From Akkermansia muciniphila (GTDB lineage Bacteria; Verrucomicrobiota; Verrucomicrobiia; Verrucomicrobiales; Akkermansiaceae): a stretch of DNA of 64,000 nucleotides. Every line of letters starts with the position of its first letter. Positions within the stretch are counted from its first letter, which is position 1. The translations under genes were made by a program, and so were the position numbers. Of this stretch, positions 1-64,000 are shown in pieces. The stretch is taken from positions 1-64,000 of the forward strand of contig CAMDAD010000012.1 of the NCBI GenBank assembly GCA_945888515.1, read 5' to 3'. The notes under the pieces were generated by a model. That model did not search any database. It was given only the letters and a program-made list of their open reading frames with translations, and was not told where the DNA came from.

Positions 1-161
1 TGAAATTGCCCGCCCGCAGGCAGGAATTTGAAATCCAGTTCTCCTTCACCCAATGGGTGAACCAATGATTCGCGTGCTTTCGTCTTCAAACGCCGCAACC
101 ATAAGCATTTGCTCTTGCCATCATCAATCCCAATTGCGGATTAGAGGATGAAGCGATGAAA

Positions 162-794
162 TTACTTCGCAGCGGCGAAGTTAGCGGCGACCTTGTCCCA
201 GTTCACCACGGCCCAGAAGGCGGCGATGTAATCAGGACGGCGGTTTTGATAGTTCAGATAGTAAGCGTGCTCCCACACATCGAGTCCGAGAATGGGCTTG
301 TTACCACAGCAACCAGCAGCAGCACCCATCAGCGGGTTGTCTTGGTTCGGCGTGGAGGTCACAGCGAGCGAGCCATCGGCTTTCACCACCAACCAAGCCC
401 AGCCAGAGCCGAAACGGGTCGCACCTGCTTTGGCAAATGCTTCTTTAAAGGCATCGAAGGAGCCAAAGGCCGCGTCGATGGCAGTTGCCAGGTCGCCAGA
501 AGGAGCCTTCGCACCGCCCGGGGCGATGATTTCCCAGAAGTGGCTGTGGTTCACGTGGCCACCGGCGTTGTTGCGCACCACCATTCGAATGTCTTCCGGC
601 ACGGAGGCCAGATCAGCGATCAGCTCGGCGGCCGATTTTTCTTCCACGCCTGCTTTTCCGGCAACGGCATTGTTCAGATTGGTGATATAGGCCTGATGAT
701 GCTTGCTGTGATGGATTTCCATCGTGCGAGCATCGATGTGCGGTTCCAGTGCGTTGTAGTCGTAGCCGAGTGCGGGTAGTGTCGATTGTGCCAT
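162..794 (-). CDS. sodA: Superoxide dismutase, Mn/Fe family (probably Mn)
   Basis: This 210-residue protein dismutates superoxide to oxygen and hydrogen peroxide. No signal peptide is visible, so it should act in the cytoplasm. The N-terminal helical domain carries the first metal His in the [11 protein letters not shown] motif (around residue 28) and a second in NHSHFW. The C-terminal domain carries GSGWAWLV and the family signature [13 protein letters not shown], which supplies the last Asp and His ligands. QDNPLM and the general pattern resemble Mn-type enzymes, but metal choice cannot be settled from sequence. A short Ala/Cys-rich insert (AAAGCCGNK) sits just before the signature. Length is normal. 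The gene is divergent from the EF-G gene, with about 170 bases shared between the two starts. Confidence 0.96.
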
Positions 795-965
795 AAGTGG
801 TAATTCTGGTAAGAGAGATCATCATCGCTCAGAATCGCTTTGTTGCAAGTCTGAAACGGAAAAATTCCGAAAAACTGACGTATTTCTGTTGATCATTTGC
901 TCAAAATAGGCTGAAACATGCGCCCGCCTTCCGGCGCACAACACGAAACACTGACTCTCATCTTC

Positions 966-3056
966 ATGAAGGACCTCACCAAATATCGCAACATCGGCAT
1001 CTTCGCCCACGTGGACGCTGGCAAGACGACCACCTCCGAACGGATTCTCAAGCTCACTGGTAAAATTCACAAACTCGGTGAAGTGCACGACGGTGAATCA
1101 ACCATGGACTTCATGGAACAAGAAGCCGAGCGCGGTATCACCATTCAGTCCGCCGCGACTTCCTGCTTCTGGAAAGGCTATCAGTTCAACATCATCGACA
1201 CCCCCGGTCACGTGGACTTCACCATTGAGGTGTATCGTTCCTTGAAAGTGCTCGATGGTGGCATCGGCGTGTTCTGCGGCTCCGGCGGTGTGGAACCCCA
1301 ATCCGAAACCAACTGGCGCTACGCCAACGATTCGGAAGTTTCCCGTATCATCTATGTCAACAAGCTCGACCGTATCGGCGCTGATTTCTATCGCGTCGTC
1401 GCTCAGGTGAAGTCCATTCTCGGCGCCAAGCCTGTCGTGATGGTGCTGCCCATCGGCACCGAAAGCGCATTTGTCGGCGTGGTGGACCTCCTTACCCGCA
1501 AGGCCCACATCTGGGACGAATCCGGCCAGCCGGAAAACTTCAAAATCGAAGATGTCCCCGCCGACATGGTCGATAAAGTCGAGCAATACCGCGCTGAGCT
1601 CATCGAGACCGCCGTGGAGCAGGACGACGACATCATGGAGCGCTTCCTCGAAGGTCAGGAGCCTACCATTGATGAGATCAAAAAGTGCATCCGCAAGGGC
1701 ACTATCAATCTGTCCTTCTTCCCGACCTATTGCGGTTCCTCCTTCAAAAACAAAGGCCTGCAGCTCGTGCTCGATGCCGTTGTCGATTACCTGCCGAACC
1801 CCACCGAAGTGAAGCCTCAGCCCGAAGTGGACCTCGAGGGCAATGAGACGGGCAAATTCGCCATCGTCGATGCCTCCGCTCCTTTCCGCGGTCTTGCGTT
1901 CAAGATCATGGACGACAAATTCGGCGCCCTGACTTTCACCCGTATCTACTCGGGCACCTTGAAAAAAGGCGACACCATCCTCAACTCCTTCACTGGCAAA
2001 TCCGAGCGCGTCAGCCGCATGGTGGAAATGCACGCCAACGACCGGACCGAAGTGGACATCGCCCAGGCGGGTGACATCGTCGCCATCGTCGGTATGAAAA
2101 ACGTGCAGACCGGTCACACTCTCTGCGATGAGAAAAACCCCGCGACTCTCGAGCCGATGGTGTTCCCTGATCCCGTGATCTCCATCGCCGTGGCCGCCAA
2201 GGACAAAGCCAACGCCGAAAAACTCGCCAACGCCATCGGCAAGATGGTGCAGGAAGACCCATCGTTCCGCGTGGAAACCGATGAGGAAACCAACGAGATG
2301 ATTCTGAAAGGAATGGGCGAGCTTCACCTCGACATCAAGATCGACATCCTGAAGCGCACGCACAAAGTGGAAGTCGTCGTCGGTGCCCCACAGGTCGCCT
2401 ACCGCGAAACCATCACCAAGCACGTCGAGGACGAATACACCCACAAAAAGCAATCCGGTGGTTCTGGTCAGTTCGCGAAAATCAGCTACATCATCGAGCC
2501 GCTCGAGCCTGGTGAGGGCTTCGTGTTCGAATCAAAAGTGGTCGGTGGTAACGTACCAAAGGAATACATCCCTGCTGTCGAAAAAGGCTTCAAAACCTCG
2601 ATCCACAAAGGACCTCTTGCCGGCTATCCTTGCCTCGACTTCAAAGTCACGCTCGTCGATGGTGGTTTCCACGCCGTGGACTCCTCGGCCTTGGCTTTCG
2701 AAATCGCCGCCAAAGCCGCATATCGTCAAACGATGCTCAAAGCTGGCCCACAAATCCTCGAACCCATCATGAAAATCGATGTGTTCACCCCTGAGAACCA
2801 CGTGGGTGACGTCATCGGCGACCTCAACCGTCGCCGCGGCATGATCAAGAGCCAAGAGAGCGGCCCGACCGGTGTCCGCATCAAGGCAGAAGCGCCCCTC
2901 AGCGCGATGTTCGGCTACATCGGCGACCTGCGCACCATGACCTCCGGTCGTGGCCAGTTCTCGATGGAGTTCAGTCACTACTTCGCGACCCCACGCAACG
3001 TTTCCGACGACGTGATCGCCAAGGCGAAGGCCCGCGAAGAAGCTCTGCGCAAGTAA
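966..3056 (+). CDS. fusA: Translation elongation factor G, EF-G 2 subtype
   Basis: A 696-residue translational GTPase that drives ribosomal translocation or recycling. The start is placed at [11 protein letters not shown] because EF-G proteins begin here; an in-frame ATG 48 bases upstream would add an unrelated leader. GTPase motifs are complete: AHVDAGKTT (P-loop), DTPGH and NKLD. Domains II to V follow, with [10 protein letters not shown] and [10 protein letters not shown] typical of IV and V. The text ([57 protein letters not shown]) matches what I recall of the second EF-G of gammaproteobacteria rather than the str-operon copy. It stands alone, without rpsL/rpsG/tuf. Whether it is the only EF-G of this genome cannot be seen. 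A strong terminator follows. Confidence 0.95.
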
Positions 3057-3077
3057 TGGCCTGACCCCCAATCACCA

Positions 3078-3111
3078 AACCGCGTCCCTTTGCTGGGACG
3101 CGGTTTTTTTA
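3078..3111 (+). terminator. Rho-independent terminator after EF-G gene
   Basis: An 11-bp GC-rich stem (AACCGCGTCCC pairing with GGGACGCGGTT) with a six-base loop is followed by a run of T. It lies about 20 bases after the EF-G stop codon. Confidence 0.9.
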
Positions 3112-3179
3112 TTCCACAGCAGCAACGATTCGACCGATTTTGCCTTTTCTCATCATGACTGCAGTGATAGCATCCCCGC

Positions 3180-4370
3180 ATGCGTTTGTTGTCTTCACTG
3201 ATTCTCATGGCGTGGTGTGTGGTTTACTCACTCCACGGGCAGCCCGCCCCTGCCGCTGCGCCAGCGCCTTCCACCTCGCCAGCCGCGCCCGTAGCAAGCT
3301 CCACACCTGCCATTCCCGACGATGGTGTGCGCGTGGCAGTGCTGGGTTATCATGATTTTTCTCCTACTCTCAAGGAGACGGAAATGCGCATCAACACCAA
3401 AAAGTTCCGTGCACAAATGCAGCTACTCAAGGACCAAGGCCTGAGCGTGATCAGCATGGCAGATTTCACCGCATGGAAGCAGGGGAAAAAAGCCATCCCC
3501 GCACGATCGGTAGTCATCACCATCGATGATGGCTGGAGCTCGGTGTATACTGATGCCTTCCCGATTCTCAAGGAGTTCGGCTACCCGTTCACACTTTTTC
3601 TCTACACGAAGTATGTCGACGTTCAAGGTCGCTCCATGTCCGTAGCCATGATCAAGGAGATGCAGAAACACGGCGCCACGATCGGGAATCACAGCGCCAG
3701 TCATCCTTACCCTGCGACCATCAAAAACCAACAACTCAAGGGACCGAAACCGTATGCGGAATACCTTGAGCGCGAGATGGGAGCCTCGCAGACATTTCTG
3801 GAAAAAACTTTTCGTCAGAAAATCTCCACCTACTGCTACCCCGGTGGATTTCATACTGCGGAAATGTTCGAGATGGGCATCAAGTTGGGCTACGATCACA
3901 TGTTCACCGTTCTCCCTGGAAAAATCAAACGCGGCACCGATGACCGCACTTTGCCACGCTACGTGATCCTAGGCACCTACGATCGCATTTTTGAACTTGC
4001 CACGGAATTTCGCGATGCCTCGGTAGCCCCGTCAGGCACAGCGCCCAAACAAACCACTCCCTACCCCGTGACTCCGGAAGCTGGTGCGATTGTCAATTCG
4101 CGACTACCGAAAATCGCGATCGACCTCAGCACCGTGACGGACATCGACCCGCAGAGCCTCGTCATGCGCGTGGGAGGCTTTGGCGACGTGCCCGCCGTAC
4201 TGGATCCGGAAACGAAACAGTTTCACTGGCAAGTCAATCGTCGCCTGCGCGATGAAGTTTGTCAGGTCGCAGTGAGCTGGAAGGGATCTGATAAAAAAAC
4301 CGCCGCCCCCGTGGTGCGCTGGACATTTACCATCGACAAAGAAGCCGCCTATCAACCCAACGGCGACTGA
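3180..4370 (+). CDS. Secreted polysaccharide deacetylase (CE4/NodB family)
   Basis: This 396-residue protein should remove acetyl groups from an N- or O-acetylated polysaccharide, possibly peptidoglycan or chitin; the substrate is not evident. A signal peptide (MRLLSSLILMAWCVVYS) is followed by a Pro/Ala/Ser-rich linker to about residue 45. The NodB domain shows motif 1 (TIDDGW, D116 and D117), motif 2 (NHSASHP, H171 and H175) and a YCYPGG motif, so the catalytic base and metal ligands are present. After about residue 280 comes a beta-rich C-terminal region ending in a strand-like segment that I do not recognise. It is transcribed alone between the EF-G terminator and the next gene. Confidence 0.88.
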   Translation: MRLLSSLILMAWCVVYSLHGQPAPAAAPAPSTSPAAPVASSTPAIPDDGVRVAVLGYHDFSPTLKETEMRINTKKFRAQMQLLKDQGLSVISMADFTAWKQGKKAIPARSVVITIDDGWSSVYTDAFPILKEFGYPFTLFLYTKYVDVQGRSMSVAMIKEMQKHGATIGNHSASHPYPATIKNQQLKGPKPYAEYLEREMGASQTFLEKTFRQKISTYCYPGGFHTAEMFEMGIKLGYDHMFTVLPGKIKRGTDDRTLPRYVILGTYDRIFELATEFRDASVAPSGTAPKQTTPYPVTPEAGAIVNSRLPKIAIDLSTVTDIDPQSLVMRVGGFGDVPAVLDPETKQFHWQVNRRLRDEVCQVAVSWKGSDKKTAAPVVRWTFTIDKEAAYQPNGD

Positions 4371-4414
4371 GTTCTTCTGCGTCCTGCGCATGCCAGTGTT
4401 TCTGACGACAAAGT

Positions 4415-4442
4415 TTGACATCGCCGCCCGACTGATTAGGAT
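4415..4442 (+). promoter_or_regulatory. Predicted sigma70-type promoter, leaderless
   Basis: TTGACA (4415-4420) is separated by 16 bases from TAGGAT (4437-4442). The start codon of the DUF3127 gene at 4449 is six bases further, where transcription would begin, so the mRNA would have almost no leader. Confidence 0.55.
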
Positions 4443-4448
4443 GATTTC

Positions 4449-4850
4449 ATGTATGAGGCAAAAGGCAGCATGAAATGGATCGGCGAAACTCAAACCTTCG
4501 CCAGTGGTTTTACCAAACGCGAGTTCGTGATCACCACCCAGCACGACAAATACCCACAGGACATCAAGTTCGAGATCGTCAAAGACAAGTGCCCTCTGCT
4601 CGATGAATTCCCCGTCGGCTCTGACGTGACGGTATTTTTCGATATCCGCGGCAACGAATACAACGGCAAGTATTACGTTAACCTCGCTTGCTGGAAGCTA
4701 CAAAACGCGGGCGACGCAGGAACGGAGCCGCGCCCTTCCCAACGCAGCGCACCGTCCGCACGCAGCACCGCACCATCCCGCCAAAGCGAGCCCACCGCCG
4801 CAGACCTGCGCAATGAGTCGGACTTCGATGACGACGACGTGCCGTTTTAA
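4449..4850 (+). CDS. DUF3127 protein with SSB-like acidic C-terminal tip
   Basis: This 133-residue protein contains a DUF3127 domain in residues 1 to about 90 (MYEAKGSMKWIGETQTFASG, FFDIRGNEYNGKYYVNL), a family thought to adopt an OB-like fold and to bind nucleic acid. Residues 90 to 120 are a Pro/Ser/Arg-rich flexible linker. The last residues read DFDDDDVPF, almost the same as the DDDIPF tip by which single-strand binding protein recruits repair and replication enzymes. The overall plan (beta domain, disordered linker, acidic tip) is that of SSB, so I infer a single-stranded DNA-binding or SSB-mimicking role. It ends four bases before the convergent topoisomerase gene. Confidence 0.8.
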   Translation: MYEAKGSMKWIGETQTFASGFTKREFVITTQHDKYPQDIKFEIVKDKCPLLDEFPVGSDVTVFFDIRGNEYNGKYYVNLACWKLQNAGDAGTEPRPSQRSAPSARSTAPSRQSEPTAADLRNESDFDDDDVPF

Positions 4851-4853
4851 TGC

Positions 4854-6833
4854 TTAGGCACCGACTTCGGGATCGAAGTCTTTGGGCGCGCGCACGATTT
4901 TTTCCACCGCGTGCTTCGTCACCATGTTGCCACCGCTGGAGCGGCCTTTGACGGCTACTTCGGCGAAGTGAAACGGACGACTGACATTACGCAGTCGGAG
5001 TTGCGGTTTCAAATGCACGATGAGCATCTGCGCCGCGCTGTCCACTTCGGTCTTGTGCACCGCAAAGTAGAGAATCCGCGTGCCGGCCTTGCCTTTGGTG
5101 AGATCGTATTCTTTGTCGCGCGTCACACCGCCGACTTGGAATCGCTTCGCATACACGGCGCCGTCCTTGCCATCACGATAGATGATCGAGAAAAACAGCG
5201 GATCGTCTTTGCGGAATACGGTGACGTGAATCGGCTTTTGACCGATGAAGCCTTTTTCAGCAATCTTCATGACTTTCATCTTGCCGTCCTGCGTAAAGGC
5301 GATGATGTCATCGATGGTCGAGCATTTCTCCACCGCCTCGTCTTTTTTCAGGCCATAACCTGCAAAGCCGTTTTTCCAATCGACATATAAGGTCTCGGTG
5401 GCCGCCACGACTTGCGTGCGGTCCACGCGATCAAAGGTGGCGATATCCGTGCGCCGCTCACGCCCAGTGCCGTATTTTTTCTTCAGCTCCTCATACCACT
5501 TGATGGTGTATTTGTTGAGCTGTTTGAGATTCTTTTCGGTCAGATCGATTTCCTTTTCCAGCCCGCGAATTTCCTCGTCGGCCTTGAAGGAATCGAACTT
5601 CGAGATGCGTTTGATTTTGATCTCGGTCAACCGCACGATGTCATCCTGCGTCACCTCACGCTTGAGTAATTTCTTGAACGGCGTGAGTCCCTTATCGATC
5701 GCTGCGAGCACCGCTTCCCATGTCTCACACTCCTCGATATCTCGATAGATGCGGTTCTCGATAAAGATTTTCTCCAACGAGCTGAAATGCCACTTTTCCG
5801 CGAGCTCGCCGAGCTTGATCTGGAGCTCCAGACCCAGCAGGTCTTTGGTTTGCTGGGTATTGCGGCGAAGGATTTCCGAGACTCCGAGAAATTGCGGTTT
5901 GCCATCGGCAATGACGCAGGCGTTCGGTGAGATCGATAGTTCGCAATCGGTGAACGCATACAACGCATCGCGCGTGGTTTCGGCATCGGCTCCGGCAGGG
6001 AGATGGACGAGGATATCCACGTGCTCCGCGGTGTTGTCTTCGATTTTCTGAATCTTAATTTTCCCTTTGTCCGCCGCTGCCACGATGCTCTCCATGAGAT
6101 TGCCGGTGGTCGTGCCGAAGGGAATTTCCGTAATGCGCAGGAGGCCTTTTTTCTCGGTCGAAATGCGAGCTCTCACCCGCAGCCTACCGCCGCGCAGACC
6201 ATCGCGATATTCGCTGGCATCCATGATGCCTGCGGTGGGGAAATCCGGCACGAGCGTGAATGTCTCATGGCGCAGGATGGCGATGCTGGCATCGATGAGT
6301 TCGTTGAAATTGTGCGGCAGGACCTTGCACGCTAAGCCCACCGCGATCCCCTCCACTCCCTGTGCGAGTAGGAGCGGAAATTTCATCGGCAAGGTAATCG
6401 GCTCCTTGTTCCGCCCGTCATAGCTCGGCGTCCAGTCGGTGGTCTTGGGATTGAACATCACCTCCAGCGCGAACTTGGTCAGGCGGGCCTCGATGTAACG
6501 CGAGGCAGCGGCGCTGTCGCCCGTGAGGATATTTCCCCAGTTTCCCTGGGTATCGATGAGAAGATCTTTTTGCCCGAGCTGCACCATCGCATCGCCGATC
6601 GAGGCATCGCCATGCGGGTGGTATTTCATCGTATTGCCGACGATATTCGCAACCTTGTTATACCGACCGTCATCGAGTTCCTTAGTCGAGTGCATGATGC
6701 GCCGCTGCACCGGCTTGAGACCATCGTTCAGGTGCGGCACCGCACGCTCCAGAATCACGTAGCTGGCGTAATCGAGAAAGTAGTCAGAATACATCGCCCC
6801 CAGAGAGGTCGGGAGGTCATCTTCGGTAGTCAT
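4854..6833 (-). CDS. parC: DNA topoisomerase IV subunit A-like (type IIA)
   Basis: This 659-residue DNA-breaking subunit of a type IIA topoisomerase would separate daughter chromosomes with a ParE partner, which is not in the window. The breakage-reunion domain shows LKPVQRRIMHS, YHPHGD and the active-site Arg-Tyr pair in AAASRYIEARL (R112, Y113). A coiled-coil segment lies near residues 400 to 450. The C-terminal part is short, with no GyrA-box (QRRGGKG), so ParC fits better than GyrA. The sequence resembles the Bacteroidetes type (YFLDYASYVILERAVPHL, KWHFSSLEKIFIENRIY). It is convergent with the DUF3127 gene, and two tRNA genes lie upstream on the same strand. Confidence 0.9.
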   Translation of the reverse strand: MTTEDDLPTSLGAMYSDYFLDYASYVILERAVPHLNDGLKPVQRRIMHSTKELDDGRYNKVANIVGNTMKYHPHGDASIGDAMVQLGQKDLLIDTQGNWGNILTGDSAAASRYIEARLTKFALEVMFNPKTTDWTPSYDGRNKEPITLPMKFPLLLAQGVEGIAVGLACKVLPHNFNELIDASIAILRHETFTLVPDFPTAGIMDASEYRDGLRGGRLRVRARISTEKKGLLRITEIPFGTTTGNLMESIVAAADKGKIKIQKIEDNTAEHVDILVHLPAGADAETTRDALYAFTDCELSISPNACVIADGKPQFLGVSEILRRNTQQTKDLLGLELQIKLGELAEKWHFSSLEKIFIENRIYRDIEECETWEAVLAAIDKGLTPFKKLLKREVTQDDIVRLTEIKIKRISKFDSFKADEEIRGLEKEIDLTEKNLKQLNKYTIKWYEELKKKYGTGRERRTDIATFDRVDRTQVVAATETLYVDWKNGFAGYGLKKDEAVEKCSTIDDIIAFTQDGKMKVMKIAEKGFIGQKPIHVTVFRKDDPLFFSIIYRDGKDGAVYAKRFQVGGVTRDKEYDLTKGKAGTRILYFAVHKTEVDSAAQMLIVHLKPQLRLRNVSRPFHFAEVAVKGRSSGGNMVTKHAVEKIVRAPKDFDPEVGA

Positions 6834-6902
6834 CAGAGAAATGATTAAGCATTCTTAACCAGCTACGCAAGCCCTTTTCTTACGACTGCGCCTGCCCCAA
6901 AA

Positions 6903-6934
6903 GGAAAAAGCCTCGATCCCGTCAAGGATCAAGG
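6903..6934 (-). terminator. Terminator downstream of tRNA-Asn
   Basis: Read on the minus strand, GCCTTGATCC pairs with GGATCGAGGC around a six-base loop and is followed by a T-rich run. It lies just after the tRNA-Asn gene and before the topoisomerase gene. Confidence 0.75.
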
Positions 6935-6940
6935 CCTTTA

Positions 6941-7016
6941 TTGGCTCCGGTTCTAGGATTCGAACCTAGGACCTAATGGTTAACAGCCATCCGCTCTACC
7001 GCTGAGCTAAACCGGA
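6941..7016 (-). tRNA. tRNA-Asn (GTT)
   Basis: A 76-base cloverleaf with acceptor stem TCCGGTT/AACCGGA, D-loop AGCGGTAGA, anticodon loop CTGTTAA (anticodon GTT at 6982-6984) and T-arm GGTTCGAATCC. The 3' CCA is encoded (6941-6943). Confidence 0.97.
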
Positions 7017-7112
7017 GTTACAATGTGCTTTACAGTTTCCTGCGAAGCGGGGCGAAGTTGCTGATTTTTTCACCGCAAGGCAAGAAAATTTTGCAACAAA
7101 AGTTAAGTTAAG

Positions 7113-7189
7113 TGGTCGGGGCGGCCAGATTCGAACTGACGACTTCCTGCTCCCAAAGCAGGCGCTCTACCAGGCTGAGCTACGCCCCG
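7113..7189 (-). tRNA. tRNA-Pro (TGG)
   Basis: A 77-base cloverleaf with acceptor stem CGGGGCG/CGCCCCG, D-arm GCTCAGCCTGGTAGAGC, anticodon loop TTTGGGA (anticodon TGG at 7153-7155) and T-arm with GTTCGAATC. CCA is encoded. It precedes tRNA-Asn on the same strand by about 97 bases. Confidence 0.97.
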
Positions 7190-7269
7190 AACGGGGCGGC
7201 GACTGTCATCGAATCTTCATCGGATGGCAAGACAATTTTTATGCAGGAGGAAAAATAAATGCAAATGTC

Positions 7270-7881
7270 TCATCGCACCACGCTCGAAACGTTGTTTCCC
7301 TGAGAACGCCCCAGGGATTTTTCTAACGATTCCTCTAGCAATTTCATGTTTCCGCTGCATTCTGGCTCGTAGCTTTCGGTGCGGGTGGGACTGTAGTCAT
7401 CGGGCTGTTCCATGATGTGGCGGGCGAACGCTAGCTCCTGGCGCATGGCTGCGATGAGTATACGGCTTTGCCGCAGTAGCTGCGTGTCTTGAGAGCGATA
7501 CTCACCCGCGTGGATCGCCACGTGGAGCGAGCCGGAGAGCTTGCGCAGTTTTTGATCCAATTGCTCCATGGCATGGAGCCAAATCGGCAAGAGTCTCATG
7601 AACCGATCCGCGCGAAGGCGGGTCTCTCGCAGCTCAAACAGACTCCTGCGATCCGGAATGGGATCGTAGAGCTCCGCCTGGCGCAGCACGATGAATTGTC
7701 TCACGCATTTCTGCACCATAACAAATTCTGGAATGGCATCGTGGGCCTGCCTTGCCGCGTTCCAGTCGAGCCAGATGGTTTCTTTGATCCCACGTGCGGT
7801 ATGCGACAAACGCTGTGCACTGCGATCACTGCCCATGGCAAGAAAGGCAACGATGATCAGGATGACAGGCCGCTTCCACAC
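7270..7881 (-). CDS. Hypothetical membrane-anchored or secreted protein
   Basis: A protein of about 203 residues that I do not recognise. From the GTG at 7881 it begins MWKRPVILIIVAFLAMGSD, a signal peptide or membrane anchor. The rest is charged and looks largely alpha-helical (LRETRLRADRFMRLL, MEQLDQKLRKLSG), ending in a polar tail. A longer reading from the GTG at 7902 is possible, but those codons lie inside the terminator hairpin of the upstream oxidoreductase gene, so I prefer 7881. With a transcription stop immediately in front, expression must come from read-through or from a promoter I cannot identify. The start is uncertain. Confidence 0.6.
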   Translation of the reverse strand: MWKRPVILIIVAFLAMGSDRSAQRLSHTARGIKETIWLDWNAARQAHDAIPEFVMVQKCVRQFIVLRQAELYDPIPDRRSLFELRETRLRADRFMRLLPIWLHAMEQLDQKLRKLSGSLHVAIHAGEYRSQDTQLLRQSRILIAAMRQELAFARHIMEQPDDYSPTRTESYEPECSGNMKLLEESLEKSLGRSQGNNVSSVVR

Positions 7882-7911
7882 AAAAGCGCCAACGTTTGAC
7901 ACGTTGGCGCT
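7882..7911 (-). terminator. Terminator after oxidoreductase gene
   Basis: On the minus strand AGCGCCAACG pairs perfectly with CGTTGGCGCT around a seven-base loop and is followed by TTTT. It lies about 40 bases after the oxidoreductase stop codon and overlaps the longest reading of the next gene. Confidence 0.75.
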
Positions 7912-7950
7912 CTTAGAAAAAAAGTATGCGGGCCGCTTACCAGCGTAACG

Positions 7951-9036
7951 TTAGGCCACGGTGACTGGCTTGCCGGACTTCGCGGAGGCGTAGATGGCAT
8001 CGATTACTTGCATCAGACGCAGCGCTTGCTCAAGGGTGTTGAGCGGCGCTTCTTTGCCGGTGATGGCGTGGATGAAATTCGCGGCACTGGCACTGCGGCC
8101 CATGTCTTCACAGGCGGGCGTGACGATGCTGCGATTGACGCTGTTGCCGTTTTCTTGGACGTAGAGTTCGCAGGTATCGATGGCCGTCTCATCAAGACCA
8201 TCGATGCCGAACAAACGCTCGACTTTGCCACCGGCTTTGGTGCCTTGGAATACGACGCTCACTTCCTCGCGCTTGATCATTTCCGCCCACGAGACTTGCA
8301 GGCTCAGCACCTGACCAGTCTTGAACGTCACAAAGCCATGCGCGGCATTTTCCACGTCGGTCACACCACCCACGCGGTCGGGAATACCCCAGGGGCCTTT
8401 GAAGCTCTTGTCCTGGATAAAATCGTTAAACGTCTGGCCAAGCACATGTTTCGGCTCGGGATAGCCCATGAAATACATCGCCAGATCGACCATGTGCAGC
8501 AAGTCGATCAGTGGACCACCACCGGACAGATCCTTGGTCGTGAACCAACCGCCAAAGCCCGGGATGCCGGTACGACGGATCCATTTCGCTTGAGCGGAAT
8601 TGATCATGCCGACGGTGCCGTTCTTGATGTAGTTCATCATCGCCTGTGACTCGGGACGCGCGCGGTTGTTGAAATTGAACAGCACTTTCTTTTTCGCAGC
8701 TTTGGCAGCGGCGATGATCTCCTTGACCTCCTTCGCATTGAGTGCGGGCGGTTTTTCCGAGAATACGTGTTTGCCCGCCTTGAGGCACTGGATCGCGAGC
8801 GGTTTGTGGAATTTGTTCGGCACGATGATGCTCACCGCGTCGAGCTTCTTGCACTCTTTCAGCATCGCATCCACTGACTCATACGAGTTCGGGATGCCCC
8901 ACTTCTCCGCTGCTTTCGCTGCGGCGCCGGGCGCGGCATCCGCGACGGCGACGATTTCTGCTCCTGCCTGGCGAAAGCCTGCCGCATGATACTGCAACAT
9001 GCCGCCGGCACCGATGACTCCTACTTTGATGGCCAT
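7951..9036 (-). CDS. Gfo/Idh/MocA family NAD(P)-dependent oxidoreductase
   Basis: A 361-residue dehydrogenase that should oxidise or reduce a sugar or cyclitol. It starts at MAIKVGVIGAGGMLQ, where the Rossmann nucleotide-binding motif GxGxxG begins; a longer in-frame reading upstream adds only non-conserved residues. Conserved family features include the SEKPPALNAKEV loop (EKP motif) near residue 95 and the C-terminal alpha/beta domain with GGPLIDLLHMVDL, where the Asp and His residues usually act on the substrate. No signal peptide is seen. It follows the sugar isomerase gene by 19 bases and the two are almost certainly co-transcribed, a pairing common in cyclitol and 3-keto-sugar catabolism. 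Substrate unknown. Confidence 0.88.
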   Translation of the reverse strand: MAIKVGVIGAGGMLQYHAAGFRQAGAEIVAVADAAPGAAAKAAEKWGIPNSYESVDAMLKECKKLDAVSIIVPNKFHKPLAIQCLKAGKHVFSEKPPALNAKEVKEIIAAAKAAKKKVLFNFNNRARPESQAMMNYIKNGTVGMINSAQAKWIRRTGIPGFGGWFTTKDLSGGGPLIDLLHMVDLAMYFMGYPEPKHVLGQTFNDFIQDKSFKGPWGIPDRVGGVTDVENAAHGFVTFKTGQVLSLQVSWAEMIKREEVSVVFQGTKAGGKVERLFGIDGLDETAIDTCELYVQENGNSVNRSIVTPACEDMGRSASAANFIHAITGKEAPLNTLEQALRLMQVIDAIYASAKSGKPVTVA

Positions 9037-9055
9037 AAAAAATGATTGGTTCGTT

Positions 9056-10108
9056 TTATTGATTGGATTTGTCAAATGCGGCATCGAAGGCCACTTGATT
9101 GACGGGGAAATCGAGTTTGCGCACGTAGGCACAGCTTTCGGTAGCGCCGTGGAAACGATCCATACGACCATCTTCCCACTCCACGCTGAGTGGGCCGGTG
9201 TAGCCGATGTCGTTCAGAGCCACGATCACATCTTCGAAGCGGATGTCGCCGCGGCCAACGCTGCGGAAGTCCCAGAAACGTCGCGCATCGCAGAAATCCG
9301 TATGTCCACCGAACACGCCAACACTGCCATCGCCATGACCCCACCACACATCCTTCATGTGCGCGTGATGGATCTGTGCAGAGAAGTTGCGAATGAATTT
9401 CACATAATCCACGCCTTGATAGCCGAGGTGCGAAGGATCGTAGTTAAAGCCGAAACGCTTGTGGTTTTTCACTGCATCGAGTGCGCGCTGTGCCGAAACG
9501 ATATCGAACGCGATCTCCGTCGGATGCACTTCTAACGCAAAATAAACGTCTTCTTTTTCAAACACATCGAGGATGGGACCGAAACGCTTAGCGAAGTCGT
9601 CGTAGCCTTTTTGCAGATAGGCTTGATTGGTCGGAGGGAATGCATACAGCGCGCCCCAGATGCTCGAGCCGGTAAAGCCATTGACCACCGCTTTGCCGGA
9701 GCCAGCGGGTTTACCAGACATGTAAGATTTTCCAGCATCGAGAAACTTACGGCACGCCCGAGCGGTGTCGGCGAGTTCCGCGGCAGCACGCTGACGAACG
9801 CCTTCGGCCTCGCCATCGCCCCACACGTGGGGAGGAAGAATGCACTGATGGCGCTCATCGATCAGATCGCAAACCGCTTGCCCGACGAGGTGGGCGGAAA
9901 TCGCGTAGCAAGCGAGGTCGTGTTGTTTCAGCAGTTCCCAGCGCCCTTCGACGTAGCCCGGCTCGTTCAGCGCGGCTTGCACATCGAAGTGATCGCCCCA
10001 GCAGGCGAGCTCAACGCCATCGTAACCCATTTGTTTTACGCGTGGGAGAAGTTCCGCAAGTGGGATGTCCGCCCACTGCCCAGTAAATAAAGTCACAGGT
10101 CTTGCCAT
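9056..10108 (-). CDS. Sugar phosphate isomerase/epimerase (AP-endonuclease-2-like TIM barrel)
   Basis: A 350-residue TIM-barrel protein of the xylose-isomerase-like superfamily, which includes inosose dehydratase, hydroxypyruvate isomerase and related enzymes. The start is placed at [16 protein letters not shown]; the preceding in-frame residues look like leader. Typical segments are [17 protein letters not shown] (barrel start), [26 protein letters not shown] (metal-binding Asp/His) and [13 protein letters not shown], giving the usual Glu-Asp-His-Glu metal site. It is the first gene of a two-gene unit with the oxidoreductase. I infer a joint role in catabolism of an uncommon sugar or cyclitol, with the exact substrate unknown. 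Confidence 0.85.
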
Positions 10109-10185
10109 AAGTTGAATTGATTGGGAGCACACCATGAACAAAATTCCCCCGCCTGACTACTGAAAATTTTGTCACGATGAGGAAA

Positions 10186-10956
10186 TCAGGGAGAGCCTTG
10201 CCATTCTCTCCCGTCACACGAAGACACCGGCACCACCCCGCGTATCGCAGACGTCAGGAACATTTCTTCCACCTTCAGAAATTGCGCGCGAGTGATGACG
10301 GACTCCTGGATGCTGCTATCGCGCTCCAATATCACTTCCCGCATCACCCCAGGCAAACAACCACACCCGAGCCGAGGCGTGTGCCACACGCCATCCAGCT
10401 TCACAAAAACATTCGCGGTGCAGGCCTCGCAGAGTTCGTCTCGAGTATTGAAAAAAATCCCTTCCTCCGCCCCCTGCGCACGAACCCACTGCAAGCCTAA
10501 CACATTTTCGGCATACGAACTCGTTTTCATCCCCACCGTGGCCCCACGTTCGTTTCTCGTCCACGGCAATGTGAGCACCGAACAGGTCGGTGAAACGCTA
10601 GGGAGCGGCTCGGCCGTCATCCATACCGTAGCCGCCGCTCCTGGGAATTGATGCGACAAGATCCCCTCGCCCGCGGTCACCGTCAACCGCAAGCGCGTCC
10701 GACCATACGCGCAGGAATTTTTTTCACAAAGTTCCTGTCCGATCCGCAAAAAATCATAAGAAGAAACATCGCATAATCCCATGCTCTCTACAGCGTGCAA
10801 CAAACGCCTGCGATGCTTTTCCACATGCTGGATGACGCCATCGATCGCGAGCATCGTCTCAAAAACTCCCATGCCATGCAGAAGTCCGCGATCACGGACG
10901 GAAACCACAACTTCTTTTTCCTCGCACCATTCCCCCTTACACCAAAGCATCGGCAT
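10186..10956 (-). CDS. Class IV aminotransferase / aminodeoxychorismate lyase-like
   Basis: A 256-residue PLP enzyme of fold type IV. Family marks are VSVRDRGLLHGMGVFETM near the N-terminus, the PLP lysine in GMKTSSYAENVLGL, and CEACTANVFVKLDG then GCGCLPGVMRE in the C-terminal half. The short length, and the absence of the extra segments of branched-chain aminotransferases, favour 4-amino-4-deoxychorismate lyase (PabC, releasing pyruvate to give p-aminobenzoate) or D-amino-acid aminotransferase. Sequence alone does not decide between them. No pabA/pabB is nearby. It appears to be a single-gene unit on the same strand as the sugar isomerase, 77 bases upstream of that gene. Confidence 0.8.
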   Translation of the reverse strand: MPMLWCKGEWCEEKEVVVSVRDRGLLHGMGVFETMLAIDGVIQHVEKHRRRLLHAVESMGLCDVSSYDFLRIGQELCEKNSCAYGRTRLRLTVTAGEGILSHQFPGAAATVWMTAEPLPSVSPTCSVLTLPWTRNERGATVGMKTSSYAENVLGLQWVRAQGAEEGIFFNTRDELCEACTANVFVKLDGVWHTPRLGCGCLPGVMREVILERDSSIQESVITRAQFLKVEEMFLTSAIRGVVPVSSCDGREWQGSP

Positions 10957-11135
10957 GGCGATTCCCTAGCATTTCTCCGCAGTGCCTGCCAGAAAATACG
11001 ACGAATTCACCGTCCCCACCGCGGGAGAGTCTCGACAACGAGGGCGACCCTTTTCCGAGAACAAACTCGATCAACTGTCTCGCCATTCCGCAGCCCTCGA
11101 AGCATCATGAGCCATGACGCAAAGTCCGGAAAAAG

Positions 11136-12659
11136 TTACTCATGCAGGTATGTCACCGCTTTCACGATTTCTGGATCATCGGAAACTTGGGGTGTGATGC
11201 CGCTGTTGTCGCGCAGGCCCTGGATGGACAGAGTTTCGGTAATGCGATAGGGAAAGCGTCGCTGGCTACCTGCTTTCCCTAACGGATTGCCAAAGAAATT
11301 GATTCCCTTGGAACCGACCGGTAACTCAGCAGTAAGGTTTTCGATCCGTATGCACTTCGGCATAAAACAAGGATAGCCAAAATCATGAGTGCCGTCGTTG
11401 CGCATGTCAAAAAAAGGGGAGACTGTGGTGAGAGGGGCCCAACGAGAATTGCGAATCAATACATCGCCCTCCCATGTGGATCCATAATCGCTACGGAAAC
11501 TGAGAAAACTGCGCGCGTGTATTGTGGTGTTTTCCACGATCAATCGTCCGCGTCCGATCGCATTTAGCCCCATATGGCCGAGCGTGGAATCCTTAATGAT
11601 GTAGGAACCAGATACTCCCATGTGAACATCCACACGCGATAAAACACATTTTTCGACCAAAAAGTTTTTCATGAAATTGGACGCCACCACACCCCATCGA
11701 CTCCGATCGTGAATGTCATTGCCTGTGCGGCAGCCTATCATCCGCAAGTCCACTACGAGATTCGCTTGATATCCGTAGGTTCCCATGGGCACGGACGCAC
11801 CTATTTTGCCTGTGGAGTAATACACTTTCCTCGCATCCACCACACAATCTTTCAGCAGCACATGCGCGCACTTGTCAACCATGAGAAACCCGCGATAGGG
11901 CTGACCATGATCCTGCTCACCCGTGACTTGGTGTCGTAGCCCCTCTACCACCGTGCGAGATCTCCGGATCACGATATTGCGGGCCCAGTATTCACCCTTG
12001 CTCTCCGGCGTAACGCGATTCGCCACATTCGTGAAAACACCACCACGCACGTGAAGAGTTTTCTCATCGATGGGATCGGCTGTGATTTTTGTGATGTGAT
12101 GATAGTCCCAATCAATCGCACCGATGATAGATCCATCGTTTTTTAACACAAAAACTTCTTTTTGAGAGGTTCCTTCATTCTGATTTCCCCCTTTGCGAAT
12201 GAATCGCTTGGTTTTTTTCTCTTCCACATAGACGAGAAGGTCACTGGCTGGTTGCAGCTCCAGCTTGATCTGATCACGCTGAAGACGCTCGATCTTCAGC
12301 GGCACGGGTTTGAGGGAAGATCGCACTTCAAAGATAGCACACCCCCGATCTTCGACTCCTTGGCTATCATCAATGAGGAATCGCGAGTTTCCCCAATCGG
12401 TATCTGTTTCAATGAACGCAACCAAGGCCTTGCGCCCGAGATGATACGTGGCACCGGGCTTGCTGCGAACGGGAAGACGATGCTGGTTCGCGTATTCGTG
12501 TGCCTTTTGGATCGCAGGCAAATCATCCGCCACGCCATCGCCCAGTGCTCCGAATGATTCATAAGTCACGGGACTAGGCAAGGGCTGCGCGGAGTGAGCC
12601 GCAAGCACACTCCCATACAAAACAAGAAGCAAAAGACAGTTTCTCAGAAGCGGGCTCAC
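11136..12659 (-). CDS. Secreted right-handed beta-helix protein (pectate-lyase-like)
   Basis: A protein of about 507 residues. Starting from the GTG at 12659 gives a good signal peptide (MSPLLRNCLLLLVLYGS); a TTG seven codons upstream is also possible. The mature protein opens with YESFGALGDGVADDLPAIQKA, the standard opening of pectate-lyase-3 / GH28-like beta-helix enzymes. Later parts show repeated short beta strands with conserved hydrophobic and Asn positions (VLLKDCVVDARKV, LIVENTTIHARS). I see no clear catalytic Asp pair of GH28, so lyase, hydrolase or non-catalytic binding are all open. It probably acts on a carbohydrate outside the cell or in the periplasm. Its own promoter and any partner gene are not evident. 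Confidence 0.78.
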   Translation of the reverse strand: MSPLLRNCLLLLVLYGSVLAAHSAQPLPSPVTYESFGALGDGVADDLPAIQKAHEYANQHRLPVRSKPGATYHLGRKALVAFIETDTDWGNSRFLIDDSQGVEDRGCAIFEVRSSLKPVPLKIERLQRDQIKLELQPASDLLVYVEEKKTKRFIRKGGNQNEGTSQKEVFVLKNDGSIIGAIDWDYHHITKITADPIDEKTLHVRGGVFTNVANRVTPESKGEYWARNIVIRRSRTVVEGLRHQVTGEQDHGQPYRGFLMVDKCAHVLLKDCVVDARKVYYSTGKIGASVPMGTYGYQANLVVDLRMIGCRTGNDIHDRSRWGVVASNFMKNFLVEKCVLSRVDVHMGVSGSYIIKDSTLGHMGLNAIGRGRLIVENTTIHARSFLSFRSDYGSTWEGDVLIRNSRWAPLTTVSPFFDMRNDGTHDFGYPCFMPKCIRIENLTAELPVGSKGINFFGNPLGKAGSQRRFPYRITETLSIQGLRDNSGITPQVSDDPEIVKAVTYLHE

Positions 12660-12844
12660 AGAATGAACACTACGGTCCAACAGTTGATCGTCTTTCTCCA
12701 GTGTGACACTACAGAAAGCGAAGTTGATTTCCGAGAGCCAGAAGCCGAAATCTCCACTGCATACACAGACGCGATAGCCTCAAGTAAACATGCACTCGCT
12801 AAGATCACCGCATACAACAAAAGGAAAATATCGTGTCGATGCGA

Positions 12845-14743
12845 CTACTCCGCCAGATAAGACTTTGGTCTGTAGAGCATCGCAAACGGCACATACAACA
12901 GAGCGAAGATTAGCATCAGAATCGTGAAAAACCGATAATAACTCTGCCCTTCCCATTTTGTCTGTCCGCCCGAAAAATAAGCAATGTCGTAGCCTACGCT
13001 CGTCTCTTTTTTCGGCCTCACGCCCAACTCCTGCGCGCGCCTATCGATCCAGGGTTCCGTCGGATGGAGTCGGTCCGACCAAGACGGCTCTTTCTCAGCC
13101 GACGGCACCGAGACATCGATGGTTAGTCCGATATCCCAAGCCGTGCCTTTCGACCGGTCTGGCCCCGCCGAAATCAATCGACAGGAACTTTGGCTCGTAA
13201 TTGTATATTCAATCGTATTTTCCCATGGATCTTTTCCTAGATTTGTAGCAGCCACCGACTCCACCTCTGGCAGACGATTTCCTCGCTTTTTCGCCTCGGC
13301 GATGATACGCTCCGCAGCCGCTGCAAATGCCTGCTGCGTGCGATCCGGAAATTCGAGAGACTTCAGGCTGCCGTTTTCCAATCGCGCGATCAGATCATCC
13401 TCCGTTCCCGTTTTTTGATCGTAGCCGGGCAAAATGGCATTCCTCGCATCCTTAAGCCACTCCTCCGGCTGCGTCGCGACCAGTGCGGAAAACTGCTCAT
13501 GCCCCGATGAGGGGATCTGAATGAAACGATTGATTTCTTTGGTAAAGAAGTTTCCCAGAAATACAGCTAGGAGATAAAACGCCATGACCAGCGACTTCAT
13601 GTTTTTCGGCGACTGCGTATAGGAAAACTCCAGCCCGACAATCGAAATCATGATCTCGGCCGCCGTGATCACCAAATAAGCCAGCAACTGCCAGCCCACA
13701 GAAGGACGCTGTCCGGCATCGATCCACGACTGAATCAGCGTGATCAAGGCAAACGACGCAGCGACCAGAAACAACCCGATGCCGATTTTCCGCAACGGCG
13801 ACAAAGGAAAAAAACGATGGATCAGCGGATAGACAAAAAACGTGAACAAGGGAATGTAGAGTAGGATGAGAATCGGATTGATCGCCTGAATTTGCGACTC
13901 CAACCACGTGACTCCCAGGAAGTTCAGATCCATGTGCTCCGCCTGCAAGATCCACGAGGAACCTGTCTGATCATACAGGGCCCAGAACAGCGCGATGAAA
14001 AGATATAGGGGCAACAACTTCGCCAGCGCGATCAGCCCCTCTGCGGAAAACATTTCACGGAAAAACTTCCATCCTCCTGCAGGCACGTGGATGAACTTGT
14101 GGCGCCCCATCCAAAACATCAGCGTCGCAACCGCCATCAATACGCCTGGCACACCGAATGCCCAATGCGGGCCATACCACTCCAACAACCACGGCGTCAG
14201 CAAGGTCGAGAAGAAAGAACCGAAGTTGATCGAAAAATAAAACCAGTTGTAGATCTTCGAGAGCAGATGCTGGTTATTGGACCCAAACTGATCGCCCACG
14301 TGCGCCGAGACACAAGGTTTGATCCCACCCGATCCGAGACAAATCATCACCAAGCCCGCCAATAACCAGGTAGAAGAATTTCCCACCATACCCATGCAAG
14401 CCAGCGCTGCATGCCCAGCACAGTAGAGCACACTCAGTAGCATAATCGTGCGGAATTTCCCGAGAAATACATCGCTCAACAAGGCTCCGAACAATGGCGT
14501 GAAATACACCCACATGACAAAGCTGTGATAGTGCTCGGTGGCCTCGGCATTCGACATCGGACTGCCTGCCCGAGAATCCATCAACCACAGATATTTCGTC
14601 ATGAACACCACCAAAATGGCGCGCATGCCATAAAACGAAAATCGCTCGGCGGCTTCATTGCCGATGATGTAGGGAATGCCCGGCGGCATCGTGGAGGATT
14701 CGGCAGGTGTATCGCGATAAGCTTGGCTCACACGCCAAAGCAT
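12845..14743 (-). CDS. POT/PTR family proton-dependent oligopeptide transporter
   Basis: A 632-residue inner-membrane MFS transporter that imports di- and tripeptides with protons. The conserved opening is GNEAAERFSFYGMRAILVVF, matching the POT ExxERFxYY motif. Further marks include GGIKPCVSAHVGDQF and FYFSINFGSFFS in transmembrane helix 5. About a dozen hydrophobic helices are visible. Compared with the usual 450-500 residues it carries an insertion of about 120 mostly polar residues (from about residue 430 to 560) before the last helix. The start at 14743 is chosen because it avoids overlap with the polymerase gene; the ATG at 14689 is also possible. It lies 41 bases after the polymerase gene and may share its transcript. 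Confidence 0.88.
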   Translation of the reverse strand: MLWRVSQAYRDTPAESSTMPPGIPYIIGNEAAERFSFYGMRAILVVFMTKYLWLMDSRAGSPMSNAEATEHYHSFVMWVYFTPLFGALLSDVFLGKFRTIMLLSVLYCAGHAALACMGMVGNSSTWLLAGLVMICLGSGGIKPCVSAHVGDQFGSNNQHLLSKIYNWFYFSINFGSFFSTLLTPWLLEWYGPHWAFGVPGVLMAVATLMFWMGRHKFIHVPAGGWKFFREMFSAEGLIALAKLLPLYLFIALFWALYDQTGSSWILQAEHMDLNFLGVTWLESQIQAINPILILLYIPLFTFFVYPLIHRFFPLSPLRKIGIGLFLVAASFALITLIQSWIDAGQRPSVGWQLLAYLVITAAEIMISIVGLEFSYTQSPKNMKSLVMAFYLLAVFLGNFFTKEINRFIQIPSSGHEQFSALVATQPEEWLKDARNAILPGYDQKTGTEDDLIARLENGSLKSLEFPDRTQQAFAAAAERIIAEAKKRGNRLPEVESVAATNLGKDPWENTIEYTITSQSSCRLISAGPDRSKGTAWDIGLTIDVSVPSAEKEPSWSDRLHPTEPWIDRRAQELGVRPKKETSVGYDIAYFSGGQTKWEGQSYYRFFTILMLIFALLYVPFAMLYRPKSYLAE

Positions 14744-14784
14744 GCCAGCAAATCCACGCTGTGGGCAATGGAAAACATTCCCTC

Positions 14785-15999
14785 TCACACATCCGGCAAC
14801 GACTGAAACGCAATGCGCGGCACATCCTCTGACAAGGCGCTTTGCGCGGAGCCGAACCACAGCGCCTTCGCGCCATGGCGTTTCGCCACTTGATCGAGCA
14901 ATCGACTCAAGGCTTCCTCGCGTGGATCAGGCGCAAACAAGGGCAAGCGCGGATCGCTGTGCGGCAGCAATCGGCACAAGTCCACCCCCACCGCAAAGGG
15001 ATGACTCAAGGGCCGCGGACGCTCCTGCCACAACGCGCGCCACACCTCCAGCAAAGGCCGCACTTCCTGCGTCGAGGGAAACCGCGCCATCAGGGCCCAC
15101 GACTGCCCCGCATACTCGCGACTGCGTTTCACCGAAACATGCATCTCACCACACTCATAGCCTTCGCGGCGCAAGCGCAGCGCGGCCTTGTAGACGAGCC
15201 GGTCCAGCATCGCTCGTGCGCCGTCTTCGTGCCGGAGAGCCGGATGCAAAATTTTCGAATGCCCGATCTGCCGTGGCGTGATCTCCGGACGCACGGGCTC
15301 GATACCGTGCAAGGCCTGCCAAAACCGCTCGCCCTCGATCCCACCCCATACCGCTCGCAATTGCTGCGGCGTCGCCTCCCACAATCGTTTCACCGTGCGA
15401 ATGCCGCGGATTTTCAGTCGCTCCTCCATGTTCGCGCCGATGCCGCAAAGATCGCGCAGATCTAACGAAAAAAACTCCGATCCCGGCTCCTCAGCATCCA
15501 GCCACATCAACCCATCGGGCTTGCGCATATCACTCGCAGTTTTTGCCAGAAAAACGGTGGGCGCCAGTCCGATGGAACACGTCAGAGGCCCACCGAAATC
15601 CTGAGCGAGCCGGCGCTTCACCTGCAAGGCGATCTGCCAGACCTTGTCTTTTTCGGCATACGGTCCAGTGAACACGCCATACAGTTCATCGACCGAACAG
15701 ACTTTTTCCACCGGAATTTCCTCCTCCAGCAAGGCGACCAGACGCCGATGATAGTCCATGTATTTCACCGCATCGCTCAGCACCAATACCAGCCCCGGAC
15801 AACGCGCGCGCGCCTCGCCTACCGGCGTGCCTGTCTTGACACCGAAACGTTTGGCCTCGCGACTCGCCGCAATGCAGCAGGTCGTATCCGTCATGCTCGC
15901 AATGACCGCCACCGGCTTCCCCCGCAACAAAGGATTCGCGTGCTGCTCCACCGAGGCAAAGTAGCTATTGAAATCGATAAAACAAACGGTCCGTCGCAC
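14785..15999 (-). CDS. Y-family translesion DNA polymerase (UmuC/DinB-like)
   Basis: A 404-residue error-prone polymerase that copies across damaged template bases. The palm holds FIDFNSYFASVEQ, giving the first catalytic Asp and the steric-gate region, and SVDELYGVF, giving the second Asp-Glu pair; the usual text is SIDEAF, so two flanking residues differ. Helix-hairpin-helix DNA contacts follow at DLRDLCGIGANMEERL. The little-finger domain is in the last 170 residues. I see no clear beta-clamp peptide at the very end, although LPLFAP may serve as one. It starts with GTG ten bases from a perfect LexA palindrome, so it should be SOS-induced. No umuD or lexA is adjacent. Confidence 0.88.
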   Translation of the reverse strand: MRRTVCFIDFNSYFASVEQHANPLLRGKPVAVIASMTDTTCCIAASREAKRFGVKTGTPVGEARARCPGLVLVLSDAVKYMDYHRRLVALLEEEIPVEKVCSVDELYGVFTGPYAEKDKVWQIALQVKRRLAQDFGGPLTCSIGLAPTVFLAKTASDMRKPDGLMWLDAEEPGSEFFSLDLRDLCGIGANMEERLKIRGIRTVKRLWEATPQQLRAVWGGIEGERFWQALHGIEPVRPEITPRQIGHSKILHPALRHEDGARAMLDRLVYKAALRLRREGYECGEMHVSVKRSREYAGQSWALMARFPSTQEVRPLLEVWRALWQERPRPLSHPFAVGVDLCRLLPHSDPRLPLFAPDPREEALSRLLDQVAKRHGAKALWFGSAQSALSEDVPRIAFQSLPDV

Positions 16000-16008
16000 A
16001 GCGCAAAC

Positions 16009-16022
16009 TGTTCATATGAACA
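16009..16022. promoter_or_regulatory. LexA operator (verrucomicrobial SOS box)
   Basis: TGTTCATATGAACA is a perfect 14-bp palindrome and exactly fits TGTTC-N4-GAACA, the LexA motif reported for Verrucomicrobia. It lies ten bases upstream of the Y-family polymerase start on the minus strand and about 85 bases upstream of the DUF1549 gene on the plus strand. Confidence 0.85.
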
Positions 16023-16107
16023 ATCATTTAGCAAGCCTATTTTTCTCCGTTTGTACCACCTCTTTTCCCCGAAAGATCCAGCGCTTCGCACGCGTAGCTA
16101 TCCTTTG

Positions 16108-18897
16108 ATGAAAACCGCCACAAAACGATTGCTCGTTTTTCTCTGTCTTCCTCTGGGACTGCAGGCTGCCGATCTGCCCAAGGACCTGCTGGAGGCGAAA
16201 TGTCTCAGCTGCCATTACCCCGAGAAAGACAAGGGCAAGCTCGACATGAGCACGCGCGCCAAGCTTCTCAGCGGCGGCGATAGCGGGCCGGCCATCGATC
16301 TGGAAAAACCCGATCAATCGGAAATCCTCTTGCGTGTGCGCTTACCGCACGACGATGACGACATCATGCCGCCCGCGAAAAAAGGCAAACCGCTCACCAG
16401 TGAAGAGATCGCACAACTCGCCGACTGGATCAAAGCCGGCGCACCGTGGCCCGAGGGGCTCACGCTTCGCCCCTCCGACCCTAGGGCCATGCCGCGCCAC
16501 GATGCTCCCGCGGACCCTGCCATTCAGCGCATCGAGGCATTTCCCAAGGCCATCACACTCGAAACCAAAAACGATTTCCACAAAGTCATTGTCATCGCCC
16601 ATTTCGACGATGCCGCCACGCGCGACATCACCCATCAGGCGAAACTCACCCTCGCCGACCCCTCTCTCGCCCAGCTCCAGGAAACCACACTCACACCGCT
16701 CAAGGACGGCAGCACCGAGCTGATCATCGCCTACCGTGGACAGACCTGCAAGATTCCCGTCACCGTCAAACAAGCCGAAGTCGCGCGCGAGGTTTCGTTT
16801 CAGCTGGATGTCATGCCCGTGTTGACCTCGGCGGGTTGCAATGCCGGTTCCTGCCACGGTGCCGCTAGCGGAAAAGACGGCTTCCAGCTCTCCCTCTATG
16901 GCTTCGATCCACACGGCGATCATTTCCGCATCACCACGCAGTTGCCCGGTCGCCGCATCAATCTCGCCTTGCCCGAAGAATCGCTACTCATCACCAAAGC
17001 CGTGGGCGATGTGCCCCACACGGGCGGCAAGCTGTTTGAAAAAGGCAGCAGCGCTCACAAGATCATGCTCGAGTGGATCAACAAAGGCGCGCTCATTGAT
17101 GACGACAGCAAAATCCCCCAGCCCAGTTCCATCACGCTGGAACCACCCGAACTTGTGCTGAAAGGCGAGGGCATCAAGGTTCCCTTCACCGTGATGGCGA
17201 AATATTCCGACGGCACCGATCGCGATGTCACCACCCTATCGTCCTTTTCCACTTCGAACGATAACTCCGCCACCATCGACTACCACAAAGGCATCACCAG
17301 CTCGAAAAACCGTGGCGAGGCATTTCTGTTAGCCCGCTTCCACACCTTCACCGAGGGATCGCAGGCCATCGTCATTCCAGAAACGACGGACTACGTGAAG
17401 CCGGAGGTGCCGCGTCACAACTACATCGATGAAGCCGTTTTTACCAAACTGCACAAACTTCGCATCATCCCCTCGGACCTTTGCACGGATGTGGAGTTTC
17501 TGCGCCGCGTCTATCTCGATGTCATCGGTGCCGTGCCCAGCATCGAGGAACGCGCCGCCTTCCTCTCTGACACACGCCCGAACAAGCGCGAGCTCCTTGT
17601 CGATGAATTGATCGCGCGCAAGGACTTCTCCGAGATGTGGACGATGAAATGGGCGGAGCTGTTGCAAATTCGCACCTTCAATGATGGACCGAAGCAGGTC
17701 AGCTACAAGGCCGCGCTGAATTATTACAACTGGCTGCGCGATCGCATTTCCGCCAACACGCCGTTCAATCAGATCATCAAGGAACTGCTAGGCTCGGAAG
17801 GCGGCACTTTCTCTACGCCTGCGACGAACTTTTTCCAGATCGAGCAGGACGTGCTAAAGCTCACGGAAAACATCGCCCAGGTCTTCATGGGCACCCGCAT
17901 CCAGTGCGCCCAGTGCCACAATCACCCCTTTGATCGCTGGACCATGGAGGACTACTATGGATTCGCCTCGTTCTTCGCCCAGGTGAAACGCAAGAATGCC
18001 GAGGACCCGCGCGAGCGCATTGTCTTTGATGGCGATGGCGAAGTGCCCCACCTGCTCACTAAGAAACCGGTGCCACCGAAATTCCTCGGCGGTCCCGCAC
18101 CGGAGCTCGATAAACAAACGCGCCGACAGGCCGTCGCCGATTGGCTCTCGGCACCAGACAATCCTTGGTTCGCCCGCAATGTCGCCAACATCACCTGGTC
18201 CCACTTTTTCGGCATCGGTATCGTCAATCCCGTGGACGATATGCGCATCTCCAACCCGGCCTCGAACCCCGAACTGCTCGATGCATTGGCGAAACAATTC
18301 GCCAGTTACAACTTCGATATGAAGAAGCTCGTGCGCGACATCTGCACCTCGCGCACCTATCAGTTGTCCTCGAAAACAAACACCACCAACGCGACCGATG
18401 ACCGGAATTTCTCCCACTCGCTCATCCGCCGCATCCGCGCCGAAGTTTTGTTAGACTCAATCTCGCAAGTGACCGGCACGCCTAACAAATTCAAAGGTCT
18501 GCCGCTCGGCGCGCGCGCGGTGCAGATCGCCGATGGCAATACCTCGAACTTTTTCCTTACCACCTTCGGCCGCGCCAGTCGCGCCACGGTGTGCTCCTGC
18601 GAGGTGAAGCTAGAGCCGAATCTGTCTCAAGCACTTCACCTGCTCAATGGCGACAACACCAACAACCGCATCCAGCAAGCCAAAGTCCTCGGGCCTTTGT
18701 TGGAGCAGAAAAAATCCGACCAGGAAATCATCGAGCTCCTCTACCTACGCGCGCTGTGCCGACCGCCGACGGAAGGCGAAACCAAAAGTCTTCTCGAAAC
18801 CCTAGCGCAAGCCAAGGAGCCGAAAGAAAAACGCGAGATCCTCAATGATATTTTCTGGGCCATCCTCAATTCGAAGGAATTCATCTTCAATCACTGA
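16108..18897 (+). CDS. Planctomycete-type cytochrome, DUF1549/DUF1553 (PSCyt1-PSCyt2-PSD1)
   Basis: A 929-residue secreted protein typical of Planctomycetes and Verrucomicrobia, thought to take part in extracytoplasmic redox chemistry linked to complex polysaccharide use. The start is the ATG giving MKTATKRLLVFLCLPLG, a signal peptide. Domain order: PSCyt1 c-type heme domain (CLSCH near residue 33, then DDIMPP), a second cytochrome-like segment with CNAGSCHG (about residue 250), a bacterial Ig-like domain (YSDGTDRDVTTLSSFST), DUF1549 (LRRVYLDVIGAVP, with CAQCHNHPFDRW as a further heme-type motif) and DUF1553 to the end. A long in-frame extension upstream lies over the polymerase promoter and is not coding. 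The usual DUF1501 partner is missing; an FG-GAP gene follows instead. Confidence 0.9.
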   Translation: MKTATKRLLVFLCLPLGLQAADLPKDLLEAKCLSCHYPEKDKGKLDMSTRAKLLSGGDSGPAIDLEKPDQSEILLRVRLPHDDDDIMPPAKKGKPLTSEEIAQLADWIKAGAPWPEGLTLRPSDPRAMPRHDAPADPAIQRIEAFPKAITLETKNDFHKVIVIAHFDDAATRDITHQAKLTLADPSLAQLQETTLTPLKDGSTELIIAYRGQTCKIPVTVKQAEVAREVSFQLDVMPVLTSAGCNAGSCHGAASGKDGFQLSLYGFDPHGDHFRITTQLPGRRINLALPEESLLITKAVGDVPHTGGKLFEKGSSAHKIMLEWINKGALIDDDSKIPQPSSITLEPPELVLKGEGIKVPFTVMAKYSDGTDRDVTTLSSFSTSNDNSATIDYHKGITSSKNRGEAFLLARFHTFTEGSQAIVIPETTDYVKPEVPRHNYIDEAVFTKLHKLRIIPSDLCTDVEFLRRVYLDVIGAVPSIEERAAFLSDTRPNKRELLVDELIARKDFSEMWTMKWAELLQIRTFNDGPKQVSYKAALNYYNWLRDRISANTPFNQIIKELLGSEGGTFSTPATNFFQIEQDVLKLTENIAQVFMGTRIQCAQCHNHPFDRWTMEDYYGFASFFAQVKRKNAEDPRERIVFDGDGEVPHLLTKKPVPPKFLGGPAPELDKQTRRQAVADWLSAPDNPWFARNVANITWSHFFGIGIVNPVDDMRISNPASNPELLDALAKQFASYNFDMKKLVRDICTSRTYQLSSKTNTTNATDDRNFSHSLIRRIRAEVLLDSISQVTGTPNKFKGLPLGARAVQIADGNTSNFFLTTFGRASRATVCSCEVKLEPNLSQALHLLNGDNTNNRIQQAKVLGPLLEQKKSDQEIIELLYLRALCRPPTEGETKSLLETLAQAKEPKEKREILNDIFWAILNSKEFIFNH

Positions 18898-19001
18898 ACG
18901 TCGCGAAGAATCATCGCATCAACTGCGACGAGGAGATCATCATGATCCGCTACGCACGCAGCGGTCTCGTTTCCCACACACCTATTCAAGAATCAAAAAC
19001 C

Positions 19002-20189
19002 ATGAAAAACGCACGCCCTCTCATTCAAGCCATTATTCCTTGTTCACTGCTCGGGATTGCCATCTGCGCCGCGCCCGCCGCGAAACCATGGACCAAACAA
19101 GTCATCAGCAAGGACTTCGTCACGGAGGGCATCGCCGTCAATAATCTCAATGGTGATAAGAGCCCCGACATCGTCGCCGGTCATCTGATTTATCTCGGTC
19201 CCGATTTTTCCAAGGCGCAGCCCTTTCGCGCCGGGCAGATCTATCCCATCGGCGAATACGCGAAAAATTCCTTCATCACCTTCAGTGCCGATGTGAATCA
19301 GGACAAACAACAGGACATCATCATGGTTGGCTGGCCGGGCAAGGAGATCACGCTTTATGTCAATCCGGGCAAGCAGGAGGGCGATTGGAAAAAACACCTC
19401 ATCATCCAGGAGGCTGCCACCGAAAGCCCGATCTGGATCGATATCACCGGTGATGGCAAAGAGGAAATCGTCTGTATGAAACAAGGTTGCTTCGGCTACT
19501 ACACGGCGGACTGGAGCGATGTCACCAAGCCCTGGACATGGAACGCCATTTCCGACAAACGCACGAACACGCCCTACCAGCACGGACTCGGTGCCGGCGA
19601 TTTAAATGGCGATGAAAAAAACGACATAGTAGAAAAAGACGGCTGGTTTGAGCAACCTGCCTCTTTGCCTGGCGAATGGAAATGGCATGCGCTCTCGCAA
19701 AAGTGTAAGGGTGGCTCGCAGATGCTAGTGCATGACTTCGATCAAGATGGCGACAACGACATCGTCACCAGTCTCGATGGACATGGCTATGGACTGGGCT
19801 GGTATGAGAATCAGGGTAAAGCCAAACAATCGGAAATGCTCTACCACGAGATTCTCCCCGCCGATGCGAACAAAAAAGGCATTGATGGCCTGCAGTTCAG
19901 CCAATTGCACGCGCTGGCGATGTGCGACTTCGACAAAGATGGTCGCATGGACTTCGTCACAGGCAAACGCTACTGGGCCCACGGCAATAAGGACCCCGGC
20001 TCGCTCGATCCGGCTCTCACGGTCATTTTCTACAACCGCACCAAGGACAATGCCCTGACGTGGCAGAGCCAAGTCATCGAAGAAGACGGTGGTGTGGGCT
20101 GTGATGTGATCGCTACCGACATCAATCAAGACGGCAAACCAGACGTTGCCGTCGGTAGCAAAAAAGGCATTTTTGTGCTCAAGCAATAA
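19002..20189 (+). CDS. Secreted FG-GAP/VCBS-repeat beta-propeller protein
   Basis: A 395-residue protein with a signal peptide (MKNARPLIQAIIPCSLLGI) followed by about seven calcium-binding repeats of the D-x-(D/N)-x-D/K-x-x-D type, for example DVNQDKQQDIIMVG, DLNGDEKNDIV, DFDQDGDNDIV, DFDKDGRMDFVTG and DINQDGKPDVAVG. This arrangement predicts a seven-bladed propeller that binds a ligand or partner outside the cytoplasm. No catalytic motif is apparent. It begins about 100 bases after the DUF1549/1553 gene on the same strand, which suggests co-expression and perhaps a joint function. An upstream in-frame ATG at 18942 would disrupt the signal peptide and is not used. Confidence 0.82.
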   Translation: MKNARPLIQAIIPCSLLGIAICAAPAAKPWTKQVISKDFVTEGIAVNNLNGDKSPDIVAGHLIYLGPDFSKAQPFRAGQIYPIGEYAKNSFITFSADVNQDKQQDIIMVGWPGKEITLYVNPGKQEGDWKKHLIIQEAATESPIWIDITGDGKEEIVCMKQGCFGYYTADWSDVTKPWTWNAISDKRTNTPYQHGLGAGDLNGDEKNDIVEKDGWFEQPASLPGEWKWHALSQKCKGGSQMLVHDFDQDGDNDIVTSLDGHGYGLGWYENQGKAKQSEMLYHEILPADANKKGIDGLQFSQLHALAMCDFDKDGRMDFVTGKRYWAHGNKDPGSLDPALTVIFYNRTKDNALTWQSQVIEEDGGVGCDVIATDINQDGKPDVAVGSKKGIFVLKQ

Positions 20190-20330
20190 AATCGTTCGCA
20201 TGATAAAGCGCCCATTAGCGCAAACGAATCTCGAGTAGACATCTCGCTCTTTTCCTCGCATTAACCCATTTTCCTCTTGCCCGCGCTGCCTCCGCTCCGC
20301 ATTCTCCCGCCCCTCAGCTATTTCTCATTC

Positions 20331-21344
20331 ATGTCCATCGTCCTCGCCATCGAATCCTCCTGCGATGAAACCGCAGTGGCCGTCGTACAGGGCGCGCGCG
20401 GGACACCAACAAAGATTTTATCCTCGGAAATTTCATCGCAGATTCCGCTTCATCAACCCTACGGCGGGGTCGTGCCCGAGCTAGCTTCGCGCAACCACTC
20501 GCTGATATTGCGCCCGCTTGTCGAGACCTCTCTGAAAAATGCCGGCGTCACCATCGAACAGATTGATGCCTTTGCTGCCACGGCCGGCCCAGGGCTTGCA
20601 TCTTCTTTACTCATCGGCAATACAGCTGCGAAGGCCATGGCTTGTGCGATGCGTAAGCCATTTCTTGCGATCAATCACCTCGAGGGGCATTTGCTTTCGC
20701 CCTTCGTTTCCAAGTCGGAGGTGCCCCCGCACATCGCACTGATCATCTCCGGCGGCCATACCCTGCTGCTACGCGTGGATGCCGCGGCGGCCTATCAAAA
20801 GCTCGGGAGCACGCTCGACGACGCCGCAGGCGAGGCCTTTGATAAGGTTGCCAAAATGATCGGTTTGCCCTACCCTGGCGGTCCAAACATCGAACGCAGC
20901 GCCCTCACGGGAAACCCCCAACGCTTCGCCTTCCCGCGCGGGCTACTCCACGAACCGCATCTGAATTTTTCTTTCTCCGGCTTGAAAACGAGCGTGTTGT
21001 ATACCTTGCCGAAACTCGCCGACCTCGAGGCCGATACCCCCGATCTCTGCGCTTCCTTCCAGGAGGCCGTCATCGACGTTCTCCTGCAAAAATCTCTCCG
21101 CGCGGTGCGCGATTCAGGACTCAGGCACCTTGCGCTTTCCGGTGGTGTTTCGCTCAACCGAGCCCTGCGCCACGCCTTTCAATCCGCTTGTGAAAAAGCA
21201 GGCTTCATCCTCTCGCTCTCCGATCCAGCCCTCTGCACCGACAACGCTGCGATGATTGCTTTTGCGGCATTGCTCAGACATCTCGACGGCCAGCAAGATA
21301 GTCTCGAAACTCCCATTCATCCCAACCTGCCCTTGGTCTCATGA
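20331..21344 (+). CDS. tsaD: tRNA N6-adenosine threonylcarbamoyltransferase
   Basis: A 337-residue ASKHA-fold protein that, with TsaB and TsaE, transfers the threonylcarbamoyl group to A37 of tRNAs that read ANN codons. The start is set at MSIVLAIESSCDETAVAVV, the universal TsaD opening. Metal-binding histidines lie in AINHLEGHLLSPF; LIISGGHTLLL, DDAAGEAFDKVAKMIGLPYPGGP and NFSFSGLKTSVLY are family motifs, and the C-terminal SGGVSLNRALR and DNAAMIAFA are intact. Length is normal. Its last codon overlaps the start of the next gene by four bases (ATGA), which suggests translational coupling. Confidence 0.96.
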   Translation: MSIVLAIESSCDETAVAVVQGARGTPTKILSSEISSQIPLHQPYGGVVPELASRNHSLILRPLVETSLKNAGVTIEQIDAFAATAGPGLASSLLIGNTAAKAMACAMRKPFLAINHLEGHLLSPFVSKSEVPPHIALIISGGHTLLLRVDAAAAYQKLGSTLDDAAGEAFDKVAKMIGLPYPGGPNIERSALTGNPQRFAFPRGLLHEPHLNFSFSGLKTSVLYTLPKLADLEADTPDLCASFQEAVIDVLLQKSLRAVRDSGLRHLALSGGVSLNRALRHAFQSACEKAGFILSLSDPALCTDNAAMIAFAALLRHLDGQQDSLETPIHPNLPLVS

Positions 21345-21892
21345 AACACTACACCGTCAAAGTCACTCTCTACGGCATCAAACCGGAAATCTGGCGTCGC
21401 TTCAGTGTGCCCGCGCACTACACCTTCGCCCAGTTCCACACCGCCCTGCAATATGCCATGGGCTGGGAGCACCAATACGACCATGAGTTCCGCCACGGCA
21501 AAGGAAAATTCCTGCGCGATGTCATCGCCCAACCACATCCGGATCGCTTCAAAGGAGCCGATAGTTTTCAAAACGAAAACGACATCACTTTACTGGGCTT
21601 CATCGGTCGCATCAAACTGCCAAAACGTTTCCTCTATCTCTACGACTACGCCGATGAATGGATCCACGAGGTCGCGATCGAAAACAGCTTCGAGTCAGAG
21701 GAAACCGAGCCCAAAATGATCGAAGGAGCCCGCGCCTGCCCACCCGAGGCCTGCGGCGGCACGATCGAATACTACGAACTCTGCGATGGCATGGTCAGTT
21801 GGTATGAAGGCATCTGGGACGCAGAAAAGTTCAACATGGAGGAGTTCGACTTCAAGCCGAAGCCGAAGAAAAAAGCACGTCGCCGGCGTTGA
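21341..21892 (+). CDS. Plasmid pRiA4b ORF-3-like family protein
   Basis: A 183-residue protein of the pRiA4b ORF-3-like family, whose function is unknown. The typical opening is present (YTVKVTLYGIKPEIWRRFSVP, split here as TLYGIKPEIWRRF), then TFAQFHTALQYAMGWEHQY, FLYLYDYADEWIHEVAIE and PPEACGGTIEYYELCDG. The tail is lysine/arginine-rich (KPKPKKKARRRR), which might contact nucleic acid. The family is widespread on chromosomes and plasmids, often next to unrelated genes. The four-base overlap with tsaD implies a shared transcript and coupled translation; whether the two proteins are functionally linked is unknown. Confidence 0.85.
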   Translation: MKHYTVKVTLYGIKPEIWRRFSVPAHYTFAQFHTALQYAMGWEHQYDHEFRHGKGKFLRDVIAQPHPDRFKGADSFQNENDITLLGFIGRIKLPKRFLYLYDYADEWIHEVAIENSFESEETEPKMIEGARACPPEACGGTIEYYELCDGMVSWYEGIWDAEKFNMEEFDFKPKPKKKARRRR

Positions 21893-22013
21893 GAGAAATT
21901 TTTTGTTAGAAGGCGAGGCGAGCATTGTCACACTTTCGCCTGATCGCCGATTTCTCCCAGTTTGCCCTTTTCCTTTTCACTTGCTGTCATCATACTGCGA
22001 CCCCTCCATCGTC

Positions 22014-23528
22014 ATGCAAGTCATCTCTCTCCACATCGGTGCCAGCTCGGTCTCTCTGCTCATCGGCGAGCAAGCGGCGGATGGCACAATCACGCCCATT
22101 GATTTCCTCGAGCAACCCGCACCCCTCGCCCATGACATCTTCGGTCGCGGCGCGATCTCCCCCAGCACCACGGAGCGTATCGTCAGCATCATCCACGGCT
22201 ATCAAAAAACCTTGCGCGAGCTCGGCTTGCCAGAAAAACAACTGACGCGTGCCGTCGCTACCAACATCCTGCCGGAGGCGACCAATCACGATGTATTCCT
22301 CAACCGCATCCGCGTCGCCTGCGGCGTTCATCTCGATCCCATCGACGATGGCGAGATGACGCGCCTAATCTATCTCAAAACCCGCCGCCGCCTGATGGAT
22401 ACTCCGGCAATGAAACGCAACTGCACGCTGGTCATCCACGTGGGTCCCGGCAACACCCGCGCCCTGCTTTTCAAAAAAGGCGTCATCGCCCGCTATACTT
22501 CCTATCGCCTCGGCACCCACCGCACGCGCGAGGCCGTCCAGAATTCCAATGCCGAGGGCGCGGCCCTGCTTGATCTCATCCGCCAGCACGCCAGCGGAAA
22601 TCTGGAGCAGATCCGGCTCGACTACGAATCGGAAAAAATCGAGGCCCTAGTCATCATCGGCTACGAGATCCAGTTGATGGCACCTTTCCTTAACAAGCCG
22701 GGCCAGGCGTGTCCGCTGAAAACCATCAAACAACTCATCCAGCAAGCGGCGGAGCTTTCCGACTACGATCTGGTACGCAAGTTCAACCTCGACTACCACA
22801 CCGCCGAGGCCTTGCTGCCCGCCATGGAAATCGCCATCGCCATCACCGAAATGCTGCGCCTGCCGGAAATGTATCTCCCCGTTTCCGATTACGAACAAGG
22901 TCTCTTGCACGACCTGCTCATTTCCAAAACCCTCATCGGCACCTTCGAAGAAGAAGTGCTGCGCGCTACCCACATCCTCGCTGAGCGCTATCACTCCGAT
23001 CCTCGCCACGGCGATCACGTTTCCAAACTCTGCCTGCACCTCTTCACGCACTTACAAGAACTGCATCAAATGGGCGATCACGAGGCGCTGCTGCTGCAAT
23101 GCGCTGCCATCCTGCACGAGGTAGGTTCCTACATCAGCCCGCGCTCGCATCACAAGCACTCGCAATACATCATCCTCAATTCGGAAATTTTCGGACTGGA
23201 CCGGCTGGATATCACCCTGGTCGCGCTCGTCGCGCGCTACCATCGCCACTCCACACCGCGCCCGGATCACCCCGACTATGCCGACCTCAGCGCTGATGAC
23301 CGCGTACGCGTCTGCAAGCTCGCCTCACTCCTGCGCGTGGCCGATGCGTTAGAGAGAACTCACCATCAGCGCGTCAATGACATCGGTATCATCCTAAAGC
23401 AGGATAAAATGATCCTCAAACTAAGCGGCGTAACCGATGCGACCGTAGAGCAGCTCGCCATGGAATCGAAAGCAGATCTCTTCACTCAGACCTTCGGGCT
23501 GAGCGTCGTCGTCGAGACCGATGGTTGA
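22014..23528 (+). CDS. Ppx/GppA-type phosphatase with C-terminal HD-like domain
   Basis: A 504-residue protein of the exopolyphosphatase / guanosine-pentaphosphatase family, which hydrolyses polyphosphate or pppGpp. The start is taken at MQVISLHIGASSVSLLIGE, the beginning of the first actin-like subdomain. Residues up to about 300 form the Ppx-GppA domain (TRAVATNILPEATN, HVGPGNTRALLFKKG). The second half is an HD-like helical domain (HGDHVSKLCLHL, CAAILHEVGSYI, HHKHSQYII). The HD motif reads His-Glu in HEVG, as in true Ppx enzymes where this domain is thought not to be a classical phosphohydrolase. The ASSVSLLI phosphate loop departs from the usual GSNSxR/xL, so activity needs testing. Apparently monocistronic. 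Confidence 0.8.
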   Translation: MQVISLHIGASSVSLLIGEQAADGTITPIDFLEQPAPLAHDIFGRGAISPSTTERIVSIIHGYQKTLRELGLPEKQLTRAVATNILPEATNHDVFLNRIRVACGVHLDPIDDGEMTRLIYLKTRRRLMDTPAMKRNCTLVIHVGPGNTRALLFKKGVIARYTSYRLGTHRTREAVQNSNAEGAALLDLIRQHASGNLEQIRLDYESEKIEALVIIGYEIQLMAPFLNKPGQACPLKTIKQLIQQAAELSDYDLVRKFNLDYHTAEALLPAMEIAIAITEMLRLPEMYLPVSDYEQGLLHDLLISKTLIGTFEEEVLRATHILAERYHSDPRHGDHVSKLCLHLFTHLQELHQMGDHEALLLQCAAILHEVGSYISPRSHHKHSQYIILNSEIFGLDRLDITLVALVARYHRHSTPRPDHPDYADLSADDRVRVCKLASLLRVADALERTHHQRVNDIGIILKQDKMILKLSGVTDATVEQLAMESKADLFTQTFGLSVVVETDG

Positions 23529-23608
23529 GACAATAAGTCGAAGGGATTTGCAAGCTCAGCGGTTCCCGCAGGCTTACAGAAACCCTGCGCATCGGAAAAT
23601 CACAATCC

Positions 23609-24031
23609 CTAGTCTGCCTCCATCGTGTAGGAACCTCCATATCCAGGGCGATACAACTTGAGCGGTGTGAGACGGGAAATCTGCTCAAAGTGGGCATCAA
23701 TACTGTAGAGTCTCACTTCATCGTGAATCGCAATCGCGGCGATCAGAACATCCAACCACGGCAGCGTAAGTCCTTCCTGACGCAATTTCCATGCAAGGGA
23801 AAGCGCCCGTTCCCAGTCGTCTTCGCGGCAGACACGATACGGAATCACCGAAAAATGCATGGCTAGCATCTGACGCTCTTCTCTCCTTGCACCACCGATC
23901 AATTCCAATCGCACAGGACTGCACCACTGCGCTTCATAAACATCCAATAAATTCTCCACCGCGAGCTTTACCAGCACATCGCCGCGCTTGCGCAGGCTCT
24001 CGATCCACACGGATGTATCAATCAGCACCAT
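23609..24031 (-). CDS. vapC: VapC-type PIN-domain ribonuclease toxin
   Basis: A 140-residue PIN-domain nuclease, the toxin of a type II toxin-antitoxin pair; such toxins cleave tRNA or rRNA and stop growth when the antitoxin is lost. The four acidic residues of the active site are intact: D5 (LIDTSVW), E43 (VRLELIGG), D94 (PWLDVLIAAIA) and D112 (YSIDAHF). The start is the ATG at 24031, two bases after the antitoxin stop. A TTG two codons upstream would overlap the antitoxin gene by four bases and cannot be excluded. It lies downstream of its antitoxin in the standard VapBC order. Confidence 0.9.
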   Translation of the reverse strand: MVLIDTSVWIESLRKRGDVLVKLAVENLLDVYEAQWCSPVRLELIGGARREERQMLAMHFSVIPYRVCREDDWERALSLAWKLRQEGLTLPWLDVLIAAIAIHDEVRLYSIDAHFEQISRLTPLKLYRPGYGGSYTMEAD

Positions 24032-24033
24032 GA

Positions 24034-24270
24034 TCAAATTTCGGATGTAAGGGGCGGAATCGGATTGCCATAGTCTTCCCCCTCGTCATTCACAGAAATT
24101 GCAGGGTAATCAAAGGCACCCTCGCGGATCAAACGACCCAACTCTTTGGCCTTGATGCGACGCACATATTCCTCCGCTGCGCGTGCCACGGCAGCACTTT
24201 TCGTCCTACTGCCCGTGATGCGCATTAACTCCCCCATGAGCGCATCGTCGATGTCCACTGTAATCCTCAC
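24034..24270 (-). CDS. vapB: VapB-type antitoxin
   Basis: A 78-residue antitoxin with an N-terminal ribbon-helix-helix-like DNA-binding segment (MRITVDIDDALMGELMRITG, then TKSAAVARAAEEYVRR) and an acidic C-terminal tail that should wrap the PIN toxin and block its active site (FDYPAISVNDEGEDYGN). The text is close to the VapB family found next to PIN toxins with an arginine-insertion motif. It should also repress its own promoter. The gene directly precedes vapC. The region upstream (24271-24422) is AT-richer than its surroundings and probably carries the promoter, though no clear hexamers stand out. Confidence 0.88.
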   Translation of the reverse strand: MRITVDIDDALMGELMRITGSRTKSAAVARAAEEYVRRIKAKELGRLIREGAFDYPAISVNDEGEDYGNPIPPLTSEI

Positions 24271-24384
24271 AGCGGCATCCTACCCTCAAAATGCATCAAA
24301 TCAAGTATTGTTTTGCATCAATTATCCTCACCATTGGATTGATGAGTGTGGAAATTGGTATGGGGCTCACGGGAATCGGTGAGC

Positions 24385-24408
24385 GAAGAAAGGGGTTGGA
24401 AACCCCTT
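24385..24408 (-). terminator. Possible terminator after sulfatase gene
   Basis: AAGGGGTT and AACCCCTT (24390-24397 and 24401-24408) form an 8-bp stem with a three-base loop. On the minus strand it is followed by CTTTC, a weak T run. It lies just past the sulfatase stop. Confidence 0.45.
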
Positions 24409-24422
24409 CTCCATATTGGGTC

Positions 24423-25816
24423 TCACTTGGCCTTTTTGCCTTTTTCACCCGCTTTTTTCCGCTCAGGAGCGGGGCCGGTGAGGGGCCAGTCGGGATTTTC
24501 GCCGTGGTTTTGTTTCAACAAGGTCTCTGCTTGCTGCACCAGCTCGGGATGGGCACTGGCGATGTCTTTCGCTTCGGCGGCATCTTTGCTCAGATCGTAG
24601 AGCTCGATCTTGGCATTGATGCCGTTTTTCACAGCTTTCCACTGCATTTCCTTGCCAAACCGCACGGCTTGGATCGGCTTGCCTTCGTGCAGCTCCCAGT
24701 AAAACACATCGCGCTGCGGCGCGGGGCCGCCTTTGAGAAAAGACACCAGCGATAGGCCATCGGTCTTGGCTGCGGCGGGGACTTTGGCGCTTGCCAGTTC
24801 TGCCGCGGTGGGCAGGAAATCCCAGAACGCCCAGGGTTCTTCGCGCACCTTGCCCGCCGGGATCTGCCCCGGCCAGCGCGCGATCGCCGCCTGACGCAGC
24901 GCGCCTTCGTAAAGGCCGCGCTTGAAGCCACGCATGCCGTTCGATGCCTGATCGAAAAGTTTCCCCATTTCGGACTCCGGTGAAAATGACGATCCATTAT
25001 CGCCCGCGAACATCACGATGGTTTTTTCATCGAGCTTCAACTCCTTGAGCAGATCCATCAGCGCGCCGATGTCGCTATCGAGCCGAGTGACCTGCGCCGC
25101 GTAGGCTTTTTGCTGCTCGGTCCAGGGCTTGTCCTTGTAGAGGCCGTAGTCATCGATCTCGTGCGTGCCGTGAGGCAGCGTAGCAGCGTAGAAGAGGAAA
25201 AACGGCTCGTCCTTTTTCGCCCGCACCCACTTCAGCACGTCCTTCTGAATGAGGTTTTGCGCGTAAGTCTTTTTCGCACCCTTGGCATTTTCCGGGAGTT
25301 CGATGCGTTTGCCATCCTCGTACAAATACGTCGGAAAATACGAGTGCGCATGGCGCTGGCAGTTGTAGCCGAAAAAGTGATCGAAACCCTGTTTCAGCGG
25401 ATCACCGGTCGTGCCGAACATGCCCATGCCCCATTTCCCCATGACCGCCGTGGCGTAGCCCTGCGGCTTGAGCACTTCCGCCACCGTGACGATCTTGTCC
25501 GGCAGCGGATACTGTCCCTCCCCTTTCGCGATCTCCCAATTCCCCCGCACCGGCGCATGACCGCTGTGCAGACCAGTCATGAGCGATGTCCGACTCGGTG
25601 CGCAGACGGTCGTGCCGCAGTAGGCTTGCAGAAACCGGGTGCCCTCGCGAGCTATCTGGTCGATGCGAGGGGTCTGGATGATTTTCTGCCCATAGCAACC
25701 GAGATCGCCCTGGGCAATGTCGTCACTGAGGATGAAAATCATATTCGGTTTCTCAGCACCAGCCGCACAAAAAACGCTGCAGACCGTGGCGATAGCAAAA
25801 AAAAAAATGATTTCAT
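24423..25816 (-). CDS. Secreted sulfatase (formylglycine type), signal peptide out of frame at a T11 tract
   Basis: An arylsulfatase-family hydrolase that should remove sulfate esters from a polysaccharide or similar substrate. The body (24423-25742, about 439 residues) begins [18 protein letters not shown], has the CAPSR motif whose Cys becomes formylglycine (residues 47-51 of that reading), MGKWGMG, and late Asp/Asn metal ligands (MFAGDNGSS). As assembled it lacks an export signal. The ATG at 25816 starts MKSFFFF, but eleven Ts at 25797-25807 put it out of frame and it stops soon after. With twelve Ts (or nine) it would read [17 protein letters not shown] and join the body exactly. This could be a sequencing error, phase variation or slippage. 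It follows the transglutaminase-like gene by 22 bases. Confidence 0.85.
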
Positions 25817-25838
25817 AGAGAGAGTGGAGGACTGGGAA

Positions 25839-27941
25839 TTACTTCGAAGGCGTTAACGAGAAATCCTTGATGGTCACGCCGCGACTTTCAGGCGTCATAG
25901 TCAATTGAATCGTATTTTTCCCCTCTTGTAGCATGACTGCCATAGGTGCTGTGTTTTGCCACATGCCGACAGTGTAAGGCACGCCCGATTCCTCTGCAGT
26001 GGCACCATTCGCGGAAATGGAAAATTTTTGTCCATCCTGCACCGTGGCCACCCGGGCCGTCAGCACATACTTGCCAGCAGCGGGGGCATCGATCACATAA
26101 TCCGCCTTGAAGCCACCCAGCGCATGAATCTGCATCCCGCCAGCGTAGCTTTTCATCGCTGCAGATTTGCCGGAAGTTTTTGCATGCGCGACGGCAGGAA
26201 TCGTGATGATGCCCTGCGCTATCGTCACCTTCGTGTCTGCTGCCGCGACAGCGGCCGATGCTACTTTCTGCACGCGCTCATTCGCTTCGCCCAATTCTTG
26301 TCCAAGCGGGCCAAGAGTCGCTGCGGTCGCGGCGAGTTGTTTGGCGAGGTAAAGTCCCACATTGCTCCACAAACCACCCGCCACCTTCTTGCGCTCATTA
26401 TAGGCAGGCTCGCCCAGCACCTGACTGACCCACTGCGCGCGCTGCACCTGGATGTATTTGTCGGTATGAGCGCGGGCTTGGGTTTCGAGAAGAAACTGCG
26501 TGCCACTCATGGACACCTCTTCCTTATCCCACCAACTGGCTTGGAATCCGGCACCGAGATTGACGACCCAGCCCTTCGGAGTCCAGTGACTGAGGGCCGC
26601 ATGGGCTTTTTGTGTCACTCCCCAGGTAGGAATGCCGAAACTCTTAAGCACAAAACGACCAAAAAACGCACGACGCCCGCAGACTCCTCCATTTTTTATA
26701 ATGTTCTGATACTTGTGCTGACTTGGGAGATCGAGGTGGACATTTTGTGAACCATAGGGCACCTCGGTTTTCACAGACGCCACATAGCGCCACCCGTAAT
26801 CGGCGCTGTAGATGTGATCGGGGCGGTAATTGCGCAGCATCGTGCGACCCCACTGGAGGATTTCATCAGGCGCATCGCAATCGATCACATTGCGATACTC
26901 CCACACGGTGAAATTTTTGAAGGCCGGGTCCAGTTCGCCATCGAGATACGCTTTTTCATAATGTTGGTAGCGCTTCACGGGATCAACCACAGCAGGGCCA
27001 TCCTTGATCGTCTCAGGATTGGATTGCTCAATGGGCTTGGCGTGCTCCAGAGCAGTGGCGAGGGCGAGCCTCTGCAAATGGCCGTCCGCCGACTTGGGGC
27101 AGGTTTTCTGGATCGTGGTGATGATTTCCATGGCTTTACCGTATTGACCAAACGCGGCACCGCCGGAGACCAGCATGGCTTTCATCATCGCGGGATTCTT
27201 CAGCAACTGATCGACCAATGCTGCTTTTTCGGAGCTTTGCTCCGCAAAACTTGCCAAGCCTGCGGGAGTCGCTTCCAGCATCACCACGCACTTCACGATT
27301 TTAGCATCGAGCTTATCGGTAGTGAGAACGGATGACATTTGAGATAACAACTCTTTCGCCGCGTTGAGTTCATCGGCCTGCGCCTGAGCCAGCGCCGCCT
27401 GCGCCGTCTCTAATACCTTGCGATGGGCCGCATCTTCTTTCAGTGCTTTATCCAGTAGTGCCTGACGTTCCGCCAGCGCCTTGAGACCGTCCTGCTTGTT
27501 AGCCTCCCAGTGAGCGAGATCTTTTTCGGCAGCAGCGCGTGCGGTAGCGTCCGAAGCCTTGGCCAGTGCAGCCTTGGCCGCCGCGATGCTCTTTTCCGCA
27601 CCACCAATCCACTTCCCTTTGGCGTGCTCCACAAGTCCTTTGGCACTGCTTACCTGATTGGCATTTTTTTGACTCGCCTCCACATCAGCCTTAGCCTTGA
27701 GAACCGCATCCCCCGCCTTCTGCAAGGCCGTTTGCTTGCTCGCGTCTAGCTTGGGGAGGTCACGAATGATTTCCTGCTGCAAAGCGCGAAGCTCCGCAGC
27801 ATATTGTGCCTGAAGTTTTTCCCCCTGCGCGTTCAAGGTAATGGTAGGCGTGGCCGGCTTCGCCATCAAGGGGACCACGGCCAAACCACAACTGAGGGCC
27901 AGACCACTTATCATACTGCGAGAGAATTGTTGTAGCTTCAT
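25839..27941 (-). CDS. Secreted coiled-coil protein with transglutaminase-like domain
   Basis: A 700-residue protein whose exact family I do not recognise. It opens with a signal peptide (MKLQQFSRSMISGLALS, then PLMA). Residues 40 to about 220 are an alanine/lysine-rich coiled coil. The middle contains a transglutaminase-like core: GGVCGRRAFFGRFVLKSFGIP with a candidate nucleophile Cys421, AHAALSHW with His447, then a WVVNLGAGF strand that could supply the third residue. The last 150 residues form a beta-rich segment (YVLTARVATVQDGQKFSIS, FSLTP) like a carbohydrate-binding module. It is the first gene of a unit with the sulfatase, 22 bases apart, so I infer joint work on a sulfated polymer or glycoprotein at the cell surface. 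Confidence 0.7.
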   Translation of the reverse strand: MKLQQFSRSMISGLALSCGLAVVPLMAKPATPTITLNAQGEKLQAQYAAELRALQQEIIRDLPKLDASKQTALQKAGDAVLKAKADVEASQKNANQVSSAKGLVEHAKGKWIGGAEKSIAAAKAALAKASDATARAAAEKDLAHWEANKQDGLKALAERQALLDKALKEDAAHRKVLETAQAALAQAQADELNAAKELLSQMSSVLTTDKLDAKIVKCVVMLEATPAGLASFAEQSSEKAALVDQLLKNPAMMKAMLVSGGAAFGQYGKAMEIITTIQKTCPKSADGHLQRLALATALEHAKPIEQSNPETIKDGPAVVDPVKRYQHYEKAYLDGELDPAFKNFTVWEYRNVIDCDAPDEILQWGRTMLRNYRPDHIYSADYGWRYVASVKTEVPYGSQNVHLDLPSQHKYQNIIKNGGVCGRRAFFGRFVLKSFGIPTWGVTQKAHAALSHWTPKGWVVNLGAGFQASWWDKEEVSMSGTQFLLETQARAHTDKYIQVQRAQWVSQVLGEPAYNERKKVAGGLWSNVGLYLAKQLAATAATLGPLGQELGEANERVQKVASAAVAAADTKVTIAQGIITIPAVAHAKTSGKSAAMKSYAGGMQIHALGGFKADYVIDAPAAGKYVLTARVATVQDGQKFSISANGATAEESGVPYTVGMWQNTAPMAVMLQEGKNTIQLTMTPESRGVTIKDFSLTPSK

Positions 27942-28074
27942 CCGTTTCTTATACGTCTGAATTCCACCATTTTATCCAAATATCGTAAAATCTCTCCACC
28001 GATCTTACTAAGCATCCTCACACTTGAACCAACGCTCCAGACAAGAGCCCCGCGTCTCTTTTTCTGCATAATTC

Positions 28075-28103
28075 TTGCCGCTAGTTTTTCTCACATCTAC
28101 AAT
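28075..28103 (+). promoter_or_regulatory. Predicted sigma70-type promoter of priA, leaderless
   Basis: TTGCCG (28075-28080), a 17-base spacer and TACAAT (28098-28103). The GTG start codon at 28110 lies six bases beyond the -10 hexamer, the expected transcription start, so the mRNA should be leaderless. Confidence 0.65.
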
Positions 28104-28109
28104 CGCGCC

Positions 28110-30326
28110 GTGCCCAATGCCCGCGTGTTGATCGATGGACCATCCGAACTGGTCTTCGATTATTCGTTTCCCGATGAACTGCCCGTTCGTCCGGGATGTC
28201 GGGTACGTGTGCCTCTGCGCAATCGCGATGCGACTGGCACGGTGCTCTCCACCGCCGCCGCCGAGGATCTCGGCTTTGCCACCCGCCCGCTCCACTCGCT
28301 GATCGATCCCGAACCGCTGCTTACCTCTGAGTTGTTAGAACTGGCCCGCTGGATCGCCCAATACTACGGATCCAGCATGGAGTCGGTCATCCGCTCACTG
28401 CTACCGGAATCTGTGCGCTCGGAAGAGCACAGCGCCAAGTCGCAAAAATTCGTTAGTTTGCTGAAAACACCACCACCGGAACTCCTCGAATCATTGGGGA
28501 AAAAAGCGCCGAAACAGCAACTCATTCTGACTCGTTTACTGCGCGAGCCTGATCAAAAAATCCTTCTCGCCGAGCTGGGCAAAGGAGCCAGCACCTCCGT
28601 GAAAGCTTTGGAAAAAACGGGACTCGTCGTTGTGCAAGAAGAGGCTGTCCGACGCGAACCAGATGCCGATTTGCAAGAGCAAATCATCGAATCTCAGCCA
28701 CTCGCACTCCATGCCGAACAAGCCCAGGCCTTGTCGGTCGTCCGCAACTTGATCGATACCCCTAGCAAACCGCTCTTGTTGTTAGGTGTCACGGGCTCGG
28801 GAAAAACGGAAGTGTATCTGCAAGCGGCACGTTACTCACTCGATCAAGGGAAAACGGTTCTCGTATTAGTACCTGAAATTTCTCTAACGCCGCAGACGGT
28901 CCGACGCTTCAAGGCGCGTTTCGCCGCATTGATCGATCAGGTGGCGGTGTTGCACTCACACTTGTCACAGGGCGAACGTTTCGATGAATGGCATCGCATC
29001 CGCAACGGCAAAGCACGCATCGTCATCGGCGCGCGCTCGGCAGTTTTCGCTCCCCTTCCCGATCTCGGTCTCATCCTCGTCGATGAAGAACACGACAACT
29101 CCTACAAACAAGACACCACCCCGCGCTACCACGGTCGCGATGTTGCGGTGCTGCGTGCCCACATCGAAAAATGCGCGGTCGTGCTGGGCTCGGCGACACC
29201 TTCGTTAGAAACTTTTCACCACTGCCAAGAGGGGAAATACTTGCTTCAGCGGCTCAACCAACGCGCGGATTCCCACTCGATGCCGCTCGTCCGCGTAATC
29301 GACATGCGACTAGAGCAGCAAAAGCAAAAAAACAGCAACACCATCTTTTCCGATAAACTCCGCCAAGCGCTGGATGTTCGACTCGAACGCGGCGAGCAGT
29401 CCATCCTTTTTCTCAATCGCCGCGGCTTTGCTCGTTCTTTGCAGTGCCCCGCTTGCGGCCATGCCTGCCAGTGCCCGCATTGCGCGATTGCCCTTACCTA
29501 TCACCGTACCGATGAGCGCCTCATGTGCCACATCTGCGGCTATCAATCGATCGTTCCACGCAAATGCCCCGAGTGCAAAGACCCCTCTATCGCCTTGCAA
29601 GGGTATGGGACGCAGAAGGTGGAGGAGGTCCTCGCCAAGCTCATTCCCAAGGCCCGCGTCGCCCGCATCGATGCCGATGCCATGCGCAAAAAAAACACCC
29701 TGCGCGACATGCTTAACGCCTTCAAGGCGAAGAAGATCGATATCCTCATCGGCACTCAAATGATCGCCAAAGGACTGCATTTTCCCAACGTAACACTCGT
29801 CGGCATCCTTAACGCGGACATCGGACTGCACGTCCCCGATTTCCGAGCCTCCGAGCGCACCTTCCAGCTCATCACCCAGGTCGCCGGTCGAGCGGGTCGC
29901 GGCGAACTGGAAGGCGAAGTGATCGTGCAAACCAGCACGCCTCACGCCCCTGCGATTCAATACGCTCGACGCCACGACTTCGATGGTTTCAGCGAGCAAG
30001 AATTAGAGTTCCGTCGTGAATTTCATTTCCCGCCCTACGGTCGTTGTGCCGTGCTCACCGTGCGCTCCACACACGAGAGACGCGCGGAGTTCACCCTGCA
30101 GACCCTGCACCGTCGTCTCGAAGAAAACAAACCCAAGCACCTCACGATCAGCGAACCACTACCCAGTCCGCTGATCCGCTCCCACGGTCAATTCCGCTTC
30201 CAAATCACCCTCCGATGCCCCCAAGCCCGCCCCCTCACCAATCACGTTCAAGCCGTGCTTAACCGCACCCCGCTGCCGGAAGACGTCATCGCCACCTTCG
30301 ACATGGACGCGATTAATTTTTCGTAA
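28110..30326 (+). CDS. priA: Primosomal replication restart helicase PriA (N')
   Basis: A 738-residue superfamily 2 helicase that recognises abandoned replication forks and reloads the replicative helicase. It starts with GTG (MPNARVLIDGPSELVFDYSF). The N-terminal 3'-end-binding domain covers about the first 100 residues, followed by a winged-helix region. Helicase motifs are intact: LLGVTGSGKTEVYLQ (Walker A), LVDEEHDNSYKQD (motif II), VLGSATPS (motif III) and QVAGRAGRGELEG (motif VI). Eight zinc-binding cysteines occur as CPACGHACQCPHC, CHICGY and CPEC. Length is normal. A well-formed promoter sits immediately upstream and predicts a leaderless mRNA. Confidence 0.97.
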   Translation: MPNARVLIDGPSELVFDYSFPDELPVRPGCRVRVPLRNRDATGTVLSTAAAEDLGFATRPLHSLIDPEPLLTSELLELARWIAQYYGSSMESVIRSLLPESVRSEEHSAKSQKFVSLLKTPPPELLESLGKKAPKQQLILTRLLREPDQKILLAELGKGASTSVKALEKTGLVVVQEEAVRREPDADLQEQIIESQPLALHAEQAQALSVVRNLIDTPSKPLLLLGVTGSGKTEVYLQAARYSLDQGKTVLVLVPEISLTPQTVRRFKARFAALIDQVAVLHSHLSQGERFDEWHRIRNGKARIVIGARSAVFAPLPDLGLILVDEEHDNSYKQDTTPRYHGRDVAVLRAHIEKCAVVLGSATPSLETFHHCQEGKYLLQRLNQRADSHSMPLVRVIDMRLEQQKQKNSNTIFSDKLRQALDVRLERGEQSILFLNRRGFARSLQCPACGHACQCPHCAIALTYHRTDERLMCHICGYQSIVPRKCPECKDPSIALQGYGTQKVEEVLAKLIPKARVARIDADAMRKKNTLRDMLNAFKAKKIDILIGTQMIAKGLHFPNVTLVGILNADIGLHVPDFRASERTFQLITQVAGRAGRGELEGEVIVQTSTPHAPAIQYARRHDFDGFSEQELEFRREFHFPPYGRCAVLTVRSTHERRAEFTLQTLHRRLEENKPKHLTISEPLPSPLIRSHGQFRFQITLRCPQARPLTNHVQAVLNRTPLPEDVIATFDMDAINFS

Positions 30327-30371
30327 TTTACTGGGCTGCCATTCCTCTTTTTAAAAGCGATAGTGTCACCT

Positions 30372-30632
30372 ATGACGAAAAGATCGTTTCTCGACACCAT
30401 GGCTCAAGAAGTGCCCGCTGAAGAAAAGCAGATTGATTTGGTGCTGGAAAATGCCAGTTGGCAAAAAATCCAAGATTCACAACTGGCATCAGATCAGCCC
30501 CCTTGACCAGGCAGGCTACCTCACAAAAAAAAACGAAGAGTTATGCTAGAGACTCTTCGATTCCCTGCGGGATGAGATGCGTGATGCGGAAAAAATCAAA
30601 TCGGTTTGCTCACCAAAAACGCTTTGATCACG
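30372..30632 (+). pseudogene. IS630-family transposase remnant
   Basis: The gene-free stretch 30327-30740 holds a decayed piece of an IS630-type transposase. One frame reads DLVLENASWQK (from 30432), the conserved LDNASWHK segment of the catalytic core. After a one-base slip in an A-run the neighbouring frame continues SKIHNWHQISPLDQ. It then jumps, with the PAYSPxLNPIE region deleted, to KNEELC, an in-frame TAG, and RLFDSLRDEMRDAEKIKSVCSP, which resembles the usual C-terminal helix. Upstream text from the ATG at 30372 is in frame with the first part. No terminal inverted repeats were found. The rest of the stretch shows nothing recognisable. Confidence 0.6.
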
Positions 30633-30740
30633 AACGAACTTTTGAAAAACGTTCGAATAGGATTGATGCTTCGCTCAAAATCCCGTGCGCGATCTCAGGC
30701 TGAGAGGCGCACAGGAGTCTGAGATGGTTGCCGATCACAA

Positions 30741-31205
30741 TCAGTAAGCAACGCGCATGGAGCTGCCCGAGCCGATCACACGCACACGGTCACCTGGTCT
30801 GAAATAATTCGGATTTTTCTGGGTGACTTCCTGCACGACAGCCACCGATGAACCCGAATCCAAGCGGACGGTGATTTCCACGCCTTGACGGGAACCAGCC
30901 GATTGCTGGACGTGAGAACCGAGCATGCCACCTACCAGAGCGCCACCGATGGCACCCGCTGTATTGGCGGAGCTGCCGCTGCCAATCTGGCTACCAAGGG
31001 CACCACCAGCCAAGCCACCCATCAGTGCACCAGCTTGATTGCCGGCCTCGATCTTTACATTACGCACGTCGGTAACGCGGCCATATTGCACCGCTTGCCC
31101 AGAGCGAGCATCGTTTTTCGAATACACATCTCCCGATAAACTATCTTGAGCGCAAGAAACCAACAGCCCGAGCACGGGCACAAATAGCATGATTTTTATA
31201 TTCAT
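30741..31205 (-). CDS. Glycine-zipper lipoprotein (SlyB/17-kDa antigen-like)
   Basis: A 154-residue envelope lipoprotein. The start MNIKIMLFVPVLGLLVSCAQ is chosen because it puts a signal peptide directly before a lipobox (LVSC); the acylated Cys would be residue 18. The middle has a glycine-zipper pair (GALMGGLAGGALGSQIGSG and TAGAIGGALVGGMLGSHV) expected to insert in or lie against the outer membrane. The C-terminus is a small beta segment (FRPGDRVRVIGSGSSMRVAY), as in SlyB-type proteins. Function in outer-membrane integrity is inferred from the family. It is monocistronic and divergent from the yceD-rpmF unit. Confidence 0.85.
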   Translation of the reverse strand: MNIKIMLFVPVLGLLVSCAQDSLSGDVYSKNDARSGQAVQYGRVTDVRNVKIEAGNQAGALMGGLAGGALGSQIGSGSSANTAGAIGGALVGGMLGSHVQQSAGSRQGVEITVRLDSGSSVAVVQEVTQKNPNYFRPGDRVRVIGSGSSMRVAY

Positions 31206-31305
31206 AGCGAATGCAATGTATCCTCCCACGCTGGGAAACGCAAGAAATCTTCACGACATTTTACGGTCAAAGTCTTTGCTAGCCACACGTCAACAAATCT
31301 CTGAG

Positions 31306-31334
31306 TTGCCAAAATCACAGCCTTACCCTAATAT
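31306..31334 (+). promoter_or_regulatory. Predicted promoter of yceD-rpmF
   Basis: TTGCCA (31306-31311), 17 bases, then TAATAT (31329-31334). Transcription would start near 31341, about 17 bases before the yceD start codon. Confidence 0.5.
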
Positions 31335-31357
31335 CCTCGCTCCTGACTACTATCGCC

Positions 31358-31858
31358 ATGCCACTCCTCATCGATCCCAGCACACTTCCCGAAGATGGCA
31401 TTTCGCTCGCCGGCGAACTACCTGCGGATCTCTTCGATTTTCCTCCACACGATGACGCTAAGGCTGTCAGTCCGCTGCACTACGATCTGTTTGTCCAGCG
31501 TTTCGGATCGGAGTTATTGCTGCGCGGAGACCTCCAGTCCAGCTTTGAATTGACTTGTGTGGTGACGCTCCAACGCTTTGTGCAAACCATCCGCCTCGCC
31601 GAAATTGCCGTTTCCCTCGAACTAGAAAGCGAGGCCCCGATCGATATCGCCGACTACCTGCGCGAGGAAATCGTCATCGAACTACCCGCTGATCCCCGCT
31701 GCGACGAGGGTGACGTGCCGATGGAATGCAAATTAAATTCTCCGTATTTAGTACTCGACAAAACAACGGATTCTGATCTAAGTTCCCCGCCCCCGCCGCC
31801 GGCGGACCTTCGCTGGTCGGCTCTCGATGCCCTCTCAGACCTTAACGACAACCACTAA
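31358..31858 (+). CDS. yceD: YceD/DUF177 family protein
   Basis: A 166-residue member of the DUF177 family, found beside rpmF in most bacteria and linked to 23S rRNA maturation or regulation of L32. The N-terminal half is acidic and beta-rich; DLQSSFELTCVVTLQRFV matches the family motif in which a CxxC pair is often partly present (here one Cys). The C-terminal part has DIADYLREEIVIELP, the conserved region before a Pro-rich tail (SSPPPPPADLRW). It is followed by rpmF after 12 bases, the classic yceD-rpmF arrangement. Confidence 0.88.
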   Translation: MPLLIDPSTLPEDGISLAGELPADLFDFPPHDDAKAVSPLHYDLFVQRFGSELLLRGDLQSSFELTCVVTLQRFVQTIRLAEIAVSLELESEAPIDIADYLREEIVIELPADPRCDEGDVPMECKLNSPYLVLDKTTDSDLSSPPPPPADLRWSALDALSDLNDNH

Positions 31859-31870
31859 CTACCTACTACC

Positions 31871-32053
31871 ATGGCCGTACCAAAACGCCGTCAATCCAAG
31901 AGCCGCCAGAAAATGCGTCGTGGCGCTAAGCGCTGGAAAGCACCATTGCTCAAGTCCTGCCCTGAGTGCGGCACAAAAGTGCCATCACACATCGCCTGCC
32001 CTTCCTGCGGTTATTACAAAGACCGCAAAGTGCTCGTTGTAGACGCACTGTAA
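31871..32053 (+). CDS. rpmF: 50S ribosomal protein L32
   Basis: A 60-residue ribosomal protein of the large subunit. It begins MAVPKRRQSKSRQKMRRG, standard for L32, and carries the zinc-ribbon form with two Cys pairs (CPECG and CPSCG), so it is the zinc-dependent variant. It is the second gene of the yceD-rpmF unit and is followed by a strong terminator. Confidence 0.97.
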   Translation: MAVPKRRQSKSRQKMRRGAKRWKAPLLKSCPECGTKVPSHIACPSCGYYKDRKVLVVDAL

Positions 32054-32082
32054 TTCCACAACTGGCTTGATCCACTCTATCA

Positions 32083-32111
32083 CACCGCGCCCTCTCGGCG
32101 CGGTGTTTTTT
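32083..32111 (+). terminator. Rho-independent terminator after rpmF
   Basis: CACCGCGCC pairs with GGCGCGGTG around a five-base loop and is followed by six Ts. Its end touches the stop codon of the convergent deoB gene. Confidence 0.9.
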
Positions 32112-33256
32112 CATTTTCCGCCACCGGGCTTTGATCGCAGGAAATACTGGCGCAACAAATGTGCCACCTGCGTAAAGTCGCTCCCTTCCTTCAGCTGGCA
32201 CGGGCTGTGTAAGGTGAGCAATGGCACTTGTTCTCGGGTATGATCGGTTCCCTGATGATATGGGTCATTTCCATGATCCGCCGTGATGCAAACTAACTCT
32301 CCCTCGCCTACCTGAGTGAGCCATTGTCCCAGCCACTGATCAAATTCCCGCAAGGCCTGGGCATATCCTTTGGGATCGCGTCGGTGACCATATAGCATGT
32401 CGAAGTCTACCAAATTCACCACAATCAACGAATCGCGATCACCGCACTGCTGCCACAAGCGCTCGGTCATTTTCATTCCTGCTAGATTTGATTTGGTCGG
32501 ATGACTTTCCGTCAATCCGCGCCCAGCAAAGATATCGGAAATTTTTCCCACTCCCAGCACCCGCACGCCCGCTGCGCAAAGTTCATCCAGCACTGTGATT
32601 GGTGGTAGCAGAGAGTAGTCCCTGCGATTGGGCGTGCGCTGAAAATGTTCCGCGCTCCTGCCCAAGAAAGGCCTAGCAATCACACGCCCCACACGCAACC
32701 CCTTCTCATCCAACAACTCTCGCGCCTGCTCACAGAGACGCAAGAGCCGATCGAGTCCGAACATTTCCTCATGCGCCGCGATCTGCAAAACGGAATCCGC
32801 GCTGGTATAGAGTATCGGCATCCCCGTCAAACAATGCGCCTCGCCGAGTCGATCGAGAATCTCCGTGCCGGAAGCGGCGACGTTTCCCAGAAACTTCACG
32901 CCCGACCTTTTTTCCAGCTCATCGATGAAATCGGCAGGATAGCGTTCAAAAGTTGCCAATGGCTGGTCTATCACAACGCCCGCCAGCTCCCAGTGGCCAG
33001 TCGTGGTATCCTTCCCTAATGAGCGCTCTGTCATCCGACAAGCCGCCGCTCCTGGGCGCAAAGGCAACGCCTCCGGCACCACCCGACTGTGACCACGCAT
33101 GATTTCATATAGCCCCAGACTTGCCAAGTACGGCAGTTCCAGCCCCTCACGCTCGAACAAATGACCCAGAGTATCCGCCCCCACATCGCCAAAGTCCGCA
33201 GCATCCGGCGCCGCGCCGCAGCCCACGGAATCCAATACCAACCAGCATGCTCGCAT
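32111..33256 (-). CDS. deoB: Phosphopentomutase
   Basis: A 381-residue alkaline-phosphatase-superfamily enzyme that interconverts (deoxy)ribose 1-phosphate and 5-phosphate in nucleoside catabolism. Family motifs: LVLDSVGCGAAPDAADFGDVG at the N-terminus (metal Asp), LGKDTTTGHWELAG with the phosphorylated Thr, ILYTSADSVLQIAAHE, GKISDIFAGRG and TADHGNDP with late metal ligands. Length is typical. The CNT nucleoside transporter at 60.7 kb could supply its substrates, but no phosphorylase gene is in the window. A -10-like TAGCTT ends six bases before the ATG. It faces leuB divergently. Confidence 0.95.
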   Translation of the reverse strand: MRACWLVLDSVGCGAAPDAADFGDVGADTLGHLFEREGLELPYLASLGLYEIMRGHSRVVPEALPLRPGAAACRMTERSLGKDTTTGHWELAGVVIDQPLATFERYPADFIDELEKRSGVKFLGNVAASGTEILDRLGEAHCLTGMPILYTSADSVLQIAAHEEMFGLDRLLRLCEQARELLDEKGLRVGRVIARPFLGRSAEHFQRTPNRRDYSLLPPITVLDELCAAGVRVLGVGKISDIFAGRGLTESHPTKSNLAGMKMTERLWQQCGDRDSLIVVNLVDFDMLYGHRRDPKGYAQALREFDQWLGQWLTQVGEGELVCITADHGNDPYHQGTDHTREQVPLLTLHSPCQLKEGSDFTQVAHLLRQYFLRSKPGGGK

Positions 33257-33262
33257 GACACG

Positions 33263-33268
33263 AAGCTA
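33263..33268 (-). promoter_or_regulatory. Candidate -10 hexamer of deoB, leaderless spacing
   Basis: TAGCTT on the minus strand ends six bases before the deoB ATG. A TTTTCA 16 bases upstream could be the -35 element. Weak alone, but it repeats the spacing seen at several other genes. Confidence 0.35.
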
Positions 33269-33364
33269 ATGCATTCCCCATCGGTGAAAAGCACATTCCT
33301 CTTGATTCTTGCGAGGATTTGACAAAACTTCCGCACCCCGCTTCACACGCACAAACCATTTACC

Positions 33365-34459
33365 ATGCACACGATTACTATTTTATCCGGCGACGGCATT
33401 GGACCCGAAGTCATGATTCAGGCACTCCGCGTTCTCGACGCCGTGTCGGAAAAATTTCACTTTTCCGTATCACGCAGCGAACACCTCGTCGGCGGGGCTG
33501 CCATCGATGCCACCGGTCACCCACTGCCGCCCGAGACCGTGGCCGCCAGCGAAAAAGCCGATGCCATTTTGTTCGGATCTGTCGGTGGACCCAAATGGGA
33601 ATCCCTGCCGCCCGATATCCAACCTGAGCGCGGTGCCCTATTGCCCTTGCGCAAGCACTTCGGCCTCTTCGCCAACCTGCGTCCGGGCGTTTGCCTTCCC
33701 GCATTAATTCACGCTTCACCCGTAAAAAACGAACTCATTTCCCAAGGCTTTGATGTTCTCTGCGTGCGCGAACTGACTGGTGGTGTTTACTTCGGGCAAC
33801 CGAAAGGTCGACGCGAGGAAAACGGCGAGCCTGTTGCCTTCGATACCATGATTTACAGAAAATCGGAAATCCAGCGCATCCTCCGTGTCGCTTTCACCGC
33901 TGCCATGGGACGTGGAAAACGACTCGTCTCCGTGGACAAGGCAAACGTGCTCGCTTCCTCGGTGCTCTGGCGTGAAACGGCGAACGAAATCGCCAAGGAA
34001 TTTCCTGAAGTCGCACTCTCCCACATGTATGTGGACAATGCCGCGATGCAGCTCGTGAAGCGTCCCTCCGAGTTTGATGTTCTCGTCACCGAAAACCTCT
34101 TCGGCGATATCCTCTCCGATGAAATGGCGATGATCTCCGGCTCGCTAGGCATGTTGCCCTCCGCCTCACTCGGTGCCAAAAACGACAAAGGTCTCTACTT
34201 CGGCATGTATGAACCGTCCGGTGGTTCCGCGCCTGACATCGCCGGTCAGGGCATCGCCAACCCCATTGCACAAATCCTCAGCGTCTCGATGCTACTGCGC
34301 TATTCGTTGGGAGAATCCGCAGCCGCAGATGCGATTGATGACGCCGTTGCCGCGACAATCCGCGACGGCTTCCGCACTGGTGATATCGCCACGGGGGCCG
34401 ATGGGGAAACCCGCGTCAATACAGCCGCCATGGGCGATGCGATCCTCGCTCGTCTTTGA
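33365..34459 (+). CDS. leuB: 3-isopropylmalate dehydrogenase
   Basis: A 364-residue NAD-dependent decarboxylating dehydrogenase of leucine biosynthesis. It shows [12 protein letters not shown] at the start, the [11 protein letters not shown] and [15 protein letters not shown] segments of the substrate site (catalytic Tyr in GGVYFG), [13 protein letters not shown] (catalytic Lys), [31 protein letters not shown] (catalytic Asps; given here in part as [10 protein letters not shown]) and [14 protein letters not shown] for NAD binding. No leuA, leuC or leuD lies in the window. A small membrane-protein gene follows ten bases later and is probably co-transcribed. Confidence 0.96.
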
Positions 34460-34468
34460 CCCAATCTG

Positions 34469-34855
34469 ATGCGAACGTTTCTCCTTATCCTCGGCATCAT
34501 CATTGTCGTCATCGGCATCGCTGGCAAAATCATGTTGCCCGGGCGCTACGAAAGTTTTTCCTTTCTCCAAGCGGGACTTTCGTTAGGAGGAGCGTTTCTG
34601 ATCTGCTACTTTTTTTCCCGAAACAATTACTGGCACGGCATCATCGGCAGCGGCGTCGTCGCCTTGCTGGGTGCCTCTCGTAGCCTTATCAATCTGCCTC
34701 AATGGATCGTATGGGTCGGACACCCCGCGCCCAAGCCACCCGCCACGCCACTGCTAGAAATGACAGTCGCCCTGCTCTGTCTGTGGTATTTCACCAAAAT
34801 CATCCGCCTTCTCATGGCCGAGAGAACACGCCGGATGCTCGAAAATAACGACTAA
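34469..34855 (+). CDS. Hypothetical membrane protein, four helices
   Basis: A 128-residue protein with four probable transmembrane segments (LLILGIIIVVIGIAGKIM, GLSLGGAFLICYFF, WHGIIGSGVVALLGA and MTVALLCLWYFTKII) and a basic tail (MAERTRRMLENND). I do not recognise a family. It starts nine bases after the leuB stop, so it should be on the same mRNA. Nothing suggests a direct link to leucine synthesis. Confidence 0.75.
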   Translation: MRTFLLILGIIIVVIGIAGKIMLPGRYESFSFLQAGLSLGGAFLICYFFSRNNYWHGIIGSGVVALLGASRSLINLPQWIVWVGHPAPKPPATPLLEMTVALLCLWYFTKIIRLLMAERTRRMLENND

Positions 34856-34954
34856 CGCGTCTTTCGCCCTGACGCTACAGCAGAGCCATGATCCTCCGCT
34901 CCCTTCGCATTCCCTCTTGACGAGGCGGAAATAGCAGCTACAGCTTATTTCACT

Positions 34955-36103
34955 ATGCGCTGTTTGTTTTCCACTATGCTGTTGGTCTCGGGAATGATGG
35001 GCTCTCTGCACGCCGCGATTGGCGTGAAAAAAGTGGCCGATGGTTTTAACCGTCCGGTCTGGGTTGGCGTGCCGAAAACTTCCCGAAAACAACTGTGGGT
35101 CATGGAGCAGCATGGCGTGGTTACTGCGGTCGATCCTGATACTGGAAAAAAAGTCGAACTCTTTGACATTCATGAAAAGGTAAGCCGCAAGGGTAATGAG
35201 GAAGGTATGTTAGGACTTGCTTTCGCGCCGGATTTTGAAACCAGCGGTCGCTTTTATCTGAACTATACCGACAAAGAACATTTCACCTGCATTTCGCGCA
35301 TGGTGATCAAGGGAGGAAATGTTGATGTTAGCAAAGAAGAAGTCATCCTCCGTTACAAACAGGATTTCCAAAATCACAACGGCGGCTGGATCGAGTTCGG
35401 TCCAGACAAGATGCTCTACATCGGCAACGGTGACGGCGGAGCTGGCAACGATCCCAAGCAACGTGCGCAGGATCTCACTTCGTTGCTAGGGAAAATTCTC
35501 CGTCTCGATGTCTCTCCCGCCAAGGGCTATGAAATCCCTTCAGACAATCCCTTCATCAAAGACAAAGAGGCCAAGCCTGAAATATGGGCCTACGGCGTGC
35601 GTAACCCATGGCGTTGCTCATTTGATGCCAAAACGGGAGATTTCTGGATCGGCGATGTCGGGCAAAATCACTGGGAGGAAATCAATCACATCGAACACAA
35701 AAAAGCCTTTGGTGCGAATTTCGGTTGGCGCCTGCGCGAGGGCGACGTTGCCACGCCGGCTAACAATGTCGGAGGGGACAAGCCCAAGGCCAACGTCGAT
35801 CCCGTTTATGTATACAAACACGGAGGCGGCTCGACCGAGGGTTTTTCGGTCACAGGTGGTTATGTCTATCGCGGTCCGATCAAGGAACTGCAGGGGCGTT
35901 ACTTTTTTGCCGATTACCAAAACCCACGGATCTGGTCGTTTGTGGAGAAAAACGGCAAGGCAAGTGATTTCAAGGATCACACCTCAGAGTTGCAACCTGA
36001 GGGCGGAAAAATCAAACAGATTCCGAGCTTTGGCGAGGCCCCGGACGGCACACTTTATCTCGTAGATCATTCCGGTCCGATTTATCAGATTGTCGAGCGC
36101 TGA
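34955..36103 (+). CDS. Secreted PQQ-type sugar/sorbosone dehydrogenase-like beta-propeller (GSDH)
   Basis: A 382-residue protein with a signal peptide (MRCLFSTMLLVSGMMGSLHA) followed by the six-bladed GSDH propeller. Motifs agree with the soluble-glucose-dehydrogenase/Hhip-like family: NEEGMLGLAFAPDF, FGPDKMLYIGNGDGG, LLGKILRLDV, YGVRNPWRCSFD, FWIGDVGQNHWEEIN and YFFADYQNPRIW. Such enzymes oxidise aldoses in the periplasm using PQQ, but many family members have no demonstrated cofactor or substrate. It stands alone between the leuB unit and manC. Confidence 0.87.
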   Translation: MRCLFSTMLLVSGMMGSLHAAIGVKKVADGFNRPVWVGVPKTSRKQLWVMEQHGVVTAVDPDTGKKVELFDIHEKVSRKGNEEGMLGLAFAPDFETSGRFYLNYTDKEHFTCISRMVIKGGNVDVSKEEVILRYKQDFQNHNGGWIEFGPDKMLYIGNGDGGAGNDPKQRAQDLTSLLGKILRLDVSPAKGYEIPSDNPFIKDKEAKPEIWAYGVRNPWRCSFDAKTGDFWIGDVGQNHWEEINHIEHKKAFGANFGWRLREGDVATPANNVGGDKPKANVDPVYVYKHGGGSTEGFSVTGGYVYRGPIKELQGRYFFADYQNPRIWSFVEKNGKASDFKDHTSELQPEGGKIKQIPSFGEAPDGTLYLVDHSGPIYQIVER

Positions 36104-36168
36104 GGTGCAGACAAGGATCAAGTGAATTTCTCGATCCCCTGTAGCATGGAGTTGGCAATCAGAATTGT

Positions 36169-36197
36169 TTGCTGAAAGGCGCGATATCGATTAGTCT
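36169..36197 (+). promoter_or_regulatory. Predicted promoter of manC, leaderless
   Basis: TTGCTG (36169-36174), 17 bases, TAGTCT (36192-36197), then six bases to the GTG start at 36204. The -35 is weak; the spacing matches priA, the DUF3127 gene and the CNT transporter. Confidence 0.45.
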
Positions 36198-36203
36198 GCG
36201 CGC

Positions 36204-37286
36204 GTGTCCGATCTTTCCCATACTTACGCCCTGATCCTCGCCGGTGGCTCCGGCACGCGTTTTTGGCCTCTCAGCCGTGACCATAAACCGAAACAACTGC
36301 TCGATCTTTTCGGCACCGGCACCTTACTGGCGCAGACCATCGCGCGGCTTGACGGGCTGGTCCCAGTGGAAAACATCCTGATTCTCACGAATGAGAAACA
36401 GGTCGCCGCCGTGCGCGAGGTCGCCCCGCAGCTGCCACTGGAAAACATCATCGCAGAGCCCGCGAAGCGCGACACGGCACCCGCCGTCGCTCTTGGTGTG
36501 GGCCTCATCGCCGCGCGCGATCCCGAGGCCGTCATGATGGTGCTGCCCTCCGATCAGCTCATCACCAACACCGAAGCCTATCAATCGGTCATGCGCGATG
36601 CACTCACCATCGCTGGCAAATGTGATGGCCTTATCACCATCGGCATCAAGCCCACCTGGCCCTGCCCTTCCTACGGCTACATCGAGCGCGGCGAGCGCGC
36701 CAGCATCACTGGGCTCGACTGCGAGAACATGCCCTACGAAGTGAAACGCTTCCGCGAAAAGCCCAGTGCCGATCTTGCCGAGCAGTTCCTCGCCCAGGGC
36801 GGCTTTAGCTGGAACGCCGGCATGTTTGTCTGGTCCATCCCCGCCGTTATGGGCGAGCTCACACGCCAGACGCCACAACTGGCGCACTTCATCTCGGAGC
36901 TCCGCCAATCGAAGGACGTCATGGCCACCATGGCCAAACAATTTCCGGCACTCACTCCGATCTCGATCGACTACGCCCTGATGGAAAAAGCCAAACGCGT
37001 GCTCAATCTGGAAGCCACCTTCGACTGGGACGACGTCGGTTCGTGGATTTCCATCGCGAAATACCTGCCGACACAAGGCGACAACAACGCCACGAACGCG
37101 AACATTTCCGAGATCGACTCGGAGAACAACATCGTCTTCAACGCCCGCAAGGGCTCCCGTATCGCGTTATTGGGTGTCGATGATCTGATCGTGGTGCAGA
37201 CCGATGACGCCCTGCTGATCGCCAACCGCCACCAAGCGGATGACATCAAAAAATTGTCCCCGCTGCTACCCGAACACCTCCTCTAA
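36204..37286 (+). CDS. manC: Mannose-1-phosphate guanylyltransferase
   Basis: A 360-residue nucleotidyltransferase making GDP-mannose from mannose 1-phosphate and GTP for surface glycans. The GTG start gives MSDLSHTYALILAGGSGTRFWPLSRD, with the pyrophosphorylase signature GGSGTRFWPLSR. VLPSDQLI, FREKPSADLAEQFLAQGGFSWNAGMFVW and DYALMEKAKRV follow. The C-terminal phosphomannose-isomerase domain of the longer ManC/AlgA proteins is absent, so this is the short form. The gene heads a plus-strand run manC-ruvX-thyA-folA with gaps of 5, 48 and 5 bases. Confidence 0.93.
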   Translation: MSDLSHTYALILAGGSGTRFWPLSRDHKPKQLLDLFGTGTLLAQTIARLDGLVPVENILILTNEKQVAAVREVAPQLPLENIIAEPAKRDTAPAVALGVGLIAARDPEAVMMVLPSDQLITNTEAYQSVMRDALTIAGKCDGLITIGIKPTWPCPSYGYIERGERASITGLDCENMPYEVKRFREKPSADLAEQFLAQGGFSWNAGMFVWSIPAVMGELTRQTPQLAHFISELRQSKDVMATMAKQFPALTPISIDYALMEKAKRVLNLEATFDWDDVGSWISIAKYLPTQGDNNATNANISEIDSENNIVFNARKGSRIALLGVDDLIVVQTDDALLIANRHQADDIKKLSPLLPEHLL

Positions 37287-37291
37287 CAGAA

Positions 37292-37723
37292 GTGAGCGAT
37301 CCTTTTCCCCATCCGGCTCTCGGCATTGACTTCGGTGTCGCCCGCTTCGGCATCGCCGCCTCGGATCCCGTGGGTATCATGGCGCATCCGGTGGAAACGA
37401 TTCATCTCGCGAAACAGGATCCTTTCACCCGCATCGCCGCCCTCATCGCCCAGCGCGGCATCCAAACCATCGTGGTGGGGCTGCCTTGCCATCTCGATGG
37501 CCGTGAGGGTGAATCTGCGCAAAAAGTCCGCCGTTTTGTCGGCCAACTGCAAGCGCAACACCCGCAACTGCCCATCTATCTCATCGATGAGGCCTACACC
37601 ACCGTCACAGCCGCCGCCAAGCTGCACGAAGCAGGAAAAAATGCCAGACGCCAGAAATCCTTAATCGATCAGGCCGCCGCCGTGGAAATCCTGCAATCCT
37701 GGATGGAACGCCATCCCGCCTGA
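37292..37723 (+). CDS. ruvX: Putative pre-16S rRNA nuclease / Holliday junction resolvase-like YqgF
   Basis: A 143-residue RNase H-fold protein of the YqgF/RuvX family, which trims 16S rRNA precursor and was earlier proposed as a resolvase. It begins at GTG five bases after manC. The fold is marked by ALGIDFGVARFGIAASDP (first catalytic Asp), IVVGLPCHLDGREGESAQKV and IYLIDEAYTTVTA (second acidic cluster), with a late Asp in QKSLIDQAAAVEIL. Length is normal. It is co-directional with manC and thyA. Confidence 0.92.
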   Translation: MSDPFPHPALGIDFGVARFGIAASDPVGIMAHPVETIHLAKQDPFTRIAALIAQRGIQTIVVGLPCHLDGREGESAQKVRRFVGQLQAQHPQLPIYLIDEAYTTVTAAAKLHEAGKNARRQKSLIDQAAAVEILQSWMERHPA

Positions 37724-37771
37724 AAATCTCCGTTCTTGAAATGCAGTCCATTTCCGCACAAGCTCATCGCC

Positions 37772-38584
37772 ATGCAGACCTACTTGGATTTGTTACGTGA
37801 TGTGTTAGAAAACGGCGAGTCGCGCCCCGACCGCACGGGCACGGGCACCATCGCCGTCTTTGGCCGCCAGGTGCGCTATGATCTGCGGCAAGGCTTTCCC
37901 TGTCTCACCACCAAAAAACTCCACCTGCGCTCCATCATCCACGAACTGCTGTGGTTTCTCCAAGGCAGCACCAACATCTCCTATCTCAAGGAAAACGGCG
38001 TCAGCATCTGGGATGAGTGGGCGGATGAAAACGGCGACCTCGGCCCCGTGTATGGCCGCCAGTGGCGCTCGTGGGTTTGCCCCGATGGCCGCGTGGTCGA
38101 TCAGATCAAACAGCTCATCCACAACCTCCAGCACAAACCCGATTCCCGCCGCCATATCGTCTCCGCTTGGAACGTGGCAGATGTCGATCAAATGGCGCTG
38201 CCGCCCTGCCATTGCCTATTCCAGTTTTTCGTCCACGAGCCGAATGCCCAAGGCCTACGCGGTCTTTCCTGCCAACTCTACCAACGCAGCGCGGATCTTT
38301 TTCTCGGCGTGCCCTTCAACATCGCCTCCTACGCGCTGCTAACGATGATGATCGCCCAGATCTGCGGCTACGAAGCGCGCGATTTCGTCCACACCTTCGG
38401 CGACCTCCATCTCTATCAAAATCACATCGAGCAAACCAAACTCCAACTCACCCGCGAGCCGCGCCCGCTGCCGCAAATGTGGATCGATCCGTCCATCAAA
38501 CACATCCACGACTTCCGCTTCGAGCACTTCCGCCTCGACAACTACGATCCCCACCCCGCCATCAAGGCGCCCATCTCCGTCTAA
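37772..38584 (+). CDS. thyA: Thymidylate synthase
   Basis: A 270-residue enzyme that methylates dUMP to dTMP using methylene-tetrahydrofolate, releasing dihydrofolate. The start [15 protein letters not shown] fits the family; an ATG twelve codons upstream adds a non-conserved leader. The catalytic Cys is C146 in [10 protein letters not shown], the position seen in the E. coli enzyme. [40 protein letters not shown] and DLHLYQNH are all present. It is followed after five bases by folA, so the two enzymes of the dTMP/folate cycle are made together. Confidence 0.97.
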
Positions 38585-38589
38585 GCACC

Positions 38590-39063
38590 GTGAACTCACA
38601 TACTCTTATCGGCATCGTTGCCATGACCGCGGACCGCATCATCGGCCGCGATGGCACCTTGCCCTGGCACCTGCCCGATGACCTCGCGTTTTTCAAAAAA
38701 ACCACCAGCGGCCACGCCATCGTCATGGGCAGAAAGACCTTCGACTCCATCGGCAGACCCTTGCCGAAGCGTCAGAACATCGTGCTTACCCGCGATCGCA
38801 GTTGGAGTCATTCCGGTGCGGAGGTGATCCACACCCCAGAAGATCTCAGCCAAGTCATCGCCCAGCCCGGCGAGGCATTCATCATCGGCGGTGCGGAAAT
38901 TTACCTGGCATTTCTGCCCCACATGCACGCCCTGCTCGTCACCCACGTCAAGGCGGACTACTCTGGCGATACTCGTTTTCCTGAATATCAAAACGAATTC
39001 CCGCATGAGGAAATCATTCTCGATCATCCCGAGTTTACGGTGAAACGACACACGCGCGTCTAA
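38590..39063 (+). CDS. folA: Dihydrofolate reductase
   Basis: A 157-residue enzyme that reduces the dihydrofolate made by thymidylate synthase. The GTG at 38590 gives MNSHTLIGIVAMTADRIIG; the open frame continues upstream over thyA, but that part is not coding. Marks are IGRDGTLPWHLPDDLAFFK (substrate site with the acidic residue in DDLAFF), IVMGRKTFDSIGRPLPKRQN for NADPH, and FIIGGAEIYLAFLP. Length is typical. It lies five bases after thyA. The SRP RNA gene runs towards it from the opposite strand. Confidence 0.96.
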   Translation: MNSHTLIGIVAMTADRIIGRDGTLPWHLPDDLAFFKKTTSGHAIVMGRKTFDSIGRPLPKRQNIVLTRDRSWSHSGAEVIHTPEDLSQVIAQPGEAFIIGGAEIYLAFLPHMHALLVTHVKADYSGDTRFPEYQNEFPHEEIILDHPEFTVKRHTRV

Positions 39064-39072
39064 CAAAAAAAT

Positions 39073-39169
39073 GCTGTCAGGGAATCCGTGGCAAGCCCGG
39101 ACAAACTACCGTTGCTTCGATTAAGACCTGGCGGGTTTCGCCTGCCGAACCTCCACAGCCCCTGACAGC
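39073..39169 (-). ncRNA. ffs: Signal recognition particle RNA, small bacterial (4.5S) type
   Basis: About 97 bases folding into one long hairpin. The ends pair as GCTGTCAGGG with CCCTGACAGC. The conserved SRP core is at the apex: CCAGGTC, a TTAATC loop, GAAGCAACGG, flanked by CGAAACCCGC, the expected symmetric and asymmetric internal loops where Ffh binds. On the minus strand a run of seven Ts follows at once (39064-39071), acting as terminator. Usual SRP RNA carries a GGAA or URRC-type loop; here the apex reads CTTAATCG, which deserves folding. Confidence 0.85.
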
Positions 39170-39244
39170 GGCGACAGCAAACACTGGAGTCTCGCATCGC
39201 GCAATCATTATTTTCCACAGAATCCACGCTTCTGGTTCATCCGC

Positions 39245-40252
39245 TCATGGGACAGTCCCCATGCGGATCATCCGCCACAGGACCTGCCAAGATTCACCAC
39301 GTGTGCGTCGGAAGGTGGCAAACGAGGCGTGGGCATCCGGCATCGAGGCATCGACCACAATGCCCCAGAGCGGCGAAACCGCATCGGGCCGCATGGCATA
39401 ACGCAGATCACCGAGTATTCCCGGTTGCTGCGGATGCCAGCCCAGCCAGCCATCCGAAAAATGCGCGAAACGATCGATGTCTCGCGCCAATACGGAGTCG
39501 GGCGTGATCTCGCTCAGGTCCATGGGCTTGACGAGGACAGCACGACTTTCGCCTAACAACTTCACCTCGCTCATGGCGCGAAAGCAAAGCACATGCGCCT
39601 CACCCTCGTATTCATACAAAGCTCGCCAAACGATGATGTTGCCAAAAGACGGCTTCACCGTAAGTCGCCGTGCCTCATGACCTCGTTCCACTGCCGTATC
39701 ATTCAAAGCGATCAATACCCGCACTTGTTGCAGGACACTGCAGCAAAGATAAAACATCGCCCATAGCAAGGCACCCACCGCCCAAGTCCGCGTGCGGCGC
39801 TTGATCGCGAGGCACACCGGCAAAAGCAGCGGCAAAGTGAAAAGCGGATCGATGACTGAAATCAGATCCCACGCCACCCGTGTATCCGCAAACGGCCAAT
39901 ACCAACGAGTTCCGTAACTGGTCCACACATCGCAGAGCCCATGACTGAGTGCAGCCATCACTCCAGCGACAAGTAAGTCCTTGCCATTGCAGGCACGTTT
40001 GCGCCAGCGCTGCCAATGAATCACTAGCCAAGCCATCGCCGCACCAATCATCGGAGCCATCAGCAGCGAGTGACTGAAATGCCGATGCATTTCCAATGCA
40101 AAAAGCGGGTCACTCGCGGAGCGCAAGAAGACATCGAGATCGGGAAATTCACCCGCAAGAAATCCCACTACCGCCGCCGGTCTGATGCTCTCACGCGGCA
40201 CCACGCACACCGCGACCGCTATACCCAAGAGTCCGTGCGTTAGATTGTCCAT
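39245..40252 (-). CDS. Membrane-bound metal-dependent hydrolase (YdjM/DUF457 family)
   Basis: A 335-residue inner-membrane protein. The N-terminal part matches the YdjM/LexA-regulated hydrolase family: MDNLTHGLLGIAVAVC, LAGEFPDLDVFLR and EMHRHFSHSLLMAP, which supply His and Asp metal ligands, and later GVMAALSHGLCDVWTSYGT. About five transmembrane helices lie in residues 1 to 180. The C-terminal 150 residues are soluble and of unknown role. The family's true substrate is not established, so the function stays tentative. It lies downstream of a 150-residue hypothetical gene on the same strand. Confidence 0.82.
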   Translation of the reverse strand: MDNLTHGLLGIAVAVCVVPRESIRPAAVVGFLAGEFPDLDVFLRSASDPLFALEMHRHFSHSLLMAPMIGAAMAWLVIHWQRWRKRACNGKDLLVAGVMAALSHGLCDVWTSYGTRWYWPFADTRVAWDLISVIDPLFTLPLLLPVCLAIKRRTRTWAVGALLWAMFYLCCSVLQQVRVLIALNDTAVERGHEARRLTVKPSFGNIIVWRALYEYEGEAHVLCFRAMSEVKLLGESRAVLVKPMDLSEITPDSVLARDIDRFAHFSDGWLGWHPQQPGILGDLRYAMRPDAVSPLWGIVVDASMPDAHASFATFRRTRGESWQVLWRMIRMGTVP

Positions 40253-40266
40253 GTCCCTTCACGGTA

Positions 40267-40719
40267 TCAGCGCAGCATTTGCTTGAGCTGATTCTGGAAA
40301 GCGATGATGTCATCCTGATTCGGCCGATAGCCCGACGTATCCGCATCTAGGCCGAGTCGACCAGTTTCATCGACATACCAAAGCGCCCTCTCGCCGTCGC
40401 TGAATACGACCTTGCCGCTATACAGCATTCCTGGAATCACAATCTCATCGCGACTGACCCGCACATCACCTGTGAGAGTATCCGCTTCCTCAGCGAGGAC
40501 GGGCTCTTCTTTTTTCGGCTCCTCCTTGACCTCGGTCTTCAGCGTGATGCCGAGATCGAGAATCAAAAAACGTGTGTCCATATAAGTGACACGGATCTGC
40601 CACTCGTCATTCATGCGCTTTTGAATCTCGGCCATCTGCGCGCCGGCTTCGGCCCACTGACGTATCGTATTTTTCTGATCTTCGCTGAGTTGGCTGGTGG
40701 AAAACATCGGGCTCATCAA
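40267..40719 (-). CDS. Hypothetical protein, possibly secreted
   Basis: A protein of about 150 residues that I do not recognise. Residues 1 to 45 look helical (SEDQKNTIRQWAEAGAQMAEI), residues 60 to 85 are charged (KEEPKKEEPVLAEEAD), and the rest is beta-rich (IPGMLYSGKVVFSDGERALWYV) with a final helix. The start is doubtful: TTG-ATG at 40719 gives MMSPMFSTS, but the same frame continues upstream as LFRLGIALWCALM, which looks like a signal peptide and has no ATG, GTG or TTG before the next stop. A non-standard start, or a base error here, would explain this. It precedes the YdjM-like gene by 14 bases. Confidence 0.65.
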   Translation of the reverse strand: MMSPMFSTSQLSEDQKNTIRQWAEAGAQMAEIQKRMNDEWQIRVTYMDTRFLILDLGITLKTEVKEEPKKEEPVLAEEADTLTGDVRVSRDEIVIPGMLYSGKVVFSDGERALWYVDETGRLGLDADTSGYRPNQDDIIAFQNQLKQMLR

Positions 40720-40785
40720 AGCGCACCACAGCGCAATGCCAAGCCTAAAGAGTGCATGGACCGAATGAAGTTACGCACACTCCGC

Positions 40786-41352
40786 TCACACGCCCAGCAA
40801 TTGACGATCCTCCATCGCAAGCTCACGCCACTCACCAGGCGCCAAGTCACCTAGCAGAAATCCGCCTATCGCCGCACGCACCAAGCGCAAAGTGGGCAGC
40901 CCTACCGCCGCCGTCATCCGTCGTACTTGGCGGTTTTTCCCCTCGGTCAATGTCAATTCCAACCACGCGGTGGGAATCGCCGCGCGATAGCGGATGGGCG
41001 GCGTGCGCGGAGGAAGGTCCGGCTCCCTGGGCAAACATCGCGCCGTTGCCTTGGCGACAAGGTGCCCCTGAATCACCAGCGAACCATTGCGTAAGCGTTG
41101 CATGGCCGACTCATCCGGCACGCCTTCCACCTGCGCCCAGTAGGTGCGCGGGTGCTCATGGCGTGGGTGCAGCAAGCGATCCACCAGTGGCTTTTCATCG
41201 CTCAGCAACAGCAATCCCTCGGAATCGCGATCGAGTCGGCCGATGGCATAAACATCCTTGGGTAGGAAAAAATCCGCCAAGGTGCGATGCTCTGGCAACT
41301 CTCGCGTGAATTGCGAGAGCACATCATAAGGCTTGTGAAACGCGATCAGCAC
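40786..41352 (-). CDS. rluE: rRNA large-subunit pseudouridine synthase, RluE-like
   Basis: A 188-residue pseudouridine synthase of the RsuA/RluB/C/E/F class without the S4 domain, like RluE, which modifies U2457 of 23S rRNA. The GTG at 41352 gives LIAFHKPYDVLSQFTRE; the longer frame upstream overlaps the TerC gene. The catalytic Asp is in AIGRLDRDSEGLLLLSD. RTYWAQVEGVP, ELTLTEGKNRQVRRMTAAVG and LVRAAIGGF follow the family text. It starts ten bases after the TerC stop, so the two are probably on one transcript. Confidence 0.9.
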   Translation of the reverse strand: MLIAFHKPYDVLSQFTRELPEHRTLADFFLPKDVYAIGRLDRDSEGLLLLSDEKPLVDRLLHPRHEHPRTYWAQVEGVPDESAMQRLRNGSLVIQGHLVAKATARCLPREPDLPPRTPPIRYRAAIPTAWLELTLTEGKNRQVRRMTAAVGLPTLRLVRAAIGGFLLGDLAPGEWRELAMEDRQLLGV

Positions 41353-41362
41353 GATGCTGCGA

Positions 41363-42415
41363 TCAGGATTCCGGAGTTTCCTCTTTCTTCGGCCACACCA
41401 AGGAAGCCACCACCGAGAGCACCAAGGCGCCCAGCACCACACCCAAGGAAATGTTCACCATGGACTGATGGAATTCATGATTCAGATAGCGCTGAACCAG
41501 CGAGTAGAAACCTGCCTCGGTAGGACCATCATGCCCTTTCATCACGCCCGCCGCAGCCAGCGGCAAGAGCATTTTCACGCCGATGAAACTCAGGATGAAA
41601 GCTAGGCCGATTTTCAGGTAGTGGAAACGATCCGCTAGATCCGCTAGCAAAAAGAAAAACGTCCGCAAACCGAGAATCGCAAAAATGTTAGAGGTGTAGA
41701 CGATGAATTTGTCCGTCGTGATGCCGAAGATCGCAGGGATCGAATCCACCGCAAACATAACATCGGAAAGCTCCACCACGATCAACACCAACAGCAACAA
41801 GGTGCCCGTGCGTTTGCCATCTTTGATGATAGTGAACTGACTGCCCTCGTAGTGCTTCGAGATGCGCACGAAGCGCGTGATAAAGTTCACCAGTCGACTC
41901 TCCTCCGGATTGAAGCCGTCATCGTCGCTACCAAACATTTTCACACCTGTCCACAGCAGGAATGCTCCAAAGACATAGAGAATCCAGTGGAAGCGCTCGA
42001 CCAGTTCCGCGCCCGTGAAGATCATGATCATGCGCATACCCAGCGCCCCCATGATGCCCCAGAACAGCACTCGATGCTGGTATTTTTTCGGTACTTTGAA
42101 GTAACTAAAAATTAGAAGGAAGACAAAAAGATTATCCACCGAGAGCGAAAGCTCGATCAGATATCCGGTGAGGAATTCCTTCGCTTTGAAAAATCCCATG
42201 TCCGAGCCATTCGCATGCGTCACCGCGCCATACACAAAGCCATTGAATAACAGTGCCAGTGATATCCACACGCTGCTCCAGAGCAAGGTCTCGCGCCGCG
42301 AAGGAGCGTGTGCCCGTCGATTGGCGATACCGAGATCGACAAATAATGCCAGAAACACGACCACAAAAAAAGTGATCCAACACCAAACGGGATAATGCAC
42401 AATCTGATTACTCAT
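41363..42415 (-). CDS. TerC/Alx family integral membrane protein
   Basis: A 350-residue inner-membrane protein of the TerC family, whose members (Alx, YceF-like) have been linked to tellurite resistance and, more recently, to manganese export and metallation of exported proteins. The family core is clear: GYLIELSLSVDNLFVFLLIF with the conserved Asp-Asn pair in helix form, VLFWGIMGALGMRMIMIF, LVVVELSDVMFAVDSIPAIF (here VLIVVELSDVMFAVDSIPA) and SNIFAILGLRTFFFLLA. About nine helices are visible. The upstream gene on this strand is the DUF151 nuclease (58 bases away). Confidence 0.92.
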   Translation of the reverse strand: MSNQIVHYPVWCWITFFVVVFLALFVDLGIANRRAHAPSRRETLLWSSVWISLALLFNGFVYGAVTHANGSDMGFFKAKEFLTGYLIELSLSVDNLFVFLLIFSYFKVPKKYQHRVLFWGIMGALGMRMIMIFTGAELVERFHWILYVFGAFLLWTGVKMFGSDDDGFNPEESRLVNFITRFVRISKHYEGSQFTIIKDGKRTGTLLLLVLIVVELSDVMFAVDSIPAIFGITTDKFIVYTSNIFAILGLRTFFFLLADLADRFHYLKIGLAFILSFIGVKMLLPLAAAGVMKGHDGPTEAGFYSLVQRYLNHEFHQSMVNISLGVVLGALVLSVVASLVWPKKEETPES

Positions 42416-42472
42416 GAACGAGTTGATTCAATGGCGAATGCGCGCTTTGGTAAAGAAAGAATCACGCGCGAG

Positions 42473-42922
42473 TCAGGATTCTTCGCCCTCGCGCCGCATT
42501 TCCTCCAGCGTCTCGGACACATCCGCCAGCGAATCCCACAGATCCGTCACTACATACATCGGAGCGTTCACACGCACTGCGAGAGCCATGCAATCGCTGG
42601 GCCTCGCATCCAGCTCGACGATCTTTTTTTCCTGAATCTCATTCTCCACCTGGAAAATCACCCGCGCAAAATACACCTCGTCCTTCATGCTGACGATCAC
42701 CACCCGCTGCAAACGCGCGCCAAAGGCGTCTAGGCTCATCAGAAACAAATCATGTGTCAACGGCCGCTCCGGCTTCTGCCCGGCGAGCACGGCATTGATC
42801 GATGCTCCAATCGCCGGATCGATGAAAAACGAAATCACCTTGTGCCCGTCGCCCAAAAAAACAGCGCACCCCGCCTGCGTCGGCATCAGGGCGATCGGCT
42901 CCACTCGGGTCAGGTCAGGCAT
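42473..42922 (-). CDS. Bifunctional nuclease family protein (DUF151)
   Basis: A 149-residue member of the DUF151 family, named for a plant protein with RNase and DNase activity. Family marks are IALMPTQAGCAVFLGDGHKVISFFIDPAIG, given here in part as AVFLGDGHKVISFFID, and LDARPSDCMALAVRVNAPMYV, the most conserved stretch. The acidic tail (SDSLADVSETLEEMRREGEES) is variable. The bacterial function is not established. It precedes the TerC gene on the same strand and is divergent from prmC. Confidence 0.88.
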   Translation of the reverse strand: MPDLTRVEPIALMPTQAGCAVFLGDGHKVISFFIDPAIGASINAVLAGQKPERPLTHDLFLMSLDAFGARLQRVVIVSMKDEVYFARVIFQVENEIQEKKIVELDARPSDCMALAVRVNAPMYVVTDLWDSLADVSETLEEMRREGEES

Positions 42923-43031
42923 GCTTTACACCCTACACCAGGCGCCAATACCATACAAGCCGAATCGCGCCGCGGCCCTACCGACCGTTTTTTCTTTTCA
43001 CTAGCGTCTTTTCCCTACATCGTCGCGGCAC

Positions 43032-43904
43032 ATGACCACTGTGTTGGAATGCATCGATGCAGGCACCGCCTATCTAGAAAAACGTGGGGTCGAGGATGCG
43101 CGGCGCAACATGCAAATGCTGGTGGCGCACCACATGAAATGCACGCGCATGCAGCTCTACCTGCGCTTCGATGAACCGCTCAGAGAGGAGGTCCTAGCGC
43201 CGCTACGCATCGACCTGAAAAAACGCGGCGAACGGATCCCCTTGCAGCACTTGCTGGGGAGCGTGGCGTTTCACAAGCACGACTTCAAGGTCGATGCGCG
43301 CGCTTTGATTCCACGGCCGGAAACAGAAGAGTTAGTGGAATGGCTCATCGCTCATGTGAACCCTGCACCTACTACGATACTGGATCTCGGCTGCGGCACT
43401 GGCGTGATCGGGCTGAGTCTTGCAGCGGCGTGGCCGCAGGCGCAAGTGACGCTCGCCGATGTCTCACCGGAGGCGCTAAGTCTCGCCCGAGAAAATGCGA
43501 CCACACTGGGCCGAGAGAACGTGAGCTTTTGTGAAACGTCGCTCTTTTCTTCGCTCACCGGCCGCTTCGATCTGATCGTTGCGAATCTGCCGTATGTGCC
43601 GGAGGTCGATCGCACCACTCTCACACCAGAGGTGCTGCACGATCCCGAGCTCGCCCTGTTTTCTGGCACGGACGGTCTCGATCTGATTCGGCTGTTTTGC
43701 CAGCAAGTGAAACAATTTCTTCAGCCCGGCGGCATCGTTGCCATGGAAATCGGGCACGACCAAGGCGACATCACCAGCGAACTGCTGCGCGCTGGCGGCC
43801 TCACTGAAGTGCAGGTAATGATGGACATTTCAGGCATAGCGCGTTTTCCCCTTGCCAAACTCCCCCATTCCTCAAACGCTACCGTTACGGGGGCAACCTC
43901 TTGA
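43032..43904 (+). CDS. prmC: Peptide chain release factor glutamine methyltransferase
   Basis: A 290-residue SAM-dependent enzyme that methylates the Gln of the GGQ motif in RF1 and RF2. The N-terminal helical domain recognises the release factor, with QHLLGSVAFHKHDFKVDARALIPRPETE linking to the catalytic part (segment QHLLGSVAFHKHDF shown). SAM motif I is ILDLGCGTGVIGLSLA. The catalytic motif reads NLPYVPE where most family members have NPPY, a conservative but notable change. It begins the prmC-murA pair, 13 bases apart. prmC is usually next to prfA, which is not visible here. Confidence 0.93.
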   Translation: MTTVLECIDAGTAYLEKRGVEDARRNMQMLVAHHMKCTRMQLYLRFDEPLREEVLAPLRIDLKKRGERIPLQHLLGSVAFHKHDFKVDARALIPRPETEELVEWLIAHVNPAPTTILDLGCGTGVIGLSLAAAWPQAQVTLADVSPEALSLARENATTLGRENVSFCETSLFSSLTGRFDLIVANLPYVPEVDRTTLTPEVLHDPELALFSGTDGLDLIRLFCQQVKQFLQPGGIVAMEIGHDQGDITSELLRAGGLTEVQVMMDISGIARFPLAKLPHSSNATVTGATS

Positions 43905-43917
43905 TTTTCACTGACCT

Positions 43918-45189
43918 ATGGACAAACTTCTCGTACACGGCGGCGCGACCTTACGCGGCAGCATCAATATTTCCGGCTCTAAAAACGCCTCTCTACCCAT
44001 CCTCGCTGCATCTCTGCTCACTGATCAAGAGGTCATCATCCGCCGCGTGCCCGATGTCTCGGACACCAATTATATGGTGCAAATCATCTCCGCACTCGGT
44101 GGTGAGATCGAACGCAGCTCGGGCACGGTTCGGATTCATAATAAAAACATCGTCGATACGGCCCCCTACGATCTCGTACGCCGCATGCGTGCCTCCATCT
44201 GCGTGATGGGCCCCCTGCTCGCTCGGACTGGCCGCGCGGTGGTCTCGCTGCCCGGCGGTTGCATCATCGGCGATCGCCCCGTTGACCTTCACCTTCGCGG
44301 GCTGGAAGCTCTCGGCGCCACGACCGAGTTCGATTCTGGAAACATCATCATTACCGCGCCGAAGGGTGGACTCAAAGGAGCAGAAATCAACCTGCGCGGC
44401 ACGCATGGCCCTACCGTTCTCGGGACGGATAACGTCATGATGGCCGCCGTTTTTGCGGAGGGCACCACAGTGATCGAGTCCGCCGCTGCCGAACCAGAAG
44501 TCGAAGACCTCGCCCATTTCCTCAACGGTCTCGGGGCAAAAATCCAAGGCGCGGGAACACGCCGCATCACGATCGAGGGTGTCACTTCGTTAGGTAGCAT
44601 CGAGCACACCGTCATCCCCGACCGCATCGAGGCCGGGACCTTCATGGCTGCGGCGGTCATCGCGGGCGAAGGCGTGACCCTTCACCGCATCTGCCGCGAA
44701 CAAATGACCGCCATTACGAAAATATTTCAAGACTGCGGACACAAGATTATCTTCAACGAGGCGGGCGACAGTGTCACCATCCATCGCGGCGAGAATCCCG
44801 TGGGTGCCGAAATTAACACCGCTCCCTATCCCGGTTACCCTACCGATATGCAGGCGCAAATGACTGCCGTGTTTGCGACCACGCCAGGCATTTCCGTGGT
44901 CAAAGACACCATCTTCCCGCAGCGCTTCATGCACTGTGCCGAAATGAAACGCATGGGTGCAGACATCAATGTGGACAGCGGCACCGCGATCATCAAAGGC
45001 GTGAAGCAACTCTCCGCCGCTCCTGTCATGGCCAGCGATTTGCGTGCCTCCGCGGCGCTCGTTCTAGCAGGTCTTACCGCCAAAGGCACCACAACGATTT
45101 CTCGCCTCTATCATATCGATCGTGGCTACGAACACATCGATGAAAAACTTCTCCAACTGCATGCGCATGTGGAGCGTGTCAAAGAATAA
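43918..45189 (+). CDS. murA: UDP-N-acetylglucosamine 1-carboxyvinyltransferase
   Basis: A 423-residue cytoplasmic enzyme of the first committed step of peptidoglycan synthesis, adding enolpyruvate from PEP to UDP-GlcNAc. The catalytic Cys is C115 in [15 protein letters not shown], exactly the E. coli position, so fosfomycin binding is expected. [46 protein letters not shown] and [17 protein letters not shown] are present. The two inside-out alpha/beta domains are complete and length is normal. It lies 13 bases downstream of prmC, convergent with infA. Confidence 0.97.
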
Positions 45190-45230
45190 GTGATCCGCGC
45201 CGTGTCGCTAAGGGATATCGGCGCATCCCA

Positions 45231-45551
45231 TTAACCCACACGGAATACAATGCGTGCCTTCGTGGTATCGTAGGGAGACATTTCCATGCGCACGACATCT
45301 CCCACCACGAGTCGGATGAAACGCTTGCGCATTTTGCCCGAAATGTGAGCAAGCACCTCGTGCCCATTGGTCATTTTGACTTTGAACATTGTGCCGGCAA
45401 GAACAGCAGAGACCGTGCCCTCTACCTCTACAGCCTTGTCTTCGCCCCCTTTGATTCCCTTACGGATTTTGGGGCCGGCATCAGGACGTGGTCCCGAGGG
45501 ACGTGCGGATCTGCCCTGTGATCTTCCTGCCGGTCTATTGAAATTTGCCAT
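45231..45551 (-). CDS. infA: Translation initiation factor IF-1 with N-terminal extension
   Basis: A 106-residue form of IF-1, which binds the ribosomal A site during initiation. Residues 36 to 106 are the complete S1/OB fold (VEGTVSAVLAGTMFKVKMTN, LAHISGKMRKRFIRLVVGD, SPYDTTKARIVFR). The first 35 residues are a basic Gly/Pro/Arg/Ser-rich tail (MANFNRPAGRSQGRSARPSG, then KIRKGIKGG) absent from ordinary 72-residue IF-1. The ATG at 45551 opens the tail; another ATG fourteen codons upstream is less likely. The extension is the odd feature and might bind rRNA. It is divergent from rplM. Confidence 0.92.
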   Translation of the reverse strand: MANFNRPAGRSQGRSARPSGPRPDAGPKIRKGIKGGEDKAVEVEGTVSAVLAGTMFKVKMTNGHEVLAHISGKMRKRFIRLVVGDVVRMEMSPYDTTKARIVFRVG

Positions 45552-45676
45552 AGTGTGAGTTGTGTGTCGTCGCGCCCAGAGATCTACTTCCATTTCTTAG
45601 CGCACCACGATTCTCTCGACTTTGAAGCATTTGGCAATCCTAAAATAAAAAATCACCGGAATTTTGAGATTTTGCA

Positions 45677-45705
45677 TTGACATCTCACAAGGTGACCTCT
45701 AGTCT
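45677..45705 (+). promoter_or_regulatory. Predicted promoter of rplM-rpsI
   Basis: Consensus TTGACA (45677-45682), 17 bases, TAGTCT (45700-45705). Transcription would start near 45712, leaving about a 64-base leader before rplM. Confidence 0.5.
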
Positions 45706-45775
45706 TCGCGCCCCCGCAGCGACATGACGGTCGACGCGGTATCTTATTCACACCAATTGTTATTTCTCAGTCTGT

Positions 45776-46207
45776 ATGAAAACATTTTCCGCCAAGCCAC
45801 AGGACGTCCAACGCATATGGCACATCATCGATGCCAAGGATAAGATCCTCGGTGCCGTGGCCGTTGAAGCCGCCGTTCTGCTCCGTGGCAAACACAAGCC
45901 GATTTTCACCACTCACATCGATACAGGCGACTTCGTGGTGATCATCAATGCCGATCAAGTCAAACTCAGCGGCACCAAGGAAAATGACAAAATCTACACT
46001 CGCTTCACTGGATTCGTCGGCGGTAAGAAAGTAGAGACACCCCGCATGGTGCGTAAGCGTCGTCCGGTTCTCATGCTGGAGCGCGCCGTTTGGGGCATGC
46101 TTCCCAAAGGCAGCCTCGGTCGCCAACAATACACCAAGCTGAAAGTCTACGCCGGCGCTGATCATCCACACGCCGCACAACAACCCGTCGAGCGCGTCAT
46201 CGCCTGA
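45776..46207 (+). CDS. rplM: 50S ribosomal protein L13
   Basis: A 143-residue early-assembly protein of the large subunit. Family text is plain: MKTFSAKPQDVQRIWHIIDA, LRGKHKPIFTTHIDTGDFVV, VINADQVKLSGTKENDKIYT (in part VVIINADQVKLSG), RMVRKRRPVLMLERAVWGML and GRQQYTKLKVYAGADHPH. Length is normal. It pairs with rpsI, 29 bases downstream, the usual operon. Confidence 0.97.
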   Translation: MKTFSAKPQDVQRIWHIIDAKDKILGAVAVEAAVLLRGKHKPIFTTHIDTGDFVVIINADQVKLSGTKENDKIYTRFTGFVGGKKVETPRMVRKRRPVLMLERAVWGMLPKGSLGRQQYTKLKVYAGADHPHAAQQPVERVIA

Positions 46208-46236
46208 TTTTTTCATTTTCACCTTTCCCTAATTCC

Positions 46237-46632
46237 ATGAGCGAAATCACCACAGCATCCGCCACCGGCCGCCGCAAAAACGCCATCGCACACGTTTGGC
46301 TCTCCGAAGGTTCCGGTCAAATCATCATCAACGGTCGCACGTTTGAAGAATACCTGCCCACCATTCCACTGCAAAACTCCGTTTTGCTGCCCTTCCAACA
46401 CGGTCACTTGATCAACAAGTTCGACGTAAAAGTCGTGGCTAAAGGCGGTGGCATCCATGGCCAAGTCGGCGCCATCAGCCTCGGTATCTCCCGCGCACTT
46501 ACGCAACTCAATCCTGAGATCCGCAAGTTGATCAAGCCACACGGCCTGCTTACTCGCGATGGTCGCATGAAGGAGCGTAAAAAAGCAGGCCGTCCCGGCG
46601 CCCGCAAACGCTTCCAGTTCTCGAAGCGCTAA
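46237..46632 (+). CDS. rpsI: 30S ribosomal protein S9
   Basis: A 131-residue small-subunit protein whose C-terminal tail reaches the P-site tRNA. ATGRRKNAIAHVWLSEGSG at the start and DGRMKERKKAGRPGARKRFQ then FSKR at the end are standard, with the basic tail KR at the terminus. GGGIHGQVGAISLGISRAL is the conserved middle. It ends the rplM-rpsI operon and is followed by a strong terminator. Confidence 0.97.
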   Translation: MSEITTASATGRRKNAIAHVWLSEGSGQIIINGRTFEEYLPTIPLQNSVLLPFQHGHLINKFDVKVVAKGGGIHGQVGAISLGISRALTQLNPEIRKLIKPHGLLTRDGRMKERKKAGRPGARKRFQFSKR

Positions 46633-46648
46633 TCGTTTCCCGCATACA

Positions 46649-46679
46649 AAAAAGCCGCACCCCAGGGTGCGGTTTTTTT
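46649..46679 (+). terminator. Rho-independent terminator after rpsI
   Basis: CCGCACCC pairs with GGGTGCGG around a two-base loop (or a longer A-T extended stem) and is followed by seven Ts, about 20 bases after rpsI. Confidence 0.9.
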
Positions 46680-46744
46680 GTGCTCGCGGCAAGAACGCTT
46701 TGGGATCGACCCCCACACGCAATGCTTCATTATTTCCTCGTATT

Positions 46745-47287
46745 GTGAACCGTATCTTCTCGATCGCCCTGCGCATCTGGCATACCAGTAGCCTTGTCTT
46801 ACGACACGTTTTTGCCACCGCCGTGACCGTATTCTCGGCTTGCGCTTTATGGACACTTTGTTACCTCGCCTTGCTGCTCTGGGCCATCCTCAGCGATGAA
46901 GGACTAGGAGGGCCGCTCGCCTACCCCGCAGGATTACTCGCGTCTTTTCTTGTGAGTCTGGCCGTATCGGTCTGTTTGTATTTTCCCGCGACAGCAATCG
47001 CCGCCGGTTTGGCGAAAAAATACCATCGTTCCTTTTTGTGGCAAATCGCGATCTGTATAAGCATCCTCGCACTGCTGCACCTGGTCGTTGTTGTAGTCAT
47101 CTGGGAACATCTCACGGAATCACCAGTCCAACGCCTATCGATCGCTGTCGCCATGTTTTTTCTCAACCTCATCCCTCTCGGATTGTATTGGTGGTGCGTT
47201 CAAGGCTTGCTCGTATGCCGAAAAATCTTGCAGCGTATTTCCCTGAGGCGCCTATTCTCAAAAACAATCCCGAAACCAGGCGCGTAG
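46745..47287 (+). CDS. Hypothetical membrane protein, about four helices
   Basis: A protein of about 180 residues that I do not recognise. From the GTG at 46745 it begins MNRIFSIALRIWHTSSLVLR. Four hydrophobic stretches are visible (FATAVTVFSACALWTLCYLA, GLLASFLVSLAVSVCLYFPA, FLWQIAICISILALLHLVVV, LSIAVAMFFLNLIPLGLYWW), which predicts an inner-membrane protein. The end is basic. Longer readings to 46667 run into the rpsI terminator and are less likely. It is a single-gene unit with no informative neighbours. Confidence 0.7.
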   Translation: MNRIFSIALRIWHTSSLVLRHVFATAVTVFSACALWTLCYLALLLWAILSDEGLGGPLAYPAGLLASFLVSLAVSVCLYFPATAIAAGLAKKYHRSFLWQIAICISILALLHLVVVVVIWEHLTESPVQRLSIAVAMFFLNLIPLGLYWWCVQGLLVCRKILQRISLRRLFSKTIPKPGA

Positions 47288-47428
47288 CTGAATCTTCGCC
47301 TTTTGGGATGAGCGGAAACTGGGGTTGCTGCCATTCTTTTTCAGTATCATCGTCTTTGAGTTAACTGGTCTGACGATAGCTCGGGATGGCGCATGAAACC
47401 CAGCATGAGATCTGCCATCTCCTGTGTT

Positions 47429-47707
47429 TCACCTCTCAATGCGAAAACCCTTCACGCCTTCGAGCGGTGGGATCACTTGCGCATGCATCGACTGGATATG
47501 ATGCGCTACGGACGATTCTTCCGTCAATTCGTTGAGAAATGCCTCTAACTCGTGAGCCGTTTCCGCCATGATCTGCAGCTCCACAGTGCCATCGGGCATA
47601 TTTTTCACCCACCCGCAAACGTCAAACGAGCGCGCAATCTCCTTCGTCGCATAACGAAAGCCGACTCCCTGAACTTTTCCTGCGAACACAATTCGTTTGG
47701 CTATCAT
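47429..47707 (-). CDS. acyP: Acylphosphatase
   Basis: A 92-residue enzyme that hydrolyses acyl phosphates such as carbamoyl or acetyl phosphate. The first active motif is FAGKVQGVGFRYATKEIAR, holding the catalytic Arg, and the second is GWVKNMPDGTVELQIM, holding the catalytic Asn. The C-terminus ends in the typical GFRIER strand. It is the standard small alpha/beta fold. A TACAAT hexamer stands 12 bases before the ATG on this strand and may be its -10 element. No operon partner. Confidence 0.95.
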   Translation of the reverse strand: MIAKRIVFAGKVQGVGFRYATKEIARSFDVCGWVKNMPDGTVELQIMAETAHELEAFLNELTEESSVAHHIQSMHAQVIPPLEGVKGFRIER

Positions 47708-47840
47708 GATACGCGGAGAATTGTACTCGTTTTGGACCCGAGTCGAACCATTTTTCGCATATTTTCTCGAATATCTTTCTCAGCAGGAACATGGGTCAAA
47801 AACGATGGGTCTGACGTCCGATATCACGATGCACCAACGT

Positions 47841-49799
47841 TCACCATTCCGCCGAGTAGCGTAGACCATCCGTGTGGCTAATCGGTAAAAAAGTAGAAGA
47901 CCACTTCCATCCTTTGCTGTGCTTGGGCACTTTGAGTAAAATTTCATTCCACCCCTTCACCAGCTTCACACTCACCGGCGGACGCATCTGATAATCCTCA
48001 TCCGTAAAGGGAGTTTCCGCGTCTTTTTTGCCCGATATCTTCCAAGTAGGCGGCGGAATTTTTTCCCCATTGACCTTGATCCATGGCAGAGAATGATGCC
48101 ATTCACCAAGTGTCGCACTTTCGTTGCCACGCCGATCCGACCGCGATGAATGATGGAAGCCAATGTATGCCTGAATGGTCCTCTCATCGGGCGACCAGAT
48201 GCGAGTAAACGCATAGCAAGTGCCTTGTTTTTCCTTCACCAGACCGCCAAACCCAAAAAAATGGTTGTAGTAAAGCGTCGCAGCACCAAAGCGCTGCGGC
48301 ATCCATTCATAAAGATGGCCTTCATACTCATACGCTTCATGCAATGCCCCCTCGACTGGGAAAATTTTGGTCAGATCATCGCCATGAGGAAACGGACCAA
48401 TCACTCGCCAACGCATCTGAGTTTGTTCATACACAGGAAAATTTTCATTACTAAAAAAGAGTTGTTTTTGTCGCATGAAACGTTTTTCCCATATTACGCA
48501 GGCATCGAACTCAGGCGTGCCGATAGGAGGGAGGTTGGCCGCATAGAGTTCGCCTTTGTCGCGCTCCACACCTGCCCAGACCGACTCCGCATAAGCGACC
48601 ATCGCGGGATAGACCGCATTATGGACGATTTGATCACGCTCATTCTCGATCCGAATGTCAGGCCATGAGCAGAGCACACCACCCCGTGCACGCGCATCGC
48701 CAAAAGCCACTTGGCAGGGAGCACGGTGAAGAAAAGTAAACACCGTTTCGTGCGGATCCATATGATTGATGTATGTCGAGCGACTATCAAGAAACGGATT
48801 CTTGGGGAGCGGAGGAGTCCTCGCCCACAAGTGCGTGATTTTTTTCTGGTCGTTAGCATCGTTTAATCCCTTGTGCCAGCCGATTACTTCACGACCCAAA
48901 CTGCGCACGTGTGTGGAAATTTCGGTCACAAACGTGCCATCCACCTTCTCCGCGCGATGGCCTACCTCATCAGTACCGATGTGAATGTACGGCATATCTT
49001 CTGCTGGGGCGAGCGATGCCAGCTCTGTCAGCAATTCTTTGAGAATCGTGCGGCTTGTCGCCGTATTCATCGACTGAATGCCCAGTGCTTTGCGCAATGC
49101 CTCGCTATGACCTGGCATGTCCATTTCCGGAATCAACTGAATGCCCCGCTCCTTGCAATAGGCGACCAATTCACGAAAGTCCGCCTGCGTGTAATACTTG
49201 TTCGGCAAGCGCGTCATCGAAGAGGCATCCGTAACGCGCGGATGAATACGGCTCTCCAGCCTCCAGCCAGGATGATCGGTGAAGTGAAAATGGAAGACAT
49301 TATACTTGTAGCGAGCCATCACCTCAATTTGCTCGCGCAGCAGCTCCATGCTCTGAAAGTTGCGACCGGTATCTACCATAAATCCTCGAAGGGGAAACGC
49401 AGGCCAATCGCGGATCACACAACAAGGCATGGTGTTTTTCTCAGCAAGTTGCCGCAGTGTTTCTGCCGCATGAACAAATCCCTCTCGCTCCGCAGCACGG
49501 ACATGGATGATTTTTTCCGCGACTTCGATCTCATAGGCACCGCGAAAACCATGAGGATTCTTGACCGAGGCTTGCTCGAAACGAATCGCCGCCTGATCAG
49601 GCTCCGACAATTGCACAGACAGATCCATTTGCTGAAAAACACTCGTAACGCGCGCGCGACACATCTCCGGAGTAGAAAGTCGCAAGCTACCCGACCAGGT
49701 GAAATGGCCTTGCTTGGCTTCGAACTCTGCGGGAGACGGCACGATGGAATGAGCCCACAGCGAGCCACAGAGCAACAGATACGAAATGATGATGCGCAT
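47841..49799 (-). CDS. Secreted beta-N-acetylhexosaminidase (GH20)
   Basis: A 652-residue glycoside hydrolase that should remove terminal GlcNAc or GalNAc from glycans by substrate-assisted catalysis. The start at 49799 gives a signal peptide (MRIIISYLLLCGSLWAHS). Residues 20 to 125 form the GH20 N-terminal beta domain. The barrel shows RGFMVDTGRNFQSMELLREQ, NVFHFHFTDHPGWRLESR, ELIPEMDMPGHSEALRKAL (in part IPEMDMPGHSEAL) and the catalytic Asp-Glu pair D277-E278 in HIGTDEVGHRAEK. The last 200 residues look like a galactose-binding-like or C-terminal accessory domain. Upstream in the same direction lie the DUF1460 and DUF1287-like genes. Confidence 0.93.
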   Translation of the reverse strand: MRIIISYLLLCGSLWAHSIVPSPAEFEAKQGHFTWSGSLRLSTPEMCRARVTSVFQQMDLSVQLSEPDQAAIRFEQASVKNPHGFRGAYEIEVAEKIIHVRAAEREGFVHAAETLRQLAEKNTMPCCVIRDWPAFPLRGFMVDTGRNFQSMELLREQIEVMARYKYNVFHFHFTDHPGWRLESRIHPRVTDASSMTRLPNKYYTQADFRELVAYCKERGIQLIPEMDMPGHSEALRKALGIQSMNTATSRTILKELLTELASLAPAEDMPYIHIGTDEVGHRAEKVDGTFVTEISTHVRSLGREVIGWHKGLNDANDQKKITHLWARTPPLPKNPFLDSRSTYINHMDPHETVFTFLHRAPCQVAFGDARARGGVLCSWPDIRIENERDQIVHNAVYPAMVAYAESVWAGVERDKGELYAANLPPIGTPEFDACVIWEKRFMRQKQLFFSNENFPVYEQTQMRWRVIGPFPHGDDLTKIFPVEGALHEAYEYEGHLYEWMPQRFGAATLYYNHFFGFGGLVKEKQGTCYAFTRIWSPDERTIQAYIGFHHSSRSDRRGNESATLGEWHHSLPWIKVNGEKIPPPTWKISGKKDAETPFTDEDYQMRPPVSVKLVKGWNEILLKVPKHSKGWKWSSTFLPISHTDGLRYSAEW

Positions 49800-49888
49800 A
49801 AATAGTAATGGATGAACGACATCCTCCGTCGCCAACTTACATCATCGTACTGGTTGGTGAGCAAACCAGTTACCCGCGACCGCGTCCC

Positions 49889-50827
49889 TTACTTTTTTTG
49901 CCACAAGGCAGATGGCGGCAAGTCTTTGGGGCGACATACGACAATGCCGGCATGGGCTTTCAATTCAGATAGATAGTCGCTGATAGGCTTGTCAAACACG
50001 GTGCAGCGACCCTTGTCGTGGCGCGAAGTGGCGTGCACAAAATAGGCCCGACCCTGATGACGCATGATTAGTCCGACGTGCGACGTATACTGGTGTGATG
50101 AAGTGGTCGTGATCGCACACACATCGCCATCCGCGAGGTAGCGCTCGGCGTAGGGCACTTTCGCTTTCGGCACGTGATAGACCGGAAGAGAAGAAACTTT
50201 CTTTTCGATCTCTGCCATGGGCGTGAGTAAGGATGGGTTATTTTTCAGGTAGCGATAGCTTTTCCACTGAACCGTCATCTCCTGAATTTGCCGCTGCATG
50301 CGCTCGGCACCGGGAAGGCGCGAGGAAATATTTTCAGCGAACCCACGCCGCTGATTGTCGTGGAAAACCTCTTCGAGATGATGCATGCGACTGAGGTAAG
50401 AGCCGTTGCATTGCCCATTGCGATAGCGCTCGATCTCGACCATATGAATCAGATCAGCTGGCTTATAAGGTCCCGGTTTATACGTTAGCATGCGCGAGAT
50501 GCCCAAGGCATTTTCATAAAACGTCCAGCAGTCCATGGCATTCAAATTCACCACTGGATTTTCAATCTTATCATCGACCTCTAACGTGTAGTTAACATAC
50601 TTCGTGCCTAACAGCGCGCGCGCGACCAGCGAGGTGCGCAGACCGATGGGTCGTGCGCGCCAGTTTTCGCTCTCCGCCTGCTTGACGATCGCGTGAAATT
50701 TCGACTCGCCCTGAAACACGGTAGTTAACGGCAAGCGCAGCGGACTAGGCGGCGTGACCGAATGCATCGACGCGACCTGCGCCTGAACGCAGAGCGGCAC
50801 TAACAGAACAAACCAACATTTTTTCAT
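49889..50827 (-). CDS. Secreted DUF1460 (AmiA-like) amidase
   Basis: A 312-residue secreted protein with a signal peptide (MKKCWFVLLVPLCVQAQ) and a DUF1460 domain, a family of NlpC/P60-like N-acetylmuramoyl-L-alanine amidases. The candidate nucleophile is C100 in NLNAMDCWTFYENALGIS. The His is in QYTSHVGLIM, with VGLIMRHQGRAYFVHATS following. QCNGSYLSRMHHLEEVFHDN matches the conserved middle. It should cut peptidoglycan stem peptides in the envelope, for remodelling or for breaking down foreign wall. The starts at 50839 and 50827 are both possible; 50827 gives the better signal peptide. The DUF1287-like gene lies about 115 bases upstream. Confidence 0.85.
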   Translation of the reverse strand: MKKCWFVLLVPLCVQAQVASMHSVTPPSPLRLPLTTVFQGESKFHAIVKQAESENWRARPIGLRTSLVARALLGTKYVNYTLEVDDKIENPVVNLNAMDCWTFYENALGISRMLTYKPGPYKPADLIHMVEIERYRNGQCNGSYLSRMHHLEEVFHDNQRRGFAENISSRLPGAERMQRQIQEMTVQWKSYRYLKNNPSLLTPMAEIEKKVSSLPVYHVPKAKVPYAERYLADGDVCAITTTSSHQYTSHVGLIMRHQGRAYFVHATSRHDKGRCTVFDKPISDYLSELKAHAGIVVCRPKDLPPSALWQKK

Positions 50828-50942
50828 ACACTCATGCAATCATGCGGAAACCATTGGCTCAAGTGCATAGCTGATGTGTCTCCAATGATAACCACTCTGC
50901 CAATCCGGTGACCTGGACAAACCAGTAGCGATCAACCGCGCC

Positions 50943-51632
50943 TCACTGTCCGAATCGGTAGCGACCAAGGACCATGGGAAACTCCTTGAGTTTGTTCTCC
51001 CACGCCACGCCATTCTGCCAGTGGTGCACGATCCATTTTTCATTCGCGTGAACGCCAGGACCGGGAACGATCAAGGCGCAATGAGCATTGCCGTCGGGCA
51101 AGGTCCAAAAGATCACATCACCCACTTCAAATTCTGATTGAGAAACATCATCACCCGAGCGATGAAAAAATCGTTGGATATTCGGGATGCGAGAAGAGTC
51201 CACCTCTTTGTCCGGTCCACGCTCATACCACAACTGCGGATACTGTGCGAAGGCATTGCTCATGTCCTCGTGCAGCAACTCCTTGATGTCGATGCCCAGT
51301 GCCATCCGGTAAGACTTCAGAAGCAAGTCGGCAGAACTAGACACAGCATGTTCACTTTGATCCTGTTTTGTCATCCTCAGGGCCGTAACAGCCAATCGAT
51401 CGCCCGGTTTCTGCGATTCTTGCAACTCCTCAATCATCCGATCCGCCGCTGCCTCTGTAGCGACCACTTGCTCAGAGCGAAGCGATGCCAACAAGGGCCT
51501 GCCAAAGAACAATCCCATGCCCACCGAGATCAGCAATATCACCCAGCCGCCAAAAAAATTTTTTTTCGGCTTCTGGGGACGCGGACCAATATATTCAATG
51601 GTGTCTAAAGTACCGTAGGGAGAGCGTGGCAT
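50943..51632 (-). CDS. DUF1287-like membrane-anchored protein, nucleophile Cys replaced by Ser
   Basis: A 229-residue protein with a single transmembrane helix near residues 28 to 46 (GGWVILLISVGMGLFFG) and a periplasmic domain that matches the DUF1287 family: MALGIDIKELLHEDMSNAF, RIPNIQRFFHRSGDD, VGDVIFWTL and NAHCALIVPG. In that family the segment GVCTDVVIRAYR carries a conserved Cys. Here the aligned text is SSSADLLLKSYR, so the Cys is Ser (S100), while the following Asp (D102) and the later His are kept. If the Cys is the nucleophile, this copy is inactive or unusual. The homology is by eye, so the loss should be confirmed by alignment. It sits upstream of the DUF1460 amidase. Confidence 0.7.
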   Translation of the reverse strand: MPRSPYGTLDTIEYIGPRPQKPKKNFFGGWVILLISVGMGLFFGRPLLASLRSEQVVATEAAADRMIEELQESQKPGDRLAVTALRMTKQDQSEHAVSSSADLLLKSYRMALGIDIKELLHEDMSNAFAQYPQLWYERGPDKEVDSSRIPNIQRFFHRSGDDVSQSEFEVGDVIFWTLPDGNAHCALIVPGPGVHANEKWIVHHWQNGVAWENKLKEFPMVLGRYRFGQ

Positions 51633-51763
51633 GGTGGACGTGTTTATCTACGCCGAATACACTGAAATTACCAGCATTATTGCAGGAAATTTCGCTTTAT
51701 TTTGTGATTTTTCCTTTGTATTTGTTAACAAAATTTCACGCTCGACCCTTATTCTTTTTTCCT

Positions 51764-51769
51764 TACCAT
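51764..51769 (+). promoter_or_regulatory. Candidate -10 hexamer of CBM9-like gene, leaderless spacing
   Basis: TACCAT ends six bases before the ATG at 51776. TCGACC about 16 bases upstream is a possible -35. Weak alone; included because the spacing recurs. Confidence 0.35.
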
Positions 51770-51775
51770 ACGCTC

Positions 51776-52375
51776 ATGTTGATACTCAAGTCCGCCCGAC
51801 CTTTGCACTGGGGAAGTTTATCGCTGCCTGTGTGGGGCTTGAGCCGCGATTGGTCAGGAGCGGAAATACCGTCGCCGCTGATGTTTTCGTTAGCTTGTGA
51901 TTCGGATCGACTGTGGTTTGTCGCTGCGGGAAAAAGCCCGACAAAGATTCATCCGCTCGCACGCCCCGGCGGTTTTCTAGCCGAGCTATGGCGTTATGAT
52001 TGTGCGGAATTATTCATAGCCGATCCCCAAAGCGGGCGCTACGTCGAGTTCAACTTGGCGGCCAATGGCGCCTGGTGGAGTGGAGAGTTTGTGGCACCGC
52101 GACAGCGGGCGGAGGAGATCGATATCGCCTTCCCCGAGGTCGCGACTTTCGCCGAGTTAGCTCCGGACGGCGGGTGGATGAGCGCCATGTCCCTACCTCT
52201 CGATCTACTTAGATCGCGCCTGAATTGGGGTGTCACATCACGTATCAACGTCACATTCATCATCGGATCTCCCGCGCAACAATTTCTCAGCGCCGCTCGA
52301 CTGCCGGGCGAAATCCCCGATTTCCATCAGCCCGCCCATTTTCCCGATTTCCAATTTCACGAACTGAAAGATTGA
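51776..52375 (+). CDS. Hypothetical protein, CBM9-like beta-sandwich
   Basis: A 199-residue protein. The ATG at 51776 begins MLILKSARPLHWGSLSLPVW; a longer reading upstream is in frame but crosses the promoter region. The strand pattern and the text ELWRYDCAELFIADPQSGRYVEFNLAANGAWW (in part WRYDCAELFIADPQSGRYVE) are reminiscent of carbohydrate-binding family 9 modules found in periplasmic enzymes, but no signal peptide is seen. Function is unknown; binding of an oligosaccharide or lipid head group is only a guess. It precedes the GT9 gene by 36 bases and is probably co-transcribed with it. Confidence 0.65.
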   Translation: MLILKSARPLHWGSLSLPVWGLSRDWSGAEIPSPLMFSLACDSDRLWFVAAGKSPTKIHPLARPGGFLAELWRYDCAELFIADPQSGRYVEFNLAANGAWWSGEFVAPRQRAEEIDIAFPEVATFAELAPDGGWMSAMSLPLDLLRSRLNWGVTSRINVTFIIGSPAQQFLSAARLPGEIPDFHQPAHFPDFQFHELKD

Positions 52376-52411
52376 CGGCAAAGCCCTCCGCTCGCACAAC
52401 TCAGCACCGTC

Positions 52412-53440
52412 ATGTCGCAGCCCGCGCCCAATCCTCTGCCGAAAAAACCGCCTCTTGGGCTCTATGGGGGAGCGATCTTATTTGCCGCGCCGCGTCGCTG
52501 GGACGATGCGTGTTTTTCCGTACCCGCACTGCGTGCGATTCGCGCAGCACGTCCGGCCTGTACGCTCGGGGTGATTTGCCATGATGAGCAACATACCTTC
52601 TGGCAAACCGTTCCGGGGTTGAACCAGATCATTACCTACGACGATAAGACCAGCGTCAGGCAGTTGCTCAAGTCACCCGAAATCGAGCGCGCCGAGTGGG
52701 ATGCGGGCATTTTCTGGGAAAAAGGCATCGCCGCCGAATTCTTCCATAGAAGAAATCTGAAACAACGCCTTGCTTATGGGAAAAAGGAGCTTCTCAAGTG
52801 GACAACCGATCCTGTCCCCGAAGAACACCCACCCGGCCCCGTGGAGCACCGCGTACGACATTTTTTACAGTTCATGGAACGACTGAGCATCCCGACGCAA
52901 CTTCCAAAACTCTTCTCACCCTGCCTCATCGATACCCCGCGCCTCCCCAAGCATGTGATTGTCTGTCCCAGTTCCGATTATGGACTATCGCATGAATGGT
53001 CGCTCGCCCGCTGGACGGAAATCCTCAATCTTCTGTTAGATGATTGCAATGCTACGATAACCATAGTAGATTTACCTAGCAGCAAAAAAACGCTAGCGAG
53101 TGAGCTCTCTAGGCTGAGTCCCAGATGCGAGTTGAAAAAGCCTTTTTCTCTTGCAAGCTCTCTGCCACTTCTTGCCTCTGCCGCATTGACCGTAGCTGTC
53201 GATTCCAGCCTATGCCACCTCAGCGCCCATGTCGGCACGCCCACCGTCGCACTGTTCGGTCCCAATGATCCGCACTGGCGTCGACCACTAGGAAAAATGA
53301 ACGCGTATGTGCAGCACAAGGTCGAATGTTCCCCATGCCTTCTGGCGAAATGTCCGCTCGATCACCGCTGTCAAAACAAGCTCGACTCCCAAGAGGTTGC
53401 CTCCGTCGTCATGCAGAAATGGCACCAAATCCAAGGCTAA
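52412..53440 (+). CDS. Glycosyltransferase family 9 (heptosyltransferase-like)
   Basis: A 342-residue GT-B enzyme like the ADP-heptose:LPS heptosyltransferases that build the inner LPS core. Marks include ALRAIRAARPACTLGVICH near the N-terminus, HVIVCPSSDYGLSHEWSLARW and the nucleotide-sugar signature VDSSLCHLSAHVGTPTVALF followed by GPNDPHWRRP. Seven Cys residues cluster near the end (CSPCLLAKCPLDHRCQNK), possibly a metal or disulfide site. The donor is not certain, since GT9 enzymes in Verrucomicrobia may use other sugars. Its stop codon abuts that of ispG on the other strand with no gap. Confidence 0.87.
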   Translation: MSQPAPNPLPKKPPLGLYGGAILFAAPRRWDDACFSVPALRAIRAARPACTLGVICHDEQHTFWQTVPGLNQIITYDDKTSVRQLLKSPEIERAEWDAGIFWEKGIAAEFFHRRNLKQRLAYGKKELLKWTTDPVPEEHPPGPVEHRVRHFLQFMERLSIPTQLPKLFSPCLIDTPRLPKHVIVCPSSDYGLSHEWSLARWTEILNLLLDDCNATITIVDLPSSKKTLASELSRLSPRCELKKPFSLASSLPLLASAALTVAVDSSLCHLSAHVGTPTVALFGPNDPHWRRPLGKMNAYVQHKVECSPCLLAKCPLDHRCQNKLDSQEVASVVMQKWHQIQG

Positions 53441-55234
53441 TCATTGCGCTATCACGACGGGTGCATCGATCCATTTACCGTGTTCACGGATCAAATCGAT
53501 GAGTCGTTCCACAGCTTCTTCCTCAGGAATATTGAATTTCACCGCCTTCTTGCCGACGTATAGATTGATTTTATTGGGTGCGCCACCGACGTAACCGAAA
53601 TCAGCGTCTGCCATTTCACCAGGGCCGTTCACGATGCAGCCCATTACCGCGATGCGAACCCCTTTGAGGTGTCCGGTAGCCGCACGGATTTTTTGTGTGG
53701 TGGACTGCAAATTGAACAAAGTGCGACCACAACTCGGGCAAGCAACGTAGTCCGTCTTGAAAATCCTCACTCCCGCCGCCTGCAGTATGTTATAGGAAAG
53801 TCGGAAACTCTGCCCCGGAGCATTTTCTCCTTGGATCAATACGGCGTCTCCGATGCCATCGCAGAGCAGCGATCCGACATTGCGCGCCGCTACCAGCAGT
53901 GCCTCCTGAAAATCCACCTCACCCACTGCGGGCACTAATGTATCCTTGAGCAAAATGGGATGTCGCGAATCGATACGAGCCGCTAAGAGACGGAAGGCAT
54001 GAATGACTTCCATATCGATGCCGTCGGCGACTGTCACCAGCACAGGATCTGCAGCTGCTTGGAGAGACTCCACCGCTGCCGCATCGCGCGGATCGATCGC
54101 CCACACGCCGGATTTTTCCATGATGATCTCCGGCTTGAAATCCCCCAAGGCAGAAAACTTGTGCGCCACCGCATTCCACTTCTCCTGCGTGGTCACGACA
54201 CGCACAGTCTCGCCGCCGCCCACGGTCACCCCCATCACTTCAATTTTTGAGCTACTACGTTTATCGTAGCTAAACGGATCATACGATAGTTTTTCCGCGG
54301 CTTCTGTATGTCCTGCGGCAGCGCCGAAGCTCCCATCTAGGAATGGCTTGACCAAGGCGCGCGCGACTGGGATTTCATAAACGGCATCCTCCGTGAGTGA
54401 TACCCGCACGGTATCGCCGATACCATCCGCCAGCAGTGAACCCATGCCGATCGCGCTTTTGATGCGGCCATCCTCGCCATCTCCCGCCTCGGTCACGCCC
54501 AGGTGAATCGGGTAATTCCAATCGGAACCTTCTTTTTCCAAACGCGACACCAGCAATCGGTAGGCCTCGATCATCACCTTCGGGTTAGAGGCCTTCATCG
54601 AGAACACAAAATTATGGTAGTCCATCTCGCGAGCGATACGGGCAAACTCGAACGCGCTCTCCACCATACCCAACGGCGTATCGCCGTAGCGGTTCATGAT
54701 GCGATCAGACAAAGAGCCGTGATTCGTGCCGATGCGCATCGCTCGCTTTTTCTCCTTGCATAGATCGACCAAGGGCGCGAATTCCTCGCGAATACGCTGC
54801 AGTTCCTCTTCGTATTGCTCGTCCGTATATTCACGAATCTCGAATTTTTTCTTGTCGGCGTAGTTGCCAGGATTGACGCGGATTTTTTCCACCCACTTCG
54901 CCGCCTCAAACGCGGCATCGGGCTTGAAATGAATATCCGCCACCAGCGGCACGATGCAACCCGCCGCACGCACCTCACGCGCGATATTTTCCAAGTTCGC
55001 CGCATACACTTTAGTCTGCGCCGTGATTCGCACAATTTCACATCCTGCCTGCGCTAGTTGCAATACCTCGGAGACACAAGCGGGGGTGTCACGAGTGTCC
55101 GACGTAATCATCGACTGCACACGAATCGGATGACCTCCACCAATTCCCACATGTCCGACCATCACCTCGCGGCAGTCACGGCGTGCGTAATGAAGAAGAT
55201 CAGGGCAATAGCGCAGGAGCTCGGAGGTGTTCAT
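53441..55234 (-). CDS. ispG: 4-hydroxy-3-methylbut-2-en-1-yl diphosphate synthase, long form
   Basis: A 597-residue iron-sulfur enzyme of the MEP isoprenoid pathway (MEcPP to HMBPP). The start MNTSELLRYCPDLLHYARRD fits the family; an 80-residue in-frame extension upstream is spurious. It is the long, three-domain form seen in Chlamydiae, Bacteroidetes, Verrucomicrobia and plants, with an insert between the TIM barrel (GGHPIRVQSMITSDTRDT, ADIHFKPDAAFEA, GTNHGSLSDRIMNRYGDTP) and the Fe-S domain. The [4Fe-4S] cysteines are in ACPSCGRTLFNLQ and VMGCIVNGPGEM. It is divergent from the subtilase gene and tail-to-tail with the GT9 gene. Confidence 0.96.
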   Translation of the reverse strand: MNTSELLRYCPDLLHYARRDCREVMVGHVGIGGGHPIRVQSMITSDTRDTPACVSEVLQLAQAGCEIVRITAQTKVYAANLENIAREVRAAGCIVPLVADIHFKPDAAFEAAKWVEKIRVNPGNYADKKKFEIREYTDEQYEEELQRIREEFAPLVDLCKEKKRAMRIGTNHGSLSDRIMNRYGDTPLGMVESAFEFARIAREMDYHNFVFSMKASNPKVMIEAYRLLVSRLEKEGSDWNYPIHLGVTEAGDGEDGRIKSAIGMGSLLADGIGDTVRVSLTEDAVYEIPVARALVKPFLDGSFGAAAGHTEAAEKLSYDPFSYDKRSSSKIEVMGVTVGGGETVRVVTTQEKWNAVAHKFSALGDFKPEIIMEKSGVWAIDPRDAAAVESLQAAADPVLVTVADGIDMEVIHAFRLLAARIDSRHPILLKDTLVPAVGEVDFQEALLVAARNVGSLLCDGIGDAVLIQGENAPGQSFRLSYNILQAAGVRIFKTDYVACPSCGRTLFNLQSTTQKIRAATGHLKGVRIAVMGCIVNGPGEMADADFGYVGGAPNKINLYVGKKAVKFNIPEEEAVERLIDLIREHGKWIDAPVVIAQ

Positions 55235-55502
55235 TCGCAGAAAAACTAGCACACCCGCCCCCAACAGCGCAATCTTTTGACTTGGATATTTGCGCCAGAG
55301 GACCAAGAGAGGAGAGCGCCTGCGGGAGCCTTCGAGGAGGAGGAACCTCTTGCACTTCCCACAAAACGTTATCGTCCGATGGAGAGCCAATATACCGAAG
55401 AAATGACCACATACAGAGCAACCGCTGCTCACCACTCGCGATGCAAAAAATATTCTTGATTGGGAAAGATTCATGGTATCGTGCGCAAGAACCCAAGCGC
55501 AA

Positions 55503-57263
55503 ATGACCCATCAACCACTCCAACTAGCGAAATTCCCTCGATTCAGTTGTCTCGTGGGATGTAGTTACCTGTGCTTGTCACCCGCAAGTGCGATCGTGAG
55601 CAGTTATGGTGGCACTAACATTTTCAATGGAGTCTATATCAACGATGTCATAGGTGCGAATGCCTTTTACCAACAGGGATTCGGCGGTCAACGGGTAGTG
55701 ATTGCCAACATCGAGGCAGGAACGGTTTGGGGAGAACATGAATCCTTGCAAGGTCGGGTTACACGCACGTTGTCGGATCCCACGATTACCGGAACGCAAT
55801 TAGGCCAAGTCGATTGGCATGCTACGTTTGTAGGACATGCGCTGGCGGGCTCAGGAATGTTTACCTATCAGGATGGCATTGCGCCGCTATCGCAACTCTG
55901 GTCAGGCGCGATCGCCACCTCATGGTCGGGCGCACCATTAGAGGAATATGTTGGATCATTCAGCATCACTGATGCGAGCTTTCTCTATCCGTATCGCACA
56001 GCCTTGGTCACGGGAGTGAATGGAACACGAGCGGATGTCATCAATAGCAGTTGGGGGTTTGGTGATCCCACTGGCACGGCTGCGGAAACGATTGCGATCG
56101 ATGCGATGTTGCGGAGCAGCGGTGCGATTGGCGTTTTTTCTGCTGGAAATTCAGGGCCCTTGGGTAACACGGTGGGAGGACCCGGAAGCGGATACAACGG
56201 GATCACAGTCGGCGCGTTGACAAACACCGAACTGCGCCCGACCTACGATACGGTTGCCGATTTTTCGAGCCGCGGCTGGAGCGATGCCTACAACCCGCAA
56301 ACCAATGTGGTGGTGACCAATGCGCGTGCTACGATCGATATCGTAGCACCCGGCGACAACCTCACGATGGCGTTTTATGGAGGTGTGAGCGGAGGGCATG
56401 TCTCCGGATCAGACCCTACTGCGGGAAGTGGTGAATTTTATATCCCCAACATGGGGGGAACGAGTTTCTCGGCTCCGATCGTCGCAGGCGCTGCGGCATT
56501 GATGGTAGATGCAGGCAAAGCATACGGTATCGCGGAAATGACCCATCCCTTGGTGGTGAAAGCCGCACTCATGGCTGGGGCCACGCCTACGCAAGGATGG
56601 GATAATGGTCAACATTTCGATGGCGCTGTGATACGCACATCACAGGCGCTGGACTTGGCAGCGGGTGCAGGAGCTTTGAATCTGGAAAAGGCGCACTCGA
56701 TTTATGTGGGCAATTCGACTTTGGTCGCGGGGTTGGGTTATTTCACAGATGGATTAAACACCATGGGAGTCGCTGGCACGACAGGTGCCTCGAACCTCGC
56801 CGCGCGCGGATGGGACTTGGGAGCGATTCAAAATGGTGCGAATATTTACACTCTGGCAGGTGTGATGGCCGCAGGAAGCGAGTTTTCCGCCGTATTAACC
56901 TGGTATGCGGCACGTGGATTCGATGTTTCTCTTTCCAGTGTGCAGGACACAGCCTTGTCCAACTTATCGCTAGAATTGTGGTGCCTCGATCAGAACCTCG
57001 GGCAGCGTATGGTGGGACGCTCTGAGTCCCCTTGGGGCACAAACGAACATTTGCGATTCACGCTTGCTGAAACAGGGCAATACCAACTTCGCGTTTTGTG
57101 GGAAGGACAGAACTATCAAACGGCTTCCAATCCCGATTTACTGACCGAATATGGCCTGGCGTGGTCGGTCTCGGCCATACCCGAACCATCACTTGCCACG
57201 ATTTTCAGCGTGTCACTCATGATTTTTTTCATGAAGCGCAATCGTCGCAGCGGTTGTCCGTGA
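55503..57263 (+). CDS. Secreted subtilisin-like serine protease with PEP-CTERM sorting signal
   Basis: A 586-residue S8-family protease. It starts with a signal-like N-terminus (MTHQPLQLAKFPRFSCLVG, ending PASA). The catalytic Ser is S321 in GGTSFSAPIVAGAAAL, the His is H106 in VDWHATFVGHALAG, and N216 in SAGNSG supplies the oxyanion hole. At the Asp position the text is IANIEAG, so E71 stands where most family members have Asp. The C-terminal 200 residues are beta-rich. The protein ends with a PEP-CTERM tail: PEPSLATIFSVSLMIFFM then KRNRRSG, a membrane helix and basic end recognised by an exosortase/archaeosortase-like enzyme. It should be anchored or exported at the cell surface. It is an isolated gene. 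Confidence 0.85.
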   Translation: MTHQPLQLAKFPRFSCLVGCSYLCLSPASAIVSSYGGTNIFNGVYINDVIGANAFYQQGFGGQRVVIANIEAGTVWGEHESLQGRVTRTLSDPTITGTQLGQVDWHATFVGHALAGSGMFTYQDGIAPLSQLWSGAIATSWSGAPLEEYVGSFSITDASFLYPYRTALVTGVNGTRADVINSSWGFGDPTGTAAETIAIDAMLRSSGAIGVFSAGNSGPLGNTVGGPGSGYNGITVGALTNTELRPTYDTVADFSSRGWSDAYNPQTNVVVTNARATIDIVAPGDNLTMAFYGGVSGGHVSGSDPTAGSGEFYIPNMGGTSFSAPIVAGAAALMVDAGKAYGIAEMTHPLVVKAALMAGATPTQGWDNGQHFDGAVIRTSQALDLAAGAGALNLEKAHSIYVGNSTLVAGLGYFTDGLNTMGVAGTTGASNLAARGWDLGAIQNGANIYTLAGVMAAGSEFSAVLTWYAARGFDVSLSSVQDTALSNLSLELWCLDQNLGQRMVGRSESPWGTNEHLRFTLAETGQYQLRVLWEGQNYQTASNPDLLTEYGLAWSVSAIPEPSLATIFSVSLMIFFMKRNRRSGCP

Positions 57264-57390
57264 CGACTCTCTTCAGTCGATGAGCTTACTCGGCGAAATC
57301 GCGCCGAAACAGTTGCCTATTACGATGGCGAAGAGTCACAGGCAACATTTTCTCCTTTACCTCACCCGGCGGCATTTTACGCTGTAGCAC

Positions 57391-60063
57391 ATGACTCTCA
57401 AACCCGTATTCGCTCTATTATTGCTGCTCTCGGCGGTTGGTCGCTGCAATGATCCGATACCTGCCGCGCAAGAGCCTAAGATCGAATACATCCGCGTGAC
57501 TGAGGACGATGAGATCGCACGCCTGCAAACCTCTACCGCCACGCTGGAAAAAAACGGTGTGCGCGTCGATTTGATTGGTGCCATTCATATCGCGGATCGC
57601 GCCTACTATGAAACGCTCAACAAGACTTTTACGGAATACGACAGCTTGCTCTTTGAAATGGTTGGGGGAGATAAAATCGCTGCGAGTGAAAAACCCATAG
57701 AGAGCGAGACGGAGGAGGAAAAAAACTCACTCTCGGGACTGCGTGATGTCTACGCCATGGTGGCGAAATTTCTCGGTCTTAGTGGCCAAGCGGAAGTCAT
57801 CAACTACCAAGCGACAAACTTTGTCCATGCTGATCTGAGTATGGCGGAATTCACCGAAAAACAAAAACAACGCAAGGAGTCTTTGCTGGGATTAGCGCTC
57901 AAAGCGGGAACCGAACCAGCAAGCGCCAAGGTAAAGCAACCCGACGCGACGCGTCTGATGGCCGCGATGCTCATGGGCAATAGCAACATGATGAAGATGG
58001 AGTTGATCCACACGCTGGGCCAAGGAGACGATCAAATCTCGATGTTCGCGGGAGAGACAGTGATCGTCACCGACCGCAATGCGAAGTGCCTCGAAGTGCT
58101 GGATTCAGAGATCGCGAAAGGCAGAAAAAAACTCGGTGTGTTTTACGGTTCAGCTCATTTTCCCGACATGGAAAAAACACTGCTCAGCCGTGGTTGGCAG
58201 CGCACTGGCGAGGTCTGGCTGACGGCGTGGGAAGTACCGAAAATCGCTAAAAAGGATCCGCTATTTCCTTTTGGAAAAAAGTTCGCCAACCTCGATGCCC
58301 CCGCCACTGGCGAGTGGTGGAAACGCCCGAAAGCCAAGGGCAAGCAGGCTTGGTGGAATGAAGTGATTCTCGATGTGCCACGTGATCAAACTGTGGCGTT
58401 CGCCCTTTATACCATCGATCGCGGCACACTCAAAATGACTGGTCAGCTAGTACCATTGCTGCCAGAAGAATCACGTGAGGCAAGACTGGAAATTCAGCAA
58501 GCCGACGGCACATGGAAAGAAATCGCACGCAGCAAGGTCATAGAGCCAGGGTGGTCCGCCCACTTCCGTGTGGAGTCGTGGCACTCCACCAAGACCGTGG
58601 CCTATCGTGTGCGCCATGGCGAAAAATCGATGTTCGAGGGAAGCATCCGCAAGGACCCTGTCGATAAGTCTACCATCGTAGTCGCCTCGCTATCCTGCAA
58701 CTCGAATCAAAACCGCGGCGCACGCTCCGATATGATCGCAAACCTGCGCCAGCAAGATCCCGATCTGCTGTTTTTCGCAGGGGATCAAAGTTACGATCAC
58801 GAACAACACACCGCCGCCTGGTTGCTGTGGGGCAAGCAGTTCCGCGAGATCATCAAGGATAGACCTACCGTCACGATTCCCGATGATCACGACATCGGCC
58901 AAGGGAATTTCTGGGGCCAGGGCGGCATCGTCGCCAAAGCAGCCGCTGGGCACGATGGCGGGTATTTTTTTCCAGCTTCGTATGTGAAAATGGTCGAGCG
59001 GTGTCAAACCTGGCACTTGCCTGATGCCTACGATCCCACTCCCATCGCGCAGGGAATCGGCGTGTATTACACCAACCTGCGCGTGGGTGGCATCGACTTC
59101 GCGATCATCGAGGACCGCAAATTCAAGAGCGGCCCCTCAGGCAAGATCCCACAAATGGGACCACGTCCCGATCACATCAACGATCCATCCTACGATCGTA
59201 AGTCCGTCGATCTGCCGGGCCTCGAACTGTTAGGAAAACGCCAAATCGATTTCCTGCGTCAATGGAGCAGTGACTGGCGAGGCGCACAAATGAAGTGCGT
59301 GCTCTCGCAAACAGCGTTCTGCGGTGCGGTGCATTTGCACGGCAGCAAAAACAACCGACTACTGGCGGATCTCGATAGCAATGCCTGGCCTCAGAACGGA
59401 CGCAATGCCGCGCTGGAAGAACTGAGACGCTGCCGCGCGGTTCACCTGTGCGGAGATCAACACCTCTCCGTAGTGGTGCAGCATGGTATCCAATCACATC
59501 GGGATGGTCCGTATGGTTTTACGAGTCCTGCGATTTACAATAACTACTACGGTCGTTGGTGGAGTCCACTCCCAGAGGTGGCGGGAGCCAATGCGCCGCA
59601 GGGCAATCCTCTTCCCTGGGTCGGCGATTATACAGACGGGCTCGGCAATCCCATCACCATGCACGCCTACGCCAATCCAAGCACGCACGGCGGAGCCACG
59701 GGACAGGATAACCAGCGCGCCGATGGTTACGGGCTCGTGCATTTTGACAAAAAAGCCAGCACCATCACCTTCGAAGCCTGGCCCTATGAGGGTCGTATCA
59801 GCGAGGGCCTAAAACCCTACGCTGGTTGGCCGATCACGATCAGCATGACAGACAATGACGGCCGCAAACCCGTAAAACAACTTCCCGTGCCGCAGGCCAT
59901 ACGCGACATGAAAGAACCCGTGATATCCCTTGTCGATGAAACCACGGGCATTCCAGTCTATACCCAACGTTTTCTCAAAGTCCCCGAAACTTTACCCATC
60001 TATCGAGAAGGAACATACTCCCTTCGCTTCGGCAAAGATCAGGCGACAACAAAGGCGCCATGA
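57391..60063 (+). CDS. TraB/TIKI-like domain fused to PhoD-like metallophosphatase
   Basis: An 890-residue secreted or periplasmic protein joining two enzyme domains. After a signal peptide (MTLKPVFALLLLLSAVG) residues 35 to about 285 resemble the TraB/PrgY/TIKI (GumN) family: GAIH (63-66), E89 in LLFEMVGG and a second GxxH, GSAH (253-256), the His/Glu set proposed to bind metal. Residues 308 to 425 form an Ig-like lead-in typical of the PhoD group (EVILDVPRDQTVAFALYTID). From about 428 the metallophosphatase domain shows SLSCNSNQNRG, FFAGDQSYDHEQH (D465), IPDDHDIGQGN (498-501) and CGDQH (D689, H691). The two halves are usually separate proteins, to my knowledge. A decayed IS element starts within its last codons. 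Confidence 0.82.
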   Translation: MTLKPVFALLLLLSAVGRCNDPIPAAQEPKIEYIRVTEDDEIARLQTSTATLEKNGVRVDLIGAIHIADRAYYETLNKTFTEYDSLLFEMVGGDKIAASEKPIESETEEEKNSLSGLRDVYAMVAKFLGLSGQAEVINYQATNFVHADLSMAEFTEKQKQRKESLLGLALKAGTEPASAKVKQPDATRLMAAMLMGNSNMMKMELIHTLGQGDDQISMFAGETVIVTDRNAKCLEVLDSEIAKGRKKLGVFYGSAHFPDMEKTLLSRGWQRTGEVWLTAWEVPKIAKKDPLFPFGKKFANLDAPATGEWWKRPKAKGKQAWWNEVILDVPRDQTVAFALYTIDRGTLKMTGQLVPLLPEESREARLEIQQADGTWKEIARSKVIEPGWSAHFRVESWHSTKTVAYRVRHGEKSMFEGSIRKDPVDKSTIVVASLSCNSNQNRGARSDMIANLRQQDPDLLFFAGDQSYDHEQHTAAWLLWGKQFREIIKDRPTVTIPDDHDIGQGNFWGQGGIVAKAAAGHDGGYFFPASYVKMVERCQTWHLPDAYDPTPIAQGIGVYYTNLRVGGIDFAIIEDRKFKSGPSGKIPQMGPRPDHINDPSYDRKSVDLPGLELLGKRQIDFLRQWSSDWRGAQMKCVLSQTAFCGAVHLHGSKNNRLLADLDSNAWPQNGRNAALEELRRCRAVHLCGDQHLSVVVQHGIQSHRDGPYGFTSPAIYNNYYGRWWSPLPEVAGANAPQGNPLPWVGDYTDGLGNPITMHAYANPSTHGGATGQDNQRADGYGLVHFDKKASTITFEAWPYEGRISEGLKPYAGWPITISMTDNDGRKPVKQLPVPQAIRDMKEPVISLVDETTGIPVYTQRFLKVPETLPIYREGTYSLRFGKDQATTKAP

Positions 60064-60598
60064 TTTGTGGCAGCGAGGGTTTCGATGATTTCGCGCGCTT
60101 TGCCAAAGCCCGTGAGTCCTGACTGCGCAAACGTCTCAAGTTGCCGCGAGAACTACCCCGCAGCGGACCACACCAAGCAGCAACGCGAAACTCTCCGTAC
60201 AGTAGTCGTCAGCAACCGAGGCCACCGACAGTTTGTGGTGGAGCGACAAATTGGAGCGTCAAGATTGGTCTGGTCTGCGCTCGGTAGTCTCCGTCGAGTC
60301 TCACCGCGAGCAGGTTGGCAGCGGGGAAAAGAGCGTGCAATAGCGCTACTGCCTCACCAGCCACGAACCTAACGTATCGCGGCTTGTGCAACTGATCCGC
60401 CAACATTGGTCGATTGAGAACCATTACCGTGCTCACAAAGACAACGCGCCACAGAATCTGGCGATGCCACGCGTGGTCTACCTCTCACTACTCAAGCAGG
60501 ATACCACCCTCAAAGATTCACTGTGAAGAAAACGCTATAAGCCCGCACTCGACGAAAAGGTCTTGGAAGCCACTCTGTTTACCATGAACTCAAAGTGA
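60060..60598 (+). pseudogene. ISAs1-family transposase remnant
   Basis: The gene-free stretch 60064-60672 holds a decayed DDE transposase. From the ATG at 60060 one frame reads MICGSEGFDDFARFAKARES, an in-frame TGA, LRKRLKLPRELP, like the N-terminal VICGAEGWxDIEEFGxAR region of ISAs1 elements. After a large internal deletion and a frame change another frame reads DKLERQDWSGLRSVVSVESH, a TAG, then RLVQLIRQHWSIEN, HYRAHKDNAPQNLAMPRVVY, LSLLKQDTTLKDSL, a TGA and RKRYKPALDEKVLEATLF. The HWxIEN and APxNLA motifs are diagnostic; the LHWVLDVxFxED part between them is lost. Only about half the normal length remains. No terminal repeats were found. Confidence 0.75.
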
Positions 60599-60637
60599 GG
60601 GAGCCCCGTTTCTGTCAGCGACCATGTGAATCGCTAC

Positions 60638-60666
60638 TTCACAGGCACGGAACTTGCTGCTAAACA
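60638..60666 (+). promoter_or_regulatory. Predicted promoter of CNT transporter, leaderless
   Basis: TTCACA (60638-60643), 17 bases, TAAACA (60661-60666), six bases to the ATG at 60673. It lies just after the ISAs1 remnant. Confidence 0.45.
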
Positions 60667-60672
60667 TCGCAC

Positions 60673-61884
60673 ATGGTTGGGTTGATTGGCATTCTTACGT
60701 TTCTGGGCATTGCCTGGCTGTGCTGTGATCAAAAGAAAGCGATTCGCTGGAAAACGATTGCGATTGCACTGGGATTGCAGGTAAGCATTGGTGCACTGGT
60801 GTTTGGTTATCCGCGTGGGAGAGCAGCGCTTCAATGGGCCAGCGATCGTGTCACCGATGCCATTGGCGCGGGAAAATCAGGCGTCGATTTTTTATTCGGA
60901 CCACTCACACAAAAAGACAACTCCGTCGGTTTCATCTTCGCCCTCCAAGTATTGCCGATGATCATTTTTTTCACCTCGCTGATCGCAGTGCTTTATCACA
61001 TGGGCGTGATGCAGTGGGTCATCCGCTTGATCGGCGGTGGTCTGCGTTATTTGTTAGGCACTAGTAGGGCGGAATCGCTCTCCGCGGCAGCGAATATTTT
61101 TGTCGGTCAAACCGAGGCGCCTCTTGTCGTCAGACCCTACATAACGCGCATGACTTCCTCGGAACTTTTCGCGGTGATGGTCGGCGGACTAGCCAGTGTG
61201 GCGGGATCTGTACTGGCAGGTTATGCGGCCATGGGTATCGAGATGAAATACCTGCTAGCCGCCTCATTCATGGCCGCTCCCGGCGGCTTGCTGTTTGCCA
61301 AATTAATCAAACCTGAAACGGAAAAACCGCAGGAAAACTTACTCGCGTTTAGCGAGGACGAAGATCACCCTGCCAATCTACTCGATGCCGCCGCACTGGG
61401 TGCCGCAACAGGTCTCAAACTCGCGCTTAACGTCGGCGCGATGCTGCTGGCCTTCATCGGCCTGATCACCCTGATCAACATGTTGTTAGGGTCTCTCGGA
61501 GGATTGTTTCAGTATCCGAAACTGAGTTTGCAGTCGATGCTCGGTTGGTTCTTCGCACCCGTGGCTTGGCTGACTGGCATCGCCCCCGATGAAATGATGA
61601 AAGGGGGCAGTCTGATCGGACAGAAATTGATACTCAATGAATTTGTGGCATTTAGCGAGCTCGCGAAGTGGCAGAACGTTGTCAGCGAAAAAACACGATC
61701 GATTTGTTCGGTAGCACTGTGTGGGTTTGCGAATCTCTCTTCCATTGCGATCCTGCTCGGCGGCCTTGGCAGCATGGCACCAACCCGCCGCGCGGAAATC
61801 GCCCGCCTTGGTCTGCGCGCGGTACTGGCAGGCACGCTCTCCAATCTCACCAGCGCGGCGATTGTCGGATTGTTTCTCCGCTAG
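60673..61884 (+). CDS. Concentrative nucleoside transporter (CNT/NupC family)
   Basis: A 403-residue inner-membrane cation-coupled importer of nucleosides. Family motifs are [20 protein letters not shown] (in part [15 protein letters not shown]), [14 protein letters not shown], the nucleoside- and cation-binding stretch, [20 protein letters not shown] and [10 protein letters not shown], with a late [11 protein letters not shown]. About ten helices are expected. Length is normal. Its promoter lies at the edge of the ISAs1 remnant, so it may have escaped or gained regulation from that insertion. deoB, elsewhere in the window, would act on the imported nucleosides after phosphorolysis. Confidence 0.92.
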
Positions 61885-61900
61885 TCTTGATGCACTAGCG

Positions 61901-62419
61901 TCATCCCTGATCCAACCATTTCATCACCGCCTTCTCCGCCTGCTCTAATCTCGTAGCGCCTTGACCGGAAATGACATGATAATCCCTACCCGTGGCTTGG
62001 ACGGTCGCAAGATGTTTTTGATACAATTCTTCCCTTCCCTCGCGCGCCTCGCGCAGCGGATCGAATTCCCAAGGCAAATCGGGCAGGCAAATCAGATAGA
62101 CATGATCGCACTCGGCAACTGCCGCCTCACTAAGCCAAGACTCACAACGCCCAAATGCCACATCACACCAGATGAGGAAATTTTGCAGATCGGTATCGTA
62201 GATAGCGATCGGAGCTGTCGCAGCTACTTTATCCTGTTGATAGGCCAGATGCCCTCGAGCGATCTCATGTACGATAGTCTCGTCATAGTGCGGACCGTGT
62301 TTTTCCAGATAAATGCGCGCATATTCAAGTGCATACGGCAAGCGAAAGCGCGCCGCCAAGTCTCTCGTTAGCGTCGTCTTCCCAGAAGACTCCGGACCAG
62401 TGAGCACAATTCTTTTCAT
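61901..62419 (-). CDS. NadR-like P-loop kinase (probable ribosylnicotinamide kinase)
   Basis: A 172-residue P-loop ATPase with RIVLTGPESSGKTTLTRDLA as Walker A and a middle IYDTDLQNFLIWCDVAFGRC, followed by YLICLPDLPWEFDPLREARE. This is the kinase part of NadR, without the nucleotidyltransferase or repressor domains, and should phosphorylate nicotinamide riboside to NMN. The gene overlaps the pnuC-like gene by four bases, and in most bacteria this pairing means uptake is driven by trapping the nucleoside as phosphate. A thiamine-kinase role is an alternative, since some PnuC relatives carry thiamine. Confidence 0.85.
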   Translation of the reverse strand: MKRIVLTGPESSGKTTLTRDLAARFRLPYALEYARIYLEKHGPHYDETIVHEIARGHLAYQQDKVAATAPIAIYDTDLQNFLIWCDVAFGRCESWLSEAAVAECDHVYLICLPDLPWEFDPLREAREGREELYQKHLATVQATGRDYHVISGQGATRLEQAEKAVMKWLDQG

Positions 62420-63030
62420 GCCATTACCTCCTTCTCAGCGCGATGCCATGACCACCAACCGTAGAAGCCTAAGATCAGGAAAAATCCATACTGCACCGCA
62501 TAAATCACGGAGCCTTGTAGAAGATAAATCTGAATACCTAACACATTCACGATCGCCCAGCAGACCCAATTTTCCATGCGCTTTTTCGCCTGGAGTAATT
62601 GCGCGAAGTAGCTCAACACCGTAGTGGTCGCATCGCGCCAAAGCAAAGCTGGCGATGTCATCCAAGTCAGATGTTGCGAAAAAAACTTTACACCATTTCC
62701 CCATAACAGCACGGCTAGGACCAATCCAAAAAGTAGAATCACCTGCTGGCGTCGTGCTAACCAGGTCGGACGGAACATTTCCTCCACAGAACCATGCTGA
62801 AGCCATACCATCCAACAATACATTTGTAACGGAATATACGATACATAAAGAATCCCATCGGATACTAAGTGAAAACGATTAAACGCCAGCCACGCCGAAA
62901 TCATGGCCCACAGGATTCCCAACGGCCAACCGAGAATGTTTTGTCGCGCGATCAGCACTACACTCGACACCGCCAATCCCGTGCCGAGATATTCGGGTGC
63001 CTGACCGGCGAGAAATTCCTGCAGATCCAT
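62416..63030 (-). CDS. pnuC: PnuC-family vitamin transporter (nicotinamide riboside or thiamine)
   Basis: A 204-residue inner-membrane carrier with about seven helices. Conserved text: NILGWPLGILWAMISAWLAF, LVSDGILYVSYIPLQMYCWM (in part SDGILYVSYIPLQMYCWMVW), KKRMENWVCWAIVNVLGIQI and GSVIYAVQYGFFLILGFYGW then WWSWHR, the PnuC aromatic pattern. It catalyses facilitated diffusion, with trapping by the overlapping NadR-like kinase. It lies 12 bases downstream of the TonB receptor gene, so receptor, carrier and kinase make one operon. Substrate by context is nicotinamide riboside, less likely thiamine. Confidence 0.9.
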   Translation of the reverse strand: MDLQEFLAGQAPEYLGTGLAVSSVVLIARQNILGWPLGILWAMISAWLAFNRFHLVSDGILYVSYIPLQMYCWMVWLQHGSVEEMFRPTWLARRQQVILLFGLVLAVLLWGNGVKFFSQHLTWMTSPALLWRDATTTVLSYFAQLLQAKKRMENWVCWAIVNVLGIQIYLLQGSVIYAVQYGFFLILGFYGWWSWHRAEKEVMA

Positions 63031-63042
63031 GAATTTGATGCG

Positions 63043-64000
63043 TTAGAAATCGCGTCGAATCGTAATGCCAAACTGCTGCGGTTGTGCCAGCGATTCGTAA
63101 CGGCGGGCCTCGTAGTCGATAGCGGGATCATTACCGAAAAAGAAGACACGCTGCGCATAATCCTCGTTCAACAAATTACGCACCCAAAGACTCACCGTCC
63201 ACTCATCTTTGGTGTAGCCGATACTGGCATTCACGTTAAAGAATCCATCACGTTTTTCATTGTGATCGTTGGATTCATAAAATTCACTTCGCCCGGTAAG
63301 ATCCAGCGTGCTGAAAAATCCGCTTTCATGCTGATAGCGACCACCGAGCGACCATGTCTGCGCGGGAGTGGCGGCCAATTCACGACCACCGCCCGTTCCA
63401 CCTTTGGTCAGGTCATACGCATCGATCGATGATGTCATCAGACCAAGGCTGCTGTAGAGCGAGAGTTGATCATTCACCTGCAAGCCCGACTCGATTTCCA
63501 AACCAGAAACGTAGGCATCACCCGCATTTTCCTCAGCAAAACTGAATTCCCCACCCACACCGTCGGAATAGCGCACCTGGGTATTTTCGCGCTGCAGATA
63601 AAATCCAGTGAGTGCCGATGTAAGACGACCATCCAGCCAGTTGCCTCGCACGCCCGCTTCGTAATTCCAAAGTCCCTCGGTTTCAAAAGTCAGCGGATCT
63701 TTGGCAGGATCGATTTCCCGAGCATCCAGGTTCAGACCGCCCGCCTTGTAACCGCGTGCAATCGAGGCGAAACCAAGCAAACGTTCATTGATGTCGTGCT
63801 CGTAGGTCAATTTCCCACCCAGCATGGTATCGGAAAAATCAGGAGAAAACGAGTCTCCATTACGCGGGTTCAAACTATCCGCCGATGTGTCCACATGTTC
63901 TAGTCGCAGCCCGAGAATCAGACGATCACGTTTTGTCAAATCATGCCCAGCTTGCCCGAAGATCGCATAGTTTTCCGAGGTGAAATCGGTATCCAGACGA
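63043..64000 (-). CDS. TonB-dependent outer-membrane receptor, partial (C-terminal)
   Basis: The C-terminal 300-odd residues of a TonB-dependent receptor; the gene continues past the right edge (TDFTSENYAIFGQAGHDL lies in frame up to the end). Barrel strands are typical: LILGLRLEHVD, LLGFASIARGYKAGGLNLDA, WNYEAGVRGNWLDGRLTSAL, FFNVNASIGYTKDEWTVSLW then VRNLLNEDYAQR, and the chain ends in Phe (ITIRRDF), as outer-membrane barrels do. It should bring a vitamin-type substrate into the periplasm for the PnuC carrier 12 bases downstream. The plug and TonB box are outside the window. Confidence 0.92.
   Translation of the reverse strand, partial: RLDTDFTSENYAIFGQAGHDLTKRDRLILGLRLEHVDTSADSLNPRNGDSFSPDFSDTMLGGKLTYEHDINERLLGFASIARGYKAGGLNLDAREIDPAKDPLTFETEGLWNYEAGVRGNWLDGRLTSALTGFYLQRENTQVRYSDGVGGEFSFAEENAGDAYVSGLEIESGLQVNDQLSLYSSLGLMTSSIDAYDLTKGGTGGGRELAATPAQTWSLGGRYQHESGFFSTLDLTGRSEFYESNDHNEKRDGFFNVNASIGYTKDEWTVSLWVRNLLNEDYAQRVFFFGNDPAIDYEARRYESLAQPQQFGITIRRDF

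Follow-up and report, generated by a model that had tools for sequence, protein, structure and literature searches.

We put forward evidence that a DUF3127 protein encoded by Akkermansia muciniphila is a second, accessory single-stranded DNA-binding protein (SSB), predicted to coat single-stranded DNA (ssDNA) and to dock the partner proteins of SSB through an acidic C-terminal tip, a reading to which we assign a probability of roughly 0.8. The gene lies at positions 4449-4850 of the window, the 64,000-nucleotide stretch of DNA that was analysed. The original prediction had offered two possibilities for its product, competition for the partners of SSB or a role as a second SSB, and the second is the best (predicted) reading in view of a conserved tip, a canonical ssb gene elsewhere in the genome and a predicted OB fold whose nearest structural neighbours are SSB and PriB.

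The open reading frame (ORF) extends on the forward strand from an ATG start to a TAA stop and encodes 133 amino acids ending in ...RNESDFDDDDVPF, confirming the presence of a DUF3127 ORF with an SSB-style acidic Pro-Phe end at this position. A Pfam scan of the protein assigned residues 3-84 to PF11325 (DUF3127; E 3.9e-24, 85.1 bits against a cut-off of 27) and returned no other family up to E 10, and NCBIfam gave no match up to E 0.01. The PHROGs profile phrog_4932, labelled 'single strand DNA binding protein', matched residues 3-133 over profile positions 2-117 of 117 (E 9e-26). The gene and the parts of its product are as follows:

4449..4850, forward strand: DUF3127 gene, predicted accessory SSB of 133 residues (ORF; PF11325 E 3.9e-24; phrog_4932 E 9e-26).
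4455..4706, forward strand: OB-type domain, about residues 3-86 (predicted strands and helix; nearest folds among the matches listed SSB and PriB).
4707..4820, forward strand: poorly conserved, low-confidence linker, about residues 87-124 (pLDDT; majority-residue frequency).
4821..4847, forward strand: acidic tip DFDDDDVPF, residues 125-133 (read from the ORF; kept in relatives).

The genome (54 contigs, 3.36 Mb, 97.5% complete) contains a single DUF3127 match. In the window (contig C12, 1-64000), a polysaccharide deacetylase gene and a gene for a topoisomerase subunit flank the DUF3127 copy, which we assume to be chromosomal. A promoter-like sequence, matching the consensus only (TTGACA, a spacer of 16, TAGGAT; 10/12), is found on the forward strand at 4415-4442; it stops six bases 5' of the DUF3127 ATG and, if used, would yield a nearly leaderless transcript.

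The N-terminal part of the protein, originally described as a small beta domain, can be specified further as a predicted OB fold. The AlphaFold2 monomer model, built with 51 sequences, has a mean pLDDT of 81.8 (block values of 89-96 through residue 80) and places strands at residues 2-16, 22-30 and 38-44, a helix at 45-53 and further strands at 59-71 and 74-86. This strand-strand-strand-helix-strand-strand order corresponds to a predicted OB fold, and residues Q15, G20, F21, K23, V27 and G68 within it are invariant across 51 diverse sequences. When the model was compared with the PDB, all 50 Foldseek matches listed were SSB or PriB (best E 1.9e-5), and all 50 matches listed by VIA-align 2 were SSB, mitochondrial SSB/Rim1 or PriB, headed by yeast Rim1 (Z 12.4, rmsd 2.3, 87 residues aligned).

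Fold by itself does not show function, PriB having the same fold, and the structural comparison also leaves room for an alternative in which DUF3127 would be a PriB-like primosomal protein, an OB dimer that contacts both ssDNA and PriA during replication restart and has its tail as an extra tether. PriB (primosomal replication protein N) belongs to the same fold class and has a similar domain length, and in VIA-align 2 its structures are interspersed with those of SSB at equal Z (1woc_C 12.1 and 4fdb 11.9, with Salinibacter SSB at 12.0). A gene for a PriA-type helicase, a kind of enzyme known to partner SSB, is located in the same window (28110-30326, forward strand; PF17764 match at 28122-28406), and no PriB match above cut-off was found in the genome. 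The PriB model (TIGR04418) did return one match below threshold in this genome, but it was to the canonical ssb gene, with none at 4449-4850. According to PMC8509808, moreover, PriB is without the SSB C-terminal domain, and an artificial PriB carrying an SSB tail has been studied; DUF3127, in contrast, possesses a tail and a tip, and outside the domain no part of it is better conserved than the tip. Of the four annotated phage copies, finally, two have an ERF or RecT annealing protein nearby. On this evidence we consider a PriB-like protein unlikely.

The resemblance to bacterial SSB (PF00436; SsbA, SsbB) lies in the predicted OB fold, the disordered-looking linker and the acidic Pro-Phe tip, and the domain, of about 86 residues, differs from it in having no detectable sequence kinship. 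A profile-profile comparison of 27 DUF3127 domains with 18 SSB domains from the sampled genomes gave a probability of 0.4%, and no SSB chain was present among the four PDB sequences matched by the DUF3127 domain profile up to E 10. Of three phmmer matches in the PDB, one was an SSB (3tqy_A, E 0.66), and its alignment covered only linker and tail. In the genome itself, a PF00436 search recovers a single gene, distinct from that at 4449-4850. DUF3127 is thus SSB-like in plan and fold and falls outside PF00436.

Between domain and tip, the original prediction had placed a Pro/Ser linker. A linker of about 38 residues (about 87-124) is indeed present; its composition, read from the translation, is rather Ser/Ala/Pro/Arg-rich. 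The pLDDT falls to blocks of 51-69 from residue 91 onward, the mean majority-residue frequency across 39 sequences is 0.32 in the linker versus 0.71 in the domain, and the tail beyond the domain is anywhere from 30 to 103 residues long among DUF3127 copies, a pattern that suggests a disordered linker. Its length exceeds the minimal linker of 11-20 residues discussed for E. coli SSB in PMC10164576.

The tip is nearly identical in sequence to that of E. coli SSB (SSB-Ct), given as DFDDDIPF in PMC10164576, according to which the last Phe and the acidic residues of the tip are received by pockets on the partner proteins of SSB. An end of this kind might arise by chance, and the bare DNA pattern [DE][DE]xPF-stop proves nothing alone, since it is no commoner in the 3.36 Mb of the genome (6 occurrences) than in the reversed control (8). 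Four of the six occurrences end frames of more than 100 residues, encoding the canonical SSB, DUF3127, a PcrA/UvrD-type helicase and a hypothetical protein, and the longer pattern DFDDDD[x]PF occurs once, at DUF3127, against none in the control. The helicase (L267; G000:C1:112137-112154, reverse strand) ends in SWDDEDEPF, by its sequence a further acidic Pro-Phe tip of the SSB kind, here carried by an enzyme and not by an SSB.

Conservation among orthologues is the decisive evidence that the tip is more than chance. Within the order sample (57 genomes, including the one studied here), DUF3127 is carried by 38 genomes in 39 copies, and every copy terminates in Phe (34 PF, 4 DF and 1 RF). Per-position majority frequencies over 39 sequences reach 1.0 for the last residue and 0.87 for the preceding Pro, making the tip the best conserved part of the protein beyond the DUF3127 domain. 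Among named genome loci, 79 of the best 80 of 423 end in PF and one in RQ; these loci, and likewise the best 80 of 112 viral loci, were ranked by a query containing the tail, which biases both sets toward copies bearing the tip, and the nearest of the named loci belong to metagenome bins labelled Verrucomicrobiae, Akkermansia or Akkermansiaceae. The phylum sample was located with the tail-free Pfam domain model, and from the 100 places listed 40 loci were picked by hand for their spread over families and fetched; 39 of these frames are complete and every one ends in PF, and the remaining one is cut by the end of its contig. Complete frames were obtained for 79 of the 80 viral loci, 73 of which end in Phe (71 PF, 2 IF); counted as distinct sequences, 56 of 61 have a final Phe and 55 of 61 a final PF. 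Since the final Phe or PF recurs at these frequencies in tails whose length ranges from 30 to 103 residues, a coincidental Asp-rich Pro-Phe end is extremely improbable, even though the bare pattern is no commoner than its control.

The tip is therefore conserved in orthologues, and those lacking it, named at the outset as grounds for rejecting the idea, proved to be only some: besides the five order-sample copies with DF or RF and the single RQ locus, 6 of 79 viral copies are without a final Phe, three of them extending one residue beyond PF (PFD twice, PFN once), and of two Bacteroidota plasmid copies read, that of Parabacteroides ends in DDLPF and that of Hymenobacter has no tip. The DF ends are found in one family (f3: L020, L023, L031 and L032), where they account for four of five copies; these copies carry long Gly/Arg-rich linkers and share their genomes with an SSB that has an EIPF end.

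The original prediction had also proposed looking for a canonical ssb elsewhere in the genome, and one is encoded on contig C4, with a product of 157 residues whose C-terminus is DSGFQEEDDIPF (QEEDDIPF). PF00436 was detected in 54 of the 57 order-sample genomes, and the three without it (G012, G026 and G038; 69, 88 and 83% complete) also have no DUF3127. Conversely, all 38 order-sample genomes with DUF3127 carry a canonical SSB with a PF tip as well, which argues that DUF3127 is an addition to SSB and not a replacement for it. The sample contains 14 extra PF00436 copies, leaving out two contig-end pieces of one gene in G050. None of the eight that were read ends in PF (one has an acidic end without it), and seven of them belong to genomes carrying DUF3127; the other six are all in G049 and lie outside this tip count. 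The tip is hence not retained by just any OB protein, and DUF3127 is best regarded as a second SSB, one in which the tip persists, in contrast to those extra PF00436 copies that were read.

The two tips may also agree in detail. At position -4, a site picked post hoc after inspection of the data, the SSB and DUF3127 tips share one residue in all 10 genomes from the window's genus (shuffle p 0.003), including two E/E pairs, which come from sister genomes, and one A/A pair, and over the whole sample they agree in 27 of 38 (p 0.05). The count leaves out two entries: L076, retrieved with the DUF3127 query and in fact the canonical SSB of G037, and L039, the additional DUF3127 gene of G030. As far as tip sequences can tell, this agreement is a hint that both may answer to the same binding pockets. 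Candidate partners for the DUF3127 tip would be RecO and PriA, relatives of both being encoded in the genome; in addition to the PriA-type helicase of the window, a partial RecO_C match over cut-off was obtained (65 of 157 model positions).

Within the phylum Verrucomicrobiota, DUF3127 was detected in 98 of 288 sampled genomes and not found in the remaining 190, an absence that makes it look dispensable; copies also occur in Bacteroidota. Compared with bacterial SSB, then, DUF3127 co-occurs with the canonical protein and is patchy and apparently non-essential in the phylum. All 19 listed genomes of one genus (g3) are without DUF3127, and seven of the eight order-sample genomes of at most 2.4 Mb from the same family also lack it; the gene may have been lost in reduced genomes. 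No conserved DNA-metabolism neighbourhood was apparent among 80 bacterial loci, some of them cut by contig ends, a topoisomerase neighbour occurring at two and a deacetylase at three, so that the topoisomerase gene beside the window copy is uninformative. Two apparent fusions (L306 and L310, in frames of 642 and 829 residues) were rejected by eye as GC-rich open reading upstream of an ordinary DUF3127.

DUF3127 is found in phages as well. Relatives were identified in 94 of 50,697 phage records (E 1e-3), including 76 from Flavobacterium, 8 from Cellulophaga and 4 from Nonlabens phages. Among the 40 matches listed, 12 RefSeq records are annotated as single strand DNA binding protein, and GenBank phage records among the matches listed are annotated as hypothetical protein or, once, DUF3134. 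All four phage DUF3127 proteins scanned match phrog_4932, named SSB in PHROGs, and the window protein resembles this phage family over nearly its full length, tip included. The gene order in Nonlabens phage P12024S is ERF annealing protein, YqaJ exonuclease, DUF3127, primase; the gene is near RecT in Cellulophaga phage phi19:3, near primase/helicase and NinG in Flavobacterium phage morran9-1 and near NinG in Gundel_1. The window copy differs from these phage genes, which lie in recombination or replication modules, in being placed between the deacetylase and topoisomerase subunit genes. Across 33 non-redundant viral loci (a further 3 of 36 yielded no neighbours), ERF was the commonest Pfam family among the 25 of 51 families listed, accounting for 6 of 112 neighbouring ORFs; the signal is thin, the ORFs having been called mechanically, with those under 100 residues excluded (129 to 112) and a number of opposite-strand ones unlikely to be genes. 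One IMG/VR viral contig contains two separate DUF3127 genes (L198 and L228) with the same tip.

In a tree with few columns for its number of rows, the viral sequences require nine changes of label, at least five of them forced by supported branches, and judged from these sequences DUF3127 has been exchanged between phages and bacteria more than once, whichever the direction. The second DUF3127 copy of G030 clusters with a viral sequence in this tree and may be a prophage gene.

None of 36 phage records with DUF3127 has a PF00436 SSB, a count that comprises 32 IMG/VR contigs of at least 25 kb (possibly fragments) and four GenBank phage genomes and is a bare count rather than a depletion relative to comparable phages. 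This absence fits with DUF3127 taking the SSB role in phages. It also bears on whether DUF3127 might instead be a regulatory carrier of the tip, its OB domain binding a different target from ssDNA or no target at all, with the tip soaking up or blocking the partners of SSB. The case for it is that the tip is conserved, DNA binding being a prediction, and that an SSB tip peptide alone is able to bind RecG (PMC10164576). A domain this highly conserved, with its six invariant residues, and a predicted fold that is that of ssDNA binders nevertheless argue, together with the missing PF00436 in phages, against a mere carrier, and we regard this role as very unlikely.

The reading of DUF3127 as a second SSB is partly anticipated by phage annotation in PHROGs and RefSeq. 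In the literature searched, DUF3127 is named in one paper, PMC8004638, which describes gp25 of Pantoea phage AAS23 as an SSB with matches to both the DUF3127 superfamily and an SSB domain; gp25 has an HHpred match to E. coli SSB there, and we found no such sequence link for the present DUF3127 family. We found no study of a chromosomal DUF3127 and no mention of PF11325 in the literature searched, a search outside which most subscription journals fall.

As an accessory SSB, DUF3127 would oligomerise and bind ssDNA through its OB domain, as its fold and phage role suggest (bacterial SSB binds ssDNA as a homotetramer), and its tip would dock in the pockets that receive the SSB tip, which comprise a hydrophobic pocket for the last Phe and a basic lip and ridge. 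Working independently of the main SSB, the protein may in this way coat one kind of ssDNA, most likely incoming DNA or the intermediates of recombination or repair, and pass it on to host enzymes. In phages, DUF3127 would act alongside the phage-encoded annealing protein and draw host enzymes to phage ssDNA by means of this tip. A broader and doubtful extension is that DUF3127 constitutes an independent SSB lineage common to Verrucomicrobiota, Bacteroidota and their phages, a dedicated second SSB whose tip tracks that of the host SSB; cells would then pass a separate class of ssDNA to shared tip-binding enzymes, and phages would capture the same enzymes.

Our results provide a concrete, if predicted, function for a Pfam family still labelled as unknown and present in 98 of the 288 genomes sampled from the phylum. 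If the prediction is true, DUF3127 would be how phages P12024S, morran9-1, phi19:3 and Gundel_1, which have no PF00436 match, handle ssDNA, and many bacteria would run two SSBs with no recognisable sequence kinship and one common docking tip, in which case the choice of partner would have to be settled by the DNA-binding domain, by expression or by the linker.

Follow-up and report, generated by a model that had tools for sequence, protein, structure and literature searches.

The locus raises the question of whether a TraB/PrgY/TIKI-like domain and a PhoD-like metallophosphatase are truly joined in one protein, how such a protein arose and how it would work. A single frame of 890 codons had been predicted in the window, which is the whole stretch of 64,000 nucleotides analysed here. 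The coordinates and the strand of this prediction were exact and the translation was uninterrupted (Table 1). Of the 10 species in the genus, 4 carry the full-length fusion: G000 (the window genome), G042 (90% identity), G023 (77%) and G033 (77%). Three of these four were also present in the independent genome_contigs collection, as L031, L032 and L033, in MAGs named Verrucomicrobiae or Akkermansia. The four fused proteins align over their entire length, the joint included.

Table 1. Features of the fused gene and of two neighbouring genes in the window
Feature	Positions	Strand	Basis
ispG (gcpE), divergent neighbour	53441..55474	-	identity from its sequence; kept at stand-alone TraB loci
Whole fused gene	57391..60063	+	890 aa and stop; uninterrupted translation; full-length orthologues L031, L032, L033
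Probable Sec-type signal peptide, residues 1-28	57391..57474	+	basic start, then hydrophobic run, by eye
TraB/PrgY/TIKI-like domain, residues 29-285	57475..58245	+	PF01963 score and invariant columns
Joint, residues 286-328	58246..58374	+	set against the C-terminal ends of stand-alone TraB and the N-terminal ends of PhoD proteins
Ig/FnIII-like beta lead-in of the PhoD/PAP fold, residues 329-421	58375..58653	+	model strands 335-419
PhoD-like metallophosphatase core, residues 425-822	58663..59856	+	Foldseek, VIA-align to 2yeq and PAPs; conserved columns
C-terminal beta module, long subtype, residues 823-890	59857..60060	+	homologue alignment ends
nupC-type nucleoside transporter, downstream	60673..61884	+	TIGR00804, 465.7 bits; synteny

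Selection on the fused gene was analysed with the window and L031, the pair with unsaturated synonymous change. The dN/dS ratio was about 0.09 for the TraB half, 0.05 for the Ig-like part and 0.06 for the PhoD core; for the joint it was 0.04, where the segment is short and its dS of 1.45 is itself near saturation. In the signal region the ratio was 0.4, with a dN that is high relative to the rest of the gene. Purifying selection acts on both halves as well as on the joint. Since four species carry the fused frame and its sequence is conserved across the joint, the frame is well beyond chance. The window genome was assembled into multiple contigs, and a misassembly, a frameshift or a stop-codon error might have merged two adjacent genes, but the same joined frame occurs in four separate assemblies at 76-90% identity, and the joint remains in frame while synonymous changes are saturating; such an artefact is extremely improbable and was rejected, and for practical purposes this also rules out an overlooked stop codon or frameshift.

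The identity of the two halves was analysed separately, and with the whole 890-aa chain both Pfam families scored just below their cut-offs (TraB_PrgY_gumN 24.1 bits, PhoD 26.6 bits). The N-terminal half alone matched PF01963 (TraB_PrgY_gumN) with 28.6-29.3 bits against a cut-off of 26.8, and 13 of 14 relatives of this half matched the family. In the window, the match is confined to the C-terminal portion of the profile, which marks this half as a divergent subfamily. The motifs of the TraB group that had been claimed for this half were found as two GxxH motifs (G63-A-I-H66 and G253-S-A-H256) and a glutamate (E89). Their G, H and E residues are invariant in 14 homologues, as are H146xD148 and R229-N230; the alignment begins at residue 29 and the residue numbers were converted from it. 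The profile match over the cut-off, the paired GxxH and the conserved Glu are what the half has in common with the TraB/PrgY/gumN (TIKI) family. An exported, stand-alone form of about 300 aa is present in most sampled genomes of the order, whereas in the fused chain the C-terminal tail is swapped for a full PhoD-like protein. A TIKI-type fold of this half is suggested by the Pfam match and the motifs; the structure model made from four sequences had a mean pLDDT of 45. To our knowledge, no function has been assigned to the TraB/TIKI-like protein in this order, and we know of no substrate of this subfamily. TIKI enzymes are reported to have a 2His/2Glu catalytic set, and one member to be metal-independent (PMC6254334), so a metal dependence of the TraB half should not be assumed.

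The C-terminal part alone matched PF09423 (PhoD) with 28.3 bits (cut-off 27), and the family was matched by all 18 PhoD-half relatives in the alignment at E <= 1e-3. The top Foldseek match of the PhoD-half model was the solved B. subtilis PhoD (2yeq; E 4.8e-18), and VIA-align of model residues 318-822 gave Z scores of 24.0 to the kidney bean PAP and 20.8 to 2yeq. The model was confident over most of residues 311-500 and 779-890 and mixed in between. As modelled, the C-terminal half has a PAP-like beta-sandwich fold with an Ig-like lead-in, which aligns with the N-terminal domain of PAP/PhoD from model residue 318/328 (VIA-align). The original prediction of a complete metallophosphatase with its Ig lead-in at residues 428-890 was right about the presence of PhoD, but the Ig-like part lies at about 329-421, ahead of residue 428. 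Likewise, the core extends only over about 425-822, and residues from about 823 to 890 are an extra small beta module, found only in those homologues that align to about 885, whereas the others end near 817-819.

The motif residues of the PhoD core, all in columns that are invariant or almost so, are C436, D465, Y468, D498-D499-H500-D501, N506, D575-R576 and D689-Q-H691. Among them, C436, D465, Y468, D498, D499, D689 and H691 are candidate ligands of Fe and the first Ca, assigned by motif rather than by residue-level structural superposition or superposed coordinates. The fused protein and 2yeq are alike in the fold and in the SC, GDxxY, DDH, DR and GDxH motifs, with Cys, Asp, Tyr and His as candidate Fe ligands and Asp residues as candidate ligands of the first Ca (ligands from PMC4223295). 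They differ in that identity over the fold is about 12-14%, with no sequence-level match to the solved protein, and in that the fused chain has the additional C-terminal beta module and the TraB fusion. In B. subtilis PhoD, activity is reported to be abolished by substitutions at Cys180, Asp265, Asn271, Asn272 and Asp436 (PMC4223295). At the place of the second-Ca Asn pair (N271/N272) the fused protein has Q504-G505-N506, an arrangement common to the subfamily in which N506 is invariant; the stretch reads DDHDIGQGN, compared with the DDHxxxNN spacing implied by the numbering in PMC4223295. Since the spacing of the pair is not identical, the metal set may differ from that of B. subtilis PhoD.

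PhoD-like proteins of 850-1600 aa from Verrucomicrobiota, Planctomycetota and Bacteroidota belong to the same subfamily and have an extra module before the Ig-like lead-in. In four long PhoD relatives (L065 at 6295-9018, L066, L064 and L063) the N-terminal extensions comprise about 240-750 aa. No TraB match was observed in these four extensions and no Pfam family scored above its cut-off; by eye, the extension of L065 is LamG/DUF1080-like. An apparent second N-terminal fusion in L006 (912 aa) was rejected as an over-extended start. In an Opitutaceae MAG (L034, 3632-7630), a tandem pair of PhoD-like genes is followed by a sulfatase gene.

The origin of the fusion can be read from the locus, the trees and the joint. 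In the unfused congeners G051, G059, G010 and G067, this position is occupied by a stand-alone TraB gene that is divergent from ispG; further downstream in G059, nupC follows as it does in the window. The fused gene of L032 lies outside the ispG/nupC neighbourhood and the fusion is still kept. All fused TraB halves fall into a single clade within the genus (97/97). The fused PhoD halves also form one clade (100/100), which has a long stem and is apart from the PhoD genes that stand alone in this genus (G051, G080 and G059); its sister group is unsure, the Opitutaceae copies being weakly supported (91/75). At the joint, the last strand of TraB (WLTAWEVPK) passes into DPLFPFGKKFANLDAPATGEWWK, a match to the beginning of stand-alone PhoD proteins once their signal peptide is removed, e.g. 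QLPFGKGHPELDSLAAGEWWK in L005. The model confidence is low at residues 276-297. The fusion arose once, inside one Akkermansiaceae genus. The resident TraB gene beside ispG in the congeners, the single clades and the match at the joint point to a non-local, signal-less PhoD gene that was joined behind TraB. This phosphoesterase gene came from elsewhere, minus its signal peptide, and was placed in frame after the resident TraB/TIKI-like gene, which lost its short C-terminal tail.

Other genes were noted in the window. An S8 subtilase (PF00082) with a PEP-CTERM-like C-terminus (PEPS, a hydrophobic run and KRNRR) lies at 55473-57263 between ispG and the fused gene; a counterpart is present in G042, and none is at this place in G033. 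At 61901-63030 a NadR-like kinase overlaps a PnuC nicotinamide riboside transporter, and the adjacent TonB-receptor-like frame (63043-63999) likely belongs with them to a nicotinamide riboside uptake set. The bacterial small SRP RNA (RF00169) is at 39072-39167 on the minus strand. Promoter and terminator scans gave results no better than shuffles.

The TraB half was found in 181 of the 240 genomes of the order, nearly always in a frame of about 300-400 codons, and the stand-alone gene is usually single-copy in this sample. Among the matches listed, no TraB-PhoD chain was observed beyond the four fused species in 145 genomes from the family and the full set of 10 from the genus, and none outside the genus in 240 genomes of the order and 338 of the phylum, searched with the TraB half, or in 335 genomes of the class, searched with the PhoD half. 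Searches with the whole protein listed no such chain in 294 Planctomycetota and 296 Bacteroidota genomes. The genome samples overlap and each search queried one given half or the whole protein. Judged from these matches, the case for absence outside the genus is strong within the family and reasonable in the wider samples. That close relatives of each half occur as separate proteins, as had been expected, was confirmed in the samples from family to phylum and in Planctomycetota and Bacteroidota. No TraB relative was found in viral contigs.

Several long frames were considered as further fusions. The long TraB frames of G024 (L070), G214 (L069), G181 (L073) and G178 (L074) were rejected as apparent read-through from upstream, outside the gene. 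L071, L072 and L075 were rejected as independent fusions; their architectures have TraB appended to other modules, none with PhoD, and L075 consists of TraB and a long C-terminal region. In L072 (1627-3522) one predicted exported protein has tandem TraB-like domains, of which the first resembles the window half and the second is a canonical PF01963 domain (174 bits). In L071 (2022-3776) TraB is preceded by an N-terminal region of about 300 aa that had no Pfam match and is beta-sandwich-like by eye.

For the whole protein, NCBIfam, PADLOC and a direct PDB sequence comparison gave no match, and the literature searched contained no paper mentioning both TraB and PhoD. The TraB-PhoD pairing appears undescribed in the sources searched, and both families were already known. 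To have called it the strongest candidate for an undescribed architecture was fair as far as the architecture is concerned, but the fusion is restricted to one lineage and combines two known families; it is not a new kind of system.

We consider it probable, at roughly 0.7, that the gene is a genuine fusion of single origin whose product is an exported chain with two active sites, acting as co-localised and largely independent enzymes. The fused product would be expressed from the promoter of the TraB gene and exported by its signal peptide. Since the joint corresponds to the mature N-terminus of PhoD, a PhoD protein started internally would be without export. The stand-alone PhoD relatives L005 and L007 have SRRxL-type twin-arginine starts, whereas the fused form has none, so its PhoD half may have to take up metals outside the cytoplasm. 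Two putative active sites, a TIKI-fold His/Glu hydrolase and a PAP-like phosphoesterase, would be linked by a short, flexible tether within one extracytoplasmic compartment. The protein would most likely work by co-export and co-localisation of two largely independent enzymes; a consecutive reaction on one substrate would be possible but is unsupported.

Such a reaction, in which the TIKI-like half and then the PhoD half act on one substrate (a glycopeptide or polysaccharide bearing phosphate, for instance) and the fusion provides channelling, agrees with the intact motif sets, the purifying selection and the single chain. The neighbourhood of stand-alone PhoD relatives also hints at decorated-polysaccharide substrates for the PhoD half, since a sulfatase gene adjoins them in 8 of 22 loci (L005, L012, L024, L034, L037, L041, L044 and L047). 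With 55 sulfatases in G000 and at least 76 in several relatives, a chance of 4-12% per locus was assumed, which gives P of about 1e-6 to 3e-3 for loci that are not an unbiased sample. The adjacency exceeds the expectation from sulfatase density and hints at a lead on the PhoD-half substrate. The fused gene has no sulfatase neighbour within about 53-64 kb of the window. Against a shared substrate, the separate TraB and PhoD genes showed no linkage in the genomes tested: they are located at 1.04 and 2.98 Mb in the single-contig genome G097, 1.9 Mb apart, and at 2.17 and 4.38 Mb in G768, 2.2 Mb apart. There are also genomes with one family but no close relative of the other: G010 and G067 have TraB, and G614, G615 and G616 have PhoD. 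This makes the same-substrate idea weak, and the TraB subfamily has no known substrate; the two-step reaction proposed in the original prediction was not supported, and we regard channelling as unlikely. A purpose-built extracellular bifunctional enzyme whose TIKI-type hydrolase and PhoD phosphoesterase carry out consecutive steps on a compound substrate is quite unlikely.

By analogy with other PhoD relatives, whose N-terminal modules may act in this way, one half could instead be non-catalytic and recruit, anchor or gate the PhoD half. Many long PhoD relatives of about 850-1600 aa (among them L065, L066, L064 and L063) have different N-terminal extensions at the same position, which makes an N-terminal accessory module a recurring theme. 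However, the TraB half has lost none of its expected catalytic positions and purifying selection acts on it, and this role is very doubtful. A gating of the phosphatase by the N-terminal fold, as had been suggested, found no support, since the separate genes are unlinked in the genomes tested and occur independently.

In the preferred reading of two co-exported, largely independent enzymes, an exported enzyme would have been gained by fusion to the promoter and signal peptide of a resident gene, and the states before and after the fusion are both kept in one genus. The fusion to a well-understood phosphoesterase gives a testable hint about where the TraB/TIKI-like protein acts, namely outside the cytoplasm, and perhaps about its substrate. 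If the consecutive-step reading were true, it would for the first time connect the bacterial TraB/TIKI family, which is widespread but functionally obscure, with a substrate.
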